Assembly: GCA_000018565.1 (NCBI GenBank)
Contig: CP000875.1
Location: 2,991,199 to 3,055,198 of the forward strand
Reading direction: 5' to 3'
DNA from: Herpetosiphon aurantiacus DSM 785
Lineage (GTDB): Bacteria; Chloroflexota; Chloroflexia; Chloroflexales; Herpetosiphonaceae
DNA length: 64,000 nucleotides
Shown piece after piece: positions 1 to 64,000 of the stretch (its first letter is position 1; every line of letters begins with the position of its first letter). Made by a program: the position numbers and the translations under genes. The notes beneath the pieces were generated by a model. That model worked only from the letters and a program-made list of their open reading frames with translations. It made no database searches and was not told the origin of the DNA.

Positions 1-261
1 CAGAAAAATCACTGGAATCGACGAAAATTCCCGTAAGCGGCGCAGGGTTTCATAGCCATCCAAGCCAGGCATCATAATATCCAACAGCACCGCATCGGGC
101 ATATCTTCGCGCACTTTTTCCAGCGCTTTGCGGCCATTTTCGGCGCTAATCACGCGGCAACCCTCGGCTTCGAGATTAACGCGCATAAATGTGACTAAAC
201 GTGGTTCATCATCAACCACCAGAATGAGCTTATCTCGTAGCTCAACATTGAACGTATCCAC
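1..261 (-). CDS. Response regulator receiver domain (partial, 3' end outside window)
   Basis: The first 87 residues of a CheY-like receiver domain, running off the left edge. The GTG start at 261 is preceded by AAGGAG seven bases upstream. The acidic pair in VVDDEP and the phospho-acceptor Asp in LLDIMMPGLDG (about residue 61) are present, followed by the start of beta-4 (PVIFL). This is a two-component receiver; the output domain and partner kinase lie outside the window, so the signal and target cannot be named. It could be a stand-alone receiver or the N-terminus of an OmpR- or NarL-type regulator. Confidence 0.85.
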   Translation of the reverse strand, partial: MDTFNVELRDKLILVVDDEPRLVTFMRVNLEAEGCRVISAENGRKALEKVREDMPDAVLLDIMMPGLDGYETLRRLREFSSIPVIFL

Positions 262-300
262 AACAGACTCCTTCTGTAGGCGAATGTTTACGGCAATCTT

Positions 301-726
301 CTAATCAACAATTGCAAACATTAGCCCACCTTCGGCAACCACTGTGCCATCAACCGTGGCCTTAGCCTGGCCTTTGCCAATGCGACGGCGCATTTTATCA
401 AGGCTTACTTCTAATTTAAGTGTATCACCAGGCGTAACTGGGCGCTTGAAACGAAAATCATCAATCCCAGCAAACATCACAATTTTGCCAACATACTCTG
501 GCTGGCGCAAAATGATTACCGCCCCAACTTGAGCTAGGGCTTCGACAATCAATACGCCAGGCATCACAGGCCGACCTGGAAAATGGCCCACGAAAAATGG
601 CTCGTTCATGGTGACGTTTTTCAAGCCCACTGCTCGCAGGCCATCTTCGATCTCTAAAATGCGGTCAACCAACAGAAATGGCGGGCGATGGGGCAAAATT
701 GCCAAAATATCTTCAACGGTCAGCAT
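301..726 (-). CDS. fabZ: 3-hydroxyacyl-[acyl-carrier-protein] dehydratase FabZ
   Basis: Cytoplasmic hot-dog-fold enzyme that dehydrates beta-hydroxyacyl-ACP to trans-2-enoyl-ACP in fatty acid elongation. The 141 residues match the usual family length. The N-terminal [11 protein letters not shown] motif, the catalytic His48 in [13 protein letters not shown] and the catalytic Glu62 in VEALAQ are all present. The start has AGGAG eight bases upstream. It is in the same orientation as the receiver gene to its left (39-base gap) and divergent from the polyprenyl synthase gene. A FabF-type condensing enzyme lies elsewhere in the window (26469-27737), so the two are not in one operon. Confidence 0.95.
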
Positions 727-820
727 TGCGTATACTCCTAGCGGCTTTCAAAACCTCTCACAAAGCTCTCAGATAGCCTAGGCCTTAGTGTAACCGAGCC
801 TAAAGCCAGCGGCAAATCCG

Positions 821-849
821 TTGACGCTAGGATCGTTTTCGGGTATGCT
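821..849 (+). promoter_or_regulatory. Predicted sigma-70-type promoter
   Basis: TTGACG at 821-826 and TATGCT at 844-849 are separated by exactly 17 bases, and the pair lies about 50 bases upstream of the polyprenyl synthase start. Good match to the housekeeping consensus; read by eye only. Confidence 0.5.
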
Positions 850-900
850 TTGCTGTACGCGATAACTTTCACAAAGACCGAATTTATTAGGAAGCGTGCT

Positions 901-1881
901 ATGACGCACACATTAAAACAATTGGAAATCCCAAGCACGTTACGCCATGATCTGCAAGCCGTCGAAGATCGCATTATGCAGCGAGTCGAATCGCAATCGG
1001 CGCTGATCACGGCTGCTGGTCAACACATTGTTAGCTCTGGTGGCAAGCGTTTACGAGCCATGATGGTTCTGCTTGCATCACAATTAGGGCGCTACCGTTT
1101 GAGCGATAGCTTGCATGCGGCAACTGCTGTCGAGTTGATTCATGCAGCCAGTTTGGTTCACGACGATTTAGTCGATGATGCCGACCGCCGCCGCGGCAAA
1201 GTTACCGTCCATGCCAAATGGGATCAAGGCGTAGCATTGATGGTTGGTGATTACCTGTTTGCGGTGGCTGCTGGCGAAATGGCACTAGCTCCCGATCCAC
1301 GCGTAATTCAGATTTTCGCCGAATCGGTTATGACGATTTCAGCCTCTGAATTACACCCCGTCATGGCCACGCTCCCAACGGCAACAGCCCTCGAACAATA
1401 TTACGCCAAAATTGGTGGCAAAACTGCCGCTTTATTTGAAGCCGCTGCCGCCGCTGGGGTGGTTTGTGGTGGTGGCAGCCCTGAAGAAATTGAGGCCGCC
1501 GCCCGTTATGGCTATGATATTGGCTTAGCCTTCCAAATTGTCGATGATATTCTCGATTTCGTCAGCACCGAGGAAACCCTCGGCAAGCCTGCTGGCAACG
1601 ATTTACGCGAAGGCACCATCACCTTGCCTTTGATCTTGGCAGTCAAAGATCATCATGAGCATCCGTTGGTCAACTTGCTTGATCAATATGAACAGCTTAG
1701 TGATGAGCAAGTTACCCAAGCAATTAGCCAAGTGAAGCAGCTTGGTGGGATCGATCAAGCCATCGCTCAAGCCCGTGAGATTACCCAACGTGGCTTAGCA
1801 GCACTCGATATCTTCCCGCCATCAGATGCCAAAGAGCTGCTGCGCGAAATCGCCGACTACGTACTCGACCGTAACTTCTAA
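901..1881 (+). CDS. Polyprenyl diphosphate synthase (all-trans, long chain)
   Basis: Trans-isoprenyl diphosphate synthase of 326 residues that adds isopentenyl diphosphate units to an allylic primer. The product probably serves quinone side chains, or possibly carotenoids. The first aspartate-rich motif DDLVDD (residues 88-93) is followed by RRRG, and the second is DDILDF; both bind the Mg-diphosphate. GGKRLR near residue 47 binds isopentenyl diphosphate. Start chosen at the ATG preceded by AGGAAG rather than an upstream ATG at 850 that lacks a ribosome site. Chain length cannot be read with certainty; hepta- to decaprenyl synthases (HepT/IspB type) are the closest in layout. A terminator follows. 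Confidence 0.9.
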   Translation: MTHTLKQLEIPSTLRHDLQAVEDRIMQRVESQSALITAAGQHIVSSGGKRLRAMMVLLASQLGRYRLSDSLHAATAVELIHAASLVHDDLVDDADRRRGKVTVHAKWDQGVALMVGDYLFAVAAGEMALAPDPRVIQIFAESVMTISASELHPVMATLPTATALEQYYAKIGGKTAALFEAAAAAGVVCGGGSPEEIEAAARYGYDIGLAFQIVDDILDFVSTEETLGKPAGNDLREGTITLPLILAVKDHHEHPLVNLLDQYEQLSDEQVTQAISQVKQLGGIDQAIAQAREITQRGLAALDIFPPSDAKELLREIADYVLDRNF

Positions 1882-1907
1882 ATTCAACCAATCATTACTT
1901 GTTAAGC

Positions 1908-1937
1908 AAAACCCTGTTGCAATGCAGCAGGGTTTTT
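1908..1937 (+). terminator. Intrinsic terminator after the polyprenyl synthase gene
   Basis: A 13-bp stem (AAAACCCTGTTGC against GCAGCAGGGTTTT, one G-U pair) with a 3-base loop and a T run. A nearly identical hairpin closes the next gene at 3831-3859. Confidence 0.85.
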
Positions 1938-2150
1938 AAATATGTCAGTTAGTCTTCATCTAAGTAGCGAATTGGTACGCTTTCGTCAACCATCTAATCA
2001 CCTATTTCAGCGGCAAACGTTTTATGATTGAATTTGATGCTGGCTTGCTCATCCGCTGCCCAAACCCTGTTGTGAAGAATGTAACAAAATCGCTGCAAGC
2101 TGCATCAATTAAGTAGCAATCGATGTTGCCATTTAAATTTGAGGCTTGTG

Positions 2151-3800
2151 ATGAAAATTATGATTATCGGCGGGGTCGCTGCTGGCATGAGTGCCGCCAC
2201 CCGCCTCCGTCGGCTCGACGAACATGCCGAGATTGTGGTGTTGGAACGCGGCGAGTATGTTTCGTATGCCAATTGTGGTTTGCCCTACCATATCGCTGGC
2301 ACAATCGCTGAGCGCGAAAAGCTCTTAGTTGCCAGCCCTGAATATCTGCGCCAAACCTTTAATCTCGACCTACGCTTACAACACGAGGTGATCGCCATCG
2401 ATCCTCAGCAAAAAACTGTGACGATCAAAACACCCCAACAGCCCACGCCAATCCAAGAGCGCTACGATAAATTGTTGATTGCGGTCGGCAGTCAAGCCTT
2501 ACAATTGCCGATTCCTGGCAGCGATTTACCCCAAATTCACACAGTTCGCACAATCCCCGATGTTGATCAGATCAATCAATTATTGGCTGATGGCGCAGGC
2601 CATGCGGTGGTCATCGGCGCTGGCTATATTGGCCTCGAAACGATTGAAGCCTTGCAACAGCGTGGCCTAACCGTCGAGCTAGTTGAGCTGGCCAAGCAAG
2701 TGTTGCCCTTGTTCGATCATGAGATGGTTAGCGAAGTTGCTGATTTGCTGCAACAACATGGGGTTAAATTGCATCTTGGGGCCAGCGCTCAACGCTTTGT
2801 ACCAACCAACCAGCAAATCGCTGTACATCTCAGCGATGGGCGGCAGATCAAAACCGATCTGGTGATTATGGCGGTTGGGGTGCGGCCAGCCAGCCAATTA
2901 GCCCAAACCGCTGGCCTGACGCTTGGCGAACGTGGCGGCATCGCCGTCAACCAGCATCTACAAACCTCCGACCCAGCGATTTATGCTGCTGGCGATGTGA
3001 TTGAAGTGCAAGATACGGTGTTGCAACAACCAGCCTTGATTGCGCTGGCGGGGCCGGCTAACCGCCAAGGCCGCATCGTGGCGGAGCATATGCTTGGGCG
3101 CAGCAGTCGCTATCATTCCAGCCAAGGCACGGCGATCGTCAAAGTGCATACAACCACTTGTGCCATGACCGGAGCCTCGGAAAAGAGCCTGCAACGCGCC
3201 CAACGCGCCTATCACAAAATCTATTTGCACCCCAATGATCACGCTGGCTACTACCCTGATGCTCAACCAATGCATCTCAAGCTCTTATTTGCCCCTGCCG
3301 ATGGGAGAATTCTAGGGGCGCAAATCGTTGGTGGCGCTGGCGTGGATAAACGCATCGATGTCTTGGCGACGGCAATTCGCGCCAAAATGAGCGTCCACGA
3401 CTTGACTGAGCTTGAGTTGGCCTATGCGCCGCCCTATGGCTCGGCCAAAGATCCCATTAACATGGCTGGATTTTTGGCCAGCAACCTGCTCGATGGCACG
3501 GTGAAATTCTGGTATGCCGAGGAATATCCCGCGATCACTGAGCATGCGCTGATCGTTGATGTGCGCAACCCTGATGAATATGCAGCGTGGCACATTCCAG
3601 AAGCGATAAATCTGCCGCTGGCTGAACTACGCACCGCGATTCCAAGCCTCAAAGCCCAAGCCGAAGGGCGACCAATTCGCTTACACTGTATGGTTGGCAT
3701 GCGCAGCTACATCGCCTACCGGATTTTGCGCCAAAGCGGCTTCACGAATGTGGCAACGCTAGCTGGTGGCGCATTGACCTTGAAGGCATTTGGTCATTAA
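2151..3800 (+). CDS. CoA-disulfide reductase-like FAD/NAD(P) oxidoreductase with C-terminal rhodanese domain
   Basis: Flavoprotein disulfide reductase of 549 residues. It has an N-terminal FAD-binding GGVAAG motif, the single redox Cys42 in SYANCGLPYH typical of CoA-disulfide/NADH-dependent polysulfide reductases, a central NAD-binding GAGYIGLE segment, and a second FAD motif ending in AAGDV. A rhodanese domain occupies about residues 450-549 with a loop cysteine at 513 (CMVGMRS). Fusions of this kind reduce CoA disulfide, CoA persulfide or polysulfide (family knowledge). The ATG at 2151 was chosen because GAGG lies six bases upstream; an in-frame TTG at 2139 is less likely. It is a single-gene unit closed by a terminator at 3831. 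Confidence 0.88.
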   Translation: MKIMIIGGVAAGMSAATRLRRLDEHAEIVVLERGEYVSYANCGLPYHIAGTIAEREKLLVASPEYLRQTFNLDLRLQHEVIAIDPQQKTVTIKTPQQPTPIQERYDKLLIAVGSQALQLPIPGSDLPQIHTVRTIPDVDQINQLLADGAGHAVVIGAGYIGLETIEALQQRGLTVELVELAKQVLPLFDHEMVSEVADLLQQHGVKLHLGASAQRFVPTNQQIAVHLSDGRQIKTDLVIMAVGVRPASQLAQTAGLTLGERGGIAVNQHLQTSDPAIYAAGDVIEVQDTVLQQPALIALAGPANRQGRIVAEHMLGRSSRYHSSQGTAIVKVHTTTCAMTGASEKSLQRAQRAYHKIYLHPNDHAGYYPDAQPMHLKLLFAPADGRILGAQIVGGAGVDKRIDVLATAIRAKMSVHDLTELELAYAPPYGSAKDPINMAGFLASNLLDGTVKFWYAEEYPAITEHALIVDVRNPDEYAAWHIPEAINLPLAELRTAIPSLKAQAEGRPIRLHCMVGMRSYIAYRILRQSGFTNVATLAGGALTLKAFGH

Positions 3801-3830
3801 TCATTTTTAGCACCATAACCTTTTCGTTGC

Positions 3831-3859
3831 AAAACCCTGTTGCAGTGCAGCAGGGTTTT
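3831..3859 (+). terminator. Intrinsic terminator after the CoA-disulfide reductase gene
   Basis: The stem AAAACCCTGTTGC / GCAGCAGGGTTTT with a 3-base loop repeats almost exactly the hairpin at 1908-1937, differing in one loop base. It lies 30 bases past the stop codon. Confidence 0.8.
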
Positions 3860-3981
3860 GTCTATCTCAAAATCCAGCAAACAATCATCCAAGATCCATT
3901 TTGCATCCATTTGATTGTTCTACACTACACATAACGACATTTAGTCAAAACTTTTCAAGCATCTAATTCAATGGAGGTTCA

Positions 3982-4366
3982 ATGAACAAGCAAATGTGGT
4001 GGCACAGCATTGTAATCCTTTTATTATGCGTTGGCTGTACTGCGGATGGAGTGAAACGGACAAGCATGCCCAACATTATGTATCCAGCTTCAGCCCAGTT
4101 CACAAGCACGCCTACGCCGCTTGCCTTGAACCAGCATGGCCGAACCGTCAGTTATATCACAGAGCTTGCACCTGCTGAGATCGTTCAATATTATGTGAAT
4201 GAAAAAAAATCTAGATGGATGGGATGATATCTTTATTAGAGAGCCAAATCGCACGCTAGAATTAGCCTCAATGGAATGTCCGATTATCGAAATGACTGTG
4301 CTAATTACCCCAACGATCACCTACACCGATGTTTCTCTACGATTCAGCGAAGATGATTGTATTTAG
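3982..4366 (+). pseudogene. Small predicted lipoprotein, frameshifted at an A8 run
   Basis: The reading frame opens with GGAGG upstream of ATG and a lipoprotein signal peptide ending LLLCVGC (lipobox; Cys19). After 81 codons it stops at 4225-4227, just past a run of eight A bases at 4202-4209. Removing one A (or slipping +1) opens a further 52 codons to a stop at 4364-4366; these read like genuine protein (WDDIFIREPN... EDDCI). The two parts together give a lipoprotein of about 127 residues with no recognised domain. It may be a recent pseudogene, a sequencing error in the homopolymer, or a gene expressed by slippage on the A run. Confidence 0.65.
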
Positions 4367-4433
4367 CTCAACATTGATTCCTATATCAAATTTGTTTATA
4401 TTCACGTATTAATAACAAAGCAAGGAAATGGCA

Positions 4434-4889
4434 ATGACAATTGTGCATTTAACTCCAATTACTCGCGAAAATTGGCAAGCATGTTGCGAATTAAGCTTGC
4501 CTGCCGAACAGCAAGATTTTGTCGCATCCAACCTCTATTCAATTGCCGAAACTCAGTTTTACCCAACCATGCAGATTCGCGCGATTCTGACCCAAGCCGA
4601 TGCATTGGTTGGCTTGGCAGTTTATGGCATTAGCCCTAATACTGGCCAATATCGAGTTGCGCGATTAATGATCGATCAAGCGTATCAAGGCCACGGTTAT
4701 GGCCGCGCAGCAATGCAGGCAATTTTAGCCGAGGTCGCAGCCCTTGAGAATATAAAGCAGGTCTGGTTAAGCTACCGCGAACATAATCATGCCGCCCGCA
4801 ACCTCTATCAATCCTTGGGCTTCCAAGAGCAATCCTGCGATCCAAATGGTCGGATTGTGGCGATGTATGCTTTGGCTACACAGGATTAA
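4434..4889 (+). CDS. GNAT-family N-acetyltransferase
   Basis: Acetyl-CoA-dependent N-acetyltransferase of 151 residues. The acetyl-CoA pyrophosphate-binding loop reads QGHGYGRAAM after the ARLMIDQAYQ strand. The C-terminal NHAARNLYQSLGF segment is characteristic of the fold, and the sequence resembles spermidine/diamine acetyltransferases of the BltD/PaiA kind. The substrate cannot be fixed. Two ATGs compete: 4428 is one base from AAGGA, whereas 4434 has a normal seven-base spacing and is preferred. A putative amine oxidase follows 82 bases downstream, which would fit polyamine handling, but that link is inference. Confidence 0.8.
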   Translation: MTIVHLTPITRENWQACCELSLPAEQQDFVASNLYSIAETQFYPTMQIRAILTQADALVGLAVYGISPNTGQYRVARLMIDQAYQGHGYGRAAMQAILAEVAALENIKQVWLSYREHNHAARNLYQSLGFQEQSCDPNGRIVAMYALATQD

Positions 4890-4971
4890 TCAGCCAAGAT
4901 TACCCTTGATCTAGCGGCATAACCCTTGCTCAAGGCTTGCCCAAAGCGCACATATCAGGAGCAGCCAAGCA

Positions 4972-6177
4972 ATGGATTTACATAGCGGATATCCGTTTTG
5001 GGCAGTTAAAAATGGCTTATTAAATATCTACCCTCGTTTGCAGAACGATTTAACCTGTGAGGTTGTGGTGATTGGCGGCGGCATTAGCGGAGCACTGATC
5101 GCTCACTACCTCAGCGAGGCTAATATCGATACGGTAGTGCTGGAAAAACGTGAGCTTGCTGGGGGCAGCACTAGCGCCAGCACCGCCTTGCTGCAATATG
5201 AAATCGATACGCCGCTAACTGAATTGGTTAAATTGGTTGGCGAGCAACAGGCAGTTCGCGCCTATCACCTATGTCGCGAGGCAATTGATAAGGTTGCCGA
5301 TTTAGCCCAAAAAGTTGGTGTAGCAGACCATTTTTCATACAAAACCAGTTTATATCTCGCTAGTAGTCGCTGGCATGTCAAACAATTGCGCCAAGAATTC
5401 GCCTTACGTCAAGCTCATGGCTTCAAACTCGATTTGCTCGACAAAGCCGCGATTGGCGAACGGTTTAGTTTTACCGCTCCGGCGGCGCTATATTCCTACA
5501 GTGCAGGCGAAGTTGATGCCTTTCAACTATCCCATGCACTTTTCAAGCAGGCGGCGCAACGTGGCGTACAAATTTTTGATCGCACGGTTGCCAAAGAATG
5601 GCAAAGCAACAGCGACGGTGTAACGGTCACCACCGAAACTGGCTATCGCATTCATGCCAAATATCTGATTTTGGCGGCGGGCTATGAAGCGCAACACTAT
5701 ATCAAGCCCAAGTTGGTGAAATTTCGCAGTAGCTATGCACTGGCAAGCGAGCCATTAACCGATTTTAGTGGCTGGTATGAACGATGCTTGATTTGGGAAA
5801 GCGCTCGTCCATATGTCTACTTGCGTACCACCAACGAAGGCCGAGCCATTATTGGCGGCGAAGATGATCAGATTGATCTGCCTGCCAAGCGCGATGCCCT
5901 ACTCGAACGTAAGGCTGCCAAATTAACTAAACGTTTTAATCAATTGTTTCCGCAGATCCCCTTGCATGTCGATTATCGCTGGGCTGGAACCTTTGGCGAA
6001 ACCAAGGATGGCTTGCCCTACATCGACAATTTGCCCGATCAGCCACGGATTTTGCTGGCGCTAGGCTATGGCGGCAATGGCATTACCTATAGCGTGGTCG
6101 CCGCCGAACTGTTGCGTGATCGCGTATGTCAACGAGCCAATCCCGATGCAGCGATCTTTCGGCTTGATCGCAACTGA
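4972..6177 (+). CDS. FAD-dependent oxidoreductase, DAO/glycine-oxidase-like
   Basis: A 401-residue flavoprotein of the D-amino-acid oxidase superfamily. The Rossmann motif VVVIGGGISGALIAHYL (about residues 30-46) ends in the acidic residue of VVLEKR that binds the FAD ribose. GGSTSASTALL resembles the flavin-contact region of gamma-glutamylputrescine oxidase relatives. The C-terminal FAD site is in LLALGYGGNGITYS. Expected chemistry is oxidation of a C-N bond in an amine or amino acid with hydrogen peroxide release; the substrate is not identifiable. AGGAG lies ten bases upstream of the ATG. It lies just upstream of the SAM-cycle promoter, but no functional link is shown. Confidence 0.8.
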   Translation: MDLHSGYPFWAVKNGLLNIYPRLQNDLTCEVVVIGGGISGALIAHYLSEANIDTVVLEKRELAGGSTSASTALLQYEIDTPLTELVKLVGEQQAVRAYHLCREAIDKVADLAQKVGVADHFSYKTSLYLASSRWHVKQLRQEFALRQAHGFKLDLLDKAAIGERFSFTAPAALYSYSAGEVDAFQLSHALFKQAAQRGVQIFDRTVAKEWQSNSDGVTVTTETGYRIHAKYLILAAGYEAQHYIKPKLVKFRSSYALASEPLTDFSGWYERCLIWESARPYVYLRTTNEGRAIIGGEDDQIDLPAKRDALLERKAAKLTKRFNQLFPQIPLHVDYRWAGTFGETKDGLPYIDNLPDQPRILLALGYGGNGITYSVVAAELLRDRVCQRANPDAAIFRLDRN

Positions 6178-6217
6178 GCCAACTTGGGCAACCTGCCCAA
6201 ACCGCGCTAAAAGCCAT

Positions 6218-6246
6218 TTGTCACAAGCAATTGACTATGCTATAAT
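6218..6246 (+). promoter_or_regulatory. Promoter of the SAM-cycle operon
   Basis: TTGTCA (6218-6223) and TATAAT (6241-6246) are separated by exactly 17 bases. The position, about 38 bases before the riboswitch P1 stem, fits transcription of the leader and mtnA. Confidence 0.75.
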
Positions 6247-6284
6247 CGCCTACCGAACTGTGGAAAATCAGTGAATAAGCGATC

Positions 6285-6380
6285 TCTCATCGAGATGGGC
6301 AGAGGGACTGGCCCGACGAAGCCCGGCAACCCCATTATTTGGAAGGTGCCAAATCCTGCAGGTTCGGCCTGATAGATGAG
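6285..6380 (+). promoter_or_regulatory. SAM-I riboswitch (S-box leader)
   Basis: Conserved S-box core: P1 pairs CTCATC (6285-6290) with GATGAG (6375-6380). In between lie the AGAGGGACTGGCCC segment, the kink-turn and pseudoknot element GACGAAGCCCGGCAACC, and GGTGCCAAATCCTGCAG. When S-adenosylmethionine binds, P1 forms and the terminator at 6395-6416 can fold, stopping transcription. The genes controlled (mtnA onward) recover methionine and remake SAM, a classic target set. The aptamer family is recognised by its conserved sequence; the antiterminator pairing was not modelled. Confidence 0.93.
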
Positions 6381-6394
6381 TTTGAGCATGCGGG

Positions 6395-6416
6395 CCTCTC
6401 TCTGAGAGGTTTTTTT
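6395..6416 (+). terminator. Riboswitch expression-platform terminator
   Basis: CCTCTC (6395-6400), three-base loop, GAGAGG (6404-6409), then seven T bases. It ends six bases before the mtnA start, so it must be an attenuator and not the end of an upstream unit. GAGAGG is also the only purine-rich stretch near the mtnA start (12 bases away), so folding might also limit translation. Confidence 0.85.
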
Positions 6417-6421
6417 GTGTA

Positions 6422-7498
6422 ATGCAACCAATGGCTGACGTACTTAAAACTGTTTGGTGGGATGAAGTTCCCTGTTTGATCGACCAACGTCTTTTGCCAG
6501 CAACGCTGGATATTGTACGTTGTGAGGATTTAAATAGCGTGATCGAGGCGATTCGCTCAATGCAAGTGCGAGGCGCTCCAGCAATCGGCATCACGGCAGC
6601 CTATGGCATGGCCTTGGCCGCCCAACGCAGCACCGCCCAAACCAGCAGTAAATTACTCGAAAAACTAGCTAAAGCCAAAGCGCTGCTTGATGCCACGCGG
6701 CCTACGGCGATCAATCTAGCTTGGGCCACTCAGCGCATGCTTGACGTAGCCCAAGCCAATCACACACTTGAGGTTGATCAATTACGTCAGCGTTTATTGG
6801 CTGAAGCCGAGGCCATTCGCGACCAAGACGAGGCTATGTGTCGGGCAATCGGCCAGCATGGCAAAGTACTCTTGGCCCAATCGCGCAATGTGCTGACCCA
6901 CTGCAACGCTGGTGGTTTAGCCACGGCAGCCTATGGCACGGCGCTCGCACCAATTCGCGCAGTCCATGAAGATGGGCAGCCAATTCATGTTTGGGTCGAT
7001 GAAACGCGGCCATTTTTGCAGGGCGCACGACTCACCGCGTGGGAATTGCAACAGGCAGGCATCGATTTAACCTTAATTACCGATAACATGGCTGCTTATT
7101 TTATGCAGCAAGGCCAGGTTGATTGTATTATCGTTGGCTCGGATCGGATTGCGGCAAATGGCGATGTTGCCAATAAAATCGGCACTTATGGGCTGGCAGT
7201 GTTAGCCAAAGCGCACAATATTCCACTGTATGTTGCTGCGCCAACATCGACCATTGATTTGCAGACCGCCGATGGCGCGGCAATTCCAATCGAACAACGT
7301 TCAACCCAAGAAGTAACCCATATTGGGCAACAGGCAATTGCGGCAGCAGGCATTAAGGTGGCGCATCCGGCTTTTGATGTGACTCCGGCGCATTTGGTAA
7401 CAGCAATTATTACCGAACAAGGCATTGCCTACCCGCCCTTTGCTGAACAATTACAAACCATGGTTGAGGCTGCCAATGCCGCCAACGCTGGCAAGTGA
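6422..7498 (+). CDS. mtnA: S-methyl-5-thioribose-1-phosphate isomerase
   Basis: Converts methylthioribose-1-phosphate to methylthioribulose-1-phosphate in methionine salvage. At 358 residues it has the family length. VRGAPAIGI (about 49-57) is the family signature. The catalytic cysteine is Cys161 in THCNAGG and the catalytic aspartate is Asp241 in GSDRIAANGD, matching the Cys/Asp pair of characterised MtnA proteins to within one residue. It is the first gene after the SAM-I riboswitch. The start is the ATG at 6422; a second in-frame ATG at 6431 is possible. The other salvage enzymes (MTA phosphorylase and later steps) are not in this window. Confidence 0.95.
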   Translation: MQPMADVLKTVWWDEVPCLIDQRLLPATLDIVRCEDLNSVIEAIRSMQVRGAPAIGITAAYGMALAAQRSTAQTSSKLLEKLAKAKALLDATRPTAINLAWATQRMLDVAQANHTLEVDQLRQRLLAEAEAIRDQDEAMCRAIGQHGKVLLAQSRNVLTHCNAGGLATAAYGTALAPIRAVHEDGQPIHVWVDETRPFLQGARLTAWELQQAGIDLTLITDNMAAYFMQQGQVDCIIVGSDRIAANGDVANKIGTYGLAVLAKAHNIPLYVAAPTSTIDLQTADGAAIPIEQRSTQEVTHIGQQAIAAAGIKVAHPAFDVTPAHLVTAIITEQGIAYPPFAEQLQTMVEAANAANAGK

Positions 7499-8495
7499 GT
7501 TTCGCTGTCAAGCGATCGCACCATTTGATCTGCCCTATACCAATCAGGCAAGTGCATGGGCGGCCCAAATGCGTTGGACTCAGGGCTATCCGATTGCCCC
7601 AACCTTTGTTGCGCAGCCCTTATGGCGTTTGAGCACCCATGGTTTTCCTGGCTTGAACAGCGACCCACACTTCGATCTAGCTCAGCTCGAACGCCAGCTT
7701 GAAGCCCATCAATTGGCCTATCTCGAAAATACGGTTGGTCATGTGGCAGTTGACAGCGTTGAACAATTGCTTGATCATACGCCATGGCTTAATGATCGCC
7801 AGTTGTTGCCGCAAGCCTTAGGTTTTGGTTTATATGGGCCGTTGAGCTTGGGCTTGACGCTTATCGATGACCAAGAACGCCCTTTATTGGCCGATCAACG
7901 CTTGCGCGAGGTCTTGACACAACATTTACACTTACGGATTGGTTGGCTAGCTCGCGAATTGCGCATCCACGATATCCAAGGTTGGGTCTGTTTGATTGAG
8001 CCATTTTGGAATGCCCAAGCGCACCCATTTAGCTCAATTAGCCAAGCTGAGGCCTATAGTTTGCTGGCTGAAACCATTCAACATAGCCCAATTGCTTGTG
8101 GTATTGCTCCAACTGGTTCAGCTGTCGATTGGCCTTTGTTGATCAATAGCGGCATGCGGGTGTTGGTGTGCAGCAAAGAGCAACGCCAAGATTTGCTAGC
8201 TTGTGGCAAGGGCATTAATGATTATTTAGAAAATGGCGGGGCAATTATTTGGGAATGTTTGCCCAGTGATCCCGCCCAACTGGCTGAAATTCAGGTCAGT
8301 GATGTCGTCAATGAATGGACTGAATTATTACGTGAAGCACTCGATCACGATATTCTCAACAGTCGCATACTTGATGGCTCGTTATTAACTATCGCGCATG
8401 GTCTCGCTCAACACGAGCCAAGCCATGCCGATCACGCGCTTGGCCTGTTGGCCGAGGTTAGCCGCGTCATTCGGACGCACTATAAATTGCAGTGA
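7476..8495 (+). CDS. MetE/UROD-like TIM-barrel protein of unknown activity
   Basis: A 339-residue protein between mtnA and adenosine kinase. The start at 7476 has GAGG six bases upstream and overlaps the mtnA end by 23 bases, indicating translational coupling. Its order of segments recalls the C-terminal catalytic half of cobalamin-independent methionine synthase or uroporphyrinogen decarboxylase: a GLYGPLSLGLTL segment (about 118-129), GWVCLIEPFW (169-178), IACGIAPTG (206-214) and a late IAHGLAQ. The zinc ligands expected of MetE (His-x-Cys, Glu, Cys) are not all in place: the His-x-Cys position reads Ile-Ala-Cys and the late Cys appears replaced by His. Length and context fit a stand-alone core-MetE relative, but the activity is not shown. 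Family call tentative. Confidence 0.5.
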   Translation: MPPTLASEFRCQAIAPFDLPYTNQASAWAAQMRWTQGYPIAPTFVAQPLWRLSTHGFPGLNSDPHFDLAQLERQLEAHQLAYLENTVGHVAVDSVEQLLDHTPWLNDRQLLPQALGFGLYGPLSLGLTLIDDQERPLLADQRLREVLTQHLHLRIGWLARELRIHDIQGWVCLIEPFWNAQAHPFSSISQAEAYSLLAETIQHSPIACGIAPTGSAVDWPLLINSGMRVLVCSKEQRQDLLACGKGINDYLENGGAIIWECLPSDPAQLAEIQVSDVVNEWTELLREALDHDILNSRILDGSLLTIAHGLAQHEPSHADHALGLLAEVSRVIRTHYKLQ

Positions 8496-8550
8496 GCGCT
8501 GCTATCCACGTAGCATAGCAGCGGTATCGTTCTCATATAGGAGTTTGTTC

Positions 8551-9507
8551 GTGCGGATTGTTGTAGCTGGATCAATTGCCTACGATTACATCATGGTGTT
8601 TCCTGGGCAATTCAAAGATCATATTTTGGCCGATAAAGTTCACGTGTTGAGCGTGAGCTTCTTGGTAGAATCAATGAAGCGCATGCGTGGCGGCACTGGG
8701 CCAAATATTGCCTATAACTTGGCTTTGCTTGGCGAACGTCCCACGGTTATGGGCACAGTTGGCGAAGATTTCAGCGAATATCGCACTTGGCTGGAAAACG
8801 CTGGGGTCGATACCGGCTTGATCAAAGTGATCGAAGGTGATTTTACGGCTTCGTGCTTTATCAACACCGACCTTTCCGATAACCAAATTACTGCCTTCTA
8901 TCCTGGTGCGATGGCGCAAGCTCATCGCCAACGCTTGCCACTCGACGGGCATCGCCCCGATTTCGTGATTATCGCGCCAAACGATCCGGCTGCCATGGCG
9001 CAACTAGTGATCGAATGCCAAACCAACAATATTCCCTACTTGTATGACCCAAGCATGCAAGCACCCCGCATGAACGGCCCAGAATTGCTGGCAGGCTGCC
9101 GCAGCGCCGCAGCCTTGATCGGCAACGATTATGAATTTGCCATGATGGCAGAAAAAATTGGCTGCACCGAGGAAGAATTGCATCAAGTCGTTGGCCTAAC
9201 GGTTGTTACCAAAGGCGGCGAAGGTGCTACAATCTACCAAAATGGCCAAGTTTATGAGATTCCAGCGGCTAAGCCCACAATTGTGGCCGACCCGACTGGA
9301 GCAGGCGATGCATTCCGCGCCGGATTTGTGCGAGGTTACTTGGCAGGCTTGCCGATGCCAGTTACCGGTCGGATCGCCAGCTTGACGGCTTGTTATGCCA
9401 TCGAGCATCACGGTACGCAAGAACATCGCCACACCAAAGCCGAATTCATGGCTCGCTATGAAGAAAACTTTGGAGCCGAACCACTCTTAGCTGAATTATT
9501 TGGCTAG
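8551..9507 (+). CDS. PfkB-family adenosine kinase
   Basis: A 318-residue PfkB kinase that starts at GTG with AGGAG seven bases upstream. The N-terminus (VAGSIAYDYIMVFPGQF), the SVSFLV segment and MRGGTGPNIAYNLALLG resemble the mycobacterial type of adenosine kinase rather than ribokinases. The C-terminal DPTGAGDAFRAGF carries the anion hole and catalytic Asp of the family. Likely reaction: ATP + adenosine to ADP + AMP, removing the adenosine released by the next gene's product (ahcY) and so pulling S-adenosylhomocysteine hydrolysis forward. The operon position supports this; other nucleosides or sugars remain possible. Confidence 0.82.
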   Translation: MRIVVAGSIAYDYIMVFPGQFKDHILADKVHVLSVSFLVESMKRMRGGTGPNIAYNLALLGERPTVMGTVGEDFSEYRTWLENAGVDTGLIKVIEGDFTASCFINTDLSDNQITAFYPGAMAQAHRQRLPLDGHRPDFVIIAPNDPAAMAQLVIECQTNNIPYLYDPSMQAPRMNGPELLAGCRSAAALIGNDYEFAMMAEKIGCTEEELHQVVGLTVVTKGGEGATIYQNGQVYEIPAAKPTIVADPTGAGDAFRAGFVRGYLAGLPMPVTGRIASLTACYAIEHHGTQEHRHTKAEFMARYEENFGAEPLLAELFG

Positions 9508-9551
9508 ACTGAATCTGGCAAATTGGGCATTTTTTGCCTTTTGCCTTTTGA

Positions 9552-10844
<1,293 letters not shown>

Positions 10845-10901
10845 TCTGATCGATCGTTTGAGGCTAGTTTAGACTAGTTCAACGATCTTATGCTAATGTG
10901 A

Positions 10902-10938
10902 CTGAGGCCGAAGTGCATTAACCCGCCTTCGGCTTCAG
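10902..10938 (+). terminator. Probable terminator after ahcY
   Basis: Inverted repeat CTGAGGCCGAAG (10902-10913) / CTTCGGCTTCAG (10927-10938), 12 bp with one G-U pair and a 13-base loop, followed by TATATATTTT. The T run is imperfect, so partial read-through to metK is possible. Confidence 0.55.
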
Positions 10939-10961
10939 TATATATTTTCAGCCTGTAGCAA

Positions 10962-11013
10962 AACCAATCCTCAGAGAACCCAATGAGTGTGGAACTCCAA
11001 GATTGGTTAACCA
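10962..11013 (+). promoter_or_regulatory. Inverted repeats in the metK leader
   Basis: AACCAATC (10962-10969) pairs perfectly with GATTGGTT (11001-11008), and the right arm overlaps a 10-bp palindrome TGGTTAACCA (11004-11013). Both sit just upstream of the metK ribosome site. They may be an mRNA hairpin or an operator; no S-box core is present here, so metK is not under the same riboswitch unless by read-through. Confidence 0.35.
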
Positions 11014-11035
11014 TAGATTTAGGAGATAAAACTCA

Positions 11036-12253
11036 ATGGATGCAACTACGTTTATGCGTGCTCCACAGTTCTTCTTCACCTCAGAATCGGTGACTGAAGG
11101 ACACCCCGATAAAATTTGTGACCAAGTTTCTGATGCGATCTTAGATGAATTGTTGGCCCAAGACCCCATGTCGCGGGTAGCTTGCGAAACCGCTACTACC
11201 ACCGGCTTGATCGTCGTTCTCGGTGAAGTTACCACCAAGGGCTATGTTGAAGTTCAAGATATTGTGCGCAAAGTTGTCAGCGATATTGGCTACACCCGTG
11301 GTAAGTTCGGCTTCGATGCCGAAACCTGTGGGATTATCGTCGCCTTGCACGGCCAATCGCCCGACATCGCTCAAGGCGTTGATGTGGCCTTGGAAGTACG
11401 CGACGATCAAGCCAGTCGCGAAGCTGAAATTGAAAAAGTTGGCGCTGGCGATCAAGGTATGGTGTTCGGGTTCGCTTGTAACGAAACCGATGAATTTATG
11501 CCTTTGACGATTTCGTTGGCTCACCAATTGACCCGCCGCTTGGCCAAAGTGCGCAAAACTGGCGAAGTTGGCTACTTACGCCCCGACGGCAAGAGCCAAG
11601 TAACCGTCGAATATAGCCATGGCAAGCCTGTGCGCGTCGATACCGTGTTGATCTCAACCCAGCACGATCCCAACGTCGATAACGAGCGGATTCACAAGGA
11701 TGTAATCGAATTAGTGATTAAGCCGGTAATTCCTGAAGGCATGCTTGATGAAAACACCAAGATTTTCATCAACCCAACTGGCCGCTTCGTCACTGGTGGC
11801 CCAATGGGCGATTCAGGTTTGACTGGCCGCAAGATCATCGTTGACACCTACGGCGGGGTTGCTCGCCACGGTGGCGGCGCTTTCTCAGGCAAAGATTCAA
11901 CCAAGGTTGATCGCTCAGCTGCCTATGCTGCTCGCTACGTTGCCAAAAACATCGTGGCTGCTGGCTTGGCCGAACGCTTTGAATTGCAAGTCAGCTATGC
12001 AATCGGCGTTTCAAAGCCGCTTTCAATCTCGTTTGAAACCTTTGGTACCGCCAAAGTCAGCGACGAAAAATTGTTAGAGTTGATCAACAAACACTTTGAT
12101 TTGCGTCCAGGTGCGATCATCCGTGATCTTGATCTGCGCCGCCCAATCTATCGCCAAACCGCTGCCTACGGTCACTTTGGCCGTGCTGACATCGATTTGC
12201 CATGGGAACGCACCGACAAAGCTGAATTGCTTCGCGCTGAATCAGGCCTGTAA
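11036..12253 (+). CDS. metK: S-adenosylmethionine synthase
   Basis: Makes SAM from methionine and ATP with release of phosphate and diphosphate. It has 405 residues, full family length. The N-terminal [16 protein letters not shown] holds the ATP-binding His and Mg-binding Asp. [20 protein letters not shown] and the flexible [19 protein letters not shown] loop are the family signatures. TAGGAG lies upstream of the ATG. It follows ahcY after a terminator-like hairpin and a leader with inverted repeats, so it can be transcribed alone as well as with the upstream salvage genes. Confidence 0.97.
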
Positions 12254-12273
12254 GTCCAATCAATACCCTGCTG

Positions 12274-12299
12274 AGAGCTACCCGCAAGATGGTAGCTCT
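12274..12299 (+). terminator. Possible terminator after metK
   Basis: AGAGCTACC (12274-12282) and GGTAGCTCT (12291-12299) form a perfect 9-bp stem with an 8-base loop, 20 bases past the metK stop. Only TGGCATTTT follows, so termination may be weak. Confidence 0.5.
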
Positions 12300-12317
12300 T
12301 GGCATTTTAGGAGGATC

Positions 12318-12824
12318 ATGATTCAGATTCGACCTGAAACCAGCGCCGATTCCGCCACCATCACCACCATCAATCAAGCAGCCTTTGGCAGAGCTGGTGA
12401 AGCTGATTTAGTTACTGCATTACGTCAAGCAAGCACAACCATCTCGTTAGTCGCTGAGCTTGACGGTCAGCTTGTTGGGCATATTCTGTTTAGCCCTGTG
12501 CAGTATGATCAAGCGCCAAGCCACCTCAAGATTTGGGGTTTGGGGCCATTAGCGGTGTTACCAAGCCACCAGCGCACAGGAATTGGCGCGGCTTTGGTCA
12601 AGGCTGGAATTGAAGCTTGTCGTCAGGCGGCAATTCAGGCCTTGGTTGTCTTGGGTGGGCCAGAGTATTACCAACGGTTTGGCTTTTGGCCTGCCGCCAA
12701 CTGGCATTTGCGCTGCCATTATCCCGTCGATGCCAAGTTTTTTATGGCCCAAGAATTAGTCGATGGCGCATTGGCAGGCTTGGATGGCTCAATTTCTTAT
12801 CATTCAGCATTTGATAAAGTTTAA
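12318..12824 (+). CDS. GNAT-family N-acetyltransferase (YhbS-like)
   Basis: A 168-residue acetyltransferase with GGAGG five bases before the ATG. It has an N-terminal RPETSADSATITTIN helix, GHILFSPV, then LGPLAVLPSHQRTGIGAALV with the acetyl-CoA loop QRTGIGAAL, and the late VVLGGPEYYQRFGFWPA strand typical of the YhbS type. The target is unknown; it may be a small molecule or a protein N-terminus. It is convergent with the macrodomain gene 22 bases away. Confidence 0.82.
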   Translation: MIQIRPETSADSATITTINQAAFGRAGEADLVTALRQASTTISLVAELDGQLVGHILFSPVQYDQAPSHLKIWGLGPLAVLPSHQRTGIGAALVKAGIEACRQAAIQALVVLGGPEYYQRFGFWPAANWHLRCHYPVDAKFFMAQELVDGALAGLDGSISYHSAFDKV

Positions 12825-12845
12825 GGTCGTGTTCTTGATCATAGC

Positions 12846-13298
12846 TTACTGTGGCGGGTATAATTTCACTTGCACAGCGGGCAAACGCTCAAACGCTTGC
12901 CCGATCAATGGCTCAACCTCGGCCCAAGCCAACCCACCATAGCCACAACCTAAAGCAGGCACAGCAATTGAATTAATTGAGCGGAGCGTTAGTTGGACGA
13001 TTAAATCATTCAAGCCTGTAGTAATATCAATGATCTTGGATTCCTGCTTCCAATGCTGCTTAGTCGGAAAGTTAATGATCGTGGTTGACTGTTCATAACG
13101 CGTTTCAACAAACACAAACATTGTGCCAAGCTGTACTTCGCTAGCCCGACAAGCCTTAACATAGGCTTGGTAATTGGCGGGAAAGGCTTGGCGAAACTGC
13201 AACGCCAAGCCTTTGCCCATCACTCCCACACAATTAACAGGATTGACCAAAGCCGCTACGTTCGCAGTCAATAGATCGCCTTGGCAATACTCAAGCAT
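12846..13298 (-). CDS. Macrodomain protein, DarG-like ADP-ribose hydrolase
   Basis: A 150-residue stand-alone macrodomain. PVNCVGVMGKGLALQFRQAFP (about 24-44), INFPTKQHWK and PALGCGYGGLAW closely follow the pattern of the macrodomain of DarG, which removes ADP-ribose from thymidine in DNA and neutralises the DarT toxin (family knowledge). The C-terminal DarT-binding region of DarG is absent, and no DarT-like ADP-ribosyltransferase adjoins the gene. The start is the ATG at 13298; an in-frame TTG at 13310 is possible. Activity on protein- or nucleotide-linked ADP-ribose is equally possible. Confidence 0.82.
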   Translation of the reverse strand: MLEYCQGDLLTANVAALVNPVNCVGVMGKGLALQFRQAFPANYQAYVKACRASEVQLGTMFVFVETRYEQSTTIINFPTKQHWKQESKIIDITTGLNDLIVQLTLRSINSIAVPALGCGYGGLAWAEVEPLIGQAFERLPAVQVKLYPPQ

Positions 13299-13363
13299 TA
13301 TCGTTTCCAAGCAAAACAGCGTTCTGGCAAACTCGGCTGACCAGAACGCTCAAAATCACTTAT

Positions 13364-13747
13364 TTAGCTTTGATACATTTGCACCCAATTGCCACAGGTA
13401 TCATCGAAGGTTGTGGCAAGGGTTGGCCCCATTTCGGCGGGCGGGCCACGGAATTCAACCCCCAAGCCCTGCATACGCTTATATTCGGCCTGAATATCTT
13501 TGACCGCCAAGCTCAAACAGGGAATACCATCGTTTTTGAGGGCGGCTTGGTAGGCTTGGGCCGCTGGATGATTATTTGGTTCGAGCACCAATTCAACTTC
13601 ATCGGGGGTTTCGGGCGAAACCACGGTCAGCCATAAAAATTCGCCAACTGGAACTTCAACTTTTTTGATAAAGCCCAAGACTTCAGTATAAAACTTCAAG
13701 GCCTTGGTTTGATCATCGACAAAAACACTGGTCATTTTAATTTGCAT
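13364..13747 (-). CDS. VOC-superfamily (glyoxalase/bleomycin-resistance-like) protein
   Basis: A 127-residue protein with two beta-alpha-beta-beta-beta modules. It begins IKMTSVFVDDQTKALKFYTEVLGF, has a conserved central ELVLEP glutamate and ends TFDDTCGNWVQMYQS, the usual metal-ligand glutamate position being replaced by Gln in VQMYQ. It is probably a dimeric metal enzyme or binding protein; the substrate is unknown. No operon partner is evident. Confidence 0.8.
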   Translation of the reverse strand: MQIKMTSVFVDDQTKALKFYTEVLGFIKKVEVPVGEFLWLTVVSPETPDEVELVLEPNNHPAAQAYQAALKNDGIPCLSLAVKDIQAEYKRMQGLGVEFRGPPAEMGPTLATTFDDTCGNWVQMYQS

Positions 13748-13795
13748 TGAACCCGCCCTTACTAAACGAACATATGTTTCATTATATCTTAATTG

Positions 13796-15172
13796 TCAAG
13801 CAATCGGTAAACTGATAATAAAGCTCGTACCTTCGCCCAAGCTTGATTCAACCTCGATTTGGCCTTGATGCGCTTCAACAATCGCCTTGACAATCGCCAA
13901 TCCCAAGCCTGTCGAGGCTTGATCTTCACGTTGGCGCGAGCTATCGCCCCGATAGAAACGCGCGAAAATGTAGGGCACATCAGCAGGATCGATGCCGCTG
14001 CCAGTATCGCGAATAATCAATTGCACCTGCTGCGCTTGACGTTTGGCAATCAGGCTAATACTGCCTTGTTTGGTATGGCGCAGGGCATTATTAACTAAAT
14101 TATTCAAGACTTGGGCCATGCGATCAGTATCGACCGAAACCGATGGTAGGCCAGCTTCAGTTTCTAATTTAAGTTCGATATTTTGGCGTTCAGCCTGCAC
14201 AAAGGCACTCAAAATCGTGCGCTCGATCAAGGCCGCCGGATCAACCAAGCGCCGATTAAGCGAAAGCTCGCCCGCATCGGCCAACGAAAGCACCCGCAAA
14301 TCGTCAACCAAGCGTTGTAGGTGGGTCACTTCATCAAAAATCACCGTGTAAATTGTCTCTGATGGTTGCAAAACGCCGTCGCGCAAGCCCTCAGCATAGC
14401 CACGCAAAATACTCAAGGGCGTGCGCAAATCATGAGCTAAATCAGCGGTCATCTGTTTGCGCAAATGGGTGGCTTTGCTCAAATCGGCACTCATATGATT
14501 AAACGAACGGGCCAAATCGCCAATTTCATCGTTTGAACGCACCGCAACTTGCTGCTCCAACTGGCCAGCCGCCATAGCTTGGGTCGCGACCGTCAACTCG
14601 CGCAACGAGCGGGTTAGGCGACGAGCCAAGAATGTGCCCACCAACAAGGCTACGCTCGTAGCAAAAATCGCACTGACCCCAATTGCCCAGGTAATCCGTT
14701 GATCGAACGAATCTTGGGGCCGCGGCCCATCTTTGATCATTTGATCAGCACTTGGCGCTGGCGGTTGGGCGGTTTGGATCATGCCAAAAGCAATGTAACC
14801 AATAGTTTGATTGGCAACAGTTAAAGGCTGAGTCGCATTTAATGTGGCTTGATCGGCAATCATGCCTGGTACATACGGGCCGTTGGCCAAAATCACGTTG
14901 CCATCACGATCAAACAGCGTGGCACTGCGGCGATAAAAAGCTAAATCAGCCTCTTGATTTAATGCCGATTCCAAGCCGTCCCACGTCGAATAGCTCATAT
15001 AAAAGGTTGTGACGGCGTTGATTAATTCGGTTTGATCGCGCTCGGATAAAAAGCGATCAAACTCGCTGCGGGCACTCTGCCGCGCCAACAAGGCCACGAC
15101 CACAGCCCCAATCAAGCCGACCCCCAAAAAAGCGAGGGTTAATTTCCATGTCAGTGAGCGTAACATCATCAT
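13796..15172 (-). CDS. Membrane sensor histidine kinase (HAMP-HisKA-HATPase)
   Basis: A 458-residue two-component kinase. TM1 is near residues 8-30, followed by an extracytoplasmic sensor of about 135 residues and TM2 near 165-190, then HAMP. The phosphorylated His lies in ADLAHDLRTPLSILRGYAEG. ATP-binding boxes follow: N box LNNLVNNALRH, G1 IRDTGSGID, F box YIFARFYRGD and G2 TGLGLAIVKAIV. It overlaps the response regulator stop by four bases (ATGA), so kinase and regulator are translationally coupled. The signal is unknown. The upstream genes encode a small membrane protein and a DUF4405 protein, which may be part of what it senses. Confidence 0.93.
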   Translation of the reverse strand: MMMLRSLTWKLTLAFLGVGLIGAVVVALLARQSARSEFDRFLSERDQTELINAVTTFYMSYSTWDGLESALNQEADLAFYRRSATLFDRDGNVILANGPYVPGMIADQATLNATQPLTVANQTIGYIAFGMIQTAQPPAPSADQMIKDGPRPQDSFDQRITWAIGVSAIFATSVALLVGTFLARRLTRSLRELTVATQAMAAGQLEQQVAVRSNDEIGDLARSFNHMSADLSKATHLRKQMTADLAHDLRTPLSILRGYAEGLRDGVLQPSETIYTVIFDEVTHLQRLVDDLRVLSLADAGELSLNRRLVDPAALIERTILSAFVQAERQNIELKLETEAGLPSVSVDTDRMAQVLNNLVNNALRHTKQGSISLIAKRQAQQVQLIIRDTGSGIDPADVPYIFARFYRGDSSRQREDQASTGLGLAIVKAIVEAHQGQIEVESSLGEGTSFIISLPIA

Positions 15173-15864
15173 TCAGGCCGTTTCGGGCGGGCAAAACGAT
15201 AGCCAACCCCATACACAGTTTCGATATAGCGCGGATTTTTCGGGTCTGGCTCGATTTTGCTGCGCAAATTGCGAATATGCACATCGATGGTGCGTTCATA
15301 GCCTTCGTAAGCCTGCCCCGAGGTGCGATCGAGCAAATCCAGGCGCGAAAAAACGTGGCCAGGCGAGGCCATCAAGGTTGCTAGAATTTCAAATTCCGAG
15401 GGCGTAAGATCAACAGTTTGTTCGCCAACCATCAAGGTACAAGCCGAACGCTCCAGCACAATCTCACCAATTCGCAGTACATCGGCTTGGGGCTGAGCTT
15501 TGTAGCTACGGCGCAGCACCGCACGAACCCGTGCCATCACTTCGCGTGCATTAAATGGCTTGGTAATATAATCATCAGCGCCTAGTTCTAAACCAATAAT
15601 TTTATCGTGATCTTCAATTTTGGCAGTTAATAAAATAATTGGCGTTTCAGCTTCTTTATTCCAAGCTCGCATAAAATCGAGGCCACCAAGTTCGGGCATC
15701 ATAATATCGAGCAAAATCAAATCGGGTTTAACATCACGGGCGACATACAAACCTTCACGGCCATTCTTGGCCTCAAAAACATTAAAGCCCTCATTTTGTA
15801 GATAGCTGCGTAATAATTCACGTAACTTTGCTTCATCATCGATAACCAGAATTGTCTGAGCCAT
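15169..15864 (-). CDS. OmpR/PhoB-family response regulator
   Basis: A 231-residue regulator with an N-terminal receiver (acidic DDE near residue 10, phospho-Asp in LILLDIMMPELGG, Lys in YITKPF) and a C-terminal winged helix (DLTPSEFEILATLMASPGHVF ... TIDVHIRNLRSKIEPDPKNPRYIETVYGVGYRF). It should bind direct repeats in target promoters after phosphorylation by the kinase encoded next. It is part of a minus-strand unit: DUF4405 protein, small membrane protein, regulator, kinase. Confidence 0.95.
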   Translation of the reverse strand: MAQTILVIDDEAKLRELLRSYLQNEGFNVFEAKNGREGLYVARDVKPDLILLDIMMPELGGLDFMRAWNKEAETPIILLTAKIEDHDKIIGLELGADDYITKPFNAREVMARVRAVLRRSYKAQPQADVLRIGEIVLERSACTLMVGEQTVDLTPSEFEILATLMASPGHVFSRLDLLDRTSGQAYEGYERTIDVHIRNLRSKIEPDPKNPRYIETVYGVGYRFARPKRPE

Positions 15865-15939
15865 TGTGCGTTTCCAATCTCCCGCAACGGGTTCAAAAGG
15901 CGCAACGCTGGGGGATCGTCGCGCCTTACAACCGAGCAG

Positions 15940-16275
15940 CTAGAGCCATACAATATCGCGGCGACGACGCAGCCTGCGCATCCCAAAAGCCACAAGCGCA
16001 ATAATCAGCGCCATAATACCAGCATTGCGAATGATATGGCCAAAACCGCCTTCGTGATGATCGCCGCCACGCTCGCGTCCGCCAAACTCTGGCCGTGCCG
16101 TGCTAGCCGATTGATCGGCTGAGCCAGCGGCTTGCTCGCTATCGATCGTCAATTGGCGTTCAGGCCGACCACCCGCAAACCCCGCCGCCGAGCTACTGGG
16201 CACAATTGCCACCAAACTGCCAATTACCAAGGCCACAGCCAGCGCAATGATTAATATACGTCCGAGTAATTTCAT
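15940..16275 (-). CDS. Small membrane/secreted protein of unknown function
   Basis: A 111-residue protein. A hydrophobic N-terminus (residues 5-32) ending SSSAAG reads as a signal peptide or TM segment. A low-complexity loop rich in Gly, Glu and Arg includes GGRERGGDHHEGGFGH with a His pair. A second TM segment (about 84-101) is followed by a strongly basic RRLRRRRD tail that would stay inside. AAGGAG precedes the ATG. It lies two bases after the DUF4405 gene and upstream of the two-component pair. The histidine-rich loop might bind metal; that is inference. Confidence 0.6.
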   Translation of the reverse strand: MKLLGRILIIALAVALVIGSLVAIVPSSSAAGFAGGRPERQLTIDSEQAAGSADQSASTARPEFGGRERGGDHHEGGFGHIIRNAGIMALIIALVAFGMRRLRRRRDIVWL

Positions 16276-16277
16276 AA

Positions 16278-16802
16278 TTATTGCTCCTTGGTAGCTAATT
16301 GGGGGGCAGGTTTGTGGAAACGTTTAGTGATTGGCTGAATCAAATAGCGCTTGCTGGTGCGCACAATCCAATCCCAGTGCAATGCCAAGTGCAAGCCAAT
16401 CAAAAACACGCCAGCATCCGAAGCCAGACCGTGCAAGCTGCGCCATGTCATATTGTTGGGCAATTCCAGCCCAAGCAGCGGTACAACCGTCTTAGAAATC
16501 ATAATTCCGGTGAACATGATGATCGTCATATCAATAAACAAGCCAATATTTAAGATGTAATTGATCCGTTGTTGCCAAGCAACTTTACGAAAAATTTTCT
16601 TGGTAATTGCCACAATCCATTGCCAATGTAATAACAAGTGGGTTACCACCATCACCGCCAAACCCATGCTCAACCACTCGTGAATTGGCTCGCCCGTGGC
16701 ATTGGGAGCAGTCGCAATCAAAAAACTGATTCCAATCACCAGATCGACAACATAATTGGTTTTGGTTCGATTGCCTTTTTTGATCGTCGTTGCCGTTTGC
16801 AT
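16278..16802 (-). CDS. DUF4405-like cytochrome-b-type membrane protein
   Basis: A 174-residue integral membrane protein with four hydrophobic segments. Histidines within or beside helices (HEWLSMG, THLLLHWQW, SLHGLAS, GLHLALHWDW) are spaced as in b-type haem membrane proteins of the DUF4405/cytochrome b561-like group. It may carry electrons or form the membrane part of a redox sensor. The ATG at 16802 has AAGGA eight bases upstream; the frame extends a further 11 codons without a ribosome site. It heads the unit that ends with the two-component pair, so it may supply or report a redox signal. Confidence 0.65.
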   Translation of the reverse strand: MQTATTIKKGNRTKTNYVVDLVIGISFLIATAPNATGEPIHEWLSMGLAVMVVTHLLLHWQWIVAITKKIFRKVAWQQRINYILNIGLFIDMTIIMFTGIMISKTVVPLLGLELPNNMTWRSLHGLASDAGVFLIGLHLALHWDWIVRTSKRYLIQPITKRFHKPAPQLATKEQ

Positions 16803-17010
16803 ATACTCATTCCTTTGTGCATCAGGGTATTTCAAATCGCTGAGTGCAGTATAAAAAATGATTGTTCAAAGATTATGAAGAACTTTCGAGCAATCTATGA
16901 GGGCTAAGCCCAATGGCTGAGCGCAATCGGTCTGAGGGCTATGGCAAAATCACCCAAGCTTGGCTATACTGCCAACAGATTCAAATTTATTTCGTGAGGA
17001 GGATCATCCA

Positions 17011-17745
17011 ATGGCTAAATTAAACCAAATCATTGCAGTCGAAAAAGGGGTCAAAAGCCGCTCATTTTCGGAGTTGACCGAAGCCCACCAAGCTTTACAA
17101 AAACAAGCCCTTTTAGCAGGAATTAGCCGCACCTACCGCCCAAAAGATGAAGAAGGCGAACAATTACCACCTGAATCAACCAAAGTACAAATGCGAGCCG
17201 AAGAAATTATTCGCCAAACCAGCGCCATTTTAACCCGTTTATTTGATGTGACTGCTACCAAAGATTGGACAAATTGCGTCGCCAAAGCCGATGTGGTTGT
17301 TGATGGGCAAACCTTACTTAAAGATGTTCCAGTTGCTTATTTGCTCTTTTTAGAAAAACAATTAGTCGATTTGCAAACATTTGTGCGTAAATTACCAACG
17401 CTTGATGCTGCCGAAACCTGGAATCTTGATCAATCGAGCGATACCTGGGCAACCGAGCCAGTTCAAACCGTGCGTACCAAAAAAATTCCACGCAACCACG
17501 TTAAAGCCGAGGCAACCGAAAAACACCCAGCCCAAGTCGAAGTCTACTATGAAGATGTGATCGTTGGCTATTGGCGCACGATTAAATTTTCAGGTGCCTT
17601 ACCAGCTCGCCGTGTCAACGAATTACTCGAACGAATCAGCAAATTGCAACAATCAGTCAAATTTGCTCGCGAAGAAGCCAATAATACCGAAGCTGTCGAG
17701 CAAAAAGTTGGCGAACGCTTCTTGAGCTATCTGTTTGGGGCGTAA
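17011..17745 (+). CDS. Conserved hypothetical soluble protein
   Basis: A 244-residue, charged, mostly helical protein with no signal peptide or TM segment. The ATG has GAGGAGG upstream. Distinct segments are a helical N-terminus (MAKLNQIIAVEKGVKSRSFS), a YRPKDEEGEQLPPES loop, and a C-terminal half with YYEDVIVGYWRTIKFSGALPARRVNELLERIS. I do not recognise a characterised family. It stands alone between a minus-strand sensor cluster and a repeat element. Clean start and normal codon use support a real gene. Confidence 0.75.
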   Translation: MAKLNQIIAVEKGVKSRSFSELTEAHQALQKQALLAGISRTYRPKDEEGEQLPPESTKVQMRAEEIIRQTSAILTRLFDVTATKDWTNCVAKADVVVDGQTLLKDVPVAYLLFLEKQLVDLQTFVRKLPTLDAAETWNLDQSSDTWATEPVQTVRTKKIPRNHVKAEATEKHPAQVEVYYEDVIVGYWRTIKFSGALPARRVNELLERISKLQQSVKFAREEANNTEAVEQKVGERFLSYLFGA

Positions 17746-17747
17746 CA

Positions 17748-17878
17748 TTTAGGGTTCAGGGGCCAGCGGTTAGGGGTCAGGTGTGATCCACGAAGGACAC
17801 AAAGAGCACGAAGGGTCAGGATTAAAGCATCATTCTAATGCCTGACCCCTCGCTCCTGAACCCTGAACCCTCATTTAA
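17748..17878. repeat. Dispersed intergenic repeat (GGGGTCAGG / CACGAAGGACAC family), copy 1
   Basis: An imperfect palindrome: AGGGTTCAGGGGCC and AGGGGTCAGG on the left face CCTGACCCCTCG and CTCCTGAACCCTGAACCCT on the right. The core has GTGATCCACGAAGGACAC and AGAGCACGAAGG. Related copies are at 18818-18951, 25849-25975 and 29882-29911. Confidence 0.8.
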
Positions 17879-17891
17879 CATTGGTTCTACA

Positions 17892-18833
17892 ATGCAAACA
17901 ACGATTCCTTGGCAACGCTATGTCGCATGTTTGGTCGGCGCAGCGATTGGCGATGCGCTTGGCACAACGTTAGAATTTCAGCGTCCAGGTACATTCGAGC
18001 CAATGAGCGATCTGCTTGGCGGAGGCGTGTTCAATTTGGCTATTGGCCAATGGACAGACGATACCGCCATGTTGTTGTGCCTTGCCGAAAGTCTAATCGA
18101 ATGCCAAGGATTTGATGCACTTGATCAACTGCAGCGTTATCGGCGTTGGCTCAAAACAGGCCATCTCAGCAGCACTGGTGGCTATATCGATAGCGGGCGC
18201 ACCATCCGCGAGGCAATTAATTATTTTATTCAAACAGGCGATGCTTTTGCCGGCGATCAAGATCGCTGGTCAGCGGGTAATGGCTCGTTAATGCGCATTG
18301 CGCCAATCGCCCTTGCTTATGTCAATAATCCTCAACAGGCTGATGTTTATGCCGCAGCCAGCTCACGCACCACCCACGGCAACCAGATTGCGATCGATGC
18401 TTGTCGTTATTACGTTGGCTTAATTATTGGCGCGTTGCATGGGTTGCCCAAGGCCCAACTTTTAGCCTCTAACTATCATCCAATCCCTGATTATTGGCAA
18501 CAGCACCCACTTAGCCCTGAAATTGCCGAAATCGCCAGCGGCTCGTTCAAGCAACGCCAACCACCAGAAATTGAGGCTTTAGGTTATGTGCCACGCACGC
18601 TTGAAGCAGCGTTATGGGCGTTTTACCACAGCAATTCATTTGAAACAGGCTGTTTATTAGCAGTTAATTTGGGTAATGATGCTGATACAACCGGAGCAAT
18701 TTATGGGCAACTTGCCGGAGCCTATTATGGTGAAACGACGCTGAGTTTGCCATGGGCCAATAAAATCGCGCTCAAACAAACCATTTGGAAGTTTGCGATC
18801 AAATTGTATCTTTTGACGAGGGGTCAGGTGTGA
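17892..18833 (+). CDS. ADP-ribosylglycohydrolase family protein
   Basis: A 313-residue all-helical hydrolase of the ARH/DraG type. The N-terminal GAAIGDALG, the metal-binding GQWTDDTAMLLCLA, an internal SAGNGSLMRIAP, and the C-terminal GNDADTTGAIYGQLAGAYYG supply the Mg-coordinating Asp residues. Likely activity is removal of ADP-ribose from arginine or another acceptor, reversing ADP-ribosylation. No partner ADP-ribosyltransferase is nearby. The last codons (ending TRGQV and its stop) are made of the dispersed repeat that starts at 18818, so the native C-terminus may have been replaced when the repeat inserted. The start has no strong ribosome site and follows another copy of the same repeat. 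Confidence 0.85.
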   Translation: MQTTIPWQRYVACLVGAAIGDALGTTLEFQRPGTFEPMSDLLGGGVFNLAIGQWTDDTAMLLCLAESLIECQGFDALDQLQRYRRWLKTGHLSSTGGYIDSGRTIREAINYFIQTGDAFAGDQDRWSAGNGSLMRIAPIALAYVNNPQQADVYAAASSRTTHGNQIAIDACRYYVGLIIGALHGLPKAQLLASNYHPIPDYWQQHPLSPEIAEIASGSFKQRQPPEIEALGYVPRTLEAALWAFYHSNSFETGCLLAVNLGNDADTTGAIYGQLAGAYYGETTLSLPWANKIALKQTIWKFAIKLYLLTRGQV

Positions 18834-18951
18834 TCCACGAAGGACACGAAGAGCACGAAGGGCCAGGATTAAATTATAATTTTAATGCCTGACCCCTCGC
18901 CCCTGAATCCTGACCCCTCGCCCCTGAATCCTGACCCCTCGCCGCCTCTGC
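18818..18951. repeat. Dispersed intergenic repeat, copy 2, with 21-bp tandem units
   Basis: Begins GAGGGGTCAGGTGTGATCC, shares the CACGAAGGACAC and AGAGCACGAAGG core, then runs into tandem 21-bp units of CCTGACCCCTCGCCCCTGAAT type (about two and a half copies at 18890-18942). It overlaps the last codons of the ADP-ribosylglycohydrolase gene. Confidence 0.8.
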
Positions 18952-18996
18952 GTTAAAATTTCCGATCCCCAACAACCAACAACCAATCCCCAAGCC

Positions 18997-20340
18997 TTAT
19001 GGATAAATACGATATAGTTGGCGTGGGAAAGGAATCGCCTCGCGGATGTGGCGCGTACCTGCCAGCCAAGCAACACAGCGTTCGATCCCCATGCCAAAGC
19101 CTGAGTGCGGCACACTGCCATAACGCCGCAAATCCAAATACCATTGGTAATCGGCGACATCAAGGCCATGCTCACGAATGCGTGCTTCGAGCAACTCAGC
19201 ATCGTGAATCCGTTGTGAGCCACCGATAATTTCGCCATAGCCTTCGGGAGCGATCAAATCGGCGCAGCGCACCACTTCAGGGCGGCCTTCGGCTGGTTGC
19301 ATATAAAAGGCTTTGACCTTGGTTGGATAGTTGTAGATAAATAAGGGTTTATCAAACAAGCTGGCCAAGTAGGTTTCATGGGGTGCGCCAAAATCGTCGC
19401 CCCATTCCAAATCGGCTAATGGTGCATTATCGGGAGCAACAGTTGCCCCTGCCGCCACACCTTGCTTGATTTTTTCAATCGCCTCGTCGTAGCTGATACG
19501 GGGGAAGGGTGGCACAATATTTTCGAGCTTCGAGGTATCGCGCTCTAAAATTTTGAGATCTTCTTCGCAGCGATCAAGCACGCGTTGGACGATATAGGAA
19601 ACGAAATTTTCTTGCAATTCCATATTATCGTCTTGGTCAGCGAAGGCAAATTCTGGCTCGATCATCCAAAATTCGGTCAGGTGGCGACGAGTTTTAGATT
19701 TTTCAGCCCGAAAAGTGGGGCCAAAACAATAAACCCGACCAAAGGTTGCCATGCCCGATTCAACGTAAAGCTGGCCAGTTTGGGCCAAATAGGCATTACC
19801 CAAATCGAAATATTCGGTGGCAAACAAGTCGCTCGTACCTTCAGCAGCGGTTGCCGTGAGAATCGGCGAGTCGTAGCGCACAAAATGTTCGCTGTTCAAA
19901 TATTCTTGGGCTGCGGCAATCACTTGAGCACGAATGCGCAACAAGGCATGTTGTTTGGCAGAGCGCACCCACAGATGGCGATGCTCCATCAAAAATTGCG
20001 TGCCATGCTCTTTGGGGGTAATTGGGTAATTTTGGGTTAGATGCACAATTTCGATATCAGTAACATCTAATTCAAAACCCAAGCTCGAGCGTTCGTCGGC
20101 GCGAAGTGTACCATGGATATAGCACGAAGATTCTTGAGTTAATTCTTTGGCTCGCGCAAAAACTTCTTCGCTGACATTCTTTTTAAACACCACACATTGA
20201 ATCGTGGCGGTACCATCGCGTAATTGAATAAAAACCAACTTGCCTTTTTCGGTTTTGTGATAGACCCAACCAGCAAGTTTGACCGCTTCGCCAACATGGT
20301 CGGCGCTATCGCGGATATACATCGAGGGCAGCAGTGCCAT
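18997..20340 (-). CDS. asnS: Asparaginyl-tRNA synthetase
   Basis: Class IIb aminoacyl-tRNA synthetase of 447 residues that charges tRNA(Asn). An N-terminal OB fold binds the anticodon ([24 protein letters not shown]). The catalytic core has motif 2 ([25 protein letters not shown]) and motif 3 ([21 protein letters not shown]). Residues around the amino acid pocket fit AsnRS rather than AspRS, which would read ...RSEDLRADRQPEF. The ATG at 20340 has AAGGAG five bases upstream. Single-gene unit. Confidence 0.95.
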
Positions 20341-20444
20341 AGATGCTCCTTCCAACAAAACAACACAATGGCGATGCACCAAGGCACCGCCATATTTCTC
20401 GCAATAATACCATGTACTGCCGCAACCAACTACTTGAGAAGCAA

Positions 20445-21176
20445 TTACTCCGATTCATCGCCAGCATCAAGTATTGCCAACTCTTCGGCAGTCGGGGTTT
20501 GCGAAACCACCTTGCCAAAGATTTCGCGCTCTTTGTTATCGCGAATCATAAAGGCTCGTTTGCGAGCTTCTTCTTCGCCATACTTGCGCACCGACACCGA
20601 AGTTCGATGGATTTCATTCGGGCGAGGACACCAAGTTATTTCGTAGACATCGCGCAAATAGACTTCGCCTTTGCGATTGCGATCCTTGCGGCGCACTCTG
20701 GTTACACCAATTTTGCCCGTGGCGTTACGGCGACTAACCGTGACCACTGGGCGATCGGTTCGAGGCTTGCCTAATTCACGCTCGGCCTCATCGCGGAAGT
20801 CTAAGGCAGCAGCTAAAGCGCCTTCGCGACCATCGTAGAGCATATCACTGAAGAATTTAACTCGTTGTTGGCCTTTGTAAAACACCCGTACATACCAGCC
20901 ATGCGTCCGCTTGATCTCACGATCAATCCGGCTAATGCCTTTGTAGTGTACCTCAGGGTCAACCGTTTCAATGTGGGGTCGCCCTCGTTCGCGCTTGATA
21001 GAATCGCGATACTCTAAAGCATTACGCAGCGCATTACCAGAGCCATTGAACGCATTGTCACTAAAGAACTTGCTGAACAGTTCACCGTCGATCCTCACCC
21101 GCACCCACCAACCATACGAATTGGCCTCGACGTTCTCAATCCGTCGGATGTTTTTGTACTTTTGTTGTGTTGCCAT
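20445..21176 (-). CDS. Protein with three tandem AP2-like domains
   Basis: A 243-residue basic protein. Three repeats of an AP2/ERF-like fold are visible: residues 7-66 ([19 protein letters not shown] ... [13 protein letters not shown]), 78-137 ([19 protein letters not shown] ... [13 protein letters not shown]) and 154-221 (a longer, more diverged copy ending [14 protein letters not shown]). Bacterial AP2 domains usually accompany HNH homing endonucleases; here no nuclease motif is seen, so it may be a stand-alone DNA-binding protein. The ATG at 21176 has AAGGA upstream. The 528 bases upstream hold no gene. The target and role are unknown. Confidence 0.65.
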
Positions 21177-21704
21177 ATGCATCCTTGTCCGTTGGTGTAG
21201 AGCCTCCAAAATACAGCTCTCGTGCGGCTTAAAGCCATAAAACCTAGCACGATTATAACCTGAAAACTCGTTCTTGAATCTATGCACTTAGCCCTATCTA
21301 CATGGGTAGCTTTTGTATAACCACAGTTGGTACATGGCTTCCTAGCAACTATGGGCAGTCATTGAGCAAGTGGGGGATGTAAATAGATTGTTTTAATCCT
21401 TGTGGTGAGGGTCTCGATCACCTCATGGACAGCACTCGCAAAAGTGGGTCGTAGTTGGTATGCCTACATGCCATTGTAGCACATTGGTATGCTTTAGTAT
21501 AGTATTACGTCAAGCAAGCGCAAATAGCCTTGATCTTAGTGTTGGATGCTGCACTACTCTTGTAAAAAACGCTGCTAAATCCACATCACCCTGTTGGGTA
21601 TTTGGAGGGGATAGGCGCTGACCCACAAGATCGCAGTTCAACACAACAATTGGTATGGTTCTTGCATTGCTCAATCGTAAATGTATATAAAAGGAAAATT
21701 TATT
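21177..21704. other. Gene-free interval between the AP2-like protein and the SDR gene
   Basis: 528 bases with divergent genes on either side. No coding frame, repeat family or RNA gene recognised. The motif TTGGTATGC occurs twice, near 21457 and 21485. Promoters for both flanking genes must lie here, but none is convincing by eye. Confidence 0.5.
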
Positions 21705-22571
21705 ATGTCAAATAATCAACTAAAACAGCAATTTCCAGCCCAAACCCAGGATCAACAGCCTGGAATCGAATCGGCAATGCAGCCCAAACCCAAAGCCCAC
21801 GATCGTAGCTATCGTGGGAGTGGCAAGCTCAAGGATAAAGTTGCGCTGATCACTGGCGGCGATAGTGGCATCGGTCGCGCAGTAGCAATCGTGTATGCCA
21901 AAGAGGGCGCAGATGTTGCAATCAATTATTTAAATGAACATGAAGATGCCCAAGAAACCAAACGGCTGGTTGAGGCCGAAGGTCAGCGCTGCTGGCTCTC
22001 AGCTGGCGATATTGGCGATGAAGCATATTGCCAAGGCTTAGTTGAACAAACCGTTGCAACATTCGGCCAACTTGATATTTTGATCAACAATGCCGCCGAG
22101 CAACATCAGCAAAAATCGATCACCGATATTAGTGCTGAGCAATTGGAGCGCACCTTTCGCACCAATATCTTTGCCATGTTCTATTTGACCAAAGCTGCCT
22201 TGCCACACCTGAAGGCTGGCAGTAGCATCATTAATACTGCTTCGGTGACGGCCTATCGTGGCAGCCCTCAATTGCTCGATTATTCGGCAACCAAAGGGGC
22301 AATTGTAGCCTTTACTCGTTCGCTCTCGCAAGCATTGATTGACCAAAAGATTCGGGTCAATGGCGTAGCACCTGGCCCAATTTGGACTCCACTGATTCCT
22401 GCAACCTTCGAGGCCGAAAAAGTTGCGCCGTTTGGCAGTGATGTTCCGATGCAGCGGGCAGGCCAACCTGAAGAAGTCGCCAATTGTTATGTATTTCTAG
22501 CAAGCGACGATGCATCATATATGGCTGGGCAAATTTTGCATCCCAATGGTGGCGAAGTGATCAATGGCTAG
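21705..22571 (+). CDS. Short-chain dehydrogenase/reductase (YghA/YhdF-like)
   Basis: An NAD(P)-dependent SDR of 288 residues with an N-terminal extension of about 45 residues (QFPAQTQDQQPGIESAMQPKP) typical of the general-stress YghA/YhdF subgroup. The cofactor motif is TGGDSGIGRAVA, then NNAAEQ. The catalytic Ser is in NTASVTAYRG, followed by Tyr and Lys in YSATKGA. Substrate unknown; some relatives reduce aldehydes or glucose. The ATG at 21705 has AAGGAAAA upstream. Its end overlaps the convergent response regulator gene by four bases. Confidence 0.9.
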   Translation: MSNNQLKQQFPAQTQDQQPGIESAMQPKPKAHDRSYRGSGKLKDKVALITGGDSGIGRAVAIVYAKEGADVAINYLNEHEDAQETKRLVEAEGQRCWLSAGDIGDEAYCQGLVEQTVATFGQLDILINNAAEQHQQKSITDISAEQLERTFRTNIFAMFYLTKAALPHLKAGSSIINTASVTAYRGSPQLLDYSATKGAIVAFTRSLSQALIDQKIRVNGVAPGPIWTPLIPATFEAEKVAPFGSDVPMQRAGQPEEVANCYVFLASDDASYMAGQILHPNGGEVING

Positions 22572-23725
22572 CTAAGGCCATGTTTTTCTAGCCGATAGAG
22601 TAATTGATGGCGCGATAAGCCCAATAATTCAGCGGCGCGGGTTTTATTACCATTGGCTTGTTGCAAGGCCTGTTGCAATAAACTGCGTTCGACCACCTCA
22701 AGTTGCAAGCCGCTTGCGGGCAGTGTGATTGGTTCGGCAGTAGCACTAGGCAAATCGTGTGGCAAATGCTCGGACTGAATTAGCTGACCATTAGCCGCGA
22801 CAGCTGCACGTTCAAGGACATGGCGCAATTCGGGCAGATTGGCGTTCCATTGACTTTGCTCTAGTTTTTGGAGCGCCTGAGGACTAAGCATCTGCTGTCC
22901 AAGCCAATAATCCGCTAACAAGCCAATGTCGCTACGGCGCTGATTAAGCGTGGGGAGATGCAGCGTTGGAACCGTTTGATTCGGCGCTTCAAGGCTAGTC
23001 AAGAGTACACATGCCGCAAGTTTTCGAGCGAGTAACCAATCCAACCACCCTAAACCACGGCGAATAATGATACTGCCTTGGCCCGCCTCGTCCAGCGCCG
23101 CCTCAAGCATCGATTCGTTCAATAAGCCAGCATCAAGCTCAATCAGCGGTGCCTGCTGGCGCTGGCTGATAGCATGGGCATACCGCGCCAATTGGGCCTT
23201 GCCCACGCCCGCATCTCCCACCAAAACCAACACGGGCAAGCGATCGATCATGCGTTCAAGCTGTTGACGACAAGCCACCCATGCTGGATGACTGCCGATC
23301 AAATCGTTGACCATGCGCTGTTGCTGTTGTTGGCGTAAACGCCGTAGTTCTTGTTGTAGCGCAGCTCGTTCCAAGGCTCGTTGCAATTTGAAACCAATTT
23401 CTTCCAAATCAAAGGGCTTGCGCAAATAATCAGCAGCGCCCAGTTGCATAGCCTCAACCGCGCTGGCCACTGTGCCATACGCCGTCAAGATCAAGACAAC
23501 GACTTCAGGCCAGCGTTCGCGCAAGCGGGCCAAGGTTGCCAAGCCATCCATGCCCTTCAACTTGAGATCGAGAATGACCACATCGGCAGGTTGGCGGCTC
23601 ATCGCAGCCAAGCCATCGTTGGCATTCGCGGCCACCACTACGTCGTAGCCTTGGTCGCTCAAGGCCTCGCTAAGCACCCAGCGTAAATTGGCTTCATCGT
23701 CGATAACTAAGAGGCGTTTGGTCAT
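22568..23725 (-). CDS. NtrC-like response regulator with degenerate AAA+ domain
   Basis: A 385-residue regulator. The N-terminal receiver has the phospho-Asp in VVILDLKLKGMDG and Lys in YLRKPFD. A coiled linker (about 120-142) leads to a shortened AAA+ region with an altered Walker A, GDAGVGKAQLA. The sigma-54-contacting GAFTGA loop and a clear Walker B are missing. The C-terminal Fis-type HTH reads ANGNKTRAAELLGLSRHQLLYRLEKHGL. It probably acts as an ordinary DNA-binding regulator and not as a sigma-54 activator, consistent with the apparent lack of sigma-54 in this phylum. It overlaps the kinase gene by four bases. Confidence 0.88.
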   Translation of the reverse strand: MTKRLLVIDDEANLRWVLSEALSDQGYDVVVAANANDGLAAMSRQPADVVILDLKLKGMDGLATLARLRERWPEVVVLILTAYGTVASAVEAMQLGAADYLRKPFDLEEIGFKLQRALERAALQQELRRLRQQQQQRMVNDLIGSHPAWVACRQQLERMIDRLPVLVLVGDAGVGKAQLARYAHAISQRQQAPLIELDAGLLNESMLEAALDEAGQGSIIIRRGLGWLDWLLARKLAACVLLTSLEAPNQTVPTLHLPTLNQRRSDIGLLADYWLGQQMLSPQALQKLEQSQWNANLPELRHVLERAAVAANGQLIQSEHLPHDLPSATAEPITLPASGLQLEVVERSLLQQALQQANGNKTRAAELLGLSRHQLLYRLEKHGLS

Positions 23726-25041
23726 TGCTCAGCTCCTTGGTTCACAAGTGGCAAGCGCAAACGGGCTAAGGTGCCGCGATCAGGCGCAGGCTCAAGCCGA
23801 ATTGAGCCGCTATGTTCAGCTACGCTGCGTGCCACCAAGGCCAAACCCATACCCGTGCCATCGTCGCGGGTTGTAAAAAATGGATCGAAAATTCGCTCAC
23901 GAATCGCTGGATCAATGCCTTTGCCCTGATCTTGGATACGAATTTCAAGCTGTTGGGCCACAGCCAAACTCTGAACCTGAATAATTTGGCCAGCTTGGCT
24001 CGCTTGCAATGCGTTCAACAACAGATTTAATAGAATTTGCCAGATCGCATCGTGATCAGCTTCAACCCATAATTGATCATCGGTGATGGTTAGATGAAGA
24101 TCAACCCCATATTCAGCCGCCAAAGGCTGACAGGTAGCCACAAATTCAACTAATAATTGGTTAATTGCCAAAGGCTGGCGCTGTAACGCTTGGGGATGGG
24201 CATAATCCAACAACGAACTAATCAGCCGATCCAAGCGATCAACCTCGCTATTAATGACGCTGGTATAGCTTGCCAAATTTGGTTGTTGGGTCAATTTAGT
24301 GCCCAGCAGTTGGCTGGTGGCTCGCACTACGCCCAAAGGATTACGCGCCTCGTGCGCCAAACCACCAGCCAACTGCCCCAAAGCCGCCATCCGTTCAGCC
24401 TGACGAATCCGCTCGGCGATCGCTTGTTGTTCGCGAATATCTTCAAACACCAAAACTGCGCCAATCGGCTGGCCTTGCAGATTATGCAAATCAGAGCGAC
24501 GTACTGCCAAGGCAATTTGATTGATTTGGATTTCGCTGTAGCCATTGGTTTGGGGCAGTTGCACGAGAGCTGGCCTTGGCTGTAATAAGGTTTGGGCAGT
24601 TGGATTTTGCAATTTCAATTGTTGCTGCTCGATGGTTGCTACGCCGACAGGCAAACTTGTCAATACATCGTTAATATACACATGCAAGGCTTCGGCCCGA
24701 CTATGGGCCTGTTGTTCACGCTCGGCCAATGTGCCAACCAAAGCGGCAACCAGCACCAACGTCGCCATTTCGAGGCCATTATCAAGCAAGCTGTTGGCCG
24801 CATGCGCATCGAGCCAATGGGCATGCGGCAAATAGACAAGCGCCGTGAACAGCGCCAAGCCAATGCCCGCCCAACGACCCCAGATCACCGCCGCCACACC
24901 AACAGGCACATAATACAAACTGCGATAAATCGAGTGGTAGGGCAATAGATGAGCACTGGTCAGATAATGCAGCGCCGTGATGATCAACTCGCTGCTAAGC
25001 ACAAACCACAGCCAATAGCGCTGTTTAATCGATTGAAGCAT
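23722..25041 (-). CDS. Membrane sensor histidine kinase (NtrB-like)
   Basis: A 439-residue kinase. The N-terminal 110 residues hold about four TM helices of a membrane-embedded sensor with little periplasmic domain, followed by a coiled coil, a PAS-like region (about 130-210) and HisKA with the phospho-His in GGLAHEARNPLGVVRATSQL. The N box is ILLNLLLNALQAS, with G boxes IQDQGKGIDP and DGTGMGLALVARSV. It is the partner of the overlapping NtrC-like regulator. The upstream intergenic region carries a tandem 15-bp repeat that could be an operator for this pair. Confidence 0.92.
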   Translation of the reverse strand: MLQSIKQRYWLWFVLSSELIITALHYLTSAHLLPYHSIYRSLYYVPVGVAAVIWGRWAGIGLALFTALVYLPHAHWLDAHAANSLLDNGLEMATLVLVAALVGTLAEREQQAHSRAEALHVYINDVLTSLPVGVATIEQQQLKLQNPTAQTLLQPRPALVQLPQTNGYSEIQINQIALAVRRSDLHNLQGQPIGAVLVFEDIREQQAIAERIRQAERMAALGQLAGGLAHEARNPLGVVRATSQLLGTKLTQQPNLASYTSVINSEVDRLDRLISSLLDYAHPQALQRQPLAINQLLVEFVATCQPLAAEYGVDLHLTITDDQLWVEADHDAIWQILLNLLLNALQASQAGQIIQVQSLAVAQQLEIRIQDQGKGIDPAIRERIFDPFFTTRDDGTGMGLALVARSVAEHSGSIRLEPAPDRGTLARLRLPLVNQGAEQ

Positions 25042-25141
25042 GATCAGCCTCGTCGTTTAAAGGTTGTTGCTTCTATTGTAAGTTTGTTCTGTTCAGCAAA
25101 CAATTTTTTTATAGAATTCCGATAATTTGATTGCTAAAACC

Positions 25142-25175
25142 GTAGCAAATGCCACAATCTGTAGCAAATGCCACA
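25142..25175. promoter_or_regulatory. Tandem 15-bp direct repeat, candidate operator
   Basis: GTAGCAAATGCCACA occurs perfectly at 25142-25156 and 25161-25175, a 19-base period close to two DNA turns. It lies between the divergent kinase and DUF305 genes. Same-face direct repeats suit a dimeric response regulator such as the NtrC-like protein encoded next door; binding is inferred. Confidence 0.45.
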
Positions 25176-25277
25176 GCCCAACGCCGCAAGTTTGGTTCAA
25201 ATTGAGCAAAATTGGCCTGTATTTAGAAATTTGGCTAGGCTAAAGCTAGTTGACATTTAGTTGAAAGGAACCACAAT

Positions 25278-25844
25278 ATGCGGCGATTTATGATGTTTCT
25301 CGGTTTAATCGTAGTTTTAAGTGGCTGCGGTGCAACCAGCCAAACCAACTCAAGCACCAATGATCATGGCGGAGATCACGCTACCGAAGCTCCAACAACC
25401 GATCATGGCAGTATGAGCATGAGCGATCTGCAATTTCTTGATGGCATGATTGAGCATCATCGCGGGGCAATCGCTATGGCCAAGGATGCTCAAAGCCAAG
25501 CCAGCGATCCACAAGTGCAGGAGTTAGCCAAGCAAATTATCGCAGCCCAAGAGCCAGAAATTGTGCAATTGCAGGCTTGGCGCAAAGCATGGTTTGGCGA
25601 TGCGCCAGCCAGCGATTTAAGTGCGCTGCATATGGGTTCGATGGATGTGCCAGCAGGCAGCGAAAGCTATGATCGACGCTTCTTAACCGCCATGATCAGC
25701 CATCACGATGGTGCAATCGCCATGGCCCAAAGCATCAAAGCAAGCACCCAACGGGCCGAACTCAAAACCTTTGCCGAGGCAGTCATCACGGCCCAAACTG
25801 CCGAAAATCAACAAATGGATACTTGGTTGCAGGAAATTAAGTAG
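25278..25844 (+). CDS. DUF305 lipoprotein
   Basis: A 188-residue exported lipoprotein: signal peptide ending VVLSGC (Cys17), a His-rich linker (NDHGGDHATEAPTTDHGSMSM), then a four-helix DUF305 domain of two half-repeats, FLDGMIEHHRGAIAMAKDA and FLTAMISHHDGAIAMAQSI. The paired His and Met residues suggest metal binding; some DUF305 proteins bind copper (family knowledge). AAAGGAA precedes the ATG. It is divergent from the two-component pair and separated by a tandem repeat, so it could be a target of that system. Confidence 0.88.
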   Translation: MRRFMMFLGLIVVLSGCGATSQTNSSTNDHGGDHATEAPTTDHGSMSMSDLQFLDGMIEHHRGAIAMAKDAQSQASDPQVQELAKQIIAAQEPEIVQLQAWRKAWFGDAPASDLSALHMGSMDVPAGSESYDRRFLTAMISHHDGAIAMAQSIKASTQRAELKTFAEAVITAQTAENQQMDTWLQEIK

Positions 25845-25848
25845 GGGC

Positions 25849-25975
25849 TAGGGGTCAGGGGCCAGGGATTAGGGAGCAGGCATTATGATTGGGTTGCGTA
25901 ATGCAAATCTGGCCCCTGACTCCTGAATCCTGACCCCTCGCTCTTCTTCGTGCCCTTCATGTCCTTCGTGGATCA
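25849..25975. repeat. Dispersed intergenic repeat, copy 3
   Basis: GGCTAGGGGTCAGGGGCCAGG on the left faces CTGGCCCCTGACTCCTGAAT and CCTGACCCCTCGCTCTTC on the right. It ends with TTCGTGCCCTTCATGTCC and TTCGTGGATC, the complement of the CACGAAGG core in copies 1 and 2. Confidence 0.75.
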
Positions 25976-26023
25976 AAACGTAACGGCTGATTCTGCACCT
26001 CGACCCATCATAACGTTGGATTA

Positions 26024-26398
26024 TTAATCTAGCTCGAACCGAATACCAAGGATTTGAAAACGATCATTGCAAAAAATATGTATCCATTCACCACGGGGAA
26101 ATTCGGTGGCCCTAACGACTAGTTGAAAGACCAGTAATTCATGTGGACATGCAGAAGGAAGCTCACCATATTCACAAATTTCAAATTGCTCAAAATAAAA
26201 TTCTCGATTACCAACAGTTAAAAGCAGTTCAAATAGCTGTTCCAAAAAATTAGTTGGGCTAAATTCTAAAGCATATGCTGGCAATACCATACGATTACAC
26301 AAATCTAAATTCTTAAAATAGGCACTAATCTGCGCTTGACAAGCACCATCCAGACAAGGATCGGGGTTTATTTGATTATGCCAAAGATATAGACTCAT
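26024..26398 (-). CDS. Hypothetical protein
   Basis: A 124-residue acidic, soluble protein with no recognised family. It has several Cys (CLDGACQ, DLCNR, ICEYGE, SACPHE, FCNDRF) and aromatic residues, and alternates helix (SPTNFLEQLFELLLTVG) with beta-like stretches toward the C-terminus (HELLVFQLVVRATEF, GEWIHIF). No signal peptide or TM segment. The leader has repeated CCTTCATCC-type tracts and no clear ribosome site, so expression is uncertain. It precedes nothing in an evident operon. Confidence 0.5.
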   Translation of the reverse strand: MSLYLWHNQINPDPCLDGACQAQISAYFKNLDLCNRMVLPAYALEFSPTNFLEQLFELLLTVGNREFYFEQFEICEYGELPSACPHELLVFQLVVRATEFPRGEWIHIFCNDRFQILGIRFELD

Positions 26399-26468
26399 CC
26401 TTCATCCTTTATCCTTCATCCTTTTATAAACCCTTCTCCTCTGCATCCCTCATCCTTCACAATTAAAC

Positions 26469-27737
26469 TTAGCCTTGCCAACGTTTAAGAATGACACTGG
26501 CATTGACTCCACCAAAGCCAAACCCGTTCGATAAGGCATATTCAATTGGCATTGGGCGAGGCTGCTTCGCTACTAAGTCGATGCCCTCACTCGCCGGATC
26601 AGGATCGTCTAGGTTTAATGTGGCTGGCGCAATTTGGTCGCGAATTGCCAAGGCCGTAAAAATTGCTTCAACCGCGCCTGCAGCCCCCAACAAGTGGCCA
26701 GTTGACGATTTGGTGGCGCTCACGGCTAAACCAGAGTTTTCACCAAATACCTGCTTAATCGCCGCCAGTTCGCCACGATCGCCCACTTGGGTTGAGGTAG
26801 CATGAGCATTCAAATGTTGAACATCGCGAGCAGAGATTTGGGCCTGGCGCAAGGCTAAACGCATTGCCCGCGCCGCGCCAGAGCCATCTTCGGGGCCAGA
26901 TGTAATGTGGTAGGCATCGGCGGTTGTGCCATAACCAACGACCTCGACTAATGGCGTTGCTCCACGGGCTAAGGCATGTTCCAAATCTTCTAACACCAAA
27001 ACGCCAGCACCTTCGCTCATCACAAAGCCATCGCGGGCTTGGTCGAACGGGCGCGATGCCAAGCTTGGGCGATCGTTAAATTCGGTTGCTAATGCTCGCG
27101 CAGCGGCAAAGCCACCCAAGCTAACCGGATCAAGTGCAGCTTCAGTGCCACCACAGACCGCTACATCGGCCTCGCCACTATGAATTAAGCGGGCACCATC
27201 GCCGATTGCCTGCAAACTAGCAGCACAAGCAGTCACGGGGGCGGCGATTGGCCCACGAAAGCCATGGCGAATTGAAATATGACCCGCTGCAAGGTTGATC
27301 AGAAAGGCAGGCACGGTAAAGGGTGAGAGCCGTTGCGGGCCTTTGCTATCTAAAGTGCGCACTGCTTGGGTGATGGTCGAAAAGCCACCAACGCACGACG
27401 CAATCAAGGTCGCAGTTCGCTCTTGGGCTTCTTCAGTTTGTGGTTGCCACTGAGCTTGCTTGAGTGCCTCGGCGGCAGCAGCCAAACCAAGCACAATAAA
27501 GCGATCCATTTTACGCAGCTCTTTGCTATTGGCAACGGCACTTGGCTCGAAACCAGCCTGTGGATCATCAGCCAAACTTGGCACCATGCCGCCAATTGTA
27601 CTGGCCAAGCCGGCGCTAATCTGCTCAGGCAAAGGGCCAATTCCCGATTGTCCAGCTAATAGGCGTTGCCAAACGACATCTACTCCGCAACCCAACGGCG
27701 AAACGATCCCCATTCCGGTAATGACAACACGACGCAT
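26469..27737 (-). CDS. fabF: 3-oxoacyl-[acyl-carrier-protein] synthase (FabF type)
   Basis: A condensing enzyme of 422 residues that elongates acyl-ACP with malonyl-ACP. The catalytic Cys171 is in PVTACAASLQ, His residues are in LNAHATSTQVGD and STGHLLGAAGAVE, and the C-terminal SNGFGFGGVNAS loop is present. The full-length KAS II layout argues for fatty acid synthesis; a polyketide-type condensing enzyme is less likely because no chain-length factor or other PKS gene adjoins it. No neighbouring fatty acid gene, so it is probably transcribed alone. Confidence 0.92.
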   Translation of the reverse strand: MRRVVITGMGIVSPLGCGVDVVWQRLLAGQSGIGPLPEQISAGLASTIGGMVPSLADDPQAGFEPSAVANSKELRKMDRFIVLGLAAAAEALKQAQWQPQTEEAQERTATLIASCVGGFSTITQAVRTLDSKGPQRLSPFTVPAFLINLAAGHISIRHGFRGPIAAPVTACAASLQAIGDGARLIHSGEADVAVCGGTEAALDPVSLGGFAAARALATEFNDRPSLASRPFDQARDGFVMSEGAGVLVLEDLEHALARGATPLVEVVGYGTTADAYHITSGPEDGSGAARAMRLALRQAQISARDVQHLNAHATSTQVGDRGELAAIKQVFGENSGLAVSATKSSTGHLLGAAGAVEAIFTALAIRDQIAPATLNLDDPDPASEGIDLVAKQPRPMPIEYALSNGFGFGGVNASVILKRWQG

Positions 27738-27847
27738 AGTGATTCCTTAACTAGGTTGCTGCGCATTGTAGCAACCGCCTCACCACTATACCGCAGTTTT
27801 GATCGGGCTGAGGGGTGGGGATGAGAATATAGAACATAGAACATAGA

Positions 27848-28024
27848 TGTAATGGTTCATTGCATTAACAACCAATTGTCACGTTCCCTCACCCCTAGCC
27901 CATCTCCCACGGCGGCGCGAGCGAGGGGAGCACACTTGGAGCGATTCCCCCTCGCCTCGCGTGCGGGAGAGGGGGTCAGGGGGTGAGGGAACAAGAACGG
28001 TTGCCAATCTCATGAACCATTACA
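27848..28024. mobile_element. MITE-like element with 13-bp terminal inverted repeats
   Basis: A 177-bp non-coding element that begins TGTAATGGTTCAT and ends with the perfect inverse ATGAACCATTACA. It is flanked by CATAGA at 27842-27847 and again at 28025-28030, a candidate 6-bp target duplication within ACATAGA-type repeats. The interior pairs GTTCCCTCACCCC with GGGGTGAGGGAAC and holds CTCCCAC and GGGAGAGGGG arms, so the element can fold into a long hairpin. Partial relatives occur at 32698-32845, 37624-37655 and 49079-49190. It accounts for most of the 450-base gap between fabF and the next gene. Confidence 0.7.
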
Positions 28025-28187
28025 CATAGAGCATAGAACCCAAGAATTTTGCGGTTTGAAATCGTATAACCCAAAGATACAGCCTAACGATGGTGATCGG
28101 CTTGTGGCTATCGGGGAATTTGCGCCAGAGCGCTGGATTAGACAGCCGAGATGTTTTGCCCATAAACACCTCGGCTCTGAAGATTTA

Positions 28188-29741
28188 TTATTGGGGACAA
28201 GGATCGGGCCAAACGTTCTCAAACTCCCAACCAAAATCGCCATCTTTCCAAGCATAGGTATACGACCAAGCGCATTCAAGCTCGCCCATGCGCCAAGTAA
28301 TGCGCAAACTACTGACCGAAATATCAAATTGTTGTTGATCAAGAATGCTTTGGATGGTCGCCACTTGTTGTTCAAGCTCGGCTTGATCAGCATTGGTCGG
28401 TCGATCAAGTGTGATCGAATAGCCGATATTCATAATGCCATACATACAGTTTGTCCCTTCGCCATTCCCGCTCAGTTCAACCATTGCATCAATGCCAACT
28501 TGCTGCAAGGCTTGGGTAACGTGGACTTCAGCTTGGCGGGAGACGGGATAGGTGCCAAAGTTAAACGCACCACTACAATCATATAATGGTGTATCAATAG
28601 GTCGAGGAATCGTTGATTCAACAATTTCTTGATGCCGGCAGCGTGGCCCCCATTGCTCGGAGCCAAAATAGGGCGATGAACGAGGATACCAAACATGGCC
28701 CTGAGCATCTTCGGCATACTCGTAACCCCATGAGCAGCCACTATTCATAAAACGCCAGGTAATAATCAGCATATGCGGCGGATAATCCAAACTAGGATGT
28801 TGGCGCAAATCAGTCACGATTGTCTGAAGTTGATGGGCACGATCTTCAAGCAATTCAGAGGTTGCGTTAGTCGGAGCTTCAATATAGAAGTGATACCCTA
28901 AACGGGTTGATTGATAATTGCAACTTGTGCCTGTGCGTAGCTGATAGCCACTGGCCTGACCAGTAAGTTGGGTTTGATCGATGGCGGCTTGGATGAGCGC
29001 TAGATTGGTCTCGCTCAAAGGTTGAGGGGAACGCGACGGAAAACAATAATTACTTGGAGCAGGTACTTCGGCTACCAAACAAACTGAGTCACCAACATCA
29101 GTTTGTTTGGTCGATGATGTATATTTTAAATACCAAGCATTGCCATCAGGGTTGATCGTCGTGGCATATTCATAATCCCAAGAGCAGCTATATTCCCCAA
29201 AGCGCCAATAAATACTTGCACCAAACATGGGATACTGAAGTCCTGGTTGATTTTGCAGATCTTGCATTAATCCATGAAGAATTTGGGCGTACTGGTAAAG
29301 TGTCGCTTGATCAGTTTCTGGAGCTACCTCAACCTCAAGACTATACATAATCCAAGCAATCTCGTCTGAACAGGTTTGCCAGTCGGCGCGGCCATAAACC
29401 TCGGCGCTACCTCTGAGTTGGGTTTGATCAAAGGCCGCTTGGACAGCCTGCTCGGCAGCTGGCTCAAGCTTGAGTCGATCATAATTAACATTACATGCTT
29501 CAGCCGCACCATAATACTCATGCACTGGCCGAATTTCGGGGGTCGATTCCGTGACTTCTAACTCAGGGGTCAACGTTATAGTTGGTACAAGATCAAGCGT
29601 GGGCTGGGTTGTTGCTTGAGCATTTGGTTGAATATCAGCTGCTGTGATCGGCGTTGGTGTCAGCGCAAGCGCATTACCACAGCCACCTAATGCCACCAAC
29701 AGCAACCATCCAAAGCCAATTCGGTTAAGCCAGGCCTGCAT
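28188..29741 (-). CDS. Lipoprotein with three internal repeats
   Basis: A 517-residue predicted lipoprotein: signal peptide ending VALGGC (Cys21), a Thr/Pro-rich linker to about residue 80, then three copies of a domain of about 130 residues (near 83-226, 233-372 and 389-517). Each copy has an early cysteine, FDQTQL or IDQTQL-type helices, and a hallmark W-R-F/M ... C-S/A-W-x-Y-x-Y near its end (Trp179/Cys186, Trp329/Cys336, Trp483/Cys490). The even cysteine spacing suggests one disulfide per unit outside the membrane. I do not recognise the family. It lies between a MITE-like element and a CBM2 exoenzyme, with no operon partner. Confidence 0.7.
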   Translation of the reverse strand: MQAWLNRIGFGWLLLVALGGCGNALALTPTPITAADIQPNAQATTQPTLDLVPTITLTPELEVTESTPEIRPVHEYYGAAEACNVNYDRLKLEPAAEQAVQAAFDQTQLRGSAEVYGRADWQTCSDEIAWIMYSLEVEVAPETDQATLYQYAQILHGLMQDLQNQPGLQYPMFGASIYWRFGEYSCSWDYEYATTINPDGNAWYLKYTSSTKQTDVGDSVCLVAEVPAPSNYCFPSRSPQPLSETNLALIQAAIDQTQLTGQASGYQLRTGTSCNYQSTRLGYHFYIEAPTNATSELLEDRAHQLQTIVTDLRQHPSLDYPPHMLIITWRFMNSGCSWGYEYAEDAQGHVWYPRSSPYFGSEQWGPRCRHQEIVESTIPRPIDTPLYDCSGAFNFGTYPVSRQAEVHVTQALQQVGIDAMVELSGNGEGTNCMYGIMNIGYSITLDRPTNADQAELEQQVATIQSILDQQQFDISVSSLRITWRMGELECAWSYTYAWKDGDFGWEFENVWPDPCPQ

Positions 29742-29881
29742 ACATCCTCCACAAACCAGCTAGATTTCGCCAATAATCTCAGCATAGCCCAACCAAATGG
29801 ATGAAAAGTGGCGTTTGCTTAGGAATTCTGGGACTTTAAATGTCCATTTGAAGAACTTGGTTATTGGGTTCCTAGTTCTGG

Positions 29882-29911
29882 CTTCGTATCCTTCGTGCTC
29901 TTCGTGGATCA
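29882..29911. repeat. Dispersed repeat fragment (TTCGTGCTCTTCGTGG)
   Basis: A short remnant of the CACGAAGG repeat family, read as CCTTCGTGCTCTTCGTGGATC. The rest of the 419-base interval 29742-30160 holds a predicted promoter and nothing else recognised. Confidence 0.6.
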
Positions 29912-29952
29912 CATTGGCTTGGCTTTAGTTAAAAATCTTTTATTAAAAACTA

Positions 29953-29981
29953 TTGACAAATAGTACCAAAACCACTACATT
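29953..29981 (+). promoter_or_regulatory. Predicted promoter of the CBM2 exoprotein gene
   Basis: Perfect TTGACA (29953-29958), 17-base spacer, TACATT (29976-29981). It leaves a 5' untranslated leader of about 170 bases before the start at 30161. Confidence 0.55.
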
Positions 29982-30160
29982 CGTTAATGAATATTTACAA
30001 TTATCTTGGGAGCGATTCCGTAACCATCGCTGCTGCCCCTTCCAAATAATTCCACTAGGGCTTGTTTCTTTGAATTTGAGACCGATTCCAAGAATGCAAG
30101 CCGAAGCTGTTGGGTTAGCACTGTTGCAACTCATCGCATATCGCAAGGAGGCGCAAGCTT

Positions 30161-32689
30161 ATGCTACGACGAATGTATGCTCGTGGAACATTGTTGGTAT
30201 TGTTGATCGCCTTGATCAGCCTTAGCGTTGCACATCGCACGGCTACGCCCAGCGCGGCAGCGGCCAGTTGCGTGGTCAGCTATAAGGTGATCAATCAATG
30301 GGCCGATGGGTTTATTGGCGATGTGACCGTTACCAATAATTTGGCAGCAACCACAACTTGGCAGTTAAGCTGGACGTTTGCTGGCAATCAGCGGATTGTT
30401 AATCTGTGGAATGGCGTTTTGACCCAAACTAACGCCGCCGTCAGTGTGCAAAATGCCGCTTGGAATGGCTCGATCACCAGCGGTGGCAGCGTTAATGTTG
30501 GCTTTCAAGCAACATTCAGTGGCACGAATAGTATTCCCACGAGTTTTACCCTGAATGGGGTGGTTTGTGGCGAAACTAACGTAACGATCACACCGCCAAC
30601 CAGTAACCCAACCAACACGGCGACGGCGCGGCCCCCAACTAACACCCCAATGCCCCCAACTGGCACTCCGCGTCCATCGAATACCCCAACGATTGCTCCA
30701 ACTACCCCAACCGCAACGCCCAACAACAATGGCTGTATTGGCGCAATTATCTGCGACGATTTTGAAAACCAAACCGGCATTGATCCCAGTGGATTTTGGC
30801 AAGCGCTCTATCCTGATTGTACTGGCCATGGCTCAGTGATGGTCGATAACACCTATGCCAATAGCGGCAGCAAATCGATCATGGTTCATGGGCATAGTAA
30901 TTTCTGTGATCATGCCTTTTTCGGCAATACCACGGCGATCGAAAGCATTGGCAATCTGTTGTATGGCCGCTTTTATGTGCGCCAAGATTTAGCTTTGCCC
31001 GACCATCACATCACATTAATGGCGCTCAAAGATCGCAACGACGCTGATAATGATTTGCGCTTGGGCGGCCAGCAAGGGGTGCTCGATTGGAATCGCGAAT
31101 CGGATGATGCAACCGCCCCATCGATGAGCAGCGCAGGCATCGCCAAATCGGTCACGATTCCACCTCGTCAGTGGACATGCGTCGAATTCAAGATCGATAG
31201 TGCCAATGGCTATTTGCAGGCCTGGGTCAACGGCAGCGAAGTTGAAGGCATGCGGGTTGATGGGGTCGATACGCCTGATATTGACCAAGCTTGGCGTACT
31301 CGTGCCAATTGGCAACCACGCTTAGTTGATATTCGGTTGGGTTGGGAAAGCTACGGCGGCGATGATATTACCCATAATATTTGGTTTGATGATGTGGCCC
31401 TGGCAACTCAACGTATCGGCTGTAGCGCTAGCAACCCAACTACGCCGACCGCTACTCCGCGCCCAACCAACACCACCACGCCCGTGGTTGGCACGCTCAC
31501 GCCTAGCCCAATTCCCAGTGCAACGCCAACCATCGCGCCCAATGGCATTACTGCTGCTACCACGATTGCCGAGCTTTGCCCAACCTACCGCCAACTCTAT
31601 ATCGATCGTGATTTTCTCGATTATTTGCCGAGCGACGGCAGTGGCGGCCATAACAACATGCCAGTTGATGGCGGCATGACTGATGCCCAAAAAGCTAGTT
31701 TATACGGCGTGAATATCAGCGCCATTCAAAGCAAAATTGGCAATGGCACATTAACTTTGGGCGAATTGGGAACCCAAGCCTTGGGCCATGTGCAACGCTT
31801 AGTCAATCAAAATTTCCCCAAAAATGCGATTTGTCAGTTGTTGCCACGCTTGATGCTGCTAGGGCCGGAGACCGAAACCGCTACCTTCCACAAAAATAGC
31901 AGCAATCCATGGGCTGAAACCGCTGGCCCCGTCAATGCGATTGCCCCCGCTGGATTTATGCAAACCCGCTGGCCAACTGATGCTCGTACCTATGTGCCAG
32001 CCGAAAAAGCCGAACGCGACCGTTGCCACGATCAGCCAGTGCATGAAAATAATCTTGGCTGGACATTTAGCTCGATCGTTGATCCGAGTATTTTGTATGA
32101 TCCAAATAATCCAGTGTTGAACGCAATTCGCACGAGTACCCACCCAATCAGTGGCTTGCCGATGGGGCCAGGCTTTAGCAGTAATGCGCCGATGCAGGCA
32201 ACGACCAAACTGCACGAGGAAAATTCGGGTTTCTGGTATCAGGTGATTCAGTTCAAAAATACCAGTACTATTCCCTATTACCTCGATTGTGCCATGATTT
32301 GGTGGGTCGGGCCATCGGGCTTATCGTTTGATTTACGTAATGGTCATTATAATAATGAACAACGCCCTGGCCGTGGCTATGGTCACCCACAGCGCGATAT
32401 CATCGAAGTGGTGTACAATCAAACACAAAAGCTCTCGGTGTATAGCATTCGTTTGTCGTTCCACGATGAGCCGTACAACATGCGCACGGCCTACCCCAAC
32501 CAATATTGGTCGTTGGAAGTTGGCACGCCCGCCTTTTTGAATGGACAGGCGCGTTATACCACCTCAGCCGAACGCCAAGCCTTGATGGATTTGATGCTCA
32601 ACACATTGCATGTCGAGCTTGAAACCAACCTTGATCGCAATATTGAGCTATTCGATGCCCTGAAGATGCGTAATCGGGTTTCGAATTAG
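30161..32689 (+). CDS. Secreted multidomain protein: CBM2, Cip1-like domain, unknown C-terminal domain
   Basis: An exported 842-residue protein. It has a signal peptide (about 1-35), then CBM2 (37-136) with conserved aromatics of a cellulose/chitin-binding face (NQWADGFIGDVTVTN, WNGSITSGGS) and the flanking Cys pair. A Thr/Pro linker (137-190) is followed by a domain at 191-421 resembling fungal Cip1 and related lyases (CDDFENQTG ... HNIWFDDVALATQRIGC). A second linker (422-460) leads to a C-terminal domain of about 380 residues I do not recognise (CPTYRQLYIDRDF ... FWYQVIQFKNTS ... GRGYGHPQRDI). AAGGAGG precedes the ATG. It is probably a polysaccharide-acting enzyme of a predatory or cellulolytic lifestyle. 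Confidence 0.75.
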   Translation: MLRRMYARGTLLVLLIALISLSVAHRTATPSAAAASCVVSYKVINQWADGFIGDVTVTNNLAATTTWQLSWTFAGNQRIVNLWNGVLTQTNAAVSVQNAAWNGSITSGGSVNVGFQATFSGTNSIPTSFTLNGVVCGETNVTITPPTSNPTNTATARPPTNTPMPPTGTPRPSNTPTIAPTTPTATPNNNGCIGAIICDDFENQTGIDPSGFWQALYPDCTGHGSVMVDNTYANSGSKSIMVHGHSNFCDHAFFGNTTAIESIGNLLYGRFYVRQDLALPDHHITLMALKDRNDADNDLRLGGQQGVLDWNRESDDATAPSMSSAGIAKSVTIPPRQWTCVEFKIDSANGYLQAWVNGSEVEGMRVDGVDTPDIDQAWRTRANWQPRLVDIRLGWESYGGDDITHNIWFDDVALATQRIGCSASNPTTPTATPRPTNTTTPVVGTLTPSPIPSATPTIAPNGITAATTIAELCPTYRQLYIDRDFLDYLPSDGSGGHNNMPVDGGMTDAQKASLYGVNISAIQSKIGNGTLTLGELGTQALGHVQRLVNQNFPKNAICQLLPRLMLLGPETETATFHKNSSNPWAETAGPVNAIAPAGFMQTRWPTDARTYVPAEKAERDRCHDQPVHENNLGWTFSSIVDPSILYDPNNPVLNAIRTSTHPISGLPMGPGFSSNAPMQATTKLHEENSGFWYQVIQFKNTSTIPYYLDCAMIWWVGPSGLSFDLRNGHYNNEQRPGRGYGHPQRDIIEVVYNQTQKLSVYSIRLSFHDEPYNMRTAYPNQYWSLEVGTPAFLNGQARYTTSAERQALMDLMLNTLHVELETNLDRNIELFDALKMRNRVSN

Positions 32690-32697
32690 CAATTAGG

Positions 32698-32845
32698 TGT
32701 AATGGTTCATTGGATTGCCAACTAGTTCCGTTCCCTCATCCCCAGCCCCTCTCCCACTGAGGCGGGAGAGGGGTGCTCCACCCTTCATGATACGGTGATT
32801 CCGATCGCCATCCGGGCAGAAGCAGGGGCTAGGTGGTGAGGGCAT
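32698..32845. repeat. Truncated relative of the MITE-like element
   Basis: It starts with the same 13-base end TGTAATGGTTCAT directly after the CBM2 gene stop, then TTCCCTCATCCCCAGCCCC, CTCCCAC, GGGAGAGGGG and GGTGGTGAGGGC arms. The right terminal repeat is missing. Confidence 0.7.
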
Positions 32846-32861
32846 GCCAAATCGAAGAACA

Positions 32862-35669
32862 CTAGGCCAAACTACTAATAACTTGAAGCCCGCCCCAAAC
32901 TAAGGGAGAAGCGTTATCATAGTGCATAAGCCAATCATTTTGGAGCAAACATAGTGCTCGTACTGGGTCGCTACCAGCATGGAGCAAGCTATGCAAGCGG
33001 GCCATCAAGCGAGGCGAAGCATCATCTGCTTGCTTCCAAAGGTTGGCAATTACCGCCGTAGCTCCTGCTGCCAAAAAAGCCCGACTCAAGCTCAACACCT
33101 CTTCGCCCGCCAAAACATCGCTCGCCGAGCCATCACAGACCGATAAAATAACCCATGTTCCTTGGAGTTGCAGATCAATAATCTGATCGAAGCTTAAACG
33201 CTCATCCCACAATTGAATATAGGCAGCTTGGCCTGCGCCAGAGCGTAGCTGGGCATGACTGGCAATATGCAAAAATCGACAGCCTAGCAAGCTCCCGGCG
33301 TTGGATAGCTCGAAGATTCGGGCTTTGGTTACAGCCGCATTCTGGAGGGTCAGAGTAGGCTGATCAGCATAAATTGCTTCAAGTTGGGCTATTTCAGGTT
33401 CAACATTTGGCAACGCTGGCAAATCATCACGAAACTCGCTACACCCAATCATAACCCCCTGACTATATGGTTTGACCACCATGGCGGTTGGTTGAATGTG
33501 GCTAAGATTAGGCAGAATATTAATCGCTGTATGCTGAGCCAACCATTTTTGGTTAAGTCGTAACGTGCCCCATGCAATTCCATGTAACGGCTCAGCGGGC
33601 ACAATCAGCAAGTAATCAAGGGGTTGTGAAACAATTGGGGGCAATAAGTGAGACGCAAGCGACTCAAGCTCAGGCCAAATCGGCTGATCGCTTGCTTGCT
33701 GACCACTATAGGTAAACCAGCGATATCGTGCCAAACTTGCTCGTTCGATCAAGCGTTTCAAGCCAGCATCAAGCACAATCACATCAGCTTGCAGCATGGT
33801 TGGGGTGAGGGTTAAGCGAATTAACCGTGAGCCATGACAAATATAGGCCAACACCACCCAACGCGCCTGATATACCGCCGTTAAATGCTGCCGAAGCTGG
33901 GCAATATCAAGCTGATCAAAGGCTTCAGTGATGTCAAATTGAATCTCTGGAATCTCAAGTTTGCCAACAGGCGGCAGATCATCCAAGAAACCCAGACTAT
34001 CCGTGCGCAAACCACGCCACAACTGTGCCTGCAACGCCCGCGGAATCCGACGATTGGAGCGCCCTGAATCCAGATGTTGGCGTAATACCAAGGCGCGTTG
34101 TTGTTCGCTCAATTGCAATAAGGCCAGCGGATTATTCGCTTGGAGAGTCAAATCAAGCGCCGCCGTAAAAAGATCGTGGGCCTGCACAAAGATCGCACTT
34201 GAGGCATGTTCATCGAAAAATTCGAGGCGCAAATTGGTGATAATAAGACTAACTTGGGTATAGTAATCAAGGGCTGCTGCGGTTTTACCAAAGGCCGCCT
34301 CGCACAAACCTAGCCCATACAAAATGCGCCAGCGATAGAATGGGCGATCATCCAAATAGCCCAAAGTTTGCTGAAGCTGGTGTTTAATTGTGTGTATCTG
34401 GGCATTATCAGAATCATCTGTTGATTGATGTTGTTTAAGCGCCAGCCAAGCTAACTCTAAACGGCATTTTGCAGCAGCAGGTTGATTATCAAGTTGCTTA
34501 AAAAGGCTTTCGGCGTGGCCGAAGATGGTGGTTGCTTGCTCAATATCACCCTGCTCAGCAAGTGCAAAAGCCAGCGCTTGCCAATATTCGGCTTGTTCTA
34601 ATTGATTAGTACCCTGCAAAATCGGCGCTTCAATCGAACGCAATAGATCATAGGCAGCCTGTGCTTGATGTTGAGCACGCAATACAAGTGCCTGATTGCG
34701 GACACTCCCAGCTGCCATCCGCAGCAAATTTAGCCGACGATAATTCCCCTCAAGCCGTTCGAACATTTTAAGCGCAAGCTCATACAAGCCAGCATAATAG
34801 AGAATATTGGCGAGATTCAGCTCGCAACCATTGATAAAATCGTGCCGCGCCAGCTGCCCATAGCGCCGACGGGCATCTAGTGTCCAATCCAACGCGGCAG
34901 CATAACGCCCCAAACGACTTAACGCCAAGCCTGTATTTTTGGCACATGCGGCAATCAAATAAACCAAATTCAGATCATCGGCAAGTGTCTGAGCCGCCGC
35001 GAGGTCGTTAAAGGCCGCAGCATAGCGCTCTTGGCGCTGCCACAACCATGAACGATCAAACAAGCAACGGGCACACTCTGGTTGCATGTGCAAGCTGCTA
35101 AAAAGCACAAATGCCTGATCAAGCAGACGACCAGCTTGGTTAAAATCATGGTTATGACTATAGGTCATCCCACTAATCCATAGCCAATAGGCTTGGTCGT
35201 ATCTGCTGCCCAACTGATCAATCGAGGCTTCAAGCGGCTGAATCAAGCTCAACCCTCGCTCAACCTGACCAAGACTATAATAATGCAAAACCCGCAGCAG
35301 ATCCGTCCGAGTTGCCTCAAGTGGATAGCCAAGCGCACGAAAGCGGTGAGCCAAGCCTTCCAGTCGCTGCAAATTCTCGACATTTGTTCCAGCGAGCCAA
35401 GCCCCAGCTAAAGCCAAACCCTCACAATACAAAAGGCCAAGCGGATCATGGCTCAGCCCAAATGCTTGGCGGGCTTGGCTCAGGGCCAACTGCAACGCCG
35501 CAAGCCGCTGAAGCCGAAGGTTGGCCAAACCAAGACAATATTGTCGCCATGCAAACTCATGGTCGTCAGCTACCTGATAGCGTTGCTGCCGCTCAAGCAT
35601 TCGCTCAGGAGCATGCATCGCTAGCAACAACCAACGACGAATTGGCTTCGGTGCAGTTGCAGGAATCAA
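32862..35669 (-). CDS. TPR-CHAT protein (caspase-like peptidase)
   Basis: A 935-residue protein. About residues 30-560 form a helical TPR-like array, for example YAAAFNDLAAAQTLADDL, and RYAAALDWTLDARRRYG. The C-terminal CHAT domain (about 600-935) carries the putative dyad His805 in LHIASHAQLR and Cys845 in ILSVCDGSASD, followed by GEEVLSLSRAFLAAGATAVIANLW. CHAT proteins are clan CD peptidases; several act as effectors cut loose by a sensor (family knowledge). It follows the sigma factor and the zinc-finger protein in the same direction, so the three are probably one regulated unit. The classical HG and CES motifs are altered to HA and CDG, so activity is not certain. Confidence 0.85.
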   Translation of the reverse strand: MIPATAPKPIRRWLLLAMHAPERMLERQQRYQVADDHEFAWRQYCLGLANLRLQRLAALQLALSQARQAFGLSHDPLGLLYCEGLALAGAWLAGTNVENLQRLEGLAHRFRALGYPLEATRTDLLRVLHYYSLGQVERGLSLIQPLEASIDQLGSRYDQAYWLWISGMTYSHNHDFNQAGRLLDQAFVLFSSLHMQPECARCLFDRSWLWQRQERYAAAFNDLAAAQTLADDLNLVYLIAACAKNTGLALSRLGRYAAALDWTLDARRRYGQLARHDFINGCELNLANILYYAGLYELALKMFERLEGNYRRLNLLRMAAGSVRNQALVLRAQHQAQAAYDLLRSIEAPILQGTNQLEQAEYWQALAFALAEQGDIEQATTIFGHAESLFKQLDNQPAAAKCRLELAWLALKQHQSTDDSDNAQIHTIKHQLQQTLGYLDDRPFYRWRILYGLGLCEAAFGKTAAALDYYTQVSLIITNLRLEFFDEHASSAIFVQAHDLFTAALDLTLQANNPLALLQLSEQQRALVLRQHLDSGRSNRRIPRALQAQLWRGLRTDSLGFLDDLPPVGKLEIPEIQFDITEAFDQLDIAQLRQHLTAVYQARWVVLAYICHGSRLIRLTLTPTMLQADVIVLDAGLKRLIERASLARYRWFTYSGQQASDQPIWPELESLASHLLPPIVSQPLDYLLIVPAEPLHGIAWGTLRLNQKWLAQHTAINILPNLSHIQPTAMVVKPYSQGVMIGCSEFRDDLPALPNVEPEIAQLEAIYADQPTLTLQNAAVTKARIFELSNAGSLLGCRFLHIASHAQLRSGAGQAAYIQLWDERLSFDQIIDLQLQGTWVILSVCDGSASDVLAGEEVLSLSRAFLAAGATAVIANLWKQADDASPRLMARLHSLLHAGSDPVRALCLLQNDWLMHYDNASPLVWGGLQVISSLA

Positions 35670-35722
35670 TGCTCCCTCCGTTTCAAAGTTACGCGTTCAG
35701 CATACCAATCAAAAAACTCAAG

Positions 35723-36496
35723 CTATTCTAACGATTGTTCAGCAAATACCCGCATTGATACCGATGGATCAGCATCAAAGAGCGCTGCATTAAACCCATC
35801 AAACGTGGCAACTCCATGCTCAAAGGTCGCATAAAAGTGCTGATCGCCGATCGCAGCAACGGCGCGGCCAGTAATCGGCGGATCGACGGTGAGCCTGATT
35901 CGCCATATCCCTTCTTGCAACACCAAACTTGCCTCGATCGTCAAATCTGGGCCACTGGCTTCATGAATCACCGAAGGTTCTTCATCCCCTTCAGCAGCCC
36001 GAAAACGAGCTTGTTGATAGTGCATCAAGGCCGTGAGCTGACCCGCCGCGATCGTTAATTCAGGCCATAGCTTTTGATAGCGGGGGATTGGCGTAAAGCT
36101 TGGCAACCGCAGTTCCAGCCCAATTGGTTTGAAGTCCACAGCGTTTTTGGGGGCTAAACTCAGATCGGCAACTGTTGTGGCATAGAGTTCCGCACAAGCC
36201 CGACAACTACTTAAATGCCACCAAATGGCGCTATGCTGCTGCAATGCTTGATAGGTTCCAAGCTCTGCCTCAGCCTCAATAAACGCCGCAATTGCTTCAA
36301 AATCAAGCTGGCATAAAGCGGGTTCACTGGGTGGGGATAATGCGGGCGAGGTTATGGTTAACAGGGTCAAATGCGCCCGACACTGCTTGCAGGTTGCGAT
36401 ATGCCAATAAAGTGTTGGCGGAGAAAGCAAACCAGCCGTCGCATTACTGAGCTGAGCAAGCCAATTCATAACTGCTGTATGTGATACATGCTCCAT
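35723..36496 (-). CDS. Double zinc-finger (anti-sigma-like) protein
   Basis: A 257-residue soluble protein with two HxxxCxxC clusters, HIATCKQC and HLSSCRAC, as in zinc-binding anti-sigma domains. A C-terminal beta-rich domain of about 130 residues (LTIEASLVLQEGIWRIRLTVDPPITGRAVAAIGDQHFYATF) resembles the self-contained beta domains found with bacterial FHA/TPR-CHAT loci. No TM segment. It sits between an ECF sigma gene and a TPR-CHAT gene, and it probably holds the sigma factor or senses the trigger. The ATG at 36496 is chosen; an upstream extension has no ribosome site. Confidence 0.65.
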   Translation of the reverse strand: MEHVSHTAVMNWLAQLSNATAGLLSPPTLYWHIATCKQCRAHLTLLTITSPALSPPSEPALCQLDFEAIAAFIEAEAELGTYQALQQHSAIWWHLSSCRACAELYATTVADLSLAPKNAVDFKPIGLELRLPSFTPIPRYQKLWPELTIAAGQLTALMHYQQARFRAAEGDEEPSVIHEASGPDLTIEASLVLQEGIWRIRLTVDPPITGRAVAAIGDQHFYATFEHGVATFDGFNAALFDADPSVSMRVFAEQSLE

Positions 36497-36646
36497 AAAT
36501 CGTATACCTTTAATCCTACTACAATCCAAGATGTTGCTAAGACCTCAAAAATACGGCCTACATCGCTTGGCACCGTCCATACAATGCGCCATTAACAACA
36601 GCTCGATCCTAATTCCTAATTAATATGATGCAGTTATCGCAAATTT

Positions 36647-37441
36647 TTACTTGGGTTCTGCCGAATCGTCAGAGGTTGCTGCATCGTTACGCCAATAAAT
36701 AATTATCGGATCAGTATAGAGGATTGTTTGAATTTTTTTAAACAGTTCGTGCACCCGCCCAATACTTAAGCCCTCTTTTGCGGCTATTTGCTTAAGCGTC
36801 AACTCTTCTACCGCATAATATTGAAAAATATCAGCTAATCGCGGGTCAGGAGCTTGCCTCAAAATTGCAATACAATGTTGATGCAGCAGATTAAAATCCA
36901 CAACACTCTCCAGCGATTCGTTTCGGTCAGCCAGCTCCAAGCCAATTTCATCATCAATCGATTGATCAGGCTTAAGTTGATTACGGGTTTTCAACTTGCG
37001 TACATATTGCAAATATTGATTATTAACAATTGTGTAGACCCACGTCCGTAAGCGACTTTTGTATTTAAATTGATTAATCGATTTGAAAATCAGCAAACAT
37101 GTTTCTTGGATGAGATCGCTCATAATCGTCTGACGATCGCCATACGCATAAACTTCTTTCGGAGCGAGCTGGTTGGCTATCTGACGAATGAGGTCATTCC
37201 AAGCACGCCCATGGTCTGGATGTGACTGATCAGCCAAGGCTTGAATTAAGCGATGTTCGAAATGATAGTTGCTAATCCACTTGGATAACAATTCAAGATT
37301 ATCAGGTAGTTCGGGGTAAAGACGTGTAATTACGGCGATATATTCATCAATTTGTGAGGCATTCAACATCCATTGCTCGCAATCATTGAGGTGGAGGATG
37401 CTCTTACGCACAACGTCACCACAATCGTCAAAGCGATTCAT
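36647..37441 (-). CDS. ECF-family RNA polymerase sigma factor
   Basis: A 264-residue sigma-70-family protein with an N-terminal extension of about 80 residues. Region 2 is in MSDLIQETCLLIFKSINQFKYKSRLRTWVYTIVNNQYLQYVRKL and region 4 in LTLKQIAAKEGLSIGRVHELFKKI. Start at ATG 37441 with GAGG seven bases upstream. It should direct RNA polymerase to a small regulon, likely including its own locus with the zinc-finger and CHAT genes. The trigger is unknown. Confidence 0.85.
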   Translation of the reverse strand: MNRFDDCGDVVRKSILHLNDCEQWMLNASQIDEYIAVITRLYPELPDNLELLSKWISNYHFEHRLIQALADQSHPDHGRAWNDLIRQIANQLAPKEVYAYGDRQTIMSDLIQETCLLIFKSINQFKYKSRLRTWVYTIVNNQYLQYVRKLKTRNQLKPDQSIDDEIGLELADRNESLESVVDFNLLHQHCIAILRQAPDPRLADIFQYYAVEELTLKQIAAKEGLSIGRVHELFKKIQTILYTDPIIIYWRNDAATSDDSAEPK

Positions 37442-37623
37442 AAAGCTACCTCGTGGGCCGATGCAATTCAATCTAAAAAAGGCCATAAGTAGGGCGTATT
37501 GTAGCTTTAACGATAAAAATATGCAAGGAATTAAGGATGCTATAGCAACGTTGTTTATTGCTATAATGGCTTGCGAAATCATGATTCCACTTAATCGAAT
37601 CTATACCTTAACGATCCAATAAT

Positions 37624-37655
37624 CAACCCCTCTCCCACCAAGTGAGCGAGGGGCA
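37624..37655. repeat. Fragment of the MITE-like/palindromic repeat
   Basis: AACCCCTCTCCCACC and GAGCGAGGGGC match one inner arm of the element at 27848-28024. No terminal repeat is seen. Confidence 0.5.
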
Positions 37656-37742
37656 GCATACTAGCCATCTTTAAAAAAAAAAGCACACAAAAATGTACAA
37701 GCAGCAGCAACGACGGAGCGCTAGCCGCTACTTTGCCTAAGG

Positions 37743-38123
37743 TTACATTGCAAACAAAGCGGTAGTACGGGTACGAATCGAAATCCCCATCAAGAAGAAA
37801 CCCAACAAGCCATAAATTAACGCTTCAAAGCGATTATCACGGCCTCGCGTGAAGGCAAAGGTTGCCGGAATCGAAATAACCGCGACTGCTGCATACAAAA
37901 TATGGAAGATATCACGCTGTGGGCGAGCACCGCCGATATACAGCAAAATTCCGACAATTGCCTCAACAATCACCAAGCCTTCGCCAATTACCAATGCGCC
38001 CCAAAAATCGCCAGTGATCGAACGCCCAGTAAAAAACAGAAAACAGCCCCAAATACCAATAATGATCATAAAGAGCATAAAGGCAATTTGCAGCCGATCA
38101 TGCAACAGATATAAGATGTTCAT
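37743..38123 (-). CDS. Small integral membrane protein
   Basis: A 126-residue protein with four hydrophobic helices: LQIAFMLFMIIIGIWGCFLF, ALVIGEGLVIVEAIVGILLYIG, ILYAAVAVISIPATFAF and EALIYGLLGFFLMGISI. Charged residues fall between the helices (GRGDNRF-like loop). No recognised domain. It stands between the sigma factor gene and a hairpin repeat; its role is unknown. Confidence 0.65.
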   Translation of the reverse strand: MNILYLLHDRLQIAFMLFMIIIGIWGCFLFFTGRSITGDFWGALVIGEGLVIVEAIVGILLYIGGARPQRDIFHILYAAVAVISIPATFAFTRGRDNRFEALIYGLLGFFLMGISIRTRTTALFAM

Positions 38124-38223
38124 TCAAAGTCCTTTAACTAGCAGGGGTTGGTGATCATTTCCTAAGGGTAGTTTTTTAGCAATTATTGAATATTAGCATT
38201 CATCAGTATTCACCACCCTTCCG

Positions 38224-38267
38224 TCCCGCCTCAAGGCGGGAAACGCAGGGGGCTTTAATCCCCCTGC
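38224..38267. repeat. Paired perfect hairpins, intergenic
   Basis: Two successive perfect stems: TCCCGCCT-CA-AGGCGGGA (38224-38241) and GCAGGGGG / CCCCCTGC with a 7-base loop (38245-38267), followed by ACCCCCTC. No T run follows on either strand, so they are more likely an extragenic repeat than a terminator. Confidence 0.6.
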
Positions 38268-38397
38268 ACCCCCTCAAGGGCAATCATGGGAAGTCCATGC
38301 ATCTAACCATGAACCACACGATCATTGGTTCGGATTGGGAAAGCAATCTTCCTGGTTAAAAACCGATCTCCAACCCCCAACAACCGATCTCCACCCC

Positions 38398-38742
38398 CTA
38401 CCCTTCCAACTTGCGCCGCAATACCGCGATTTCGCGTTCAACATCGGCCACATAATTATCGAGCCAGCCAGGAGCCGAAGCGCCCAATTGATTTTGGCGC
38501 ATGAGCAAACGGCGTAATTCGCGCTCATTTTGGCGCAATTGTTCACTCAGCGAGGGGGCATATGGCTCAGGAATTGGCTCGGCCAGCGCTGAATCGGGCA
38601 CTTCATCCAAATATTGCACCACCAACTCGCTGACCAAATCGCTGACTTCCATCGAACGGGCACGACAAAGCCGCTCTAAACGATCGCGTTGTTCAGCAGG
38701 TAAGACAACTCGACAAGGCAAAGTAAAGAAACCGTCGCTCAT
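38398..38742 (-). CDS. Ribbon-helix-helix-like small protein
   Basis: A 114-residue protein. Its N-terminal 40 residues (PCRVVLPAEQRDRLERLCRARSMEVSDLVSELVVQYL) fit a ribbon-helix-helix DNA-binding fold, and its C-terminal half is a coiled coil (QLRQNERELRRLLMRQNQ ... VADVEREIAVLRRKLEG). CGGAGGA precedes the ATG at 38742, which overlaps the stop of the upstream membrane protein gene by four bases (ATGA). It could regulate that operon; a DNA target is inferred. Confidence 0.65.
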   Translation of the reverse strand: MSDGFFTLPCRVVLPAEQRDRLERLCRARSMEVSDLVSELVVQYLDEVPDSALAEPIPEPYAPSLSEQLRQNERELRRLLMRQNQLGASAPGWLDNYVADVEREIAVLRRKLEG

Positions 38743-40823
38743 GATTCCTCCGTTGCGGATGGCCGCCAAACACTGATAAGGAGCAAGCTCCACCAGAGAT
38801 ATATCATATCACCGCCAAGCATGGTTTGGTCAAGCATGCCATGAATCACTAAATCTGCCAAGATTGCCAGCCCCACCAACCCCAAAGCCTGTTTGCTGCC
38901 CCACCAACGCCAAACCTGCCAGCCAAGCATGGCCAAAACTACCAGCAAACCGAGCAAGCCTAATTGTAACCAGACATCAAGCAGCAGATTATGCGGATGC
39001 GCCAAGGTCAAAAAACGAATCTGTGGAATTCCATAGCGGCTTGGCTCAAGCTGGGCAAATTGATCAAGCCCAAATCCAAGCAGTGGTTGATCCTGCACCG
39101 CTCGCCAGGCTGAAGCCCAAATTTCTTGGCGAGCTGAGCCAGTGCCCTCGCCAAGCCGCAACACGCGGGCCAGCAAGCTGGGCTGAATCAAGCCAAAGCC
39201 CGCTAAACCAACACCAGCTAAGCCAGCAGCGCCAAGCAACAAACGCCAACGCCGTTGTAGCAGCAAAACCAGAGCAACAGCGCCAACCACGCCCAGCCAT
39301 GCGCCACGGGTGAAGGTCAACAAAACACCCAAACTCAGTGGTAGGCTGAGTAACCACGCCAATTGACGCTGTTTGGCCGATTCGGCGCTCAAGGCCAAGG
39401 CTAAACTACCAGCCAAACCAGCGCCCAAGTAAACACCCAAGGCGGTCGAGCTTGGCAACAGGCCGATCAAGCGTGGCACGCCAGTTGTGGCCCAAACGCC
39501 TTCGCCCAAGGCAAAGCGCACCAAGCCATCACCAGCGATCCAAGCCGCCATTACAATATAGCTCCAGAGCATGCTTTGCGCTTTAACTCGCTGAGTTGCC
39601 AGTAATAGCAAGGCCAAACAAGCCCAAATCGCTGGCTCGATGATCGTGCGCCGCAATTCTCGCAAGGCTGTCGCAGGCTCGACCAAGCCACTAGACCCGA
39701 GGCTCAACCCAGCCGCCAGCACCAAACCCAGCGCTACTGCCCCAATTGGCCAATACCAACTAGTTTTGAACCAAGCAACATCAGGCCGTTGACCACGCCA
39801 CCAACGCCAAATCACATGCAATAGCAAGCCAGCAGCACTGATGCCAAACAAGGTTTCGTTGAGCGGAAAACTCAAGTTGCCAACCAAGCGAGCGCGATAA
39901 TACAGCGGAATTGCGAGCAATGGCAGACAAGCCGCTAAACTTGGGCGCAACCCAATTAAGCCAACTAATGCTAGCAGTCCAATCGACGCCACAGGCCATG
40001 GCAGCCCAAACCATGCCGCCAACGCCACGCCCGCCGCCAACAACAGCCAATCTTTGGCTAATATAGCGCGTAAAACCCACCACAACAAACCTGCAAAACC
40101 CAAGGCTAAACCACTTGCCAAAACCCAACGCCACCATGGCCGCACATTAGTTTGGCTGGTGATTGTTTGTTGCAAGGTTTGGGCATATTGGTCAAGCACC
40201 TGTCGATAGGTTTGATCAAGCTCGCGCAGTTGGCGTTGGCTATAACTGGCCCGACCAACCTCAATCGCTGCTTGGGTCGCTTGTTCAAGTGTGCCATTGC
40301 TAATCGTAATTGCGCGGGTTTGAAAATAGTTGCTGTTCGGGGCTAGCCAATCGCTGCGGGTTCCGAGTGGTGGTGGATACAGTTTGAGGTGTTCGACGAT
40401 TGGCCATGTGGCTGAACGTAGTTGCTCAGCCAATGCGCCTAAATCGCGGGTTTGACCCATCAAAGCCGTATCGTAGGCTTGCAAGGCTTGACGTTCATGC
40501 TCAGCAGCGCGTGAGGTTTGGGCCAATAATTCAATATCAACCGCCAATTCACGCCGCACTTGGCTTTGTTGTTCGGGGCTAAGTTGGGCCAATTGCACGC
40601 CACGGCGCTCAAAATCGCCACGTTCGCCATCAAGCACGCTAGCAGCAATGACGGCAATTTGGCGTTGCTCAGCCTGTTGATCAAGCGTGGCAAGGCTGGC
40701 CTGCACCAAAGCCGCTGGAGCGTTGGCATTCGATAAGGCTGGCATTGGTAAGAATAATGTCCAGCAGCTGAGGCCAAGCACGAGCAAAGCCAATACCCGA
40801 TCAAACTGGCGTGATTGAGCCAT
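38739..40823 (-). CDS. O-antigen ligase/polymerase-like membrane protein
   Basis: A 694-residue protein. A signal-anchor is followed by a helical, Gln-rich extracytoplasmic segment (about 40-215), then some twelve TM helices. The loop after GVLLTFTRGAWLGVVGAVA and PLLGFGLDQFAQLEPSRYGIPQ and TLAHPHNLLLDVWLQLGLLGLL match the Wzy_C/WaaL pattern, which joins or polymerises lipid-linked glycans outside the membrane. Closest in type to ligases of surface polysaccharide or protein O-glycosylation. The start is the ATG at 40823; an ATG at 40841 also exists. It is followed by the ribbon-helix-helix gene with a four-base overlap. Confidence 0.82.
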   Translation of the reverse strand: MAQSRQFDRVLALLVLGLSCWTLFLPMPALSNANAPAALVQASLATLDQQAEQRQIAVIAASVLDGERGDFERRGVQLAQLSPEQQSQVRRELAVDIELLAQTSRAAEHERQALQAYDTALMGQTRDLGALAEQLRSATWPIVEHLKLYPPPLGTRSDWLAPNSNYFQTRAITISNGTLEQATQAAIEVGRASYSQRQLRELDQTYRQVLDQYAQTLQQTITSQTNVRPWWRWVLASGLALGFAGLLWWVLRAILAKDWLLLAAGVALAAWFGLPWPVASIGLLALVGLIGLRPSLAACLPLLAIPLYYRARLVGNLSFPLNETLFGISAAGLLLHVIWRWWRGQRPDVAWFKTSWYWPIGAVALGLVLAAGLSLGSSGLVEPATALRELRRTIIEPAIWACLALLLLATQRVKAQSMLWSYIVMAAWIAGDGLVRFALGEGVWATTGVPRLIGLLPSSTALGVYLGAGLAGSLALALSAESAKQRQLAWLLSLPLSLGVLLTFTRGAWLGVVGAVALVLLLQRRWRLLLGAAGLAGVGLAGFGLIQPSLLARVLRLGEGTGSARQEIWASAWRAVQDQPLLGFGLDQFAQLEPSRYGIPQIRFLTLAHPHNLLLDVWLQLGLLGLLVVLAMLGWQVWRWWGSKQALGLVGLAILADLVIHGMLDQTMLGGDMIYLWWSLLLISVWRPSATEES

Positions 40824-40995
40824 ACAACGATCTTTCCACATTGCTATACCAGATCATGGGGTTGATATCCCACTTCAAGCAAGTTAAGGATTGATGAATG
40901 TGGGAGCAAACATCCTGCGCCCGAATCCTGCCTAGAGGGGTTATCACCAACAATGAAGCAGGCTAGGATCAACCACGGTTCATCGTTGCTGAAGC

Positions 40996-41385
40996 TTAGG
41001 CATCACGAAACGGTGGCGCTTGTTGGGCCAACACGCTTGCAACATCGGGCGGTTGCCAATCGGCGGGTTTAAGCTGTTTACCATCGGCTCGGCGCGGGCC
41101 AGTGGTTTTCGCTAAATTTGCCCGATGCACTTCAGCGAACACCGGATTCAAATCAATGCCATAGGTCAGGCATAGGCCATAGGTAACATACAGTAAATCA
41201 GCGGCTTCTTGAGCAATAGCAACCAGATCCCCAGCGTTAACCGCCGCTTGGAGTTCGGTATATTCTTCCTGAAGTAATGTTTGGCGCAAAGCTTGCACAG
41301 CGAGAGATGGCAGTTGGGGGGTATCTGGCAACTCCATTCCAATCGCCTCGTGAAATGCTCGCACCGCAGCGCTATGATCTGGCAT
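40996..41385 (-). CDS. MazG-like nucleotide pyrophosphohydrolase
   Basis: A 129-residue all-alpha NTP pyrophosphatase-like protein. The metal-binding pattern is in LLQEEYTELQAAV and IAQEAADLLYVTYG (the EExxE ... ExxD motif). The tail VHRANLAKTTGPRRADGKQLKPADWQPPD is typical of the phage/bacterial single-domain MazG group. It probably hydrolyses a nucleoside triphosphate or a modified nucleotide to monophosphate and diphosphate. GAGG lies six bases before the ATG at 41385. Confidence 0.82.
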   Translation of the reverse strand: MPDHSAAVRAFHEAIGMELPDTPQLPSLAVQALRQTLLQEEYTELQAAVNAGDLVAIAQEAADLLYVTYGLCLTYGIDLNPVFAEVHRANLAKTTGPRRADGKQLKPADWQPPDVASVLAQQAPPFRDA

Positions 41386-41504
41386 CGTCAACCTCAAACC
41401 AATGAACCGCGCTTATCCTACCCGTGATCAGCGAATGCTGCAACTGATGGCCCTGTTTTTGCCGTCATATTCGCATCACAAACCCTAGTTCGGAGCCTTT
41501 TCGC

Positions 41505-41909
41505 ATGACAATGTACTCACGCCAGATTGATGCGCAGACCCGTACTGCGCAATTCTCCTATGATCCACGTGGGATCTTATGGATCATCTCGCTCCCTGCA
41601 GCCCAAGAATCGCCTGCTGACGCGACTGAAAATGTAGCAGTCATGCAACGGCTCTTGGCGAATCGGCCAAATAGTGCGGTTATTCTCGATATGCGAGCCT
41701 TAGAAGCGATCGATCGCGAAGCTCGCCATATTTACACCAGCGGCGATACAAAATTCCCCACGCGAGCCTTGGCGATCGTGGTCGAATCGGCAACCAGCCG
41801 CATCACTGGCAATCTCTATATGACGATAAGCCGTGGGAGTGGCCGCCCAACCCGCATGTTTCAAACTCCTGCCGATGCTGAAATTTGGGCGGTTAATCAA
41901 CTTAACTAA
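41505..41909 (+). CDS. STAS/SpoIIAA-like hypothetical protein
   Basis: A 134-residue soluble protein. The alternating beta-alpha pattern (GILWIISLP, AVILDMRALEAIDREARHIYT, ALAIVVESATSRITGNLYMTIS, RMFQTPADAEIWAVNQL) and length resemble SpoIIAA-like/STAS proteins that bind membranes or partners. No phosphorylation serine is certain. The ATG has CGGAG upstream at a long spacing. A strong terminator follows at 41928. Function unknown. Confidence 0.6.
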   Translation: MTMYSRQIDAQTRTAQFSYDPRGILWIISLPAAQESPADATENVAVMQRLLANRPNSAVILDMRALEAIDREARHIYTSGDTKFPTRALAIVVESATSRITGNLYMTISRGSGRPTRMFQTPADAEIWAVNQLN

Positions 41910-41927
41910 TTAAAAAGTGTTAGGCGA

Positions 41928-41957
41928 GGGGATGCTAGCTAGCCTAGCATCCCCTTT
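41928..41957 (+). terminator. Intrinsic terminator, likely bidirectional
   Basis: GGGGATGCTAG (41928-41938) and CTAGCATCCCC (41944-41954) form a perfect 11-bp stem with a 5-base loop and TTT. It sits between convergent genes, so it could serve both. Confidence 0.75.
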
Positions 41958-41984
41958 AGTGGTTAAAGAGCCACTCTTTTGCAA

Positions 41985-43430
41985 TCATGGCAAGCTCTGA
42001 TCTAGTGCGATATGTTGGACACAGCGAAAGCCTGTGCCATTGCTTGGTTGATCGTTAATTTGCTCGTTGCTAATCCGCCAGGTGCTATGCAAAACTCCGG
42101 CCATGCTAGCGACCGAGCCACCTCGGCGGGTATGCCGGGCAGTTGGAATCACTGGCCCACGTGGATTAAGCCGATCGTTGGACTGACAGGCATGCGGATC
42201 ATACCAATCGGCAGTCCATTCAGCAGCATTGCCAAGCATATGCGCCACCCCATAAAAACTTTGACCCTCGGGTAGGCTATCTACGTTCATCAAGGCTGGG
42301 CTAAGCTTGCCTTGGGTAAAATTGAGCTTAGCGGGCTGCCAATCGTTGCCCCAAGGAAAGCGCCAATAATGCTTACCACGGGCTGCTACCTCCCATTCGG
42401 CCTCGGTTGGCAGGCGTTTGCCTTGCCAAATACAATAGGCTTGGGCTTCACTGGGCGTTATTTGCACCACTGGTTTATCCAAATGTTCAGTAATTGCTGA
42501 ATTTGGACCATGAGGATGCCGCCAATTTGCTCCATTGATCAACTCGAAACCATTACTATCGCTCCAGACAAAGCCTGCCCCCTGCGTTTCAGCTTGGGTT
42601 AAGAGGCTGGGGTTAGCCTCACTATAACGCAGAAAATCGCGATTGCTGACCTCAAAGCGATCGATGGCAAAGGCATCAAGTTGAATCAAACGCTGTGGTT
42701 GTTCATCGGCAAACCACGAGCTATCGCAGCCTGTCTGATGCACTTGGCACAAACGCGTATATTCAGCAATATCAGCATCACTACTGCCTTGCAAATATTC
42801 ATCAGCAGGAATTAAGGCCATGCTGCTTGAAGCATCATGAGATGCCGCAGTTGCTTGAAATAATGAAAACAGCGGCCAGCCAAGCACACTGATCAGCCCA
42901 AATAAGCCCAACCACTGGTACGGTTTGTTGGGAAATTTTGATTTAACTTGAATACTCGGCGCTGGGGTTGGAAGATTTAAGGGCAAATCTGATGCATCGA
43001 TTTGGGTATCAACAACGAGATTGAGGACACTTGGAGCTTGGTTAGGAAGAATGCTTTGGACAACCTGGCTCAGCAATGCTTGATCGAGTTGTTGTTTGAA
43101 ACCACTTTGCAGATAGCTCTCAAGCCAAGTAGTTGTCAGTGGTTCGGGGGGAATAATACTAGTCGCACTGAGCATTGTGATCAGCCATGGTTGAGTTGCC
43201 CGACCTTCGGCCAGGACAATCCAAATTAATGCGGCTAAAGTTTTATCTTCGACCATCACGCGTTGACGGGAAGCATAGCGTAATGTACGGAGTGTATCAA
43301 CCCCAATGCTCAAGCAATCGGCTATATACGCTTCTGTACTTGGCATGGAGCCACTTCGTTGACTTTGGACTAACTTTAACCCATCCCCGACTGCCCGACA
43401 AAACTGCTGACGATTGGTGATATCAGCCAT
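41985..43430 (-). CDS. SUMF1/FGE-domain membrane protein (non-catalytic Cys pair absent)
   Basis: A 481-residue protein. An N-terminal cytoplasmic domain (1-165) of unknown type is followed by one TM segment (172-195) and an extracytoplasmic SUMF1/formylglycine-generating-like domain (204-470). Family segments include IDRFEVSNRDFLRY, WEVAARGKHYWRFPWGNDW, MLGNAAEWTADWYDP and RHTRRGGSVASMAGVLHSTWRIS. The Cys pair used for catalysis in true formylglycine-generating enzymes is not in the RRGGS region, so it is more likely a binding or structural protein, as in many bacterial SUMF1 proteins. GGAGG lies seven bases before the ATG at 43430. Confidence 0.78.
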   Translation of the reverse strand: MADITNRQQFCRAVGDGLKLVQSQRSGSMPSTEAYIADCLSIGVDTLRTLRYASRQRVMVEDKTLAALIWIVLAEGRATQPWLITMLSATSIIPPEPLTTTWLESYLQSGFKQQLDQALLSQVVQSILPNQAPSVLNLVVDTQIDASDLPLNLPTPAPSIQVKSKFPNKPYQWLGLFGLISVLGWPLFSLFQATAASHDASSSMALIPADEYLQGSSDADIAEYTRLCQVHQTGCDSSWFADEQPQRLIQLDAFAIDRFEVSNRDFLRYSEANPSLLTQAETQGAGFVWSDSNGFELINGANWRHPHGPNSAITEHLDKPVVQITPSEAQAYCIWQGKRLPTEAEWEVAARGKHYWRFPWGNDWQPAKLNFTQGKLSPALMNVDSLPEGQSFYGVAHMLGNAAEWTADWYDPHACQSNDRLNPRGPVIPTARHTRRGGSVASMAGVLHSTWRISNEQINDQPSNGTGFRCVQHIALDQSLP

Positions 43431-43662
43431 TGTGCTACCTCCATTAAGCACGATCAAACACTGCTAGCTTACCGCATATCTATACCATTTTAAATCCTCT
43501 GCTGTAATATTTCAGAGAAGTCTGTAGCTCCTCTACAGGATTCTCTGTACTTTATTAGAGACTATTTGCGCAATCTTCTTCAACTACCCTCCAGTGCTTT
43601 CCATTCACTAAACTGCTAGGCTAGAAATATCGATTCTTGGTATCGAAAGGAGGTATTGGTTG

Positions 43663-43851
43663 ATGACATGTTTGGTGGGGCTGCTGCTACTTTTGGGACT
43701 GGCAAGCATCCTCGTGCTGATTGCGCTGCCCAATGGTCGGCGCTTGGAAATGTTGCAATGGTCGATCCGTGGGTGTTTGGTTGTAGTGGTCAGTTTGCTG
43801 GGCCTGAGTTGTTTTATTGGCAGCCTGTTGCTGTTGCTGAGGGCACGATGA
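43663..43851 (+). CDS. Two-TM miniprotein opening the RT-Cas1 operon
   Basis: A 62-residue protein with two hydrophobic helices: residues 4-22 (CLVGLLLLLGLASILVLIAL) and 38-59 (GCLVVVVSLLGLSCFIGSLLLLL), joined by a basic loop NGRRLEMLQWSIR. AAAGGAGG lies nine bases before the ATG. Its stop overlaps the RNase H start as ATGA, so the two are translationally coupled. No family recognised. Being first in an operon with an SPFH-like protein, it may help anchor a membrane assembly; that is inference. Confidence 0.7.
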   Translation: MTCLVGLLLLLGLASILVLIALPNGRRLEMLQWSIRGCLVVVVSLLGLSCFIGSLLLLLRAR

Positions 43852-44297
43852 AGATTTGGCTGCAAATTGATGCAACGCCAGGCAATTTGGCTGGTCGGGC
43901 TGGTTTGGGCTTGGTCATTCGCCAAGACGATGGGGCGATTTTGCGCTGGGCAATGCAGCAAGCTCCCGCCGACACTAATAATGTGGCGGAATATCAAGCC
44001 TTAGTTCATGGGTTGCGTTTGGTCCAACGCTATTATCCCCAAGCGAATGTCATCTGTCTGACCGATAGTTTGTTGATTGTCGATCATCTGGCTGGGCGGT
44101 GTGCCGTGCGCACGCCGCATTTACACCCGTTGCATAGCCTAGCTTGTCAATTAATCAGTCGTTGTGTGAGTTTTCGCGTTGTACATATTCGGCGAGCCTA
44201 CAACCGCCTCGCCGATGCCCTCGCTTGGGAGGCACTCAGCGGAACCAAGGCCTTGGTGCAATGGGTCAATACGCCACAGGAGCATCTGTATGAGTAG
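43848..44297 (+). CDS. Type 1 ribonuclease H
   Basis: A 149-residue RNase HI-like nuclease that cuts RNA in RNA:DNA hybrids. The four acidic positions are in place: Asp8 (LQIDATPG), Glu48 (NNVAEYQALVHGLRL), Asp73 (CLTDSLLIVDHL) and Asp123 (AYNRLADALA). It looks like the compact form without the HBD or basic handle. Coupled to the upstream TM miniprotein and overlapping the SPFH gene by eight bases. In an operon with a reverse transcriptase and Cas1, it could remove the RNA template from cDNA before integration; this is an inference from context. Confidence 0.88.
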   Translation: MKIWLQIDATPGNLAGRAGLGLVIRQDDGAILRWAMQQAPADTNNVAEYQALVHGLRLVQRYYPQANVICLTDSLLIVDHLAGRCAVRTPHLHPLHSLACQLISRCVSFRVVHIRRAYNRLADALAWEALSGTKALVQWVNTPQEHLYE

Positions 44298-45714
44298 TTT
44301 GGAACAGCATGTTGATACGTTATTTGAGGATGGAGCAGCATTGTTAAATGGCAACCCGAGCCAAAAACTTGGCCAACAGTTAACATTTAATGGTTTAGCC
44401 ACACCACCGCAATTGATTGCCCGTCGATTTTTGGGCAAGTTGGTTGATGTTTTAGTGCCGCCAGCCTTTACCGCGATCCTCAGTGGCCCGCAAGGTTTGC
44501 GGCGTTGCCTAACCAGTGGTAGCTACAATCTTTGGGATATTCCGCGTGGTCCAGTAATGGTGCAATGGGTTTCGATGAGCCGTATGCGCCGCGAGATTGG
44601 GCCAATCGAAGGGTGGAGCGCCGATAAATGGCGTGTTCGCTTTACCGTCGTCGTTGATTTCGAGGTCTGCGATCCTTATCTGATTGCCAGCCATCAAGCC
44701 CCGCTAACCGTGCTTGAAGATGTAGTGCGGAGCGCTGCAATGCAGCAATTCGAGCGTATGAGCCACGAAGCCTTGACGGGCTATGATCCTGAGATTGGCG
44801 GGATTGATCGGCCTGCGCTGCGCATGTTTGAGCAATTGAGCCAAGAACCAGCTTTGGCTGGCCTGACCCTGATTCGCTTGCAAATTCTTGATCGAGCTGG
44901 CGATCTGCGACGGATTGAGGCGGCAACTGAAACTGCCGTTGCCATTGCCCAGCTTGAAGAATCAACCCGTTTGCAACGCGCCGAAGATCAAGCAGCCTTA
45001 TTGACGATCGATGGGCAGGTGCTGCGCCAATCGGCGGAAGCAGCTTTGCGCATGGCCGCCACGATTGATGAAGGTCGCGAACAGCTTGCCCGCCATGATA
45101 TTGCCGCCCAACGTCATGCGCTCAATGCCCAATTGCATGTGCTCGAAGCCAATATGCGGGCACAGGTGGCCGAAATTGCCCGCGAAGAGCAGGCTTGGCA
45201 ACACGAACAACAACGCCTGATGCTGGAATGGCAAAGCCAAATTCAAGCCCAACAAAGCGAGCAAACCCACGATCAGCAGTATCAGATGTTGGATCTTCAG
45301 CATCGTTTTGAGGCTTTGCATGCCGAACGCGCTCATGAAGTTGAAGAACGTCGCCATCAACGCGAGCGTGAGTTGCGGGCTATGCAACAGCGCCATGAAC
45401 AAGTATTAATCAATCAGCGAGAACGGCTTGAACATTGGCGTTCGCAGCATGAACGCTCACTCCAACTAACCCAACAACAACATCAAGAGCAATTGGCCTT
45501 AATTCAGGGCACGACTACCATTGCCAGCCAAGCCGCTGGCTATTTGGCCCAATTTGGCATGCCAAGTCGGCGCATTGGGAGCAACGATTTGGCCCATGAT
45601 CCAACGTTAATTGCTGGTGAAGGTTTGCGTAGCTTGCGCATGTTGCAAGAGCAATTACAACCCCAAATCACCGAGCCAGCCGCCCCAAGCGAGGCCAGCG
45701 ATGCTAGCCATTGA
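44290..45714 (+). CDS. SPFH/band-7-like protein with long coiled coil
   Basis: A 474-residue protein. Residues 45-200 fit an SPFH (prohibitin/flotillin-like) beta-rich core: VPPAFTAILSGPQGLRRCLTSGSYNLWDIPRGPVMVQWV ... VRFTVVVDFEVCDPYLIAS ... TVLEDVVRSAAMQQFERMS. Residues about 210-440 are a very long Gln/Glu/Arg-rich coiled coil (AEIAREEQAWQHEQQRLML, RQRERELRAMQQ). No TM segment. SPFH proteins assemble into ring scaffolds at membranes. AGGAG lies seven bases before the ATG. Its stop codon TGA is followed at once by TTG of the next frame in the same register, so the two may be coupled or occasionally fused. Confidence 0.72.
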   Translation: MSSLEQHVDTLFEDGAALLNGNPSQKLGQQLTFNGLATPPQLIARRFLGKLVDVLVPPAFTAILSGPQGLRRCLTSGSYNLWDIPRGPVMVQWVSMSRMRREIGPIEGWSADKWRVRFTVVVDFEVCDPYLIASHQAPLTVLEDVVRSAAMQQFERMSHEALTGYDPEIGGIDRPALRMFEQLSQEPALAGLTLIRLQILDRAGDLRRIEAATETAVAIAQLEESTRLQRAEDQAALLTIDGQVLRQSAEAALRMAATIDEGREQLARHDIAAQRHALNAQLHVLEANMRAQVAEIAREEQAWQHEQQRLMLEWQSQIQAQQSEQTHDQQYQMLDLQHRFEALHAERAHEVEERRHQRERELRAMQQRHEQVLINQRERLEHWRSQHERSLQLTQQQHQEQLALIQGTTTIASQAAGYLAQFGMPSRRIGSNDLAHDPTLIAGEGLRSLRMLQEQLQPQITEPAAPSEASDASH

Positions 45715-46695
45715 TTGCGCCAAGCAACACATTTGAATCTGCCAGCACTTTGGCATCCTGAGCATGGCGTGCTGTTTGAGCAGCGAGCAGTCTCGGTGGC
45801 GCGTTGGGTGCTGCCAATTCTGGCGTTGCCGCCAACCAACAATCTGCCACGCTGTATTAATCAACAGTGGTTGCGCTGGTTGGCAGGCTGGCATGGCTTG
45901 CCCGATGCCGCAAATACCCGTTTGCAATTGCGGATTTGGCGGCATGCCCATGGGTTAAGTTTGAGCTATGTGGGCATGGTTTGGCATGAACAGGCCAGTA
46001 TTGCCGTGCAGATTGCCCAAACCGCCGCCCGTTGGATGCTTGGGTTATTGCCAACGAGCTATGCCTGCCAAGTGATCGAGCAGCACGATCAATTAATTGA
46101 CCAGTTGCAGGATCAATGGCTGCGCAGTTTGCCCTATCAGGCTTTTGTGCGTTTGCAACATCAGGCTATTGTCGCTCAGCCCTTTGTTTCGGCTTACCCC
46201 AACCATGCTTGGCAAGCCAGTTTGCGAGCCTTGTGGGCCAGCGCTAGCCCCAGCCTAATTAGCCTCACTGTTCAGCCAACCCAGCTCTATCCCGAGGAAC
46301 GTGCCGAACTTCAACGCCAGAGTAACCATCCAGCAGCCCAACTGGCCCAACGCTGGCAGCATTGTTGGCAACGGAGTTTGTTGGTTTGTAGCGCTGATCC
46401 ATTGTTGCTGGTAGCAGGATTACAAGCCGACCACGCGCCTAGCTCGCAACAACAATTACTCGAAATTTGTTTACCACAAGCCGAAGAGCATGCTGCGGCT
46501 TTAGCGGAAGTTTGCTGGGGCAACTGTGAACCATGGGCCGCAACGGATTGGGCCTATCAACGCTTAGCCCAATTGCTCGCCAACGAACAACTGGTGCATT
46601 GGCTAAGCTTGCCCGATTTAAGCCCCAACGAACGCCAAACCTATCACATTTCAAGCATAAATTCTATGGAGGAACCCGATGCAACCACGCTATGA
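45715..46695 (+). CDS. Unknown protein of the RT-Cas1 operon
   Basis: A 326-residue protein in the same reading register as the SPFH gene, beginning at a TTG directly after its TGA (TGATTG). No ATG or good ribosome site is available near the start, so translation probably depends on reinitiation or rare read-through. The composition is rich in Trp, Gln, Leu and Ala. Segments such as LQLRIWRHAHGLSLSYVGMV, AARWMLGLLPTSYA and the C-terminal WAYQRLAQLLANEQLVHWLSLPDLSPNE faintly recall the N-terminal parts of HerA/TraG-type proteins without the ATPase; not reliable. No RAMP or Cas6 glycine-rich loop seen. It overlaps the RT gene by 17 bases. Confidence 0.6.
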   Translation: MRQATHLNLPALWHPEHGVLFEQRAVSVARWVLPILALPPTNNLPRCINQQWLRWLAGWHGLPDAANTRLQLRIWRHAHGLSLSYVGMVWHEQASIAVQIAQTAARWMLGLLPTSYACQVIEQHDQLIDQLQDQWLRSLPYQAFVRLQHQAIVAQPFVSAYPNHAWQASLRALWASASPSLISLTVQPTQLYPEERAELQRQSNHPAAQLAQRWQHCWQRSLLVCSADPLLLVAGLQADHAPSSQQQLLEICLPQAEEHAAALAEVCWGNCEPWAATDWAYQRLAQLLANEQLVHWLSLPDLSPNERQTYHISSINSMEEPDATTL

Positions 46696-47974
46696 ATCGG
46701 CGATGTTGGCCGAAATTGCCAGCGTCGATAATTTGACTCGCGCTTGGAGCCATGTGCGGCGTAATATTCGCATTTCGCAACGTGGGCGCTCACATGGCCC
46801 CGATGCAGTGACGATTTTGGATTTTGAGGCCGCTTGGGTTGATCACATGCAACAGTTGGCAATGGAATTGCAAAGCCAAATTTATCGGCCTTTGCCACCA
46901 CGGCGGCTTTTTTTGGATAAACGTGATGGTGGCAAACGCAGTATTGCGATTCTCGCCGTGCGCGACCGGATTGCCCAACGCGCGGTGTTGCAAATTCTTG
47001 AGCCAGAAATCGAGCCAACTTTTTTGGATTGTTCGTATGGCTTTCGGCCTTACGTTGGCGTGCCCCATGCCCTAACCCGAATCGAACGCTATCGCCAGCA
47101 GGGTTTGCAATGGGTTGCCCACGCTGATATTAGCGATTGTTTTGGCACAATCGATCATCAAATTTTGCTCAGTCAATTACATCAACGAATTAGCGATCGG
47201 GCAGTCGTCGAATTAATTGGCCAGTGGCTAAGCGTTGGCGTGATGGAAGATGCCGCAACCACCGAAGCCAGTAATTGGTGGGATGATGGCGAAGATTTGC
47301 TTGAACGCTTGGCGAAACATGGCGAAGATCTGCTCTGGCCAAATCAGGGCTACCCTCAGGCTGGCCCATCCTATGCTCCGCAAATGCTTGATTTTGAGGC
47401 CAACCGCACCGATAGTTTGCGCAAACGAGCCTTGCAAGGTCTCGCCAGCAACGCCGCCCTGTGGGGCATAACCCATAGCAAACGGGTTATTAGTGGTTTG
47501 CGCAGCTTGGCTCCGTTATTCAAACAAGTGCCTGGTGGCAGCCTAACATGGGGCGCTGCTGGGATTGCAACCCTAGCCTTAATTCCGCTGAGCCAGCGTT
47601 TGTTGCGCCAACATGAACGTGGCACGCTCCAAGGTGGGGCAATTTCACCGATGCTCGCCAATATCTACCTCGATTCCTTTGATCGGGCGATGACTGAGCG
47701 GGGCCATATTTTGGTGCGATTTGCCGATGATTTTGTGCTACTGGGCGCACATCAAGCGGCAGTTGAGCAAGCGCTTGCCGATGCAACCAATGTGCTCAAG
47801 CGCTTACGCCTCGCCACCAAAGAGAGCAAAACTGGGGTGCAGCATTTTAATGATGGCCTGACCTTCCTTGGACATCGCTTTGCCGCTCAACCACAGGATG
47901 CAGCCGACCGCTGGCCGACCTTCGAAGCGGCTGAGCGGGCGATTAAAGAGCGTTTGCGCAAACCTCGTACATAA
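46679..47974 (+). CDS. CRISPR-associated reverse transcriptase with internal insertion
   Basis: A 431-residue RNA-dependent DNA polymerase of the group II-intron-like/CRISPR type. Motifs: GGKRSIAILAVRDRIAQRAVLQIL (RT2 region), SYGFRP (119-124), catalytic Asp150 in HADISDCFGTIDH, GTLQGGAISPMLANIYLD (315-332), FADD (348-351) and LTFLGHRF. Between motifs 3 and 4, about residues 189-312 are occupied by an extra domain (WWDDGEDLLERL ... LRKRALQGL ... TWGAAGIATLALIP) instead of the usual spacing of about 60 residues. No maturase X, D or HNH domain and no fused Cas6 or Cas1. GGAGG lies six bases before the ATG. Followed by cas1 and cas2, so a role in copying RNA for spacer capture is likely. Confidence 0.9.
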   Translation: MQPRYESAMLAEIASVDNLTRAWSHVRRNIRISQRGRSHGPDAVTILDFEAAWVDHMQQLAMELQSQIYRPLPPRRLFLDKRDGGKRSIAILAVRDRIAQRAVLQILEPEIEPTFLDCSYGFRPYVGVPHALTRIERYRQQGLQWVAHADISDCFGTIDHQILLSQLHQRISDRAVVELIGQWLSVGVMEDAATTEASNWWDDGEDLLERLAKHGEDLLWPNQGYPQAGPSYAPQMLDFEANRTDSLRKRALQGLASNAALWGITHSKRVISGLRSLAPLFKQVPGGSLTWGAAGIATLALIPLSQRLLRQHERGTLQGGAISPMLANIYLDSFDRAMTERGHILVRFADDFVLLGAHQAAVEQALADATNVLKRLRLATKESKTGVQHFNDGLTFLGHRFAAQPQDAADRWPTFEAAERAIKERLRKPRT

Positions 47975-48057
47975 AATCTGACAAGCAGTTTGATAATGAA
48001 CCTGTATCTTGTACCCCTCGCCAATATTGAAGCCAGCGTTAAAAAGGATCGTCAGCC

Positions 48058-49059
48058 ATGCCAACTCTCTATTTAAACGAGCAAGGCACCCGTTTGGGCA
48101 AAAAAGATGAGCGCTTGATCATCCTACGTGGTCAAGAGTTGATCAACGATATTCCAGTAATCAAAGTTGATCGAGTCATTGTGATGGGTCAAGGGGTGCA
48201 GGTATCGCATGCCGCAATTGTATTTCTGGCCCAACGAGGAATTCCCTTAATTTTTACGACCCAATCGGGTGGCTCACAGAAGGCCATGGTTTCGGCGGGC
48301 TTGGGTAATAATGCGGCTTTGCGCCTCGCCCAATGCCGCATTGTCGATAACCCCCATTTGGCGGTTCCCTTGGTGCAGGCGATTGTAGTTGGCAAAGTTG
48401 CCAATCAAATTCAACTGTTGGAGCGTTATGGCAGCGATTGGGGTGGGATGGGGCTACGTGCCAAACAAACCATGCAGCATGTCATTCAACAAACGCAACA
48501 CATGCCCGATATCGAGCAATTGCGTGGCCTCGAAGGAGCTGGGGCAGCGGCCTATTGGGGCACATGGAGTGCTGTTTTCAAAACTGCCTGGGGTTTTGCG
48601 GGCCGCGCTTATCGCCCAACCCCCGACCCATTGAATGCCTTGTTGAGTTTTGGCTACACACTGCTACTCAACGATTTGATGACTGCCGTGCAAGCCCTCA
48701 GCTTTGATCCCTATCTCGGCGTGTTTCATACTGTGCAGTTTGGGCGACCCTCGTTGGCGCTCGATCTCGAGGAGGAATTTCGGCCATGCATCGTTGATCG
48801 TATGGTGTTGGATGTGCTTGATGCTGGTTTATTGCAAATGAGCAATTTCAGCCGCACTGAAAAAGGCTTTTTGCTCAACGATCGGGCGCGTAAAAGCTTT
48901 ATTCAAGCCTATGAGCAACGCATGCAAACCCCGATTCGCTATCAAGGCACTGGTAACAACGAGCCAATGCGACGGGTACTTTTACTACAAACTCAGCATT
49001 TAGCGCGGGTTCTGCAAGGCGAAGAGCCGCGCTATCAGCCCTATGTTTGGCGTGATTGA
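48058..49059 (+). CDS. cas1: CRISPR-associated endonuclease/integrase Cas1
   Basis: A 333-residue Cas1, metal-dependent integrase that inserts spacers as a complex with Cas2. Catalytic residues are Glu159 (RGLEGAGAAAYW), His224 (YLGVFHTVQFGRPSLALDL) and Glu239 (EEEFRP). The N-terminal beta domain reads MPTLYLNEQGTRLGKKDE. AAGGA precedes the ATG at ten bases. It is not fused to the RT although both lie in one operon. Subtype cannot be set by eye; Cas1 proteins linked to RTs are usually from type III systems (literature knowledge). Confidence 0.95.
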   Translation: MPTLYLNEQGTRLGKKDERLIILRGQELINDIPVIKVDRVIVMGQGVQVSHAAIVFLAQRGIPLIFTTQSGGSQKAMVSAGLGNNAALRLAQCRIVDNPHLAVPLVQAIVVGKVANQIQLLERYGSDWGGMGLRAKQTMQHVIQQTQHMPDIEQLRGLEGAGAAAYWGTWSAVFKTAWGFAGRAYRPTPDPLNALLSFGYTLLLNDLMTAVQALSFDPYLGVFHTVQFGRPSLALDLEEEFRPCIVDRMVLDVLDAGLLQMSNFSRTEKGFLLNDRARKSFIQAYEQRMQTPIRYQGTGNNEPMRRVLLLQTQHLARVLQGEEPRYQPYVWRD

Positions 49060-49078
49060 GCGCTAGGGCATCGTTAAA

Positions 49079-49190
49079 TCCCTCACCCCCAACCCCTCTC
49101 CCACTGCGGCAGGCGAGGGGCGTTCCAAGCGTCATGATCGGATGGTTCCCCCTCGCTCGCTTGCGGGAGAGGGGGCTAGGGGGTGAGGGC
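49079..49190. repeat. Palindromic dispersed repeat between cas1 and cas2
   Basis: CCCTCACCCCCAACCCC, CTCCCACTG and GGCGAGGGG on the left face CCCCCTCGCTCGC, GGGAGAGGGG and GGGGGTGAGGG on the right, the same architecture as the interior of the MITE-like element at 27848-28024 but without its terminal repeats. A second GGGGGTGAGGGC piece lies near 49254. It accounts for most of the 271-base cas1-cas2 gap. Confidence 0.75.
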
Positions 49191-49330
49191 ATCCAAATCG
49201 ACGGTACATCCCACCCAATCATTGTTAACAACCTACCCTTATACGGCAGGAGTTGGGGGTGAGGGCATGAAATTCATGTGCTTTGTGTCCTTCATGGAGC
49301 ATTTTGCATTGACTAGCCGAAGGATCAAGT

Positions 49331-49609
49331 ATGTTCATCTTAATTAGTTACGATATTCCCCACGATAAACGGCGGAGTAAAATCGCCAAAACCCTCGAAA
49401 ATTTTGGCAAGCGCGTGCAATATAGCGTATTTGAATGCCAACTGACCGATAGCCAATTGGCCGATGTGCGGGGGCGGCTGACTGCGTTGGTTGTGCCCAA
49501 CGAGGATAGCATTCGCTTTTATTCGTTGCCCAAGGATGCAGTGACCGCGATGTTAATTCTTGGGCATGGGGTGGTAACCCACGACCCAAGCTTCTATTGG
49601 ACTGATTAG
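49331..49609 (+). CDS. cas2: CRISPR-associated protein Cas2
   Basis: A 92-residue ferredoxin-fold protein that bridges two Cas1 dimers during spacer integration. The N-terminal MFILISYDIPHDKRRSKIAK has the conserved Asp8, then FGKRVQYSVFECQL and the C-terminal IRFYSLPKDAVTAMLILGHG. AAGGATCA precedes the ATG. Separated from cas1 by a repeat element; its last four bases overlap the convergent WYL gene. Confidence 0.95.
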   Translation: MFILISYDIPHDKRRSKIAKTLENFGKRVQYSVFECQLTDSQLADVRGRLTALVVPNEDSIRFYSLPKDAVTAMLILGHGVVTHDPSFYWTD

Positions 49610-51426
49610 CTCGAATTCAGGTCGATTGCCAGAATCCGATCAAAGCGAAAAGCCCGCTCCTGTTGGCGTAATTCACACCAGCCGCGCATCCCGGTGCTGG
49701 TCAGCTCGAGCGGGCGAATCGTGCGCGTCGTGATGCGATGCTCGGCTGGCGTGTAATAGCGCACGGTCACGCTTTGCTGGTTGTTGATCGCTTGGCGACA
49801 TGTTTGGCGAGCCTGTTCGACCGTGATCTGCGCTCGTGGTTGCTGCCCAACCGCGAGCGACTGGCTCGTAGCCAGTGGTTGCGGCGCATCACTTAATTGG
49901 AGACGTTCCCAATCGTCGTCGATGATGCACCGTTGCTCAAACGACAGCTCGGCCAACAGCCGCTGGGCTTGCTGATTGAAGGCAAGCCGATGGCTGGGCA
50001 GGTGCTGAGTTGCAATCCGCAAGGCCATTATCTGTATGCTCGTCTGCGTATCGAGCCGTGGCGTAGGCGTGGCATGCAGTCCCAACACCTTGGCTACCAC
50101 CTGCTCCGCTCCTTGGCACACCACCCGTTGGGCTTGATCAAACCCAGGTTGTAGGTAGGCTTGAATCTGCCAATTGGCGTGGGCGCTTGCCACGGCTTCG
50201 GGGCTACCCTCAAGCAGCGTGATGCGACGCAGGCGCAATGGCGGCGTGGCCTGAAGTTTTGCGATCAAGGCCTGAATAAGGGCGGGCCGTTCAGCATACC
50301 ACTGATCAATCGGCTGCCAAAAACTACTGAGATCAAGTCCGTTAGCCAGCGCAGCGGCGACGGATGCTTGGGTAATGCGCCACCCATGGCTCGTTGCCAT
50401 CCCCCAAGTTAATCCCCACACCTGTAAGGCTGCGGGGAGCGCCGCACGTTTAGGCAAGCGCAGGCCATCGAAGGCTGGCGCTTGAGCTGCGAGCTGCTGC
50501 CAGCCATGCCAAAAGAGCCAGCCCTTGGCTAAGCTCACCACGCCCGCTGGTTGCAAGACGGTGCGCAACCAACCATGCACGAGCCGAATCTGCTGGGCTG
50601 CTGGCAATCCATTCCACGCTGGATGATCGTGGAGCAAGGCAGCCACATCCATGCTGCGCCGCTGGGCTTGGGCCTCCATCAACCGTTCCAAATCGGCAAA
50701 TAATGCCGCCCAATCGGGGCTACGCCATGCGACCAAGCCACGTGCAGGCGGGTTACAGGTGATGAGCTGTTGGTGTAACAAGCGTTGTTGCTCAGCGATT
50801 GGGCTATGCAGCCAAACCCGACCACGCGGCGTAATGCGCCATTGATTAAGCCGATCGGCCAGCCAGCCGGCTGATTGCGCGATATGCAGCGCCAAGCCAG
50901 CTGCTTGGCGGGGTTGAGGGGTATTGGCACAGGCGGCAAGCAACGCGACCACCGCTTGAAACAAGGCTTGCAAGCTGGCAGCAACAGGAGTTGGTGGCAG
51001 TGGCGGAGTGCGGCGTAACCAACGGCTGGTATCATTAATTAAGACCACCGTGCGGCCTGTGGTCGTGCGGATTGGCACCACCAAGCCTAAGGCAGCCAAG
51101 CGTTGCTCCGACGAGAGCTGCTCCAGAGTAGGCCAAGGAGCCTGCCAGCGCCAGAGATCAAGCGCTTGTGGCGTTGGCAACGGCTGCTGACCCTGCCACC
51201 ATGCCTGCAACAATGCTCGGTCGGCGGCAGTTAAGGAACGGCGCACCAGCTGGCGATAGTGCGGTGTTTGCCAGTGGCGCTGGAGCGCAGCGGCTAAAGC
51301 ATGGCCAGTTTGGCTACGTTGGCGCGAACAATCGGTATAATGAGCGAGAGTGCGCAACGTCCGAACGGCCACTGCATGCAGGGCATTCGTGGCATGAAGC
51401 TTGACAGCGCTGCTAGAATAGGCCAT
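49606..51426 (-). CDS. WYL-domain protein beside the CRISPR array
   Basis: A 606-residue protein. The first 500 residues are helical, with no recognised ATPase motif, in the style of the winged-helix/helicase-C-like proteins that carry WYL domains. A C-terminal WYL module (about 540-600) reads NNQQSVTVRYYTPAEHRITTRTIRPLELTSTGMRGWCELRQQERAFRFDRILAIDL. WYL proteins often control CRISPR or phage-defence genes (family knowledge). It is divergent from the array, and the intervening 153 bases hold the array leader, so one region may set both. GC content looks somewhat higher than in the flanking genes. ATG at 51426 with AAGGA upstream. Confidence 0.8.
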   Translation of the reverse strand: MAYSSSAVKLHATNALHAVAVRTLRTLAHYTDCSRQRSQTGHALAAALQRHWQTPHYRQLVRRSLTAADRALLQAWWQGQQPLPTPQALDLWRWQAPWPTLEQLSSEQRLAALGLVVPIRTTTGRTVVLINDTSRWLRRTPPLPPTPVAASLQALFQAVVALLAACANTPQPRQAAGLALHIAQSAGWLADRLNQWRITPRGRVWLHSPIAEQQRLLHQQLITCNPPARGLVAWRSPDWAALFADLERLMEAQAQRRSMDVAALLHDHPAWNGLPAAQQIRLVHGWLRTVLQPAGVVSLAKGWLFWHGWQQLAAQAPAFDGLRLPKRAALPAALQVWGLTWGMATSHGWRITQASVAAALANGLDLSSFWQPIDQWYAERPALIQALIAKLQATPPLRLRRITLLEGSPEAVASAHANWQIQAYLQPGFDQAQRVVCQGAEQVVAKVLGLHATPTPRLDTQTSIQIMALRIATQHLPSHRLAFNQQAQRLLAELSFEQRCIIDDDWERLQLSDAPQPLATSQSLAVGQQPRAQITVEQARQTCRQAINNQQSVTVRYYTPAEHRITTRTIRPLELTSTGMRGWCELRQQERAFRFDRILAIDLNSS

Positions 51427-51579
51427 AGTCAATCCTTCGGATGGTCACATGTCAATCAATCTGGCATATCTAGTTTACCATAATTTTCTTGCGTACACAT
51501 TGAATCAATTCCGTGGCATGGGTTATCGCTTGCATCCTGCTGCTGGTGTAGCCTGTCTTCGAAAAGTGGACACCCAGGT
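51427..51579 (+). promoter_or_regulatory. Presumed CRISPR leader / divergent control region
   Basis: Rather AT-rich interval between the WYL start and the first repeat. The left end of the array is the leader side because the array degenerates at its right end, and the repeat's final ATTAAAAC resembles the 5' handle (ATTGAAAC type) of crRNAs read rightward. A leader signal as such cannot be proved by eye. Confidence 0.55.
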
Positions 51580-52268
51580 ATTTCAATCAACGCCCCGAGG
51601 AAGCGGGGATTAAAACCTGAAGAAATCGCGGCGATGAAGGCAGAGCTACCAGAAATTTCAATCAACGCCCCGAGGAAGAGGGGATTAAAACACAGACTGT
51701 ACATAGCCAAGCTGCAGGATGTCCTGCATTTCAATCAACGCCCCGAGGAAGAGGGGATTAAAACGTCCCCTGAATCTGATCATCCGACCACGGCGTGGTA
51801 TTTCAATCAACGCCCCGAGGAAGAGGGGATTAAAACCCTTACCATAAGCGCCACAGTTGATGCAGCGCAAGCATTTCAATCAACGCCCCGAGGAAGAGGG
51901 GATTAAAACTTAGTTATCTTTTTCAACTCGCCAAAAAGATAGGTGTATTTCAATCAACGCCCCGAGAAAGAGGGGATTAAAACCAAAATCCCGGAAATTG
52001 CTTCCGGAAATTTGTTGCGACATTTCAATCAACGCCCCGAGGAAGAGGGGATTAAAACATTAAGCCTGGACTTTGCGTATCGCATTTTCGATGGATTTCA
52101 ATCAACGCCCCGAGGAAGAGGGGATTAAAACTCATTGCCAAGTGGTCCCCTTCGATGCTGATTGCATTTCAATCAACGCCCCGAGGACGAGGGGATTAAA
52201 ACCCACGTTGTGGCTTTTTTGCCAATCTTCCAGGCCGAAATTTCAATCAACGCCCCGAGGAAGCGGAG
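51580..52268 (+). CRISPR. CRISPR array, 10 repeats of 37 bases, 9 spacers
   Basis: Repeats start at 51580, 51655, 51728, 51800, 51873, 51947, 52022, 52095, 52166 and 52240. The repeat begins ATTTCAATCAACGCCCC, has GAGGAAGAGGGG in the middle and ends ATTAAAAC; CCCC and GGGG arms form a small stem. Spacers are 38, 36, 35, 36, 37, 38, 36, 34 and 37 bases. Variants: repeat 1 has GAAGCGGGG, repeat 6 has GAGAAAG, repeat 9 has GGACGAG, and repeat 10 has GAAGCGGAG and then decays, lacking ATTAAAAC. Adaptation genes lie upstream; no interference genes seen in the window. The array sits 153 bases from the WYL gene start. Confidence 0.97.
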
Positions 52269-52371
52269 TTATTGCCACAACCAAAACTTGCCAAAACCCA
52301 CAATTTGATGCAAGATCAACACGGCCCAGCGCCCATGCTCCACACTGCTTATTCCACACATTAGAGGCTCT

Positions 52372-53706
52372 ATGCGCATAACTCGCGAACTCGAAAATCA
52401 GTATCATAAGCTGGATTCATCGTTATGGTTTCGGCCCACGCTCATGGCAATTGGCTCGGCTATTTTGGCCTTTTTCACAGTTGAACTTGATCGAGTTTTC
52501 GATTTTGATCATGTGGCTTTTCTACGGGCTGGGATCGACGATGCGCGGGCGATTCTCTCTTCTGTCACCAGTTCGATGCTCACCGTCACCACCGTTACCT
52601 TTTCGATCATTATGGTAGCCTTGGTACTAGCGTCGCAGCAATTTTCGCCGCGAATTATTCGTAATGTGATGCGCGATACGCCTTCGCAATATGTGCTGGG
52701 CACATTTATTGGCACATTTATTTATAGTTTGCTGGTGCTGGGCCAGATTAACGATCAAGCATCGTTTGTCTTTGTGCCGATTCTCTCACTTGCCACTAGC
52801 ATTATGTTAACTCTCTTGAGTATTGTGGCCTTTATTTATTTTGTACACCACATCGCCGAGACGATTCAAGCCAGTGTCTTGATTGCCCGCGCTGCCGAAC
52901 GCACAATCGATGTGTTGGATCGGCGCTTCCCCGAAACACTGGGCCATGCGATGGAGCAAATTCCGCCACCGCCAATCCCCAATGAAACCCCAACCACGAT
53001 TTACAATGCCAAGGGTGGCTATATTCAGGCGATCGATCCTGTGCCTTTGTTGGAGCTAGCTCAGCGCTTCGATGTGGTGATTTATATGGATCGGGCGGTC
53101 GGCGATTTTGTGCCAACTGGCAATCCACTCTTACACATGGTTCCGCAACGTGAGCTTGATCCCGATAGCATCGCTGAATTTCAAGATGTGTTTGAGATTG
53201 GTTTAGAACGAACGTTGTTTGATGATGTGTTGTTTGGCATTCGCCAGCTCGTGGATATTGCGCTCAAAGCGATTTCGCCTGCGGTCAATGACCCCAGCAC
53301 CGCGATTAATGCGATCGATTTGTTGAGCGATGTACTGGCGCAGGCCATTCGTCGCCCTGAGCAATCGCCATGTCGCTACGACGAATTTGATCAGCTACGG
53401 GTGGTTGCGAATACAATTACATTTCGCCAGATGTTAGGCACTGCGCTCAACCAAATTCGCCAATATGCCAAAGGCGAAATCGCCGTAACTGCCCGTTTGT
53501 TGGTGTTACTGAATGAAGTTGCGCTAGCATGTAACGATCAAGAACGTCGGGCCATGCTCTGGGAGCAAGCCTGCATCATCACGCGGGGAGCCGATCAAGC
53601 CATCACTGAGCCATTCGATCGCGCCTATATCAACGAACATTTGCTGACGCTTGCCAATACACTAGCAATCGCCTCTGAGCAACGCATCACGCTGAAAGTT
53701 GGCTAA
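52372..53706 (+). CDS. DUF2254 family membrane protein
   Basis: A 444-residue protein with about four TM helices in the first 175 residues (LMAIGSAILAFFTVELD, SSMLTVTTVTFSIIMVALVLAS, VLGTFIGTFIYSLLVLGQ, ILSLATSIMLTLLSIVAFIYFVHHI) and a large C-terminal cytoplasmic domain. SQQFSPRIIRNVMRD after TM2 and AVNDPSTAINAIDLL in the C-terminal half are the recognisable DUF2254 segments. Function unknown; it has been suggested to be channel-like because of its layout, which I cannot support here. It ends 20 bases inside the convergent GGDEF gene. Confidence 0.85.
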   Translation: MRITRELENQYHKLDSSLWFRPTLMAIGSAILAFFTVELDRVFDFDHVAFLRAGIDDARAILSSVTSSMLTVTTVTFSIIMVALVLASQQFSPRIIRNVMRDTPSQYVLGTFIGTFIYSLLVLGQINDQASFVFVPILSLATSIMLTLLSIVAFIYFVHHIAETIQASVLIARAAERTIDVLDRRFPETLGHAMEQIPPPPIPNETPTTIYNAKGGYIQAIDPVPLLELAQRFDVVIYMDRAVGDFVPTGNPLLHMVPQRELDPDSIAEFQDVFEIGLERTLFDDVLFGIRQLVDIALKAISPAVNDPSTAINAIDLLSDVLAQAIRRPEQSPCRYDEFDQLRVVANTITFRQMLGTALNQIRQYAKGEIAVTARLLVLLNEVALACNDQERRAMLWEQACIITRGADQAITEPFDRAYINEHLLTLANTLAIASEQRITLKVG

Positions 53707-55489
53707 CTGGCGCATCAAAACGCTCAATTGTATAACAATTGCGCCCCGCCGCCTTGGAACGATACAACGCTTGATCGGCTAATTGGGTCAGGCGTTCAGG
53801 GTCATCAACTTGCTCTGTCCAGGCAATTCCAAGGCTAATTGTCACATTGACGGCAGTTTGCTTAACCACATACGGCGTGTTGGCAATCGCCGTGCGCAAG
53901 CGTTCGGCAATCACAATGGCTTCTTGCATCGAGGTATGCGGCAAAAAGACCAAAAATTCCTCACCGCCATAGCGCCCAAAGACATCGCTATGGCGCAGCA
54001 CCAATCGCGCTCGTTGGGCAATCCCGCGCAGCACCTCGTCGCCGCTATCGTGGCCATAGCTATCATTAATCGCCTTGAAAAAATCAATATCAAACATAAT
54101 CCAAGCCCAGCCTTGGGCATCAGTTTGTTGATGTTGCAAAGCGAGGTCGATTTGTTCGTATAAGCCGCGTCGATTGAGAATTTCGGTCAGTGAGTCAGTT
54201 TTAGCCCATTCAGCCAATTGCAAATTAATTTGTTGAATATCAGCTAATTGTTGATGTAAATCATCATTTTGCAAATGATACAGCGCTGCTTGATTACGAG
54301 CTTCATCTAAACGATACATCGTTTGCAACACTTGCATTCGTCGCACTGATTGCTCATTAAAAACCGTATCTTTTAATTCATAATAGGCTTTATAGTGCTT
54401 CAACGAGGCTTTAAAATCACCCAAAGCCTCATAAGTATCAGCCAAAGCTTGATGTGCCCGATAAACTTTTTGTTGATTGATTGTAGGATTGACTGAAATC
54501 AAAGCTTGCTCAAGAATCACGCGGGCGGCTTGATAATGTTTAATTCGATTAAGCAAAACTCCATGGCGAATCAAGGCTTCAATTGCTTCGTGAATATTGT
54601 TCGAGCCACAAGCTAATTCATAGGCTTGCATAAAATGCTCAATTGCTCGATTTTGTTGATCAAGCCCAGCATACGCTAAACCCAAATTATTATGACACTC
54701 GGCCTGGCCATGTTGCCAATCGATTTCGTGATAGAGTGCCAGTGCTTGCTCACCATAGCTCACAGCTTGCTCAAATTGCTTTAAGGCACACGCCGCCCGC
54801 CCGCTGTTATCGAGAATTTCGGCTCGCATGCGCAGATGCGCCGGAAATTGGGCCATGGCTTCAAGCAAACGTAAACCATGGGCAAGATCATTCAGGGCAA
54901 TTTCGGGGCTTTGCAATTCGCAATGCAAAAAGCCCAAATTATTGCAGACCAAAGCCTCAAACCATTGATCATTTAATTGGATCGCATCGCGTTTGGCCCG
55001 CTGCAAATATTGCAAAGCTTCGGTATAGTTGCCCAGCACAATCAACAACACGCCCAAGGCATTATGTACCGCCGCGCTGTGAATGCCGCTAGCTAAAAAT
55101 GCATCACTATCTTCTGAGCCAAGCGAGGCTGATTGAAAACTGGTATCTAAGATATCAAGCCAATGCGGGTTAGGCTGGCGGGGCGGGGTTAATTGGCACA
55201 GTTTGCTGGCGCGAAAGAGGTAGGTTAACGCCTGATGATACGATTGTTCGCTAAACAGCAGTTTAGAACGCCAATAGAAACAATCGATCAACCCTTGAGT
55301 ATAAGGCTTGCCATCGTCGCCCGCCATCCGCGCCAAACCTTCGGCCTGATGGTTGAGTGCCCAAGCCTGTTCATGGTCAACTAAACGGAGTTCGGCAACT
55401 AATCGGTTAAGTACATCGACATGCTGCATTGGATTATGAATTTCGGCCAATGCAGCATGTAAGGCCGCTAAAGTTGTTGCATGATTCAT
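53687..55489 (-). CDS. TPR-GGDEF diguanylate cyclase
   Basis: A protein of about 600 residues. The N-terminal two thirds is a TPR array (ALQYLQRAKRDAIQL, AVSYGEQALALYHEI, AIEHFMQAYELACGS, ASLKHYKAYYELKD). After a coiled linker (about 390-430) comes a GGDEF domain with the active GRYGGEEFLVFLP motif, and an RHSD at five residues before it that fits an inhibitory c-di-GMP I-site. It should make cyclic di-GMP from two GTP, gated by proteins bound to the TPRs. No TM segment or signal peptide, so it acts in the cytoplasm. Start is ATG 55489; GTG 55498 is possible. Confidence 0.9.
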   Translation of the reverse strand: MNHATTLAALHAALAEIHNPMQHVDVLNRLVAELRLVDHEQAWALNHQAEGLARMAGDDGKPYTQGLIDCFYWRSKLLFSEQSYHQALTYLFRASKLCQLTPPRQPNPHWLDILDTSFQSASLGSEDSDAFLASGIHSAAVHNALGVLLIVLGNYTEALQYLQRAKRDAIQLNDQWFEALVCNNLGFLHCELQSPEIALNDLAHGLRLLEAMAQFPAHLRMRAEILDNSGRAACALKQFEQAVSYGEQALALYHEIDWQHGQAECHNNLGLAYAGLDQQNRAIEHFMQAYELACGSNNIHEAIEALIRHGVLLNRIKHYQAARVILEQALISVNPTINQQKVYRAHQALADTYEALGDFKASLKHYKAYYELKDTVFNEQSVRRMQVLQTMYRLDEARNQAALYHLQNDDLHQQLADIQQINLQLAEWAKTDSLTEILNRRGLYEQIDLALQHQQTDAQGWAWIMFDIDFFKAINDSYGHDSGDEVLRGIAQRARLVLRHSDVFGRYGGEEFLVFLPHTSMQEAIVIAERLRTAIANTPYVVKQTAVNVTISLGIAWTEQVDDPERLTQLADQALYRSKAAGRNCYTIERFDAPVSQLSA

Positions 55490-55590
55490 GCTTGCCACGC
55501 AGTGTAATGATTAAAAATTCGTTGCATGCATCATAGTATTTCATGGCAATTGATGCAACTCTTCAGTGGTGTTTTTGAGCTATAGCTTTG

Positions 55591-56373
55591 CTACAATGCC
55601 TCGCGCAAGCGCCACCAAGCCTCACCAGCTGTAGCCGCTTGGCGTAAGCTGGCAATTTTATCGGGCACAACCAACCACGCTTCAAAAGCTGCTCGGCTAC
55701 AGATTAATGCTGCTGCCGCTGGCACGCCGCGTTGTTCGAGCAATTGCCATAGCTGCTCCAAACCAGTTGCGCTCAATTGTGGTGCAGCTTCAGCCGCATA
55801 GGCATCGAAAGTTGTCACATAGGCGACTTGTCCATTGCGCAATTCAGCAATCAGGCCAATCGCCAATTGTTCACCATCAAATACGCACAGCGCCATACCT
55901 GCCTCTGAGCCAAGTTGGGTCACAAATTGCTCGATGCCACGATAAGTCCAATAGTTCCAATGGCCTGCTGGCGGCGGAACCGTGACATAGCCTTGGCCAT
56001 CACCCCAGAGCAACGAATAGACCAAATGATAGTACGCTGGCATACTCAAACTGCGTTGCTCAGGTTGTTGAGCTTGTTTGGCAACCTCGGCCAAATGCTG
56101 CTTACTAATCACATGCACCCGATCCCAACGCCCTTCGCTCGCTAATTCTTCGGCTAAAGCTTGGGGCGTGGTAGTCAAATTGCCAGTAATTTCACGTTGC
56201 ACATGATTGTTGCTATCAACCGCCCGTAAAATGTTCTGACCATCGTGGAGCACATATAAGCCATGTTCGCCAGGCCGCGCAGCTTGGATGTATTTGCCAA
56301 CCTCGATAAAGCGCCCAATATTGCGCCATGTGATTGGGTCAAGATCCAACACCTGCCAAAAACGATCAATCAT
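55591..56373 (-). CDS. Unknown protein downstream of the GH35 gene
   Basis: A 260-residue soluble protein with no recognised family. It has an N-terminal helix and a short strand (VGKYIQAARPGEHGLYVLHDG), a Gln- and Trp-rich centre (YYHLVYSLLWGDGQGYVTVPPPAGHWNYWTYRGIEQFV), and a C-terminal alpha/beta part (MALCVFDGEQLAIGLIAELR ... AAAALICSRAAFEAWL). GAGG lies six bases before the ATG, which overlaps the GH35 gene end by eight bases, so the two are co-translated. Last gene of the transporter-glycosidase operon; it may assist or regulate the glycosidase. Confidence 0.6.
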   Translation of the reverse strand: MIDRFWQVLDLDPITWRNIGRFIEVGKYIQAARPGEHGLYVLHDGQNILRAVDSNNHVQREITGNLTTTPQALAEELASEGRWDRVHVISKQHLAEVAKQAQQPEQRSLSMPAYYHLVYSLLWGDGQGYVTVPPPAGHWNYWTYRGIEQFVTQLGSEAGMALCVFDGEQLAIGLIAELRNGQVAYVTTFDAYAAEAAPQLSATGLEQLWQLLEQRGVPAAAALICSRAAFEAWLVVPDKIASLRQAATAGEAWWRLREAL

Positions 56374-58384
56374 GCTGCACCTCGACAATTGCAATCGTGT
56401 AGGCTGCTAGGCTAATCGGCTGCTGTTGTTGAAGATCAGCGCCAGCGAATGCTCCCCACAAGCTGGTTAAGCGCACAGGATGGGCAAAATCCAAGCTTGA
56501 GTTAATCGTTTCAGCGGTTGGGTTGGCTACAAACAGAATTTCGCGGCCTTGGTGACGATGGCTGGTAACCGCCAATTGAGGGTTTTGGGGCCGTACAGGC
56601 AAACCCGCTGCAACTTCGGCACAAAATGCGCCTAATTCGGCTTGGCTCAGTAAGCCCAAATGGCCACTGCCCAAGGCAACTTGGCGTTTGCCCGCCAATT
56701 GATCAGCCAAGATTGTGCAGGGCTGGAAGTATTCGTCAAGGGTTGGCAAGGTCGGGCCAAGCCAAACGGTTGCACCAGTTTCGGCAGCCTGCAACAACCG
56801 CTGTTGATCGGCGCGGCTCATCCAATCGACGCTCTGGGCAAACACCAATTTATAGTCAGCAATTCGTGAGCTGCGCAAATGGCTATCGCTCAAATCGTAG
56901 TCGATATGGTTGGCATCGAGCGTGCTCCGCAACGAGCCATACCAACTTTGCGGATGAAAATCGTCGCTTTCAACTTCGAGATCGGTGCTAAAGCCCAAAT
57001 CCAATTCGACCCGATTTAATGCTGGCGGCAGGCCGAGTAAATCAACATGGCCATAGTGCAAGGTTGAAGTGGCGGCCCAATAGCGCCCAAGATCATAGCT
57101 CATCAGCACCAAAACTTCAGGTTTGCGCTGGAAGTTCCACCATTGTTGCTGCTGCAAAAAGCCCATCAAGCGCTCAAACAATTGCGCATATTCCGGTCGA
57201 TAATCGCCATGACGAGTGATTGGGCAGGCCAACCAACGATCACGCTCGACCAACATATAGAAATTGAAGGCTTTAATTCCATACATCAAGGCCGCTAAAG
57301 TTACAAATTCTGCTTCTTCAGGCCGTGGCGTGAGCGCATGGTGAATCCACAAGCCGCTGCCAAATTCAGGGATAAACGGCAGGCGCGTGGTACCAGCCAT
57401 ATAGCGCACTAAGGTGATCGCGCCATCAAAGCCTTGTGGTTGGCGATAATAGTTGATCCCAACCCAATCGACATGGCCGTTGGCTTCCATGGCGTTAATA
57501 TCCAGCGGCGTGCGATACTGGAAGGCTACATCGTGGAATAATGGCACATCAACCACGCCACGCTCACGCAGCATATCGGCCATGGTCGCGACAATCCAAT
57601 TAACATGCACTTCTTTGTAGCGCACCCAATCGAGGTGAGCCACTAAATCGGGGCGGCTGGCGATATCGGCATCGCGCGGCGCAATCACTTCGCTGAAATT
57701 GGCATAGTTGGTCGCATAGGCTTGATTCAATTCTTCGATTGCGCCATATTGCTCAGCCAACATTGCTTGATACAAGGCCAACGACGAAGGGCTGTAATCG
57801 GTCGCATAAGCTTGCTCATGAAACATATAGCAGGTTTCATTATCGCTTTGCACCGCGACAATTGGCCCATGCGGCGCAAGTTGCGGCACAATCACTTGGC
57901 ACATGTGGTCGAACCAAACGCCCACGGCGGCCAAATATTCAGGGCTGGTATACGATGGCACGGGAAATTGATGTGGTGGATGCAAACCCGCTGCTAAGCT
58001 CATATGCATGGTATCCAGCACGGTGCGAGCTTGCATCGCTGGATCGTCCAAAATCCATTGGGGAAAGCCAAAGTCGGTCAATTCAGCATTGATCAATGGC
58101 CCAGGCCGCGCAATGAGCCAGATTCCCCGTTCATGGCACAAACGCATAAAGGCCGCGAGATCTTTGCGTGGATCGATTTGGCCCCAATCGTATTGACCGG
58201 GAGCGGTTTCATGCACGCCCCAAGGAATGTAGGTTTCGATCATCGAAAACCCAAGCGCCTTAGCTTGGTCGAGAATATAGTCCCAGCGGTCGCGCTCTAA
58301 ACGCCAATAGTGAATAGTGCCGGAATAAACCGGCACTTCCTGACCATTGACTGCAAGACCGTTGGCAGTCAGCGTCACGCTCAT
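56366..58384 (-). CDS. GH35-like beta-galactosidase
   Basis: A 672-residue glycoside hydrolase with a GH35-type TIM barrel (about 1-390) and C-terminal domains. The N-terminus has PVYSGTIHYWRLERDRWDYILDQAKALGFSMIETYIPWGVHE and GIWLIARPGPLINAEL. Proposed acid/base is Glu183 in VAVQSDNETCYMF and nucleophile Glu340 in PFIPEFGSG. There is no signal peptide, so it is cytoplasmic. It lies in one operon behind an ABC importer, which would supply short beta-galactosides. It overlaps the upstream ATPase gene by four bases (ATGA). Activity on other beta-glycosides is possible. Confidence 0.85.
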   Translation of the reverse strand: MSVTLTANGLAVNGQEVPVYSGTIHYWRLERDRWDYILDQAKALGFSMIETYIPWGVHETAPGQYDWGQIDPRKDLAAFMRLCHERGIWLIARPGPLINAELTDFGFPQWILDDPAMQARTVLDTMHMSLAAGLHPPHQFPVPSYTSPEYLAAVGVWFDHMCQVIVPQLAPHGPIVAVQSDNETCYMFHEQAYATDYSPSSLALYQAMLAEQYGAIEELNQAYATNYANFSEVIAPRDADIASRPDLVAHLDWVRYKEVHVNWIVATMADMLRERGVVDVPLFHDVAFQYRTPLDINAMEANGHVDWVGINYYRQPQGFDGAITLVRYMAGTTRLPFIPEFGSGLWIHHALTPRPEEAEFVTLAALMYGIKAFNFYMLVERDRWLACPITRHGDYRPEYAQLFERLMGFLQQQQWWNFQRKPEVLVLMSYDLGRYWAATSTLHYGHVDLLGLPPALNRVELDLGFSTDLEVESDDFHPQSWYGSLRSTLDANHIDYDLSDSHLRSSRIADYKLVFAQSVDWMSRADQQRLLQAAETGATVWLGPTLPTLDEYFQPCTILADQLAGKRQVALGSGHLGLLSQAELGAFCAEVAAGLPVRPQNPQLAVTSHRHQGREILFVANPTAETINSSLDFAHPVRLTSLWGAFAGADLQQQQPISLAAYTIAIVEVQHD

Positions 58385-59424
58385 GCCGCAGTTCCTCCAG
58401 TGCCCTCACCATACAAATGGCAACGAACCCAGTGATTTGGCGCAATCGTCTGCACATCGGGCATTACTTTACGACAAACATCCTTGACTTGAGGGCAACG
58501 CGCCGCAAATGGGCAACCAGGCGGCGGATCGATCAAGGAAGGCGGCTCACCACGGGCGACAACTTCACGCTGACCAAGCGCCACTTCGGGGTTTGGCACA
58601 GCCGAAAGCAACAATTTTGTATAGGGATGGGCGGGGTTGCCGATCAACTCGTCACTATCAGCACCTTCCATCATTTGGCCTGCATACAACACCATAATCC
58701 GGTCGGCAAAATAGCGGGCGCTGGCAATATCGTGGGTAATGTAGAGGTAGCCGATGCCAATCTCTTTTTTGAGCTTGGCCATCAAATTCAAAACGCCAAT
58801 CCGAATCGAAACATCGAGCATCGAAATTGGTTCGTCGGCCAGCACGATTTCCGGATCAACGGCCAAGGCGCGGGCGATCGCCACCCGTTGACGTTGCCCA
58901 CCAGATAACTCGTGTGGGTATTTATTGGCAATATCGGCTGGTGGATTCAGGCCGACCGTCGCCAGCAACTCATGCACTCGTGGCAACAAATCGCTGCGTC
59001 GCTCAACTTTATGATGAATTTGCAATGGTCGCATAATGTGATGCGCCACCGAGTGGGTTGGGTTCATCGAGCCAAATGGATCTTGAAAAATCATTTGTAC
59101 GCCGCTGCGATAGCTCAGCGAAGCACCACGTTTCTCAGTTTGCAGCACATTTTGGCCACGGAAGATAATCTCGCCACTGGTTGGCTCCATCAAGCGAGCG
59201 ATCAACCGAGCGGCGGTGCTTTTGCCGCTGCCTGATTCGCCCACGACCGCCAACACCTCACCACGGCGAATTGCAAATGACACATCGGTTAAGGCATGGA
59301 CCTGTTTGCTGCGAAACAGACCACCAACTGGAAAGCGTTTGGTCAAATTGCGCACTTCCAAGACCACCGGGTCGGGAGATTCAGCTAATTTCCACTGCTC
59401 AGCAGTTAACACAGTTTTGGTCAT
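58381..59424 (-). CDS. ABC transporter ATPase, OppF-like
   Basis: A 347-residue ATPase of the oligopeptide/nickel-type importer family. Walker A is GESGSGKSTAARL, the signature is LSGGQRQRVAIARAL, Walker B is IVLADEPISMLDVSIR, and the C-terminal oligopeptide/dipeptide region holds CPFAARCPQVKDVCRKVMPD, whose Cys residues may carry an iron-sulfur cluster as in some OppF/DppF proteins. GAGG precedes the ATG at 59424. It pairs with the OppD-like ATPase encoded upstream. Substrate by context is a galactoside or oligosaccharide, not necessarily a peptide. Confidence 0.93.
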   Translation of the reverse strand: MTKTVLTAEQWKLAESPDPVVLEVRNLTKRFPVGGLFRSKQVHALTDVSFAIRRGEVLAVVGESGSGKSTAARLIARLMEPTSGEIIFRGQNVLQTEKRGASLSYRSGVQMIFQDPFGSMNPTHSVAHHIMRPLQIHHKVERRSDLLPRVHELLATVGLNPPADIANKYPHELSGGQRQRVAIARALAVDPEIVLADEPISMLDVSIRIGVLNLMAKLKKEIGIGYLYITHDIASARYFADRIMVLYAGQMMEGADSDELIGNPAHPYTKLLLSAVPNPEVALGQREVVARGEPPSLIDPPPGCPFAARCPQVKDVCRKVMPDVQTIAPNHWVRCHLYGEGTGGTAA

Positions 59425-59432
59425 GATGCACC

Positions 59433-60446
59433 TCAGTACAAGTGACAAGCCACAAAATGGCCTGGTTCAACTTCGCGTAGGGTTGGTTGTTGCAGTGAAC
59501 ACTGAGCAATCGCCTTGGGGCAGCGTGGGTGAAAGCGACAACCGCTTGGTGGTTCGAGCATATTTGGCGGCGAACCAGGAATCCCAGTCAGGGTTTCCTT
59601 GGGGCCAACCAAGGCAGGGAACGAAGCCATCAAGCCTTGGGTGTAGGGATGCATAGGCTTGTTGAATAGCTCGTGAGCAGCAGTCATTTCGACAATCTCG
59701 CCAGCATACATCACACCGATGCGGTCGGAAAACTCGACCATCAGCGATAAGTCGTGGGTAATAAACAAAATCGAGAAATCAAGCTCTTTTTTGAGATACT
59801 CGATTTGCTGCATAATATCTTTTTGCACCACCACATCAAGCGCGGTGGTTGGCTCGTCCATAATCATCAACTGTGGTTTGAGTGCGAGGGCAACCGCAAT
59901 CACCACCCGTTGGCGCATACCACCAGAAAGTTGATGCGGATAATCATCAACCCGCTTCCCATCGATCCCCACAATATCAAGCAATTCGGCGGCACGATCT
60001 TTGGCCTGTTGCTTGGTCGTTTTAGGCTGATGGCGTTGGATCACATCGATAATCTGTTCGCCAACGGTCAAAACTGGATTGAGCGCATTCATGGCGCTTT
60101 GAAACACCATCGAAATATCGCGCCAACGGAACGCTTCGAGGCCTTCCATATCCATTTCAAGCACATCATCGCCATCGAATAGCACATTGCCACCAGTAAT
60201 CACTGCGGGCGAATGCAAAATCCGCATAATTGCGTGGGCAATTGTCGATTTACCGCTGCCCGACTCGCCAGCAAGGCCAAAAACCTCGCCTTGGCCGATG
60301 CTAAACGAAACGTTGGAAACAGCTTGGACTGGGCCGCGCAACGTCTGGTATTCGACCGATAGGTTCTGAACATCGAGCAACGGCTCAGCCGCACTACTTG
60401 CGGATGACTGGGGTGACAAGGACGTTGGCACGGGAGCGCTTGCCAT
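59433..60446 (-). CDS. ABC transporter ATPase, OppD-like
   Basis: A 337-residue ATPase: Walker A GESGSGKSTIAHAI, signature LSGGMRQRVVIAVALALKPQ, Walker B LMIMDEPTTALDV, and a C-terminal MLEPPSGCRFHPRCPKAIAQC segment matching the OppF partner. AAGGAG lies upstream of ATG 60446. It has an N-terminal extension (ASAPVPTSLSPQSSASSAAEP) of about 20 residues and overlaps the upstream permease gene by 53 bases. It energises import together with the next ATPase. Confidence 0.93.
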   Translation of the reverse strand: MASAPVPTSLSPQSSASSAAEPLLDVQNLSVEYQTLRGPVQAVSNVSFSIGQGEVFGLAGESGSGKSTIAHAIMRILHSPAVITGGNVLFDGDDVLEMDMEGLEAFRWRDISMVFQSAMNALNPVLTVGEQIIDVIQRHQPKTTKQQAKDRAAELLDIVGIDGKRVDDYPHQLSGGMRQRVVIAVALALKPQLMIMDEPTTALDVVVQKDIMQQIEYLKKELDFSILFITHDLSLMVEFSDRIGVMYAGEIVEMTAAHELFNKPMHPYTQGLMASFPALVGPKETLTGIPGSPPNMLEPPSGCRFHPRCPKAIAQCSLQQPTLREVEPGHFVACHLY

Positions 60447-61398
60447 GAGTGGTCTCCTTTTCGGCACGTAAGCGAGGGTTGGTAATTTCGTCAAGGGCAT
60501 AGTTCAGCATGGTTAAGGCAAAGGCACACAAGGCAATACAAATGCCGACTGGGACGAATGTCCACCAAGCTCCGGTCAAGATGCCAGCATTATTTTGCGC
60601 CCAGTAGAGCATCGTGCCCCAGCTGGTTGTGCCAACATCGGTCAAGCCAAGGAAGGCCAAACCAACATCAGCGCCAATTGCATACACCGTCGAACCAACC
60701 ATGCTCCCAACAAACACCGAGGACATATTTGGCAAGACTTCGCTAAACAAAATCCGTGGAGTTCGTTCGCCGCTCACCACCGAGGCCGCGATAAAATCTT
60801 TGGCCCTAAGCGAAAGCACCTGCGAACGCATAACGCGGGCTGGCCAAGCCCACCCGGTAATGGTCAGCACCATTACAACGGTCACCGGCCCTGGCTTGAG
60901 AAAGGCCGCAAGAATAACCAACAACGGCATACCAGGAATAATCAGCATCACATTGGTCAACAATGAGAGCACATCATCAACCCAACCACCCAGATAGCCA
61001 GCGGTCAAGCCGATAATTGTGCCCAAAATCGTTGAGGCAATGCCGACACTCAGGCCAACCGTGAGCGATAAACGTGAGCCCCAAACCAGCTGACGAAACA
61101 CATCTTGGCCTTGACCAGTTGTGCCAAGTAAGAAGGTTTTGCCACCTGGAGCAGGCTTATCAGCGATCCAAGCTGGGGCCAAGTGGGCACGGCTTTCCAT
61201 CTTTTTGGGGTTGCCTGGGGCAATCCATGGGGCCAGCAGGGCCACCATCACAAAGAAGAACATAATGCTTACGCCGAGCATCGCCTTGCGATTACGCAAG
61301 AATGCCCGTAGCAACGGCCAGTGTGCCAACCATGGACGGCTTGTTTTGGAAGTTTCGGCAGCCTTTGAAGCCAAGGTTTTCTCCGGTGATGCTTGCAT
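60394..61398 (-). CDS. ABC transporter permease, DppC/OppC-like
   Basis: A 334-residue inner-membrane permease with an N-terminal cytoplasmic segment, TM1 (AMLGVSIMFFFVMVALLAPWIA), an extracytoplasmic loop and five more helices. The cytoplasmic EAA-type loop is in VMRSQVLSLRAKDFIAASVVSGERTPRILFSEVLPN. AGGAG lies seven bases before ATG 61398. It forms the channel with the DppB-like permease encoded upstream by 11 bases. The C-terminus overlaps the OppD gene by 53 bases. Confidence 0.93.
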   Translation of the reverse strand: MQASPEKTLASKAAETSKTSRPWLAHWPLLRAFLRNRKAMLGVSIMFFFVMVALLAPWIAPGNPKKMESRAHLAPAWIADKPAPGGKTFLLGTTGQGQDVFRQLVWGSRLSLTVGLSVGIASTILGTIIGLTAGYLGGWVDDVLSLLTNVMLIIPGMPLLVILAAFLKPGPVTVVMVLTITGWAWPARVMRSQVLSLRAKDFIAASVVSGERTPRILFSEVLPNMSSVFVGSMVGSTVYAIGADVGLAFLGLTDVGTTSWGTMLYWAQNNAGILTGAWWTFVPVGICIALCAFALTMLNYALDEITNPRLRAEKETTHGKRSRANVLVTPVIRK

Positions 61399-61408
61399 GG
61401 CACAACTC

Positions 61409-62386
61409 CTAGCGTCGAGTGCGTGGATCAAGCCACACATACAATATGTCAACCAACAGATTGGCCCCAAGCACCGCAAACGTAATCATCAAAAACAAGC
61501 CCTGCATCAATGGGTAATCCAAGTTGCGAACTGCTTGCAACAGCAAATAGCCCAAGCCTGGATAGGCAAAGATAATTTCGGTGAGCAAGGAGCCGCTGAG
61601 CACAAAGCCGAGTGCCATCCCAAACGAGGTAACATTTGGCAATAAGGCATTGCGGGCAGCATAGCTAAACATAATTCGTTGTTGCGATAAACCCTTAGCC
61701 TGCGCCATGGTGATGTAATCCTCGGAGAGAATCCCAACCATGGTATTGCGCATGCCGAGCATCCAACCGCCAATCGAGGCCAGCACAATACAGCTTGCTG
61801 GCAAAATCATGTGCGAGATAACACTCTTTATAAAGGTGAGGCTGCCCCAATCAACCGATAGCGCATCGCTATAGGCGTGTCGTAACGGGAACCAGCCTGC
61901 TTGAAATGCAAGGAAATACAGCGCAATCATGGCTAAGAAGAAGTAGGGAAATGCGCCGATGAAGGTTAGTAAAGGTGGAGCGACCGAATCGAGGATGCCA
62001 TTGCGCCGCCAAGCGCCGATAATCCCCAAGACATTGCCCAAGAAAAAGCTAATCACGGTGGCTAAACCAGCCAACAAGATAGTCCACATAAATCCAGTTG
62101 AAATCACATCGGTAACTTGGGCCGGAAAGAAATTGATCGAGATGCCAAACTCTCCGCGACTCAAACTTCTCAAGTAGTTGAAATATTGTTCAAGCAAAGG
62201 GGCATCGCTTAGGCCATAAGCTTTGCGCAGCGAATCGATTTCTTCAGGGCGTAGGCGGCCTTGAAAACGGGCGAAGATAGCCGAGGCTGGGTCACCAGGC
62301 ATAAGCCGGGGTAGGTAGAAATTGACGGTAAGCGAGACCCAAGCCGCGACCGCGTAAAAGCCCAGCCGTCGCAACAAGAAACGCAT
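61409..62386 (-). CDS. ABC transporter permease, DppB/OppB-like
   Basis: A 325-residue permease: TM1 FYAVAAWVSLTVNFYLPRL followed by the family signature MPGDPASAIFARF, then five further helices, with the coupling EAA loop in MVGILSEDYITMAQAKGLSQQRIMFSYAARNALLP. AAAGGAAG precedes the ATG. It is preceded by the binding protein gene and a strong hairpin, which may set the ratio of binding protein to permease. Confidence 0.94.
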   Translation of the reverse strand: MRFLLRRLGFYAVAAWVSLTVNFYLPRLMPGDPASAIFARFQGRLRPEEIDSLRKAYGLSDAPLLEQYFNYLRSLSRGEFGISINFFPAQVTDVISTGFMWTILLAGLATVISFFLGNVLGIIGAWRRNGILDSVAPPLLTFIGAFPYFFLAMIALYFLAFQAGWFPLRHAYSDALSVDWGSLTFIKSVISHMILPASCIVLASIGGWMLGMRNTMVGILSEDYITMAQAKGLSQQRIMFSYAARNALLPNVTSFGMALGFVLSGSLLTEIIFAYPGLGYLLLQAVRNLDYPLMQGLFLMITFAVLGANLLVDILYVWLDPRTRR

Positions 62387-62424
62387 GGTTCTTCCTTTCA
62401 GGGTTTCGCGCCTGGGTCGGGTTG

Positions 62425-62450
62425 GTGCTGGAGCCTAGTGGCTCCAGCAC
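62425..62450 (-). promoter_or_regulatory. Strong hairpin between binding-protein and permease genes
   Basis: GTGCTGGAGCC (62425-62435), TAGT loop, GGCTCCAGCAC (62440-62450): an 11-bp perfect stem with no T run on the minus strand. In ABC importer operons such hairpins usually protect the upstream binding-protein mRNA and reduce permease expression. Confidence 0.65.
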
Positions 62451-62470
62451 ACGACCAAACCAGACACAGC

Positions 62471-64000
62471 TTATTTTGGTTTGATGTTGGTCAAGAGGAT
62501 CAAGCGGTCGGGTTGGGCGAACGATGAAAGCAAGACATAGGGGTTTTCTTCGTTCGGGAAGTTGGTAAAGCGTTTGGTGTTGTATTCACCCCAATAGATG
62601 TTTGGCATAATTGGGATAGCTGGGGCTTCTTGAACAAAGATCATCTGAATTTCGTTCATGATTTTCTTTTGTTCGGCTGGGTCTGAGGTTTTGACAAATT
62701 GTGAGTACAATTCATCGACCTTTGGATTACCATAGCGGTGCCAGTTGTCGCCGTTGGCTTCGCCAATTGGGGTATCGGCGGTTTCACCTGACATCAAGCC
62801 ACGATAGAATTGGAGTGGGGTTGGGGCATTGTTGCTCCAGCCAATCGACATATCAAACTCGCCCTTTTGAACTTTATCGAACCAAGCGCTAAAGTCGTAG
62901 GTACGGGTAGTGGCGTTGATGCCGATTTCTTTCAAGCTTTCAGCAATGATTTGGTCGGTGGTCACCCAGTCGGTCCAGCCAGAAACCACGTTGATATCGT
63001 AGGTCATTGGCGTGCCATCGGGCAATACGCGAATCCCATCAGCGCCACGGGTCAGGCCAGCAGCATCCAACATTGCATTGGCTTTTTCAACATCAAAGTT
63101 GACCCAATCGCCAGCAGCAACGGCTTCAGGGTTTTTCCAATCAGCAAACGATTCAGGCAAACCAGTTGCATCTGAAGGGCCGTTGTAGCTGTAGGTAGCA
63201 ATTTCAGTAATTTGTTGGCGATCGAAGCCCATGCTGATCGCTTTGCGCACGTTAGGATCGTTGAATGGAGCCTTGGTGGTGTTCAAGAGCAACATCACTG
63301 GCGCATTGACTGGTGGGAACCAGTAGTGGTTGTTTTCAGGATCTTTGGCGACATAGGTGTTTTCAACATCAGGAATGAAGTTGCTAGCCAAGTCGTTTTC
63401 GCCATTGATCGTTGCCAAGTTGGCGGCATCGTTGCTGGGGTAGGCTGGTTGGCGAATACCATCGATATATGGTTTGCCAGCTTGCCAGTAGTTTGGATTC
63501 TTGCCAAGTTCCCAGATTTGGTCTTGGAAGCGGATGATTTCGGTGAATGGACCGGTTGCAACTGGAGTTTCGTTGGTGAAGGTCACTGGATCAGCGATCT
63601 TGCTCCAGATATGTTCTGGCACAATCATTTGATGGCCAATATCATACAGCGCGATGGTTGAAACTTCGCTGAACTTCACGACAACTTTATTGCCATCGGC
63701 AGCGACGCTATCAACAAAACGCATTGCAGCGCGGCCATTGCCTTGCAGCTTTTCGTTTTCTTTCATCAAATTGAGCGTGTAGGCAACGTCTTTTGAGCTA
63801 AATGCTTCGCCGTCTGACCACTTCACGCCATCGCGGATAGTGAAGGTCAACTCGGTGTTATCGCTATTCCAAGCCCATTCGGTGGCGAGCCATGGCTCGA
63901 TTTTACCGGTGGCAATGTTGTAAATAAACATTGGCTCGTAAATCCCGGCGGCAGTTGGCCAGCGGTTATCACTAGCAAATGGGTTGAAATTGCGCACCCA
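62471..64000 (-). CDS. ABC transporter substrate-binding protein, family 5 (partial, 5' end outside window)
   Basis: 510 residues of a periplasm-facing, family 5 (oligopeptide/dipeptide/nickel-type) binding protein; the start lies beyond the right edge. LTFTIRDGVKWSDGEAFSSKDVAYTL is the family signature, and KWSDG and the later RKAISMGFDRQQITEIA and IMNEIQMIFVQEAPAIPIMPN segments are typical. The two-lobed fold is complete to the C-terminus. Relatives in the same transporter class also take up oligosaccharides; the GH35 gene in the operon favours a galactoside. Confidence 0.93.
   Translation of the reverse strand, partial: WVRNFNPFASDNRWPTAAGIYEPMFIYNIATGKIEPWLATEWAWNSDNTELTFTIRDGVKWSDGEAFSSKDVAYTLNLMKENEKLQGNGRAAMRFVDSVAADGNKVVVKFSEVSTIALYDIGHQMIVPEHIWSKIADPVTFTNETPVATGPFTEIIRFQDQIWELGKNPNYWQAGKPYIDGIRQPAYPSNDAANLATINGENDLASNFIPDVENTYVAKDPENNHYWFPPVNAPVMLLLNTTKAPFNDPNVRKAISMGFDRQQITEIATYSYNGPSDATGLPESFADWKNPEAVAAGDWVNFDVEKANAMLDAAGLTRGADGIRVLPDGTPMTYDINVVSGWTDWVTTDQIIAESLKEIGINATTRTYDFSAWFDKVQKGEFDMSIGWSNNAPTPLQFYRGLMSGETADTPIGEANGDNWHRYGNPKVDELYSQFVKTSDPAEQKKIMNEIQMIFVQEAPAIPIMPNIYWGEYNTKRFTNFPNEENPYVLLSSFAQPDRLILLTNIKPK

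What the first reader, a model, noticed from the sequence alone, without database searches (positions are those of the whole stretch)
43663..52268. RT / RNase HI / SPFH / Cas1-Cas2 adaptation island with no interference genes
Seven plus-strand genes, mostly overlapping or within 100 bases, encode a 2-TM miniprotein, RNase HI, an SPFH/coiled-coil protein, an unknown protein, a reverse transcriptase, Cas1 and Cas2. A WYL gene and a 10-repeat array follow. No cas3, cas6, cas9, cas10 or csm/cmr gene is seen in 64 kb. RT-linked Cas1 can acquire spacers from RNA (established for RT-Cas1 fusions); RNase H and a membrane scaffold in the same unit would be an unusual addition. Possibly a self-contained RNA-to-CRISPR memory module that relies on a distant effector.
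Basis: partly seen in the sequence, partly recalled or inferred. Interest (0 to 1): 0.9.

Follow-up and report, generated by a model that had tools for sequence, protein, structure and literature searches.

The report
RNase H–SPFH reverse-transcribing CRISPR adaptation module
A bacterial gene set that writes CRISPR memories carries, besides the expected reverse transcriptase and Cas1–Cas2, its own RNase H, a small membrane protein and a stomatin-like scaffold protein, and many relatives among the Chloroflexota keep much of this set together, which suggests a dedicated pathway for turning viral RNA into stored DNA.

Summary
The island is real and conserved: 2-TM miniprotein, RNase H (DEDD intact), SPFH protein (fold confirmed), unknown protein, group II-like RT, Cas1, Cas2, then a convergent WYL gene and a CRISPR array. 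A pattern scan of 84,980 species genomes for this SPFH family gave 16 loci: RT and Cas1 adjoin it in 16, RNase H in 15 (the other is cut off). The miniprotein is in 21 of 23 loci tested. RNase H–RT–Cas1–Cas2 without SPFH occurs in a deeper Chloroflexota family. The RT carries an insert with a hydrophobic stretch that solved group II RTs and Cas6-RT-Cas1 lack. "No interference genes" is local: type III effector subunits adjoin 4 of the 16 loci, and this genome has three type III effector loci without nearby cas1 or array. I read it as a variant of RT-containing type III adaptation modules (probably clade RT-CRISPR-9) that copies phage RNA on a membrane scaffold, RNase H clearing the RNA strand. 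RNA acquisition is not shown; the two protospacers found lie in phage-type genes, in opposite orientations. A distant SPFH–unknown pair occurs without CRISPR genes, so SPFH is not CRISPR-exclusive. My searches found no paper linking RNase H or SPFH to CRISPR adaptation.

The parts
43663..43851 (+). 2-TM miniprotein, 62 aa, starts MTC with RGC before the second segment (relatives mostly MVWC...RGC); stop codon overlaps the RNase H start (ATGA)
   Evidence: hydropathy segments 3.05 and 2.49; counterpart in 21 of 23 loci tested, 21 of 21 of the order/family, 0 of 2 f13 loci
43848..44297 (+). RNase HI-type nuclease, 149 aa; D8, E48, D73, D123
   Evidence: Pfam RVT_3 1.8e-17; the four residues invariant in 16 aligned sequences; PDB Rv2228c 6e-22
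44290..45714 (+). SPFH (stomatin/prohibitin/flotillin-type) protein with long coiled coil, 474 aa, no strong TM segment
   Evidence: Band_7 in 5 of 13 family members; model; stomatin, HflK/C, flotillin, vault matches; hydropathy maximum 1.53
45715..46695 (+). unknown protein, 326 aa; close relative only in G003, distant relative beside an SPFH gene in G131
46679..47974 (+). group II intron-type reverse transcriptase, FADD, separate from Cas1
   Evidence: RVT_1 2.5e-27, TIGR04416 5e-75; GsI-IIC RT 5e-58 and Cas6-RT-Cas1 2e-44 in PDB
47267..47614 (+). insert between RT motifs 3 and 4 (about residues 197-312) with Gly/Ala-rich hydrophobic stretch
   Evidence: absent in the five PDB alignments shown and in the L113 intron RT; hydropathy 1.56-1.99 in 14 of 14 relatives, 1.34 here
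48058..49059 (+). Cas1 integrase
   Evidence: Pfam Cas_Cas1 5e-82; E159, H224, E239 invariant in 9 aligned Cas1 (that these are the catalytic positions is recalled)
49060..49330 (+). intergenic stretch with CCCTCACCCC-type palindromic repeats between cas1 and cas2
49331..49609 (+). Cas2
   Evidence: Pfam CRISPR_Cas2 5.5e-24
49606..51432 (-). WYL-domain protein, 608 aa, convergent with cas2, between cas2 and array
   Evidence: Pfam WYL 1.2e-9; WYL domain in 9 of 9 proteins tested at this position in relatives
51433..51579 (+). probable leader
   Evidence: precedes the first repeat on the cas side; the far-end repeat is truncated
51580..52266 (+). CRISPR array, nine full 37-nt repeats and one truncated repeat; eight spacers of 34-38 nt measured

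Best explanation
This is the spacer-acquisition arm of a type III CRISPR-Cas system, specialised for copying RNA. The RT copies phage transcripts held by Cas1-Cas2 into cDNA (inferred). The dedicated RNase H then degrades the RNA strand of the RNA:cDNA hybrid, either before integration so that a second DNA strand can be made, or after integration of an RNA/cDNA spacer so that the array becomes all DNA (inferred). The SPFH oligomer, the 2-TM protein and probably the hydrophobic RT insert hold these enzymes together at the inner membrane (inferred from fold and conservation). Cas1-Cas2 integrate into the adjacent array, under control of the WYL protein (inferred). In this genome the crRNAs are used in trans by one or more of the distant type III effectors (inferred). 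Shown: gene content, active-site residues, SPFH fold, linkage, related repeats at arrays of relatives, type III neighbours in part of the relatives, spacers of a sister array that match phage-type genes.
For: This SPFH family sits beside RT-Cas1 in 16 of 16 loci of a pattern scan of 84,980 species genomes and beside the RT in all 14 strong matches among 400 Chloroflexota genomes. RNase H: 15 of 16 loci; 18 of 19 RT neighbourhoods of the same order (17, L079 through the contig of equal length L150); 3 of 5 RT-Cas1 loci outside the order. 2-TM gene in 21 of 23 loci. Pairwise distances of RT, Cas1, RNase H and SPFH over 13 loci correlate at r 0.81-0.96; without the window 0.83-0.94, reached by 0 of 2000 permutations in each of six pairs. 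No group II intron RNA at this RT, while the control locus L113 gives one. The RNase H profile has one match each, in the module, in 6 genomes with the module, none in G001, G002, G005 and one partial in G004. Type III-D or III-B genes adjoin the module in relatives. Three type III effector loci here lack cas1 and array in the stretches read. G001 lost the module by deletion but keeps a 53-repeat array with no match to 14 module-linked query proteins in 19 kb, as expected if an effector acts in trans. G003 holds 488 repeats. Two G003 spacers match phage-type head and helicase genes.
Against: No RNA acquisition, RNase H activity or membrane location is shown. Of the two protospacers one is antisense and one sense to the gene, so there is no sign of strand selection. 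One window spacer shares 24 of 25 nt with a spacer of an I-E-like array of G003, so its target is also reached by a presumably DNA-acquiring system. SPFH is missing in 7 of the 20 RT neighbourhoods read and in the f13 loci, so it is not essential. A distant SPFH homolog (profile 7e-14) overlaps a distant relative of the unknown protein in G131, beside S1/receiver and GAF kinase genes and without RT, Cas1 or RNase H matches, so SPFH-unknown may be an older signalling pair. RNase H was not found in 2 of 5 RT-Cas1 loci outside the order (L091, L159). 6 of 16 SPFH loci show no type III-related neighbour (several are short contigs). The RT model failed (pLDDT 51), so the insert's structure is untested, and its hydropathy here (1.34) is below usual TM values. 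The effector partner is not identified: both III-B Cas10s also occur in G004 and G005, where the array query found none of these arrays. M. mediterranea acquires from RNA without an operon-encoded RNase H as far as I recall (no call).
Confidence: 0.57

Rival explanations
1. The module acquires DNA only. The RT serves as a DNA-copying gap-filler or primase during prespacer making and integration, and RNase H removes RNA primers or R-loop RNA near replication or transcription forks that feed Cas1-Cas2.
For: The protospacers found lie in phage-type genes, one of them sense; a spacer is shared with an I-E-like array. Priming of DNA synthesis by CRISPR-associated RTs is reported (PMC10415136, start of abstract seen in the listing).
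Against: An RNase H kept with an RT across deep divergence is most simply explained by RNA:cDNA hybrids made by that RT.
Confidence: 0.24
2. SPFH, the 2-TM protein and RNase H form a separate defence or signalling device (for example a membrane-acting guard of the RT) that merely travels with the adaptation genes.
For: A distant SPFH-unknown pair stands beside sensor-kinase genes without CRISPR genes in G131; SPFH and the 2-TM gene are absent in some RT-Cas1 loci; in the G045/G047 loci SPFH is divergent from RNase H-RT.
Against: RNase H stays with RT-Cas1 where SPFH is absent; correlated distances; no toxin-like domain among the hits.
Confidence: 0.15
3. The island is a decaying remnant whose effector was lost; it no longer acquires spacers.
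For: Only 10 repeats here and a second 5-repeat copy 77 kb away; G001 deleted the module; repeats inserted between cas1 and cas2.
Against: Active-site residues are intact; 2-TM, RNase H, SPFH, unknown, RT, Cas1 and Cas2 are 91-98% identical in G003 (WYL 83%), whose array pieces carry 488 repeats and 470 different spacers of 484.
Confidence: 0.1

Closest known systems
RT-CRISPR clade 9 (Chloroflexi), Toro et al. 2017, PMC5541045 (passages read)
   Same: RT separate from Cas1, Chloroflexi, partial or unknown effector; the text says no complete operons were available for clade 9
   Different: Term searches of the main text for RNase H gave none, and for ribonuclease one reference title; membership of this RT in clade 9 is probable, not tested by a tree
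RT-Cas1 fusion module of Marinomonas mediterranea (type III-B), PMC11014452 (passages read)
   Same: Group II-type RT with Cas1 and Cas2 for spacer acquisition
   Different: RT fused to Cas1 there; the authors discuss RNase H digestion only as a possible alternative
Cas6-RT-Cas1 (7kft)
   Same: RT motifs, 2e-44 with the RT profile
   Different: Three-domain fusion; the alignment runs from chain residue 491 to 504 where this family has its insert
Group II intron reverse transcriptase (GsI-IIC RT, 6ar1)
   Same: RT motifs, best PDB match 5e-58
   Different: No intron RNA here; insert between RT3 and RT4
SPFH proteins: stomatin, HflK/C, prohibitin, flotillin, major vault protein
   Same: SPFH fold followed by a long helix
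   Different: No strong TM anchor of its own; the close family is linked to RT-Cas1 in every locus found
RNase HI of Rv2228c type (3hst)
   Same: Sequence profile and DEDD residues
   Different: Stand-alone gene in a CRISPR operon

Membership tests
RT-containing CRISPR adaptation module | group II-type RT next to or fused to Cas1, with Cas2 | tested here: met
RT-containing CRISPR adaptation module | no group II intron RNA around the RT | tested here: met
   Rfam finds only CRISPR repeats at 43000-53500; positive control L113 finds Intron_gpII
RT-containing CRISPR adaptation module | acquires spacers from RNA | not testable with these tools
   needs experiment
Complete type III CRISPR-cas locus | Cas10 and RAMP effector genes in the locus | tested here: not met
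   none within about 123 kb of the array, so this locus is not filed as a complete type III locus; effector subunits adjoin 4 of 16 related loci
RT-CRISPR clade 9 (Chloroflexi) | RT clusters with the three published Chloroflexi RTs | not tested
   reference sequences not at hand
RT-CRISPR clade 9 (Chloroflexi) | RT not fused to Cas1, Chloroflexi host | tested here: met
Group II intron | intron RNA structure | tested here: not met
   against control
RNase HI | DEDD active site | tested here: met
   D8 E48 D73 D123 invariant in 16 sequences
SPFH superfamily | SPFH/Band 7 domain fold | tested here: met
SPFH superfamily | oligomeric membrane scaffold | not testable with these tools
   hydropathy maximum 1.53 in the protein itself

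The most novel reading that the evidence does not exclude
The SPFH protein builds a membrane-anchored cage or ring (like HflK/C or flotillin, or vault-like) that encloses RT, RNase H and Cas1-Cas2: a compartment in which phage RNA is reverse-transcribed, freed of RNA by RNase H and finished as double-stranded DNA before integration. That would be a retrovirus-like RT plus RNase H route to CRISPR memory, unlike the direct integration of tailed RNA reported for an RT-Cas1 fusion.
Probability: 0.2. Interest if true: 0.93.

Novelty: new variant of a known kind. Interest (0 to 1): 0.76.

Why it matters
How an RNA protospacer becomes double-stranded DNA in an array is open: the M. mediterranea study could not exclude an RNase H route but argued that it did not fit the added tails (PMC11014452, passage), and a 2022 review draws digestion of the RNA template only as a dashed possibility (PMC9048733, figure legend). 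A lineage that encodes RNase H next to the RT makes this step directly testable by knock-out and in vitro. SPFH and 2-TM partners would be the first sign, as far as my searches show, that CRISPR memory formation can be organised at a membrane. The module could also be tried as a transcript recorder with a built-in RNase H.

Tried and rejected
Chance neighbourhood: rejected by synteny. Unknown protein as part of the core: rejected, 2 of 60 genomes including this one. SPFH as strictly CRISPR-bound: not upheld; of the two weak SPFH matches, G131 holds a distant SPFH–unknown pair without module genes, and G360 showed no match to window proteins in its 4.6-kb contig. The RT as a group II intron: rejected. 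The Herpetosiphon RT discussed in print (GI 159898445, ABX04564.1) is described there as an ML group II intron RT and is probably the one at L113 beside the III-D genes, not this one (inferred from type and position). Pairing the array with one effector by presence and absence: failed. RT structure prediction: failed, pLDDT 51, not used. SPFH profile against PDB sequences: nothing; settled by fold comparison. The VIA list cannot exclude other folds.

Spacer targets among phages and plasmids: no convincing match, best E 0.3. Given were the window array (phages only), the L019 array (phages and plasmids), 7.8 of 15 kb of L161, 7.9 of 12 kb of L163 and all of L164 (phages). The window array had no protospacer in this genome; a weak 26-nt match in G003 overlaps the repeat and is not counted. 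Plasmid search with the RT: 632 records match, the 15 shown are group II introns. RT loci L068-L072 (2-4 kb each) showed no Cas1, Cas2 or RNase H match; three more RT matches (G110, G139, G378:C23) were not read.

Literature without a paper that links RNase H or SPFH to CRISPR RT modules: listings. Kojima and Kanehisa 2008 was not read. Supplementary tables were not available, so a listing of these genes there cannot be excluded.
Full report
What is there. The window lies in a 6,785,430-base genome (C1:2991199-3055198); the replicon sizes equal those I recall for Herpetosiphon aurantiacus DSM 785. From 43663 to 49609 seven genes run on the plus strand, several overlapping: a 2-TM miniprotein, RNase H, an SPFH protein, an unknown protein, an RT, Cas1 and Cas2. 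A WYL-domain gene runs back towards cas2, and a CRISPR array of nine full repeats and one truncated repeat follows.

Conservation. A search of 400 Chloroflexota genomes (for most, only the four best candidates per genome were scored) found the SPFH protein in 16, 14 of them strong matches, and the RT at E 1e-30 or better in 32. I read 20 RT neighbourhoods from 19 genomes. By ORF comparison 17 have RNase H and 13 have SPFH, one of the latter a fragment; an eighteenth RNase H appears on L150, a contig of the same length as that of L079. The two without are L092, of the same order, where only pieces of RT and Cas1 remain, and L091, outside the order. So RNase H is in 18 of 19 neighbourhoods of the order.

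A pattern scan of 84,980 species genomes with the SPFH alignment gave 16 loci (the pattern step can miss relatives). RT and Cas1 adjoin SPFH in 16, RNase H in 15 and Cas2 in 15; L145, the exception in both, is cut by contig ends. Several of these contigs are those already read. Record titles name Chloroflexota groups for 15 of 16; L141 is titled Chromatiaceae but is 99.9% identical to L140 over 14.3 kb, so it is probably a binning error.

A hidden part. Upstream of RNase H, in another frame, lies a 61-70 aa protein with two hydrophobic segments, mostly starting M-V/I-W-C with RGC before the second. It is in 21 of 23 loci tested: 21 of 21 from the order and family of the window, 0 of 2 from family f13. 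Variants are MTC in the window, RSC in L073 and MACC in L077; in L082 only one segment passed the threshold. Its stop codon overlaps an ATG or GTG start for RNase H in 10 of 19 contexts printed.

Deeper relatives. Five RT–Cas1 loci outside the order were read. In three of Chloroflexota family f13 (L156, L157, L158) RNase H precedes RT–Cas1–Cas2 without SPFH, with the DEDD residues visible in the printed proteins; L159 and L091 have RT–Cas1–Cas2 without an RNase H match. The distance between RT motif 3 and motif 4 is 153-201 residues in the 7 module-type RTs where it could be measured, including three of f13, against 48 in the group II intron RT of L113; in L159 and L091 the first motif was not found. 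The five PDB alignments printed, Cas6-RT-Cas1 among them, lack the insert. The insert carries a Gly/Ala-rich hydrophobic stretch.

Proteins. RNase H keeps D8, E48, D73 and D123 in 16 aligned sequences. Its profile has one match each, in the module, in the six of ten genomes that carry the module; G004 has a partial one and G001, G002 and G005 none. Other RNase H families of these genomes were not searched. The SPFH model (pLDDT 75, pTM 0.40) matches stomatin, HflK/C, prohibitin, flotillin and vault protein. Long helices can inflate such scores, but the compact SPFH domain match (107 residues, rmsd 2.3) does not rest on them. The RT model failed. Distances of RT, Cas1, RNase H and SPFH over 13 loci correlate at r 0.81-0.96; species relatedness alone could also cause this.

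A result against exclusivity. In G131, of the same genus code as two f13 genomes with the module, a distant SPFH gene (profile 7e-14, BLASTP 23% over 190 residues) overlaps a distant relative of the unknown protein (24% over 140 residues, E 3e-4), followed by S1/receiver/HATPase and receiver/GAF/HATPase proteins, with no RT, Cas1 or RNase H match in 16 kb. SPFH–unknown may thus be an older pair that was recruited to the RT module, with the unknown protein kept in Herpetosiphon.

Effectors. L083 has III-D genes (csx10-type, cas7-type, csx19), Cas6, Csm6 and CARF genes before the module; L085 and L086 have a Cas10/Cmr2 and Cas6. Among the 16 SPFH loci, effector subunits were found beside 4 and any type III-related gene beside 10. 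Arrays of 11 of the 20 neighbourhoods read have repeats with a GCCCCG core followed by GAAGG (L074, L079-L082, L085-L089, L092), akin to the window repeat GCCCCGAGGAAGAGGGG. In the window's genome Cas10 loci lie near 0.66, 0.80, 2.31 and 3.17 Mb; the first three have no array found and no cas1 in the fetched 20 kb, and the 0.80 Mb Cas10 is 42% identical to that of L085. The module is therefore probably coupled in trans, but presence and absence in the genus does not single out a partner.

Activity and history. G003 has the same operon plus one more gene with a TM-type stretch between RT and cas1 and 488 repeats in four contig pieces, with 470 different spacers of 484; the last piece ends in the same DUF2254 gene that follows the array here, so this may be one array of about 36 kb. 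G001 has the same site with everything from 41979 to about 51331 missing except scraps of cas2 and the WYL gene, yet keeps 53 repeats. One G003 spacer matches a phage-type DNA helicase gene in G002, G004, G005 and on this genome's plasmid (31-32 of 33 nt aligned, antisense in all four); another matches a phage head-type gene in G004 (33 of 35 nt, sense). The types rest on PHROGs (8e-19 and 1.6e-8); Pfam gave none. Of the G003 array pieces L161 and L163 were searched in genus genomes; L163 gave no protospacer that I recognised. Two protospacers cannot show RNA origin.

Reading. The parts fit a spacer-acquisition unit in which an RT copies RNA and a dedicated RNase H removes the RNA strand, held at the membrane by an SPFH assembly and a small TM protein. 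What is shown is the composition, its conservation and the integrity of active-site residues; RNA copying, the RNase H step and the membrane location are inference. It belongs to the known kind of RT-containing adaptation modules, probably the published Chloroflexi clade 9, for which the authors wrote that no complete operons were available (passage). The RNase H, SPFH and 2-TM members are, by my searches, not described.

Noticed in passing
L016:10376-12889 (C1 about 3.120-3.123 Mb): Second small array with the same repeat, a near-identical WYL gene copy and a 27-aa cas1 tail, in reverse orientation 77 kb from the window array; its first spacer equals the first spacer of the window array.
   Followed up: partly
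L193:7028-12320 (plasmid C2 about 132-137 kb): Another WYL gene (54.5% identical over 609 aa) beside a 23-repeat array with a related repeat, without RT, Cas1, RNase H or SPFH matches in 20 kb; WYL and array seem to travel as a pair.
   Followed up: partly
L194 (G005:C143): 14-repeat array with a related repeat (GCCCCGACGACGAGGGGTTTAAAAC) and no module match in 6 kb.
   Followed up: no
L195:245-8441 (G131): SPFH-unknown gene pair with overlapping ends beside S1/receiver/HATPase and receiver/GAF/HATPase genes; possibly a signalling or conflict system from which the module's SPFH came.
   Followed up: partly
L019, L161, L163, L164 (G003): At least 488 repeats of this type in one genome, possibly a single array of about 36 kb broken over four contigs.
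   Followed up: partly
L180 (G001:C1:862000-881000): Natural deletion of the whole module with a 53-repeat array left behind.
   Followed up: yes
L073:2863-5193, L074:4946-7357, L076:2843-5161: A 770-800 aa protein, with von Willebrand A domains in L073 (the other two by sequence clustering), sits between cas1 and cas2.
   Followed up: no
L019:12308-13114: Extra 268-aa protein with one TM-type stretch (hydropathy 2.09) and no Pfam match between RT and cas1 in G003.
   Followed up: no
L113:17138-19060: Group II intron RT with intron RNA directly behind the III-D genes at 2.31 Mb; probably the Herpetosiphon RT that earlier papers listed as CRISPR-associated.
   Followed up: yes
L165 (G003:C68): An array of 61-nt period, I-E-like by recall, holds a spacer that shares 24 of 25 nt with the first spacer of the window array.
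   Followed up: partly
window 49060-49330: Palindromic CCCTCACCCC repeats between cas1 and cas2, of the kind that might be a small mobile repeat.
   Followed up: no
G004:C43:280707-280907: Partial RNase H-like match (67 residues) in a genus member without the RT module.
   Followed up: no
L141: Chromatiaceae-titled MAG contig 99.9% identical over 14.3 kb to a Chloroflexaceae contig (L140); probable binning error.
   Followed up: partly
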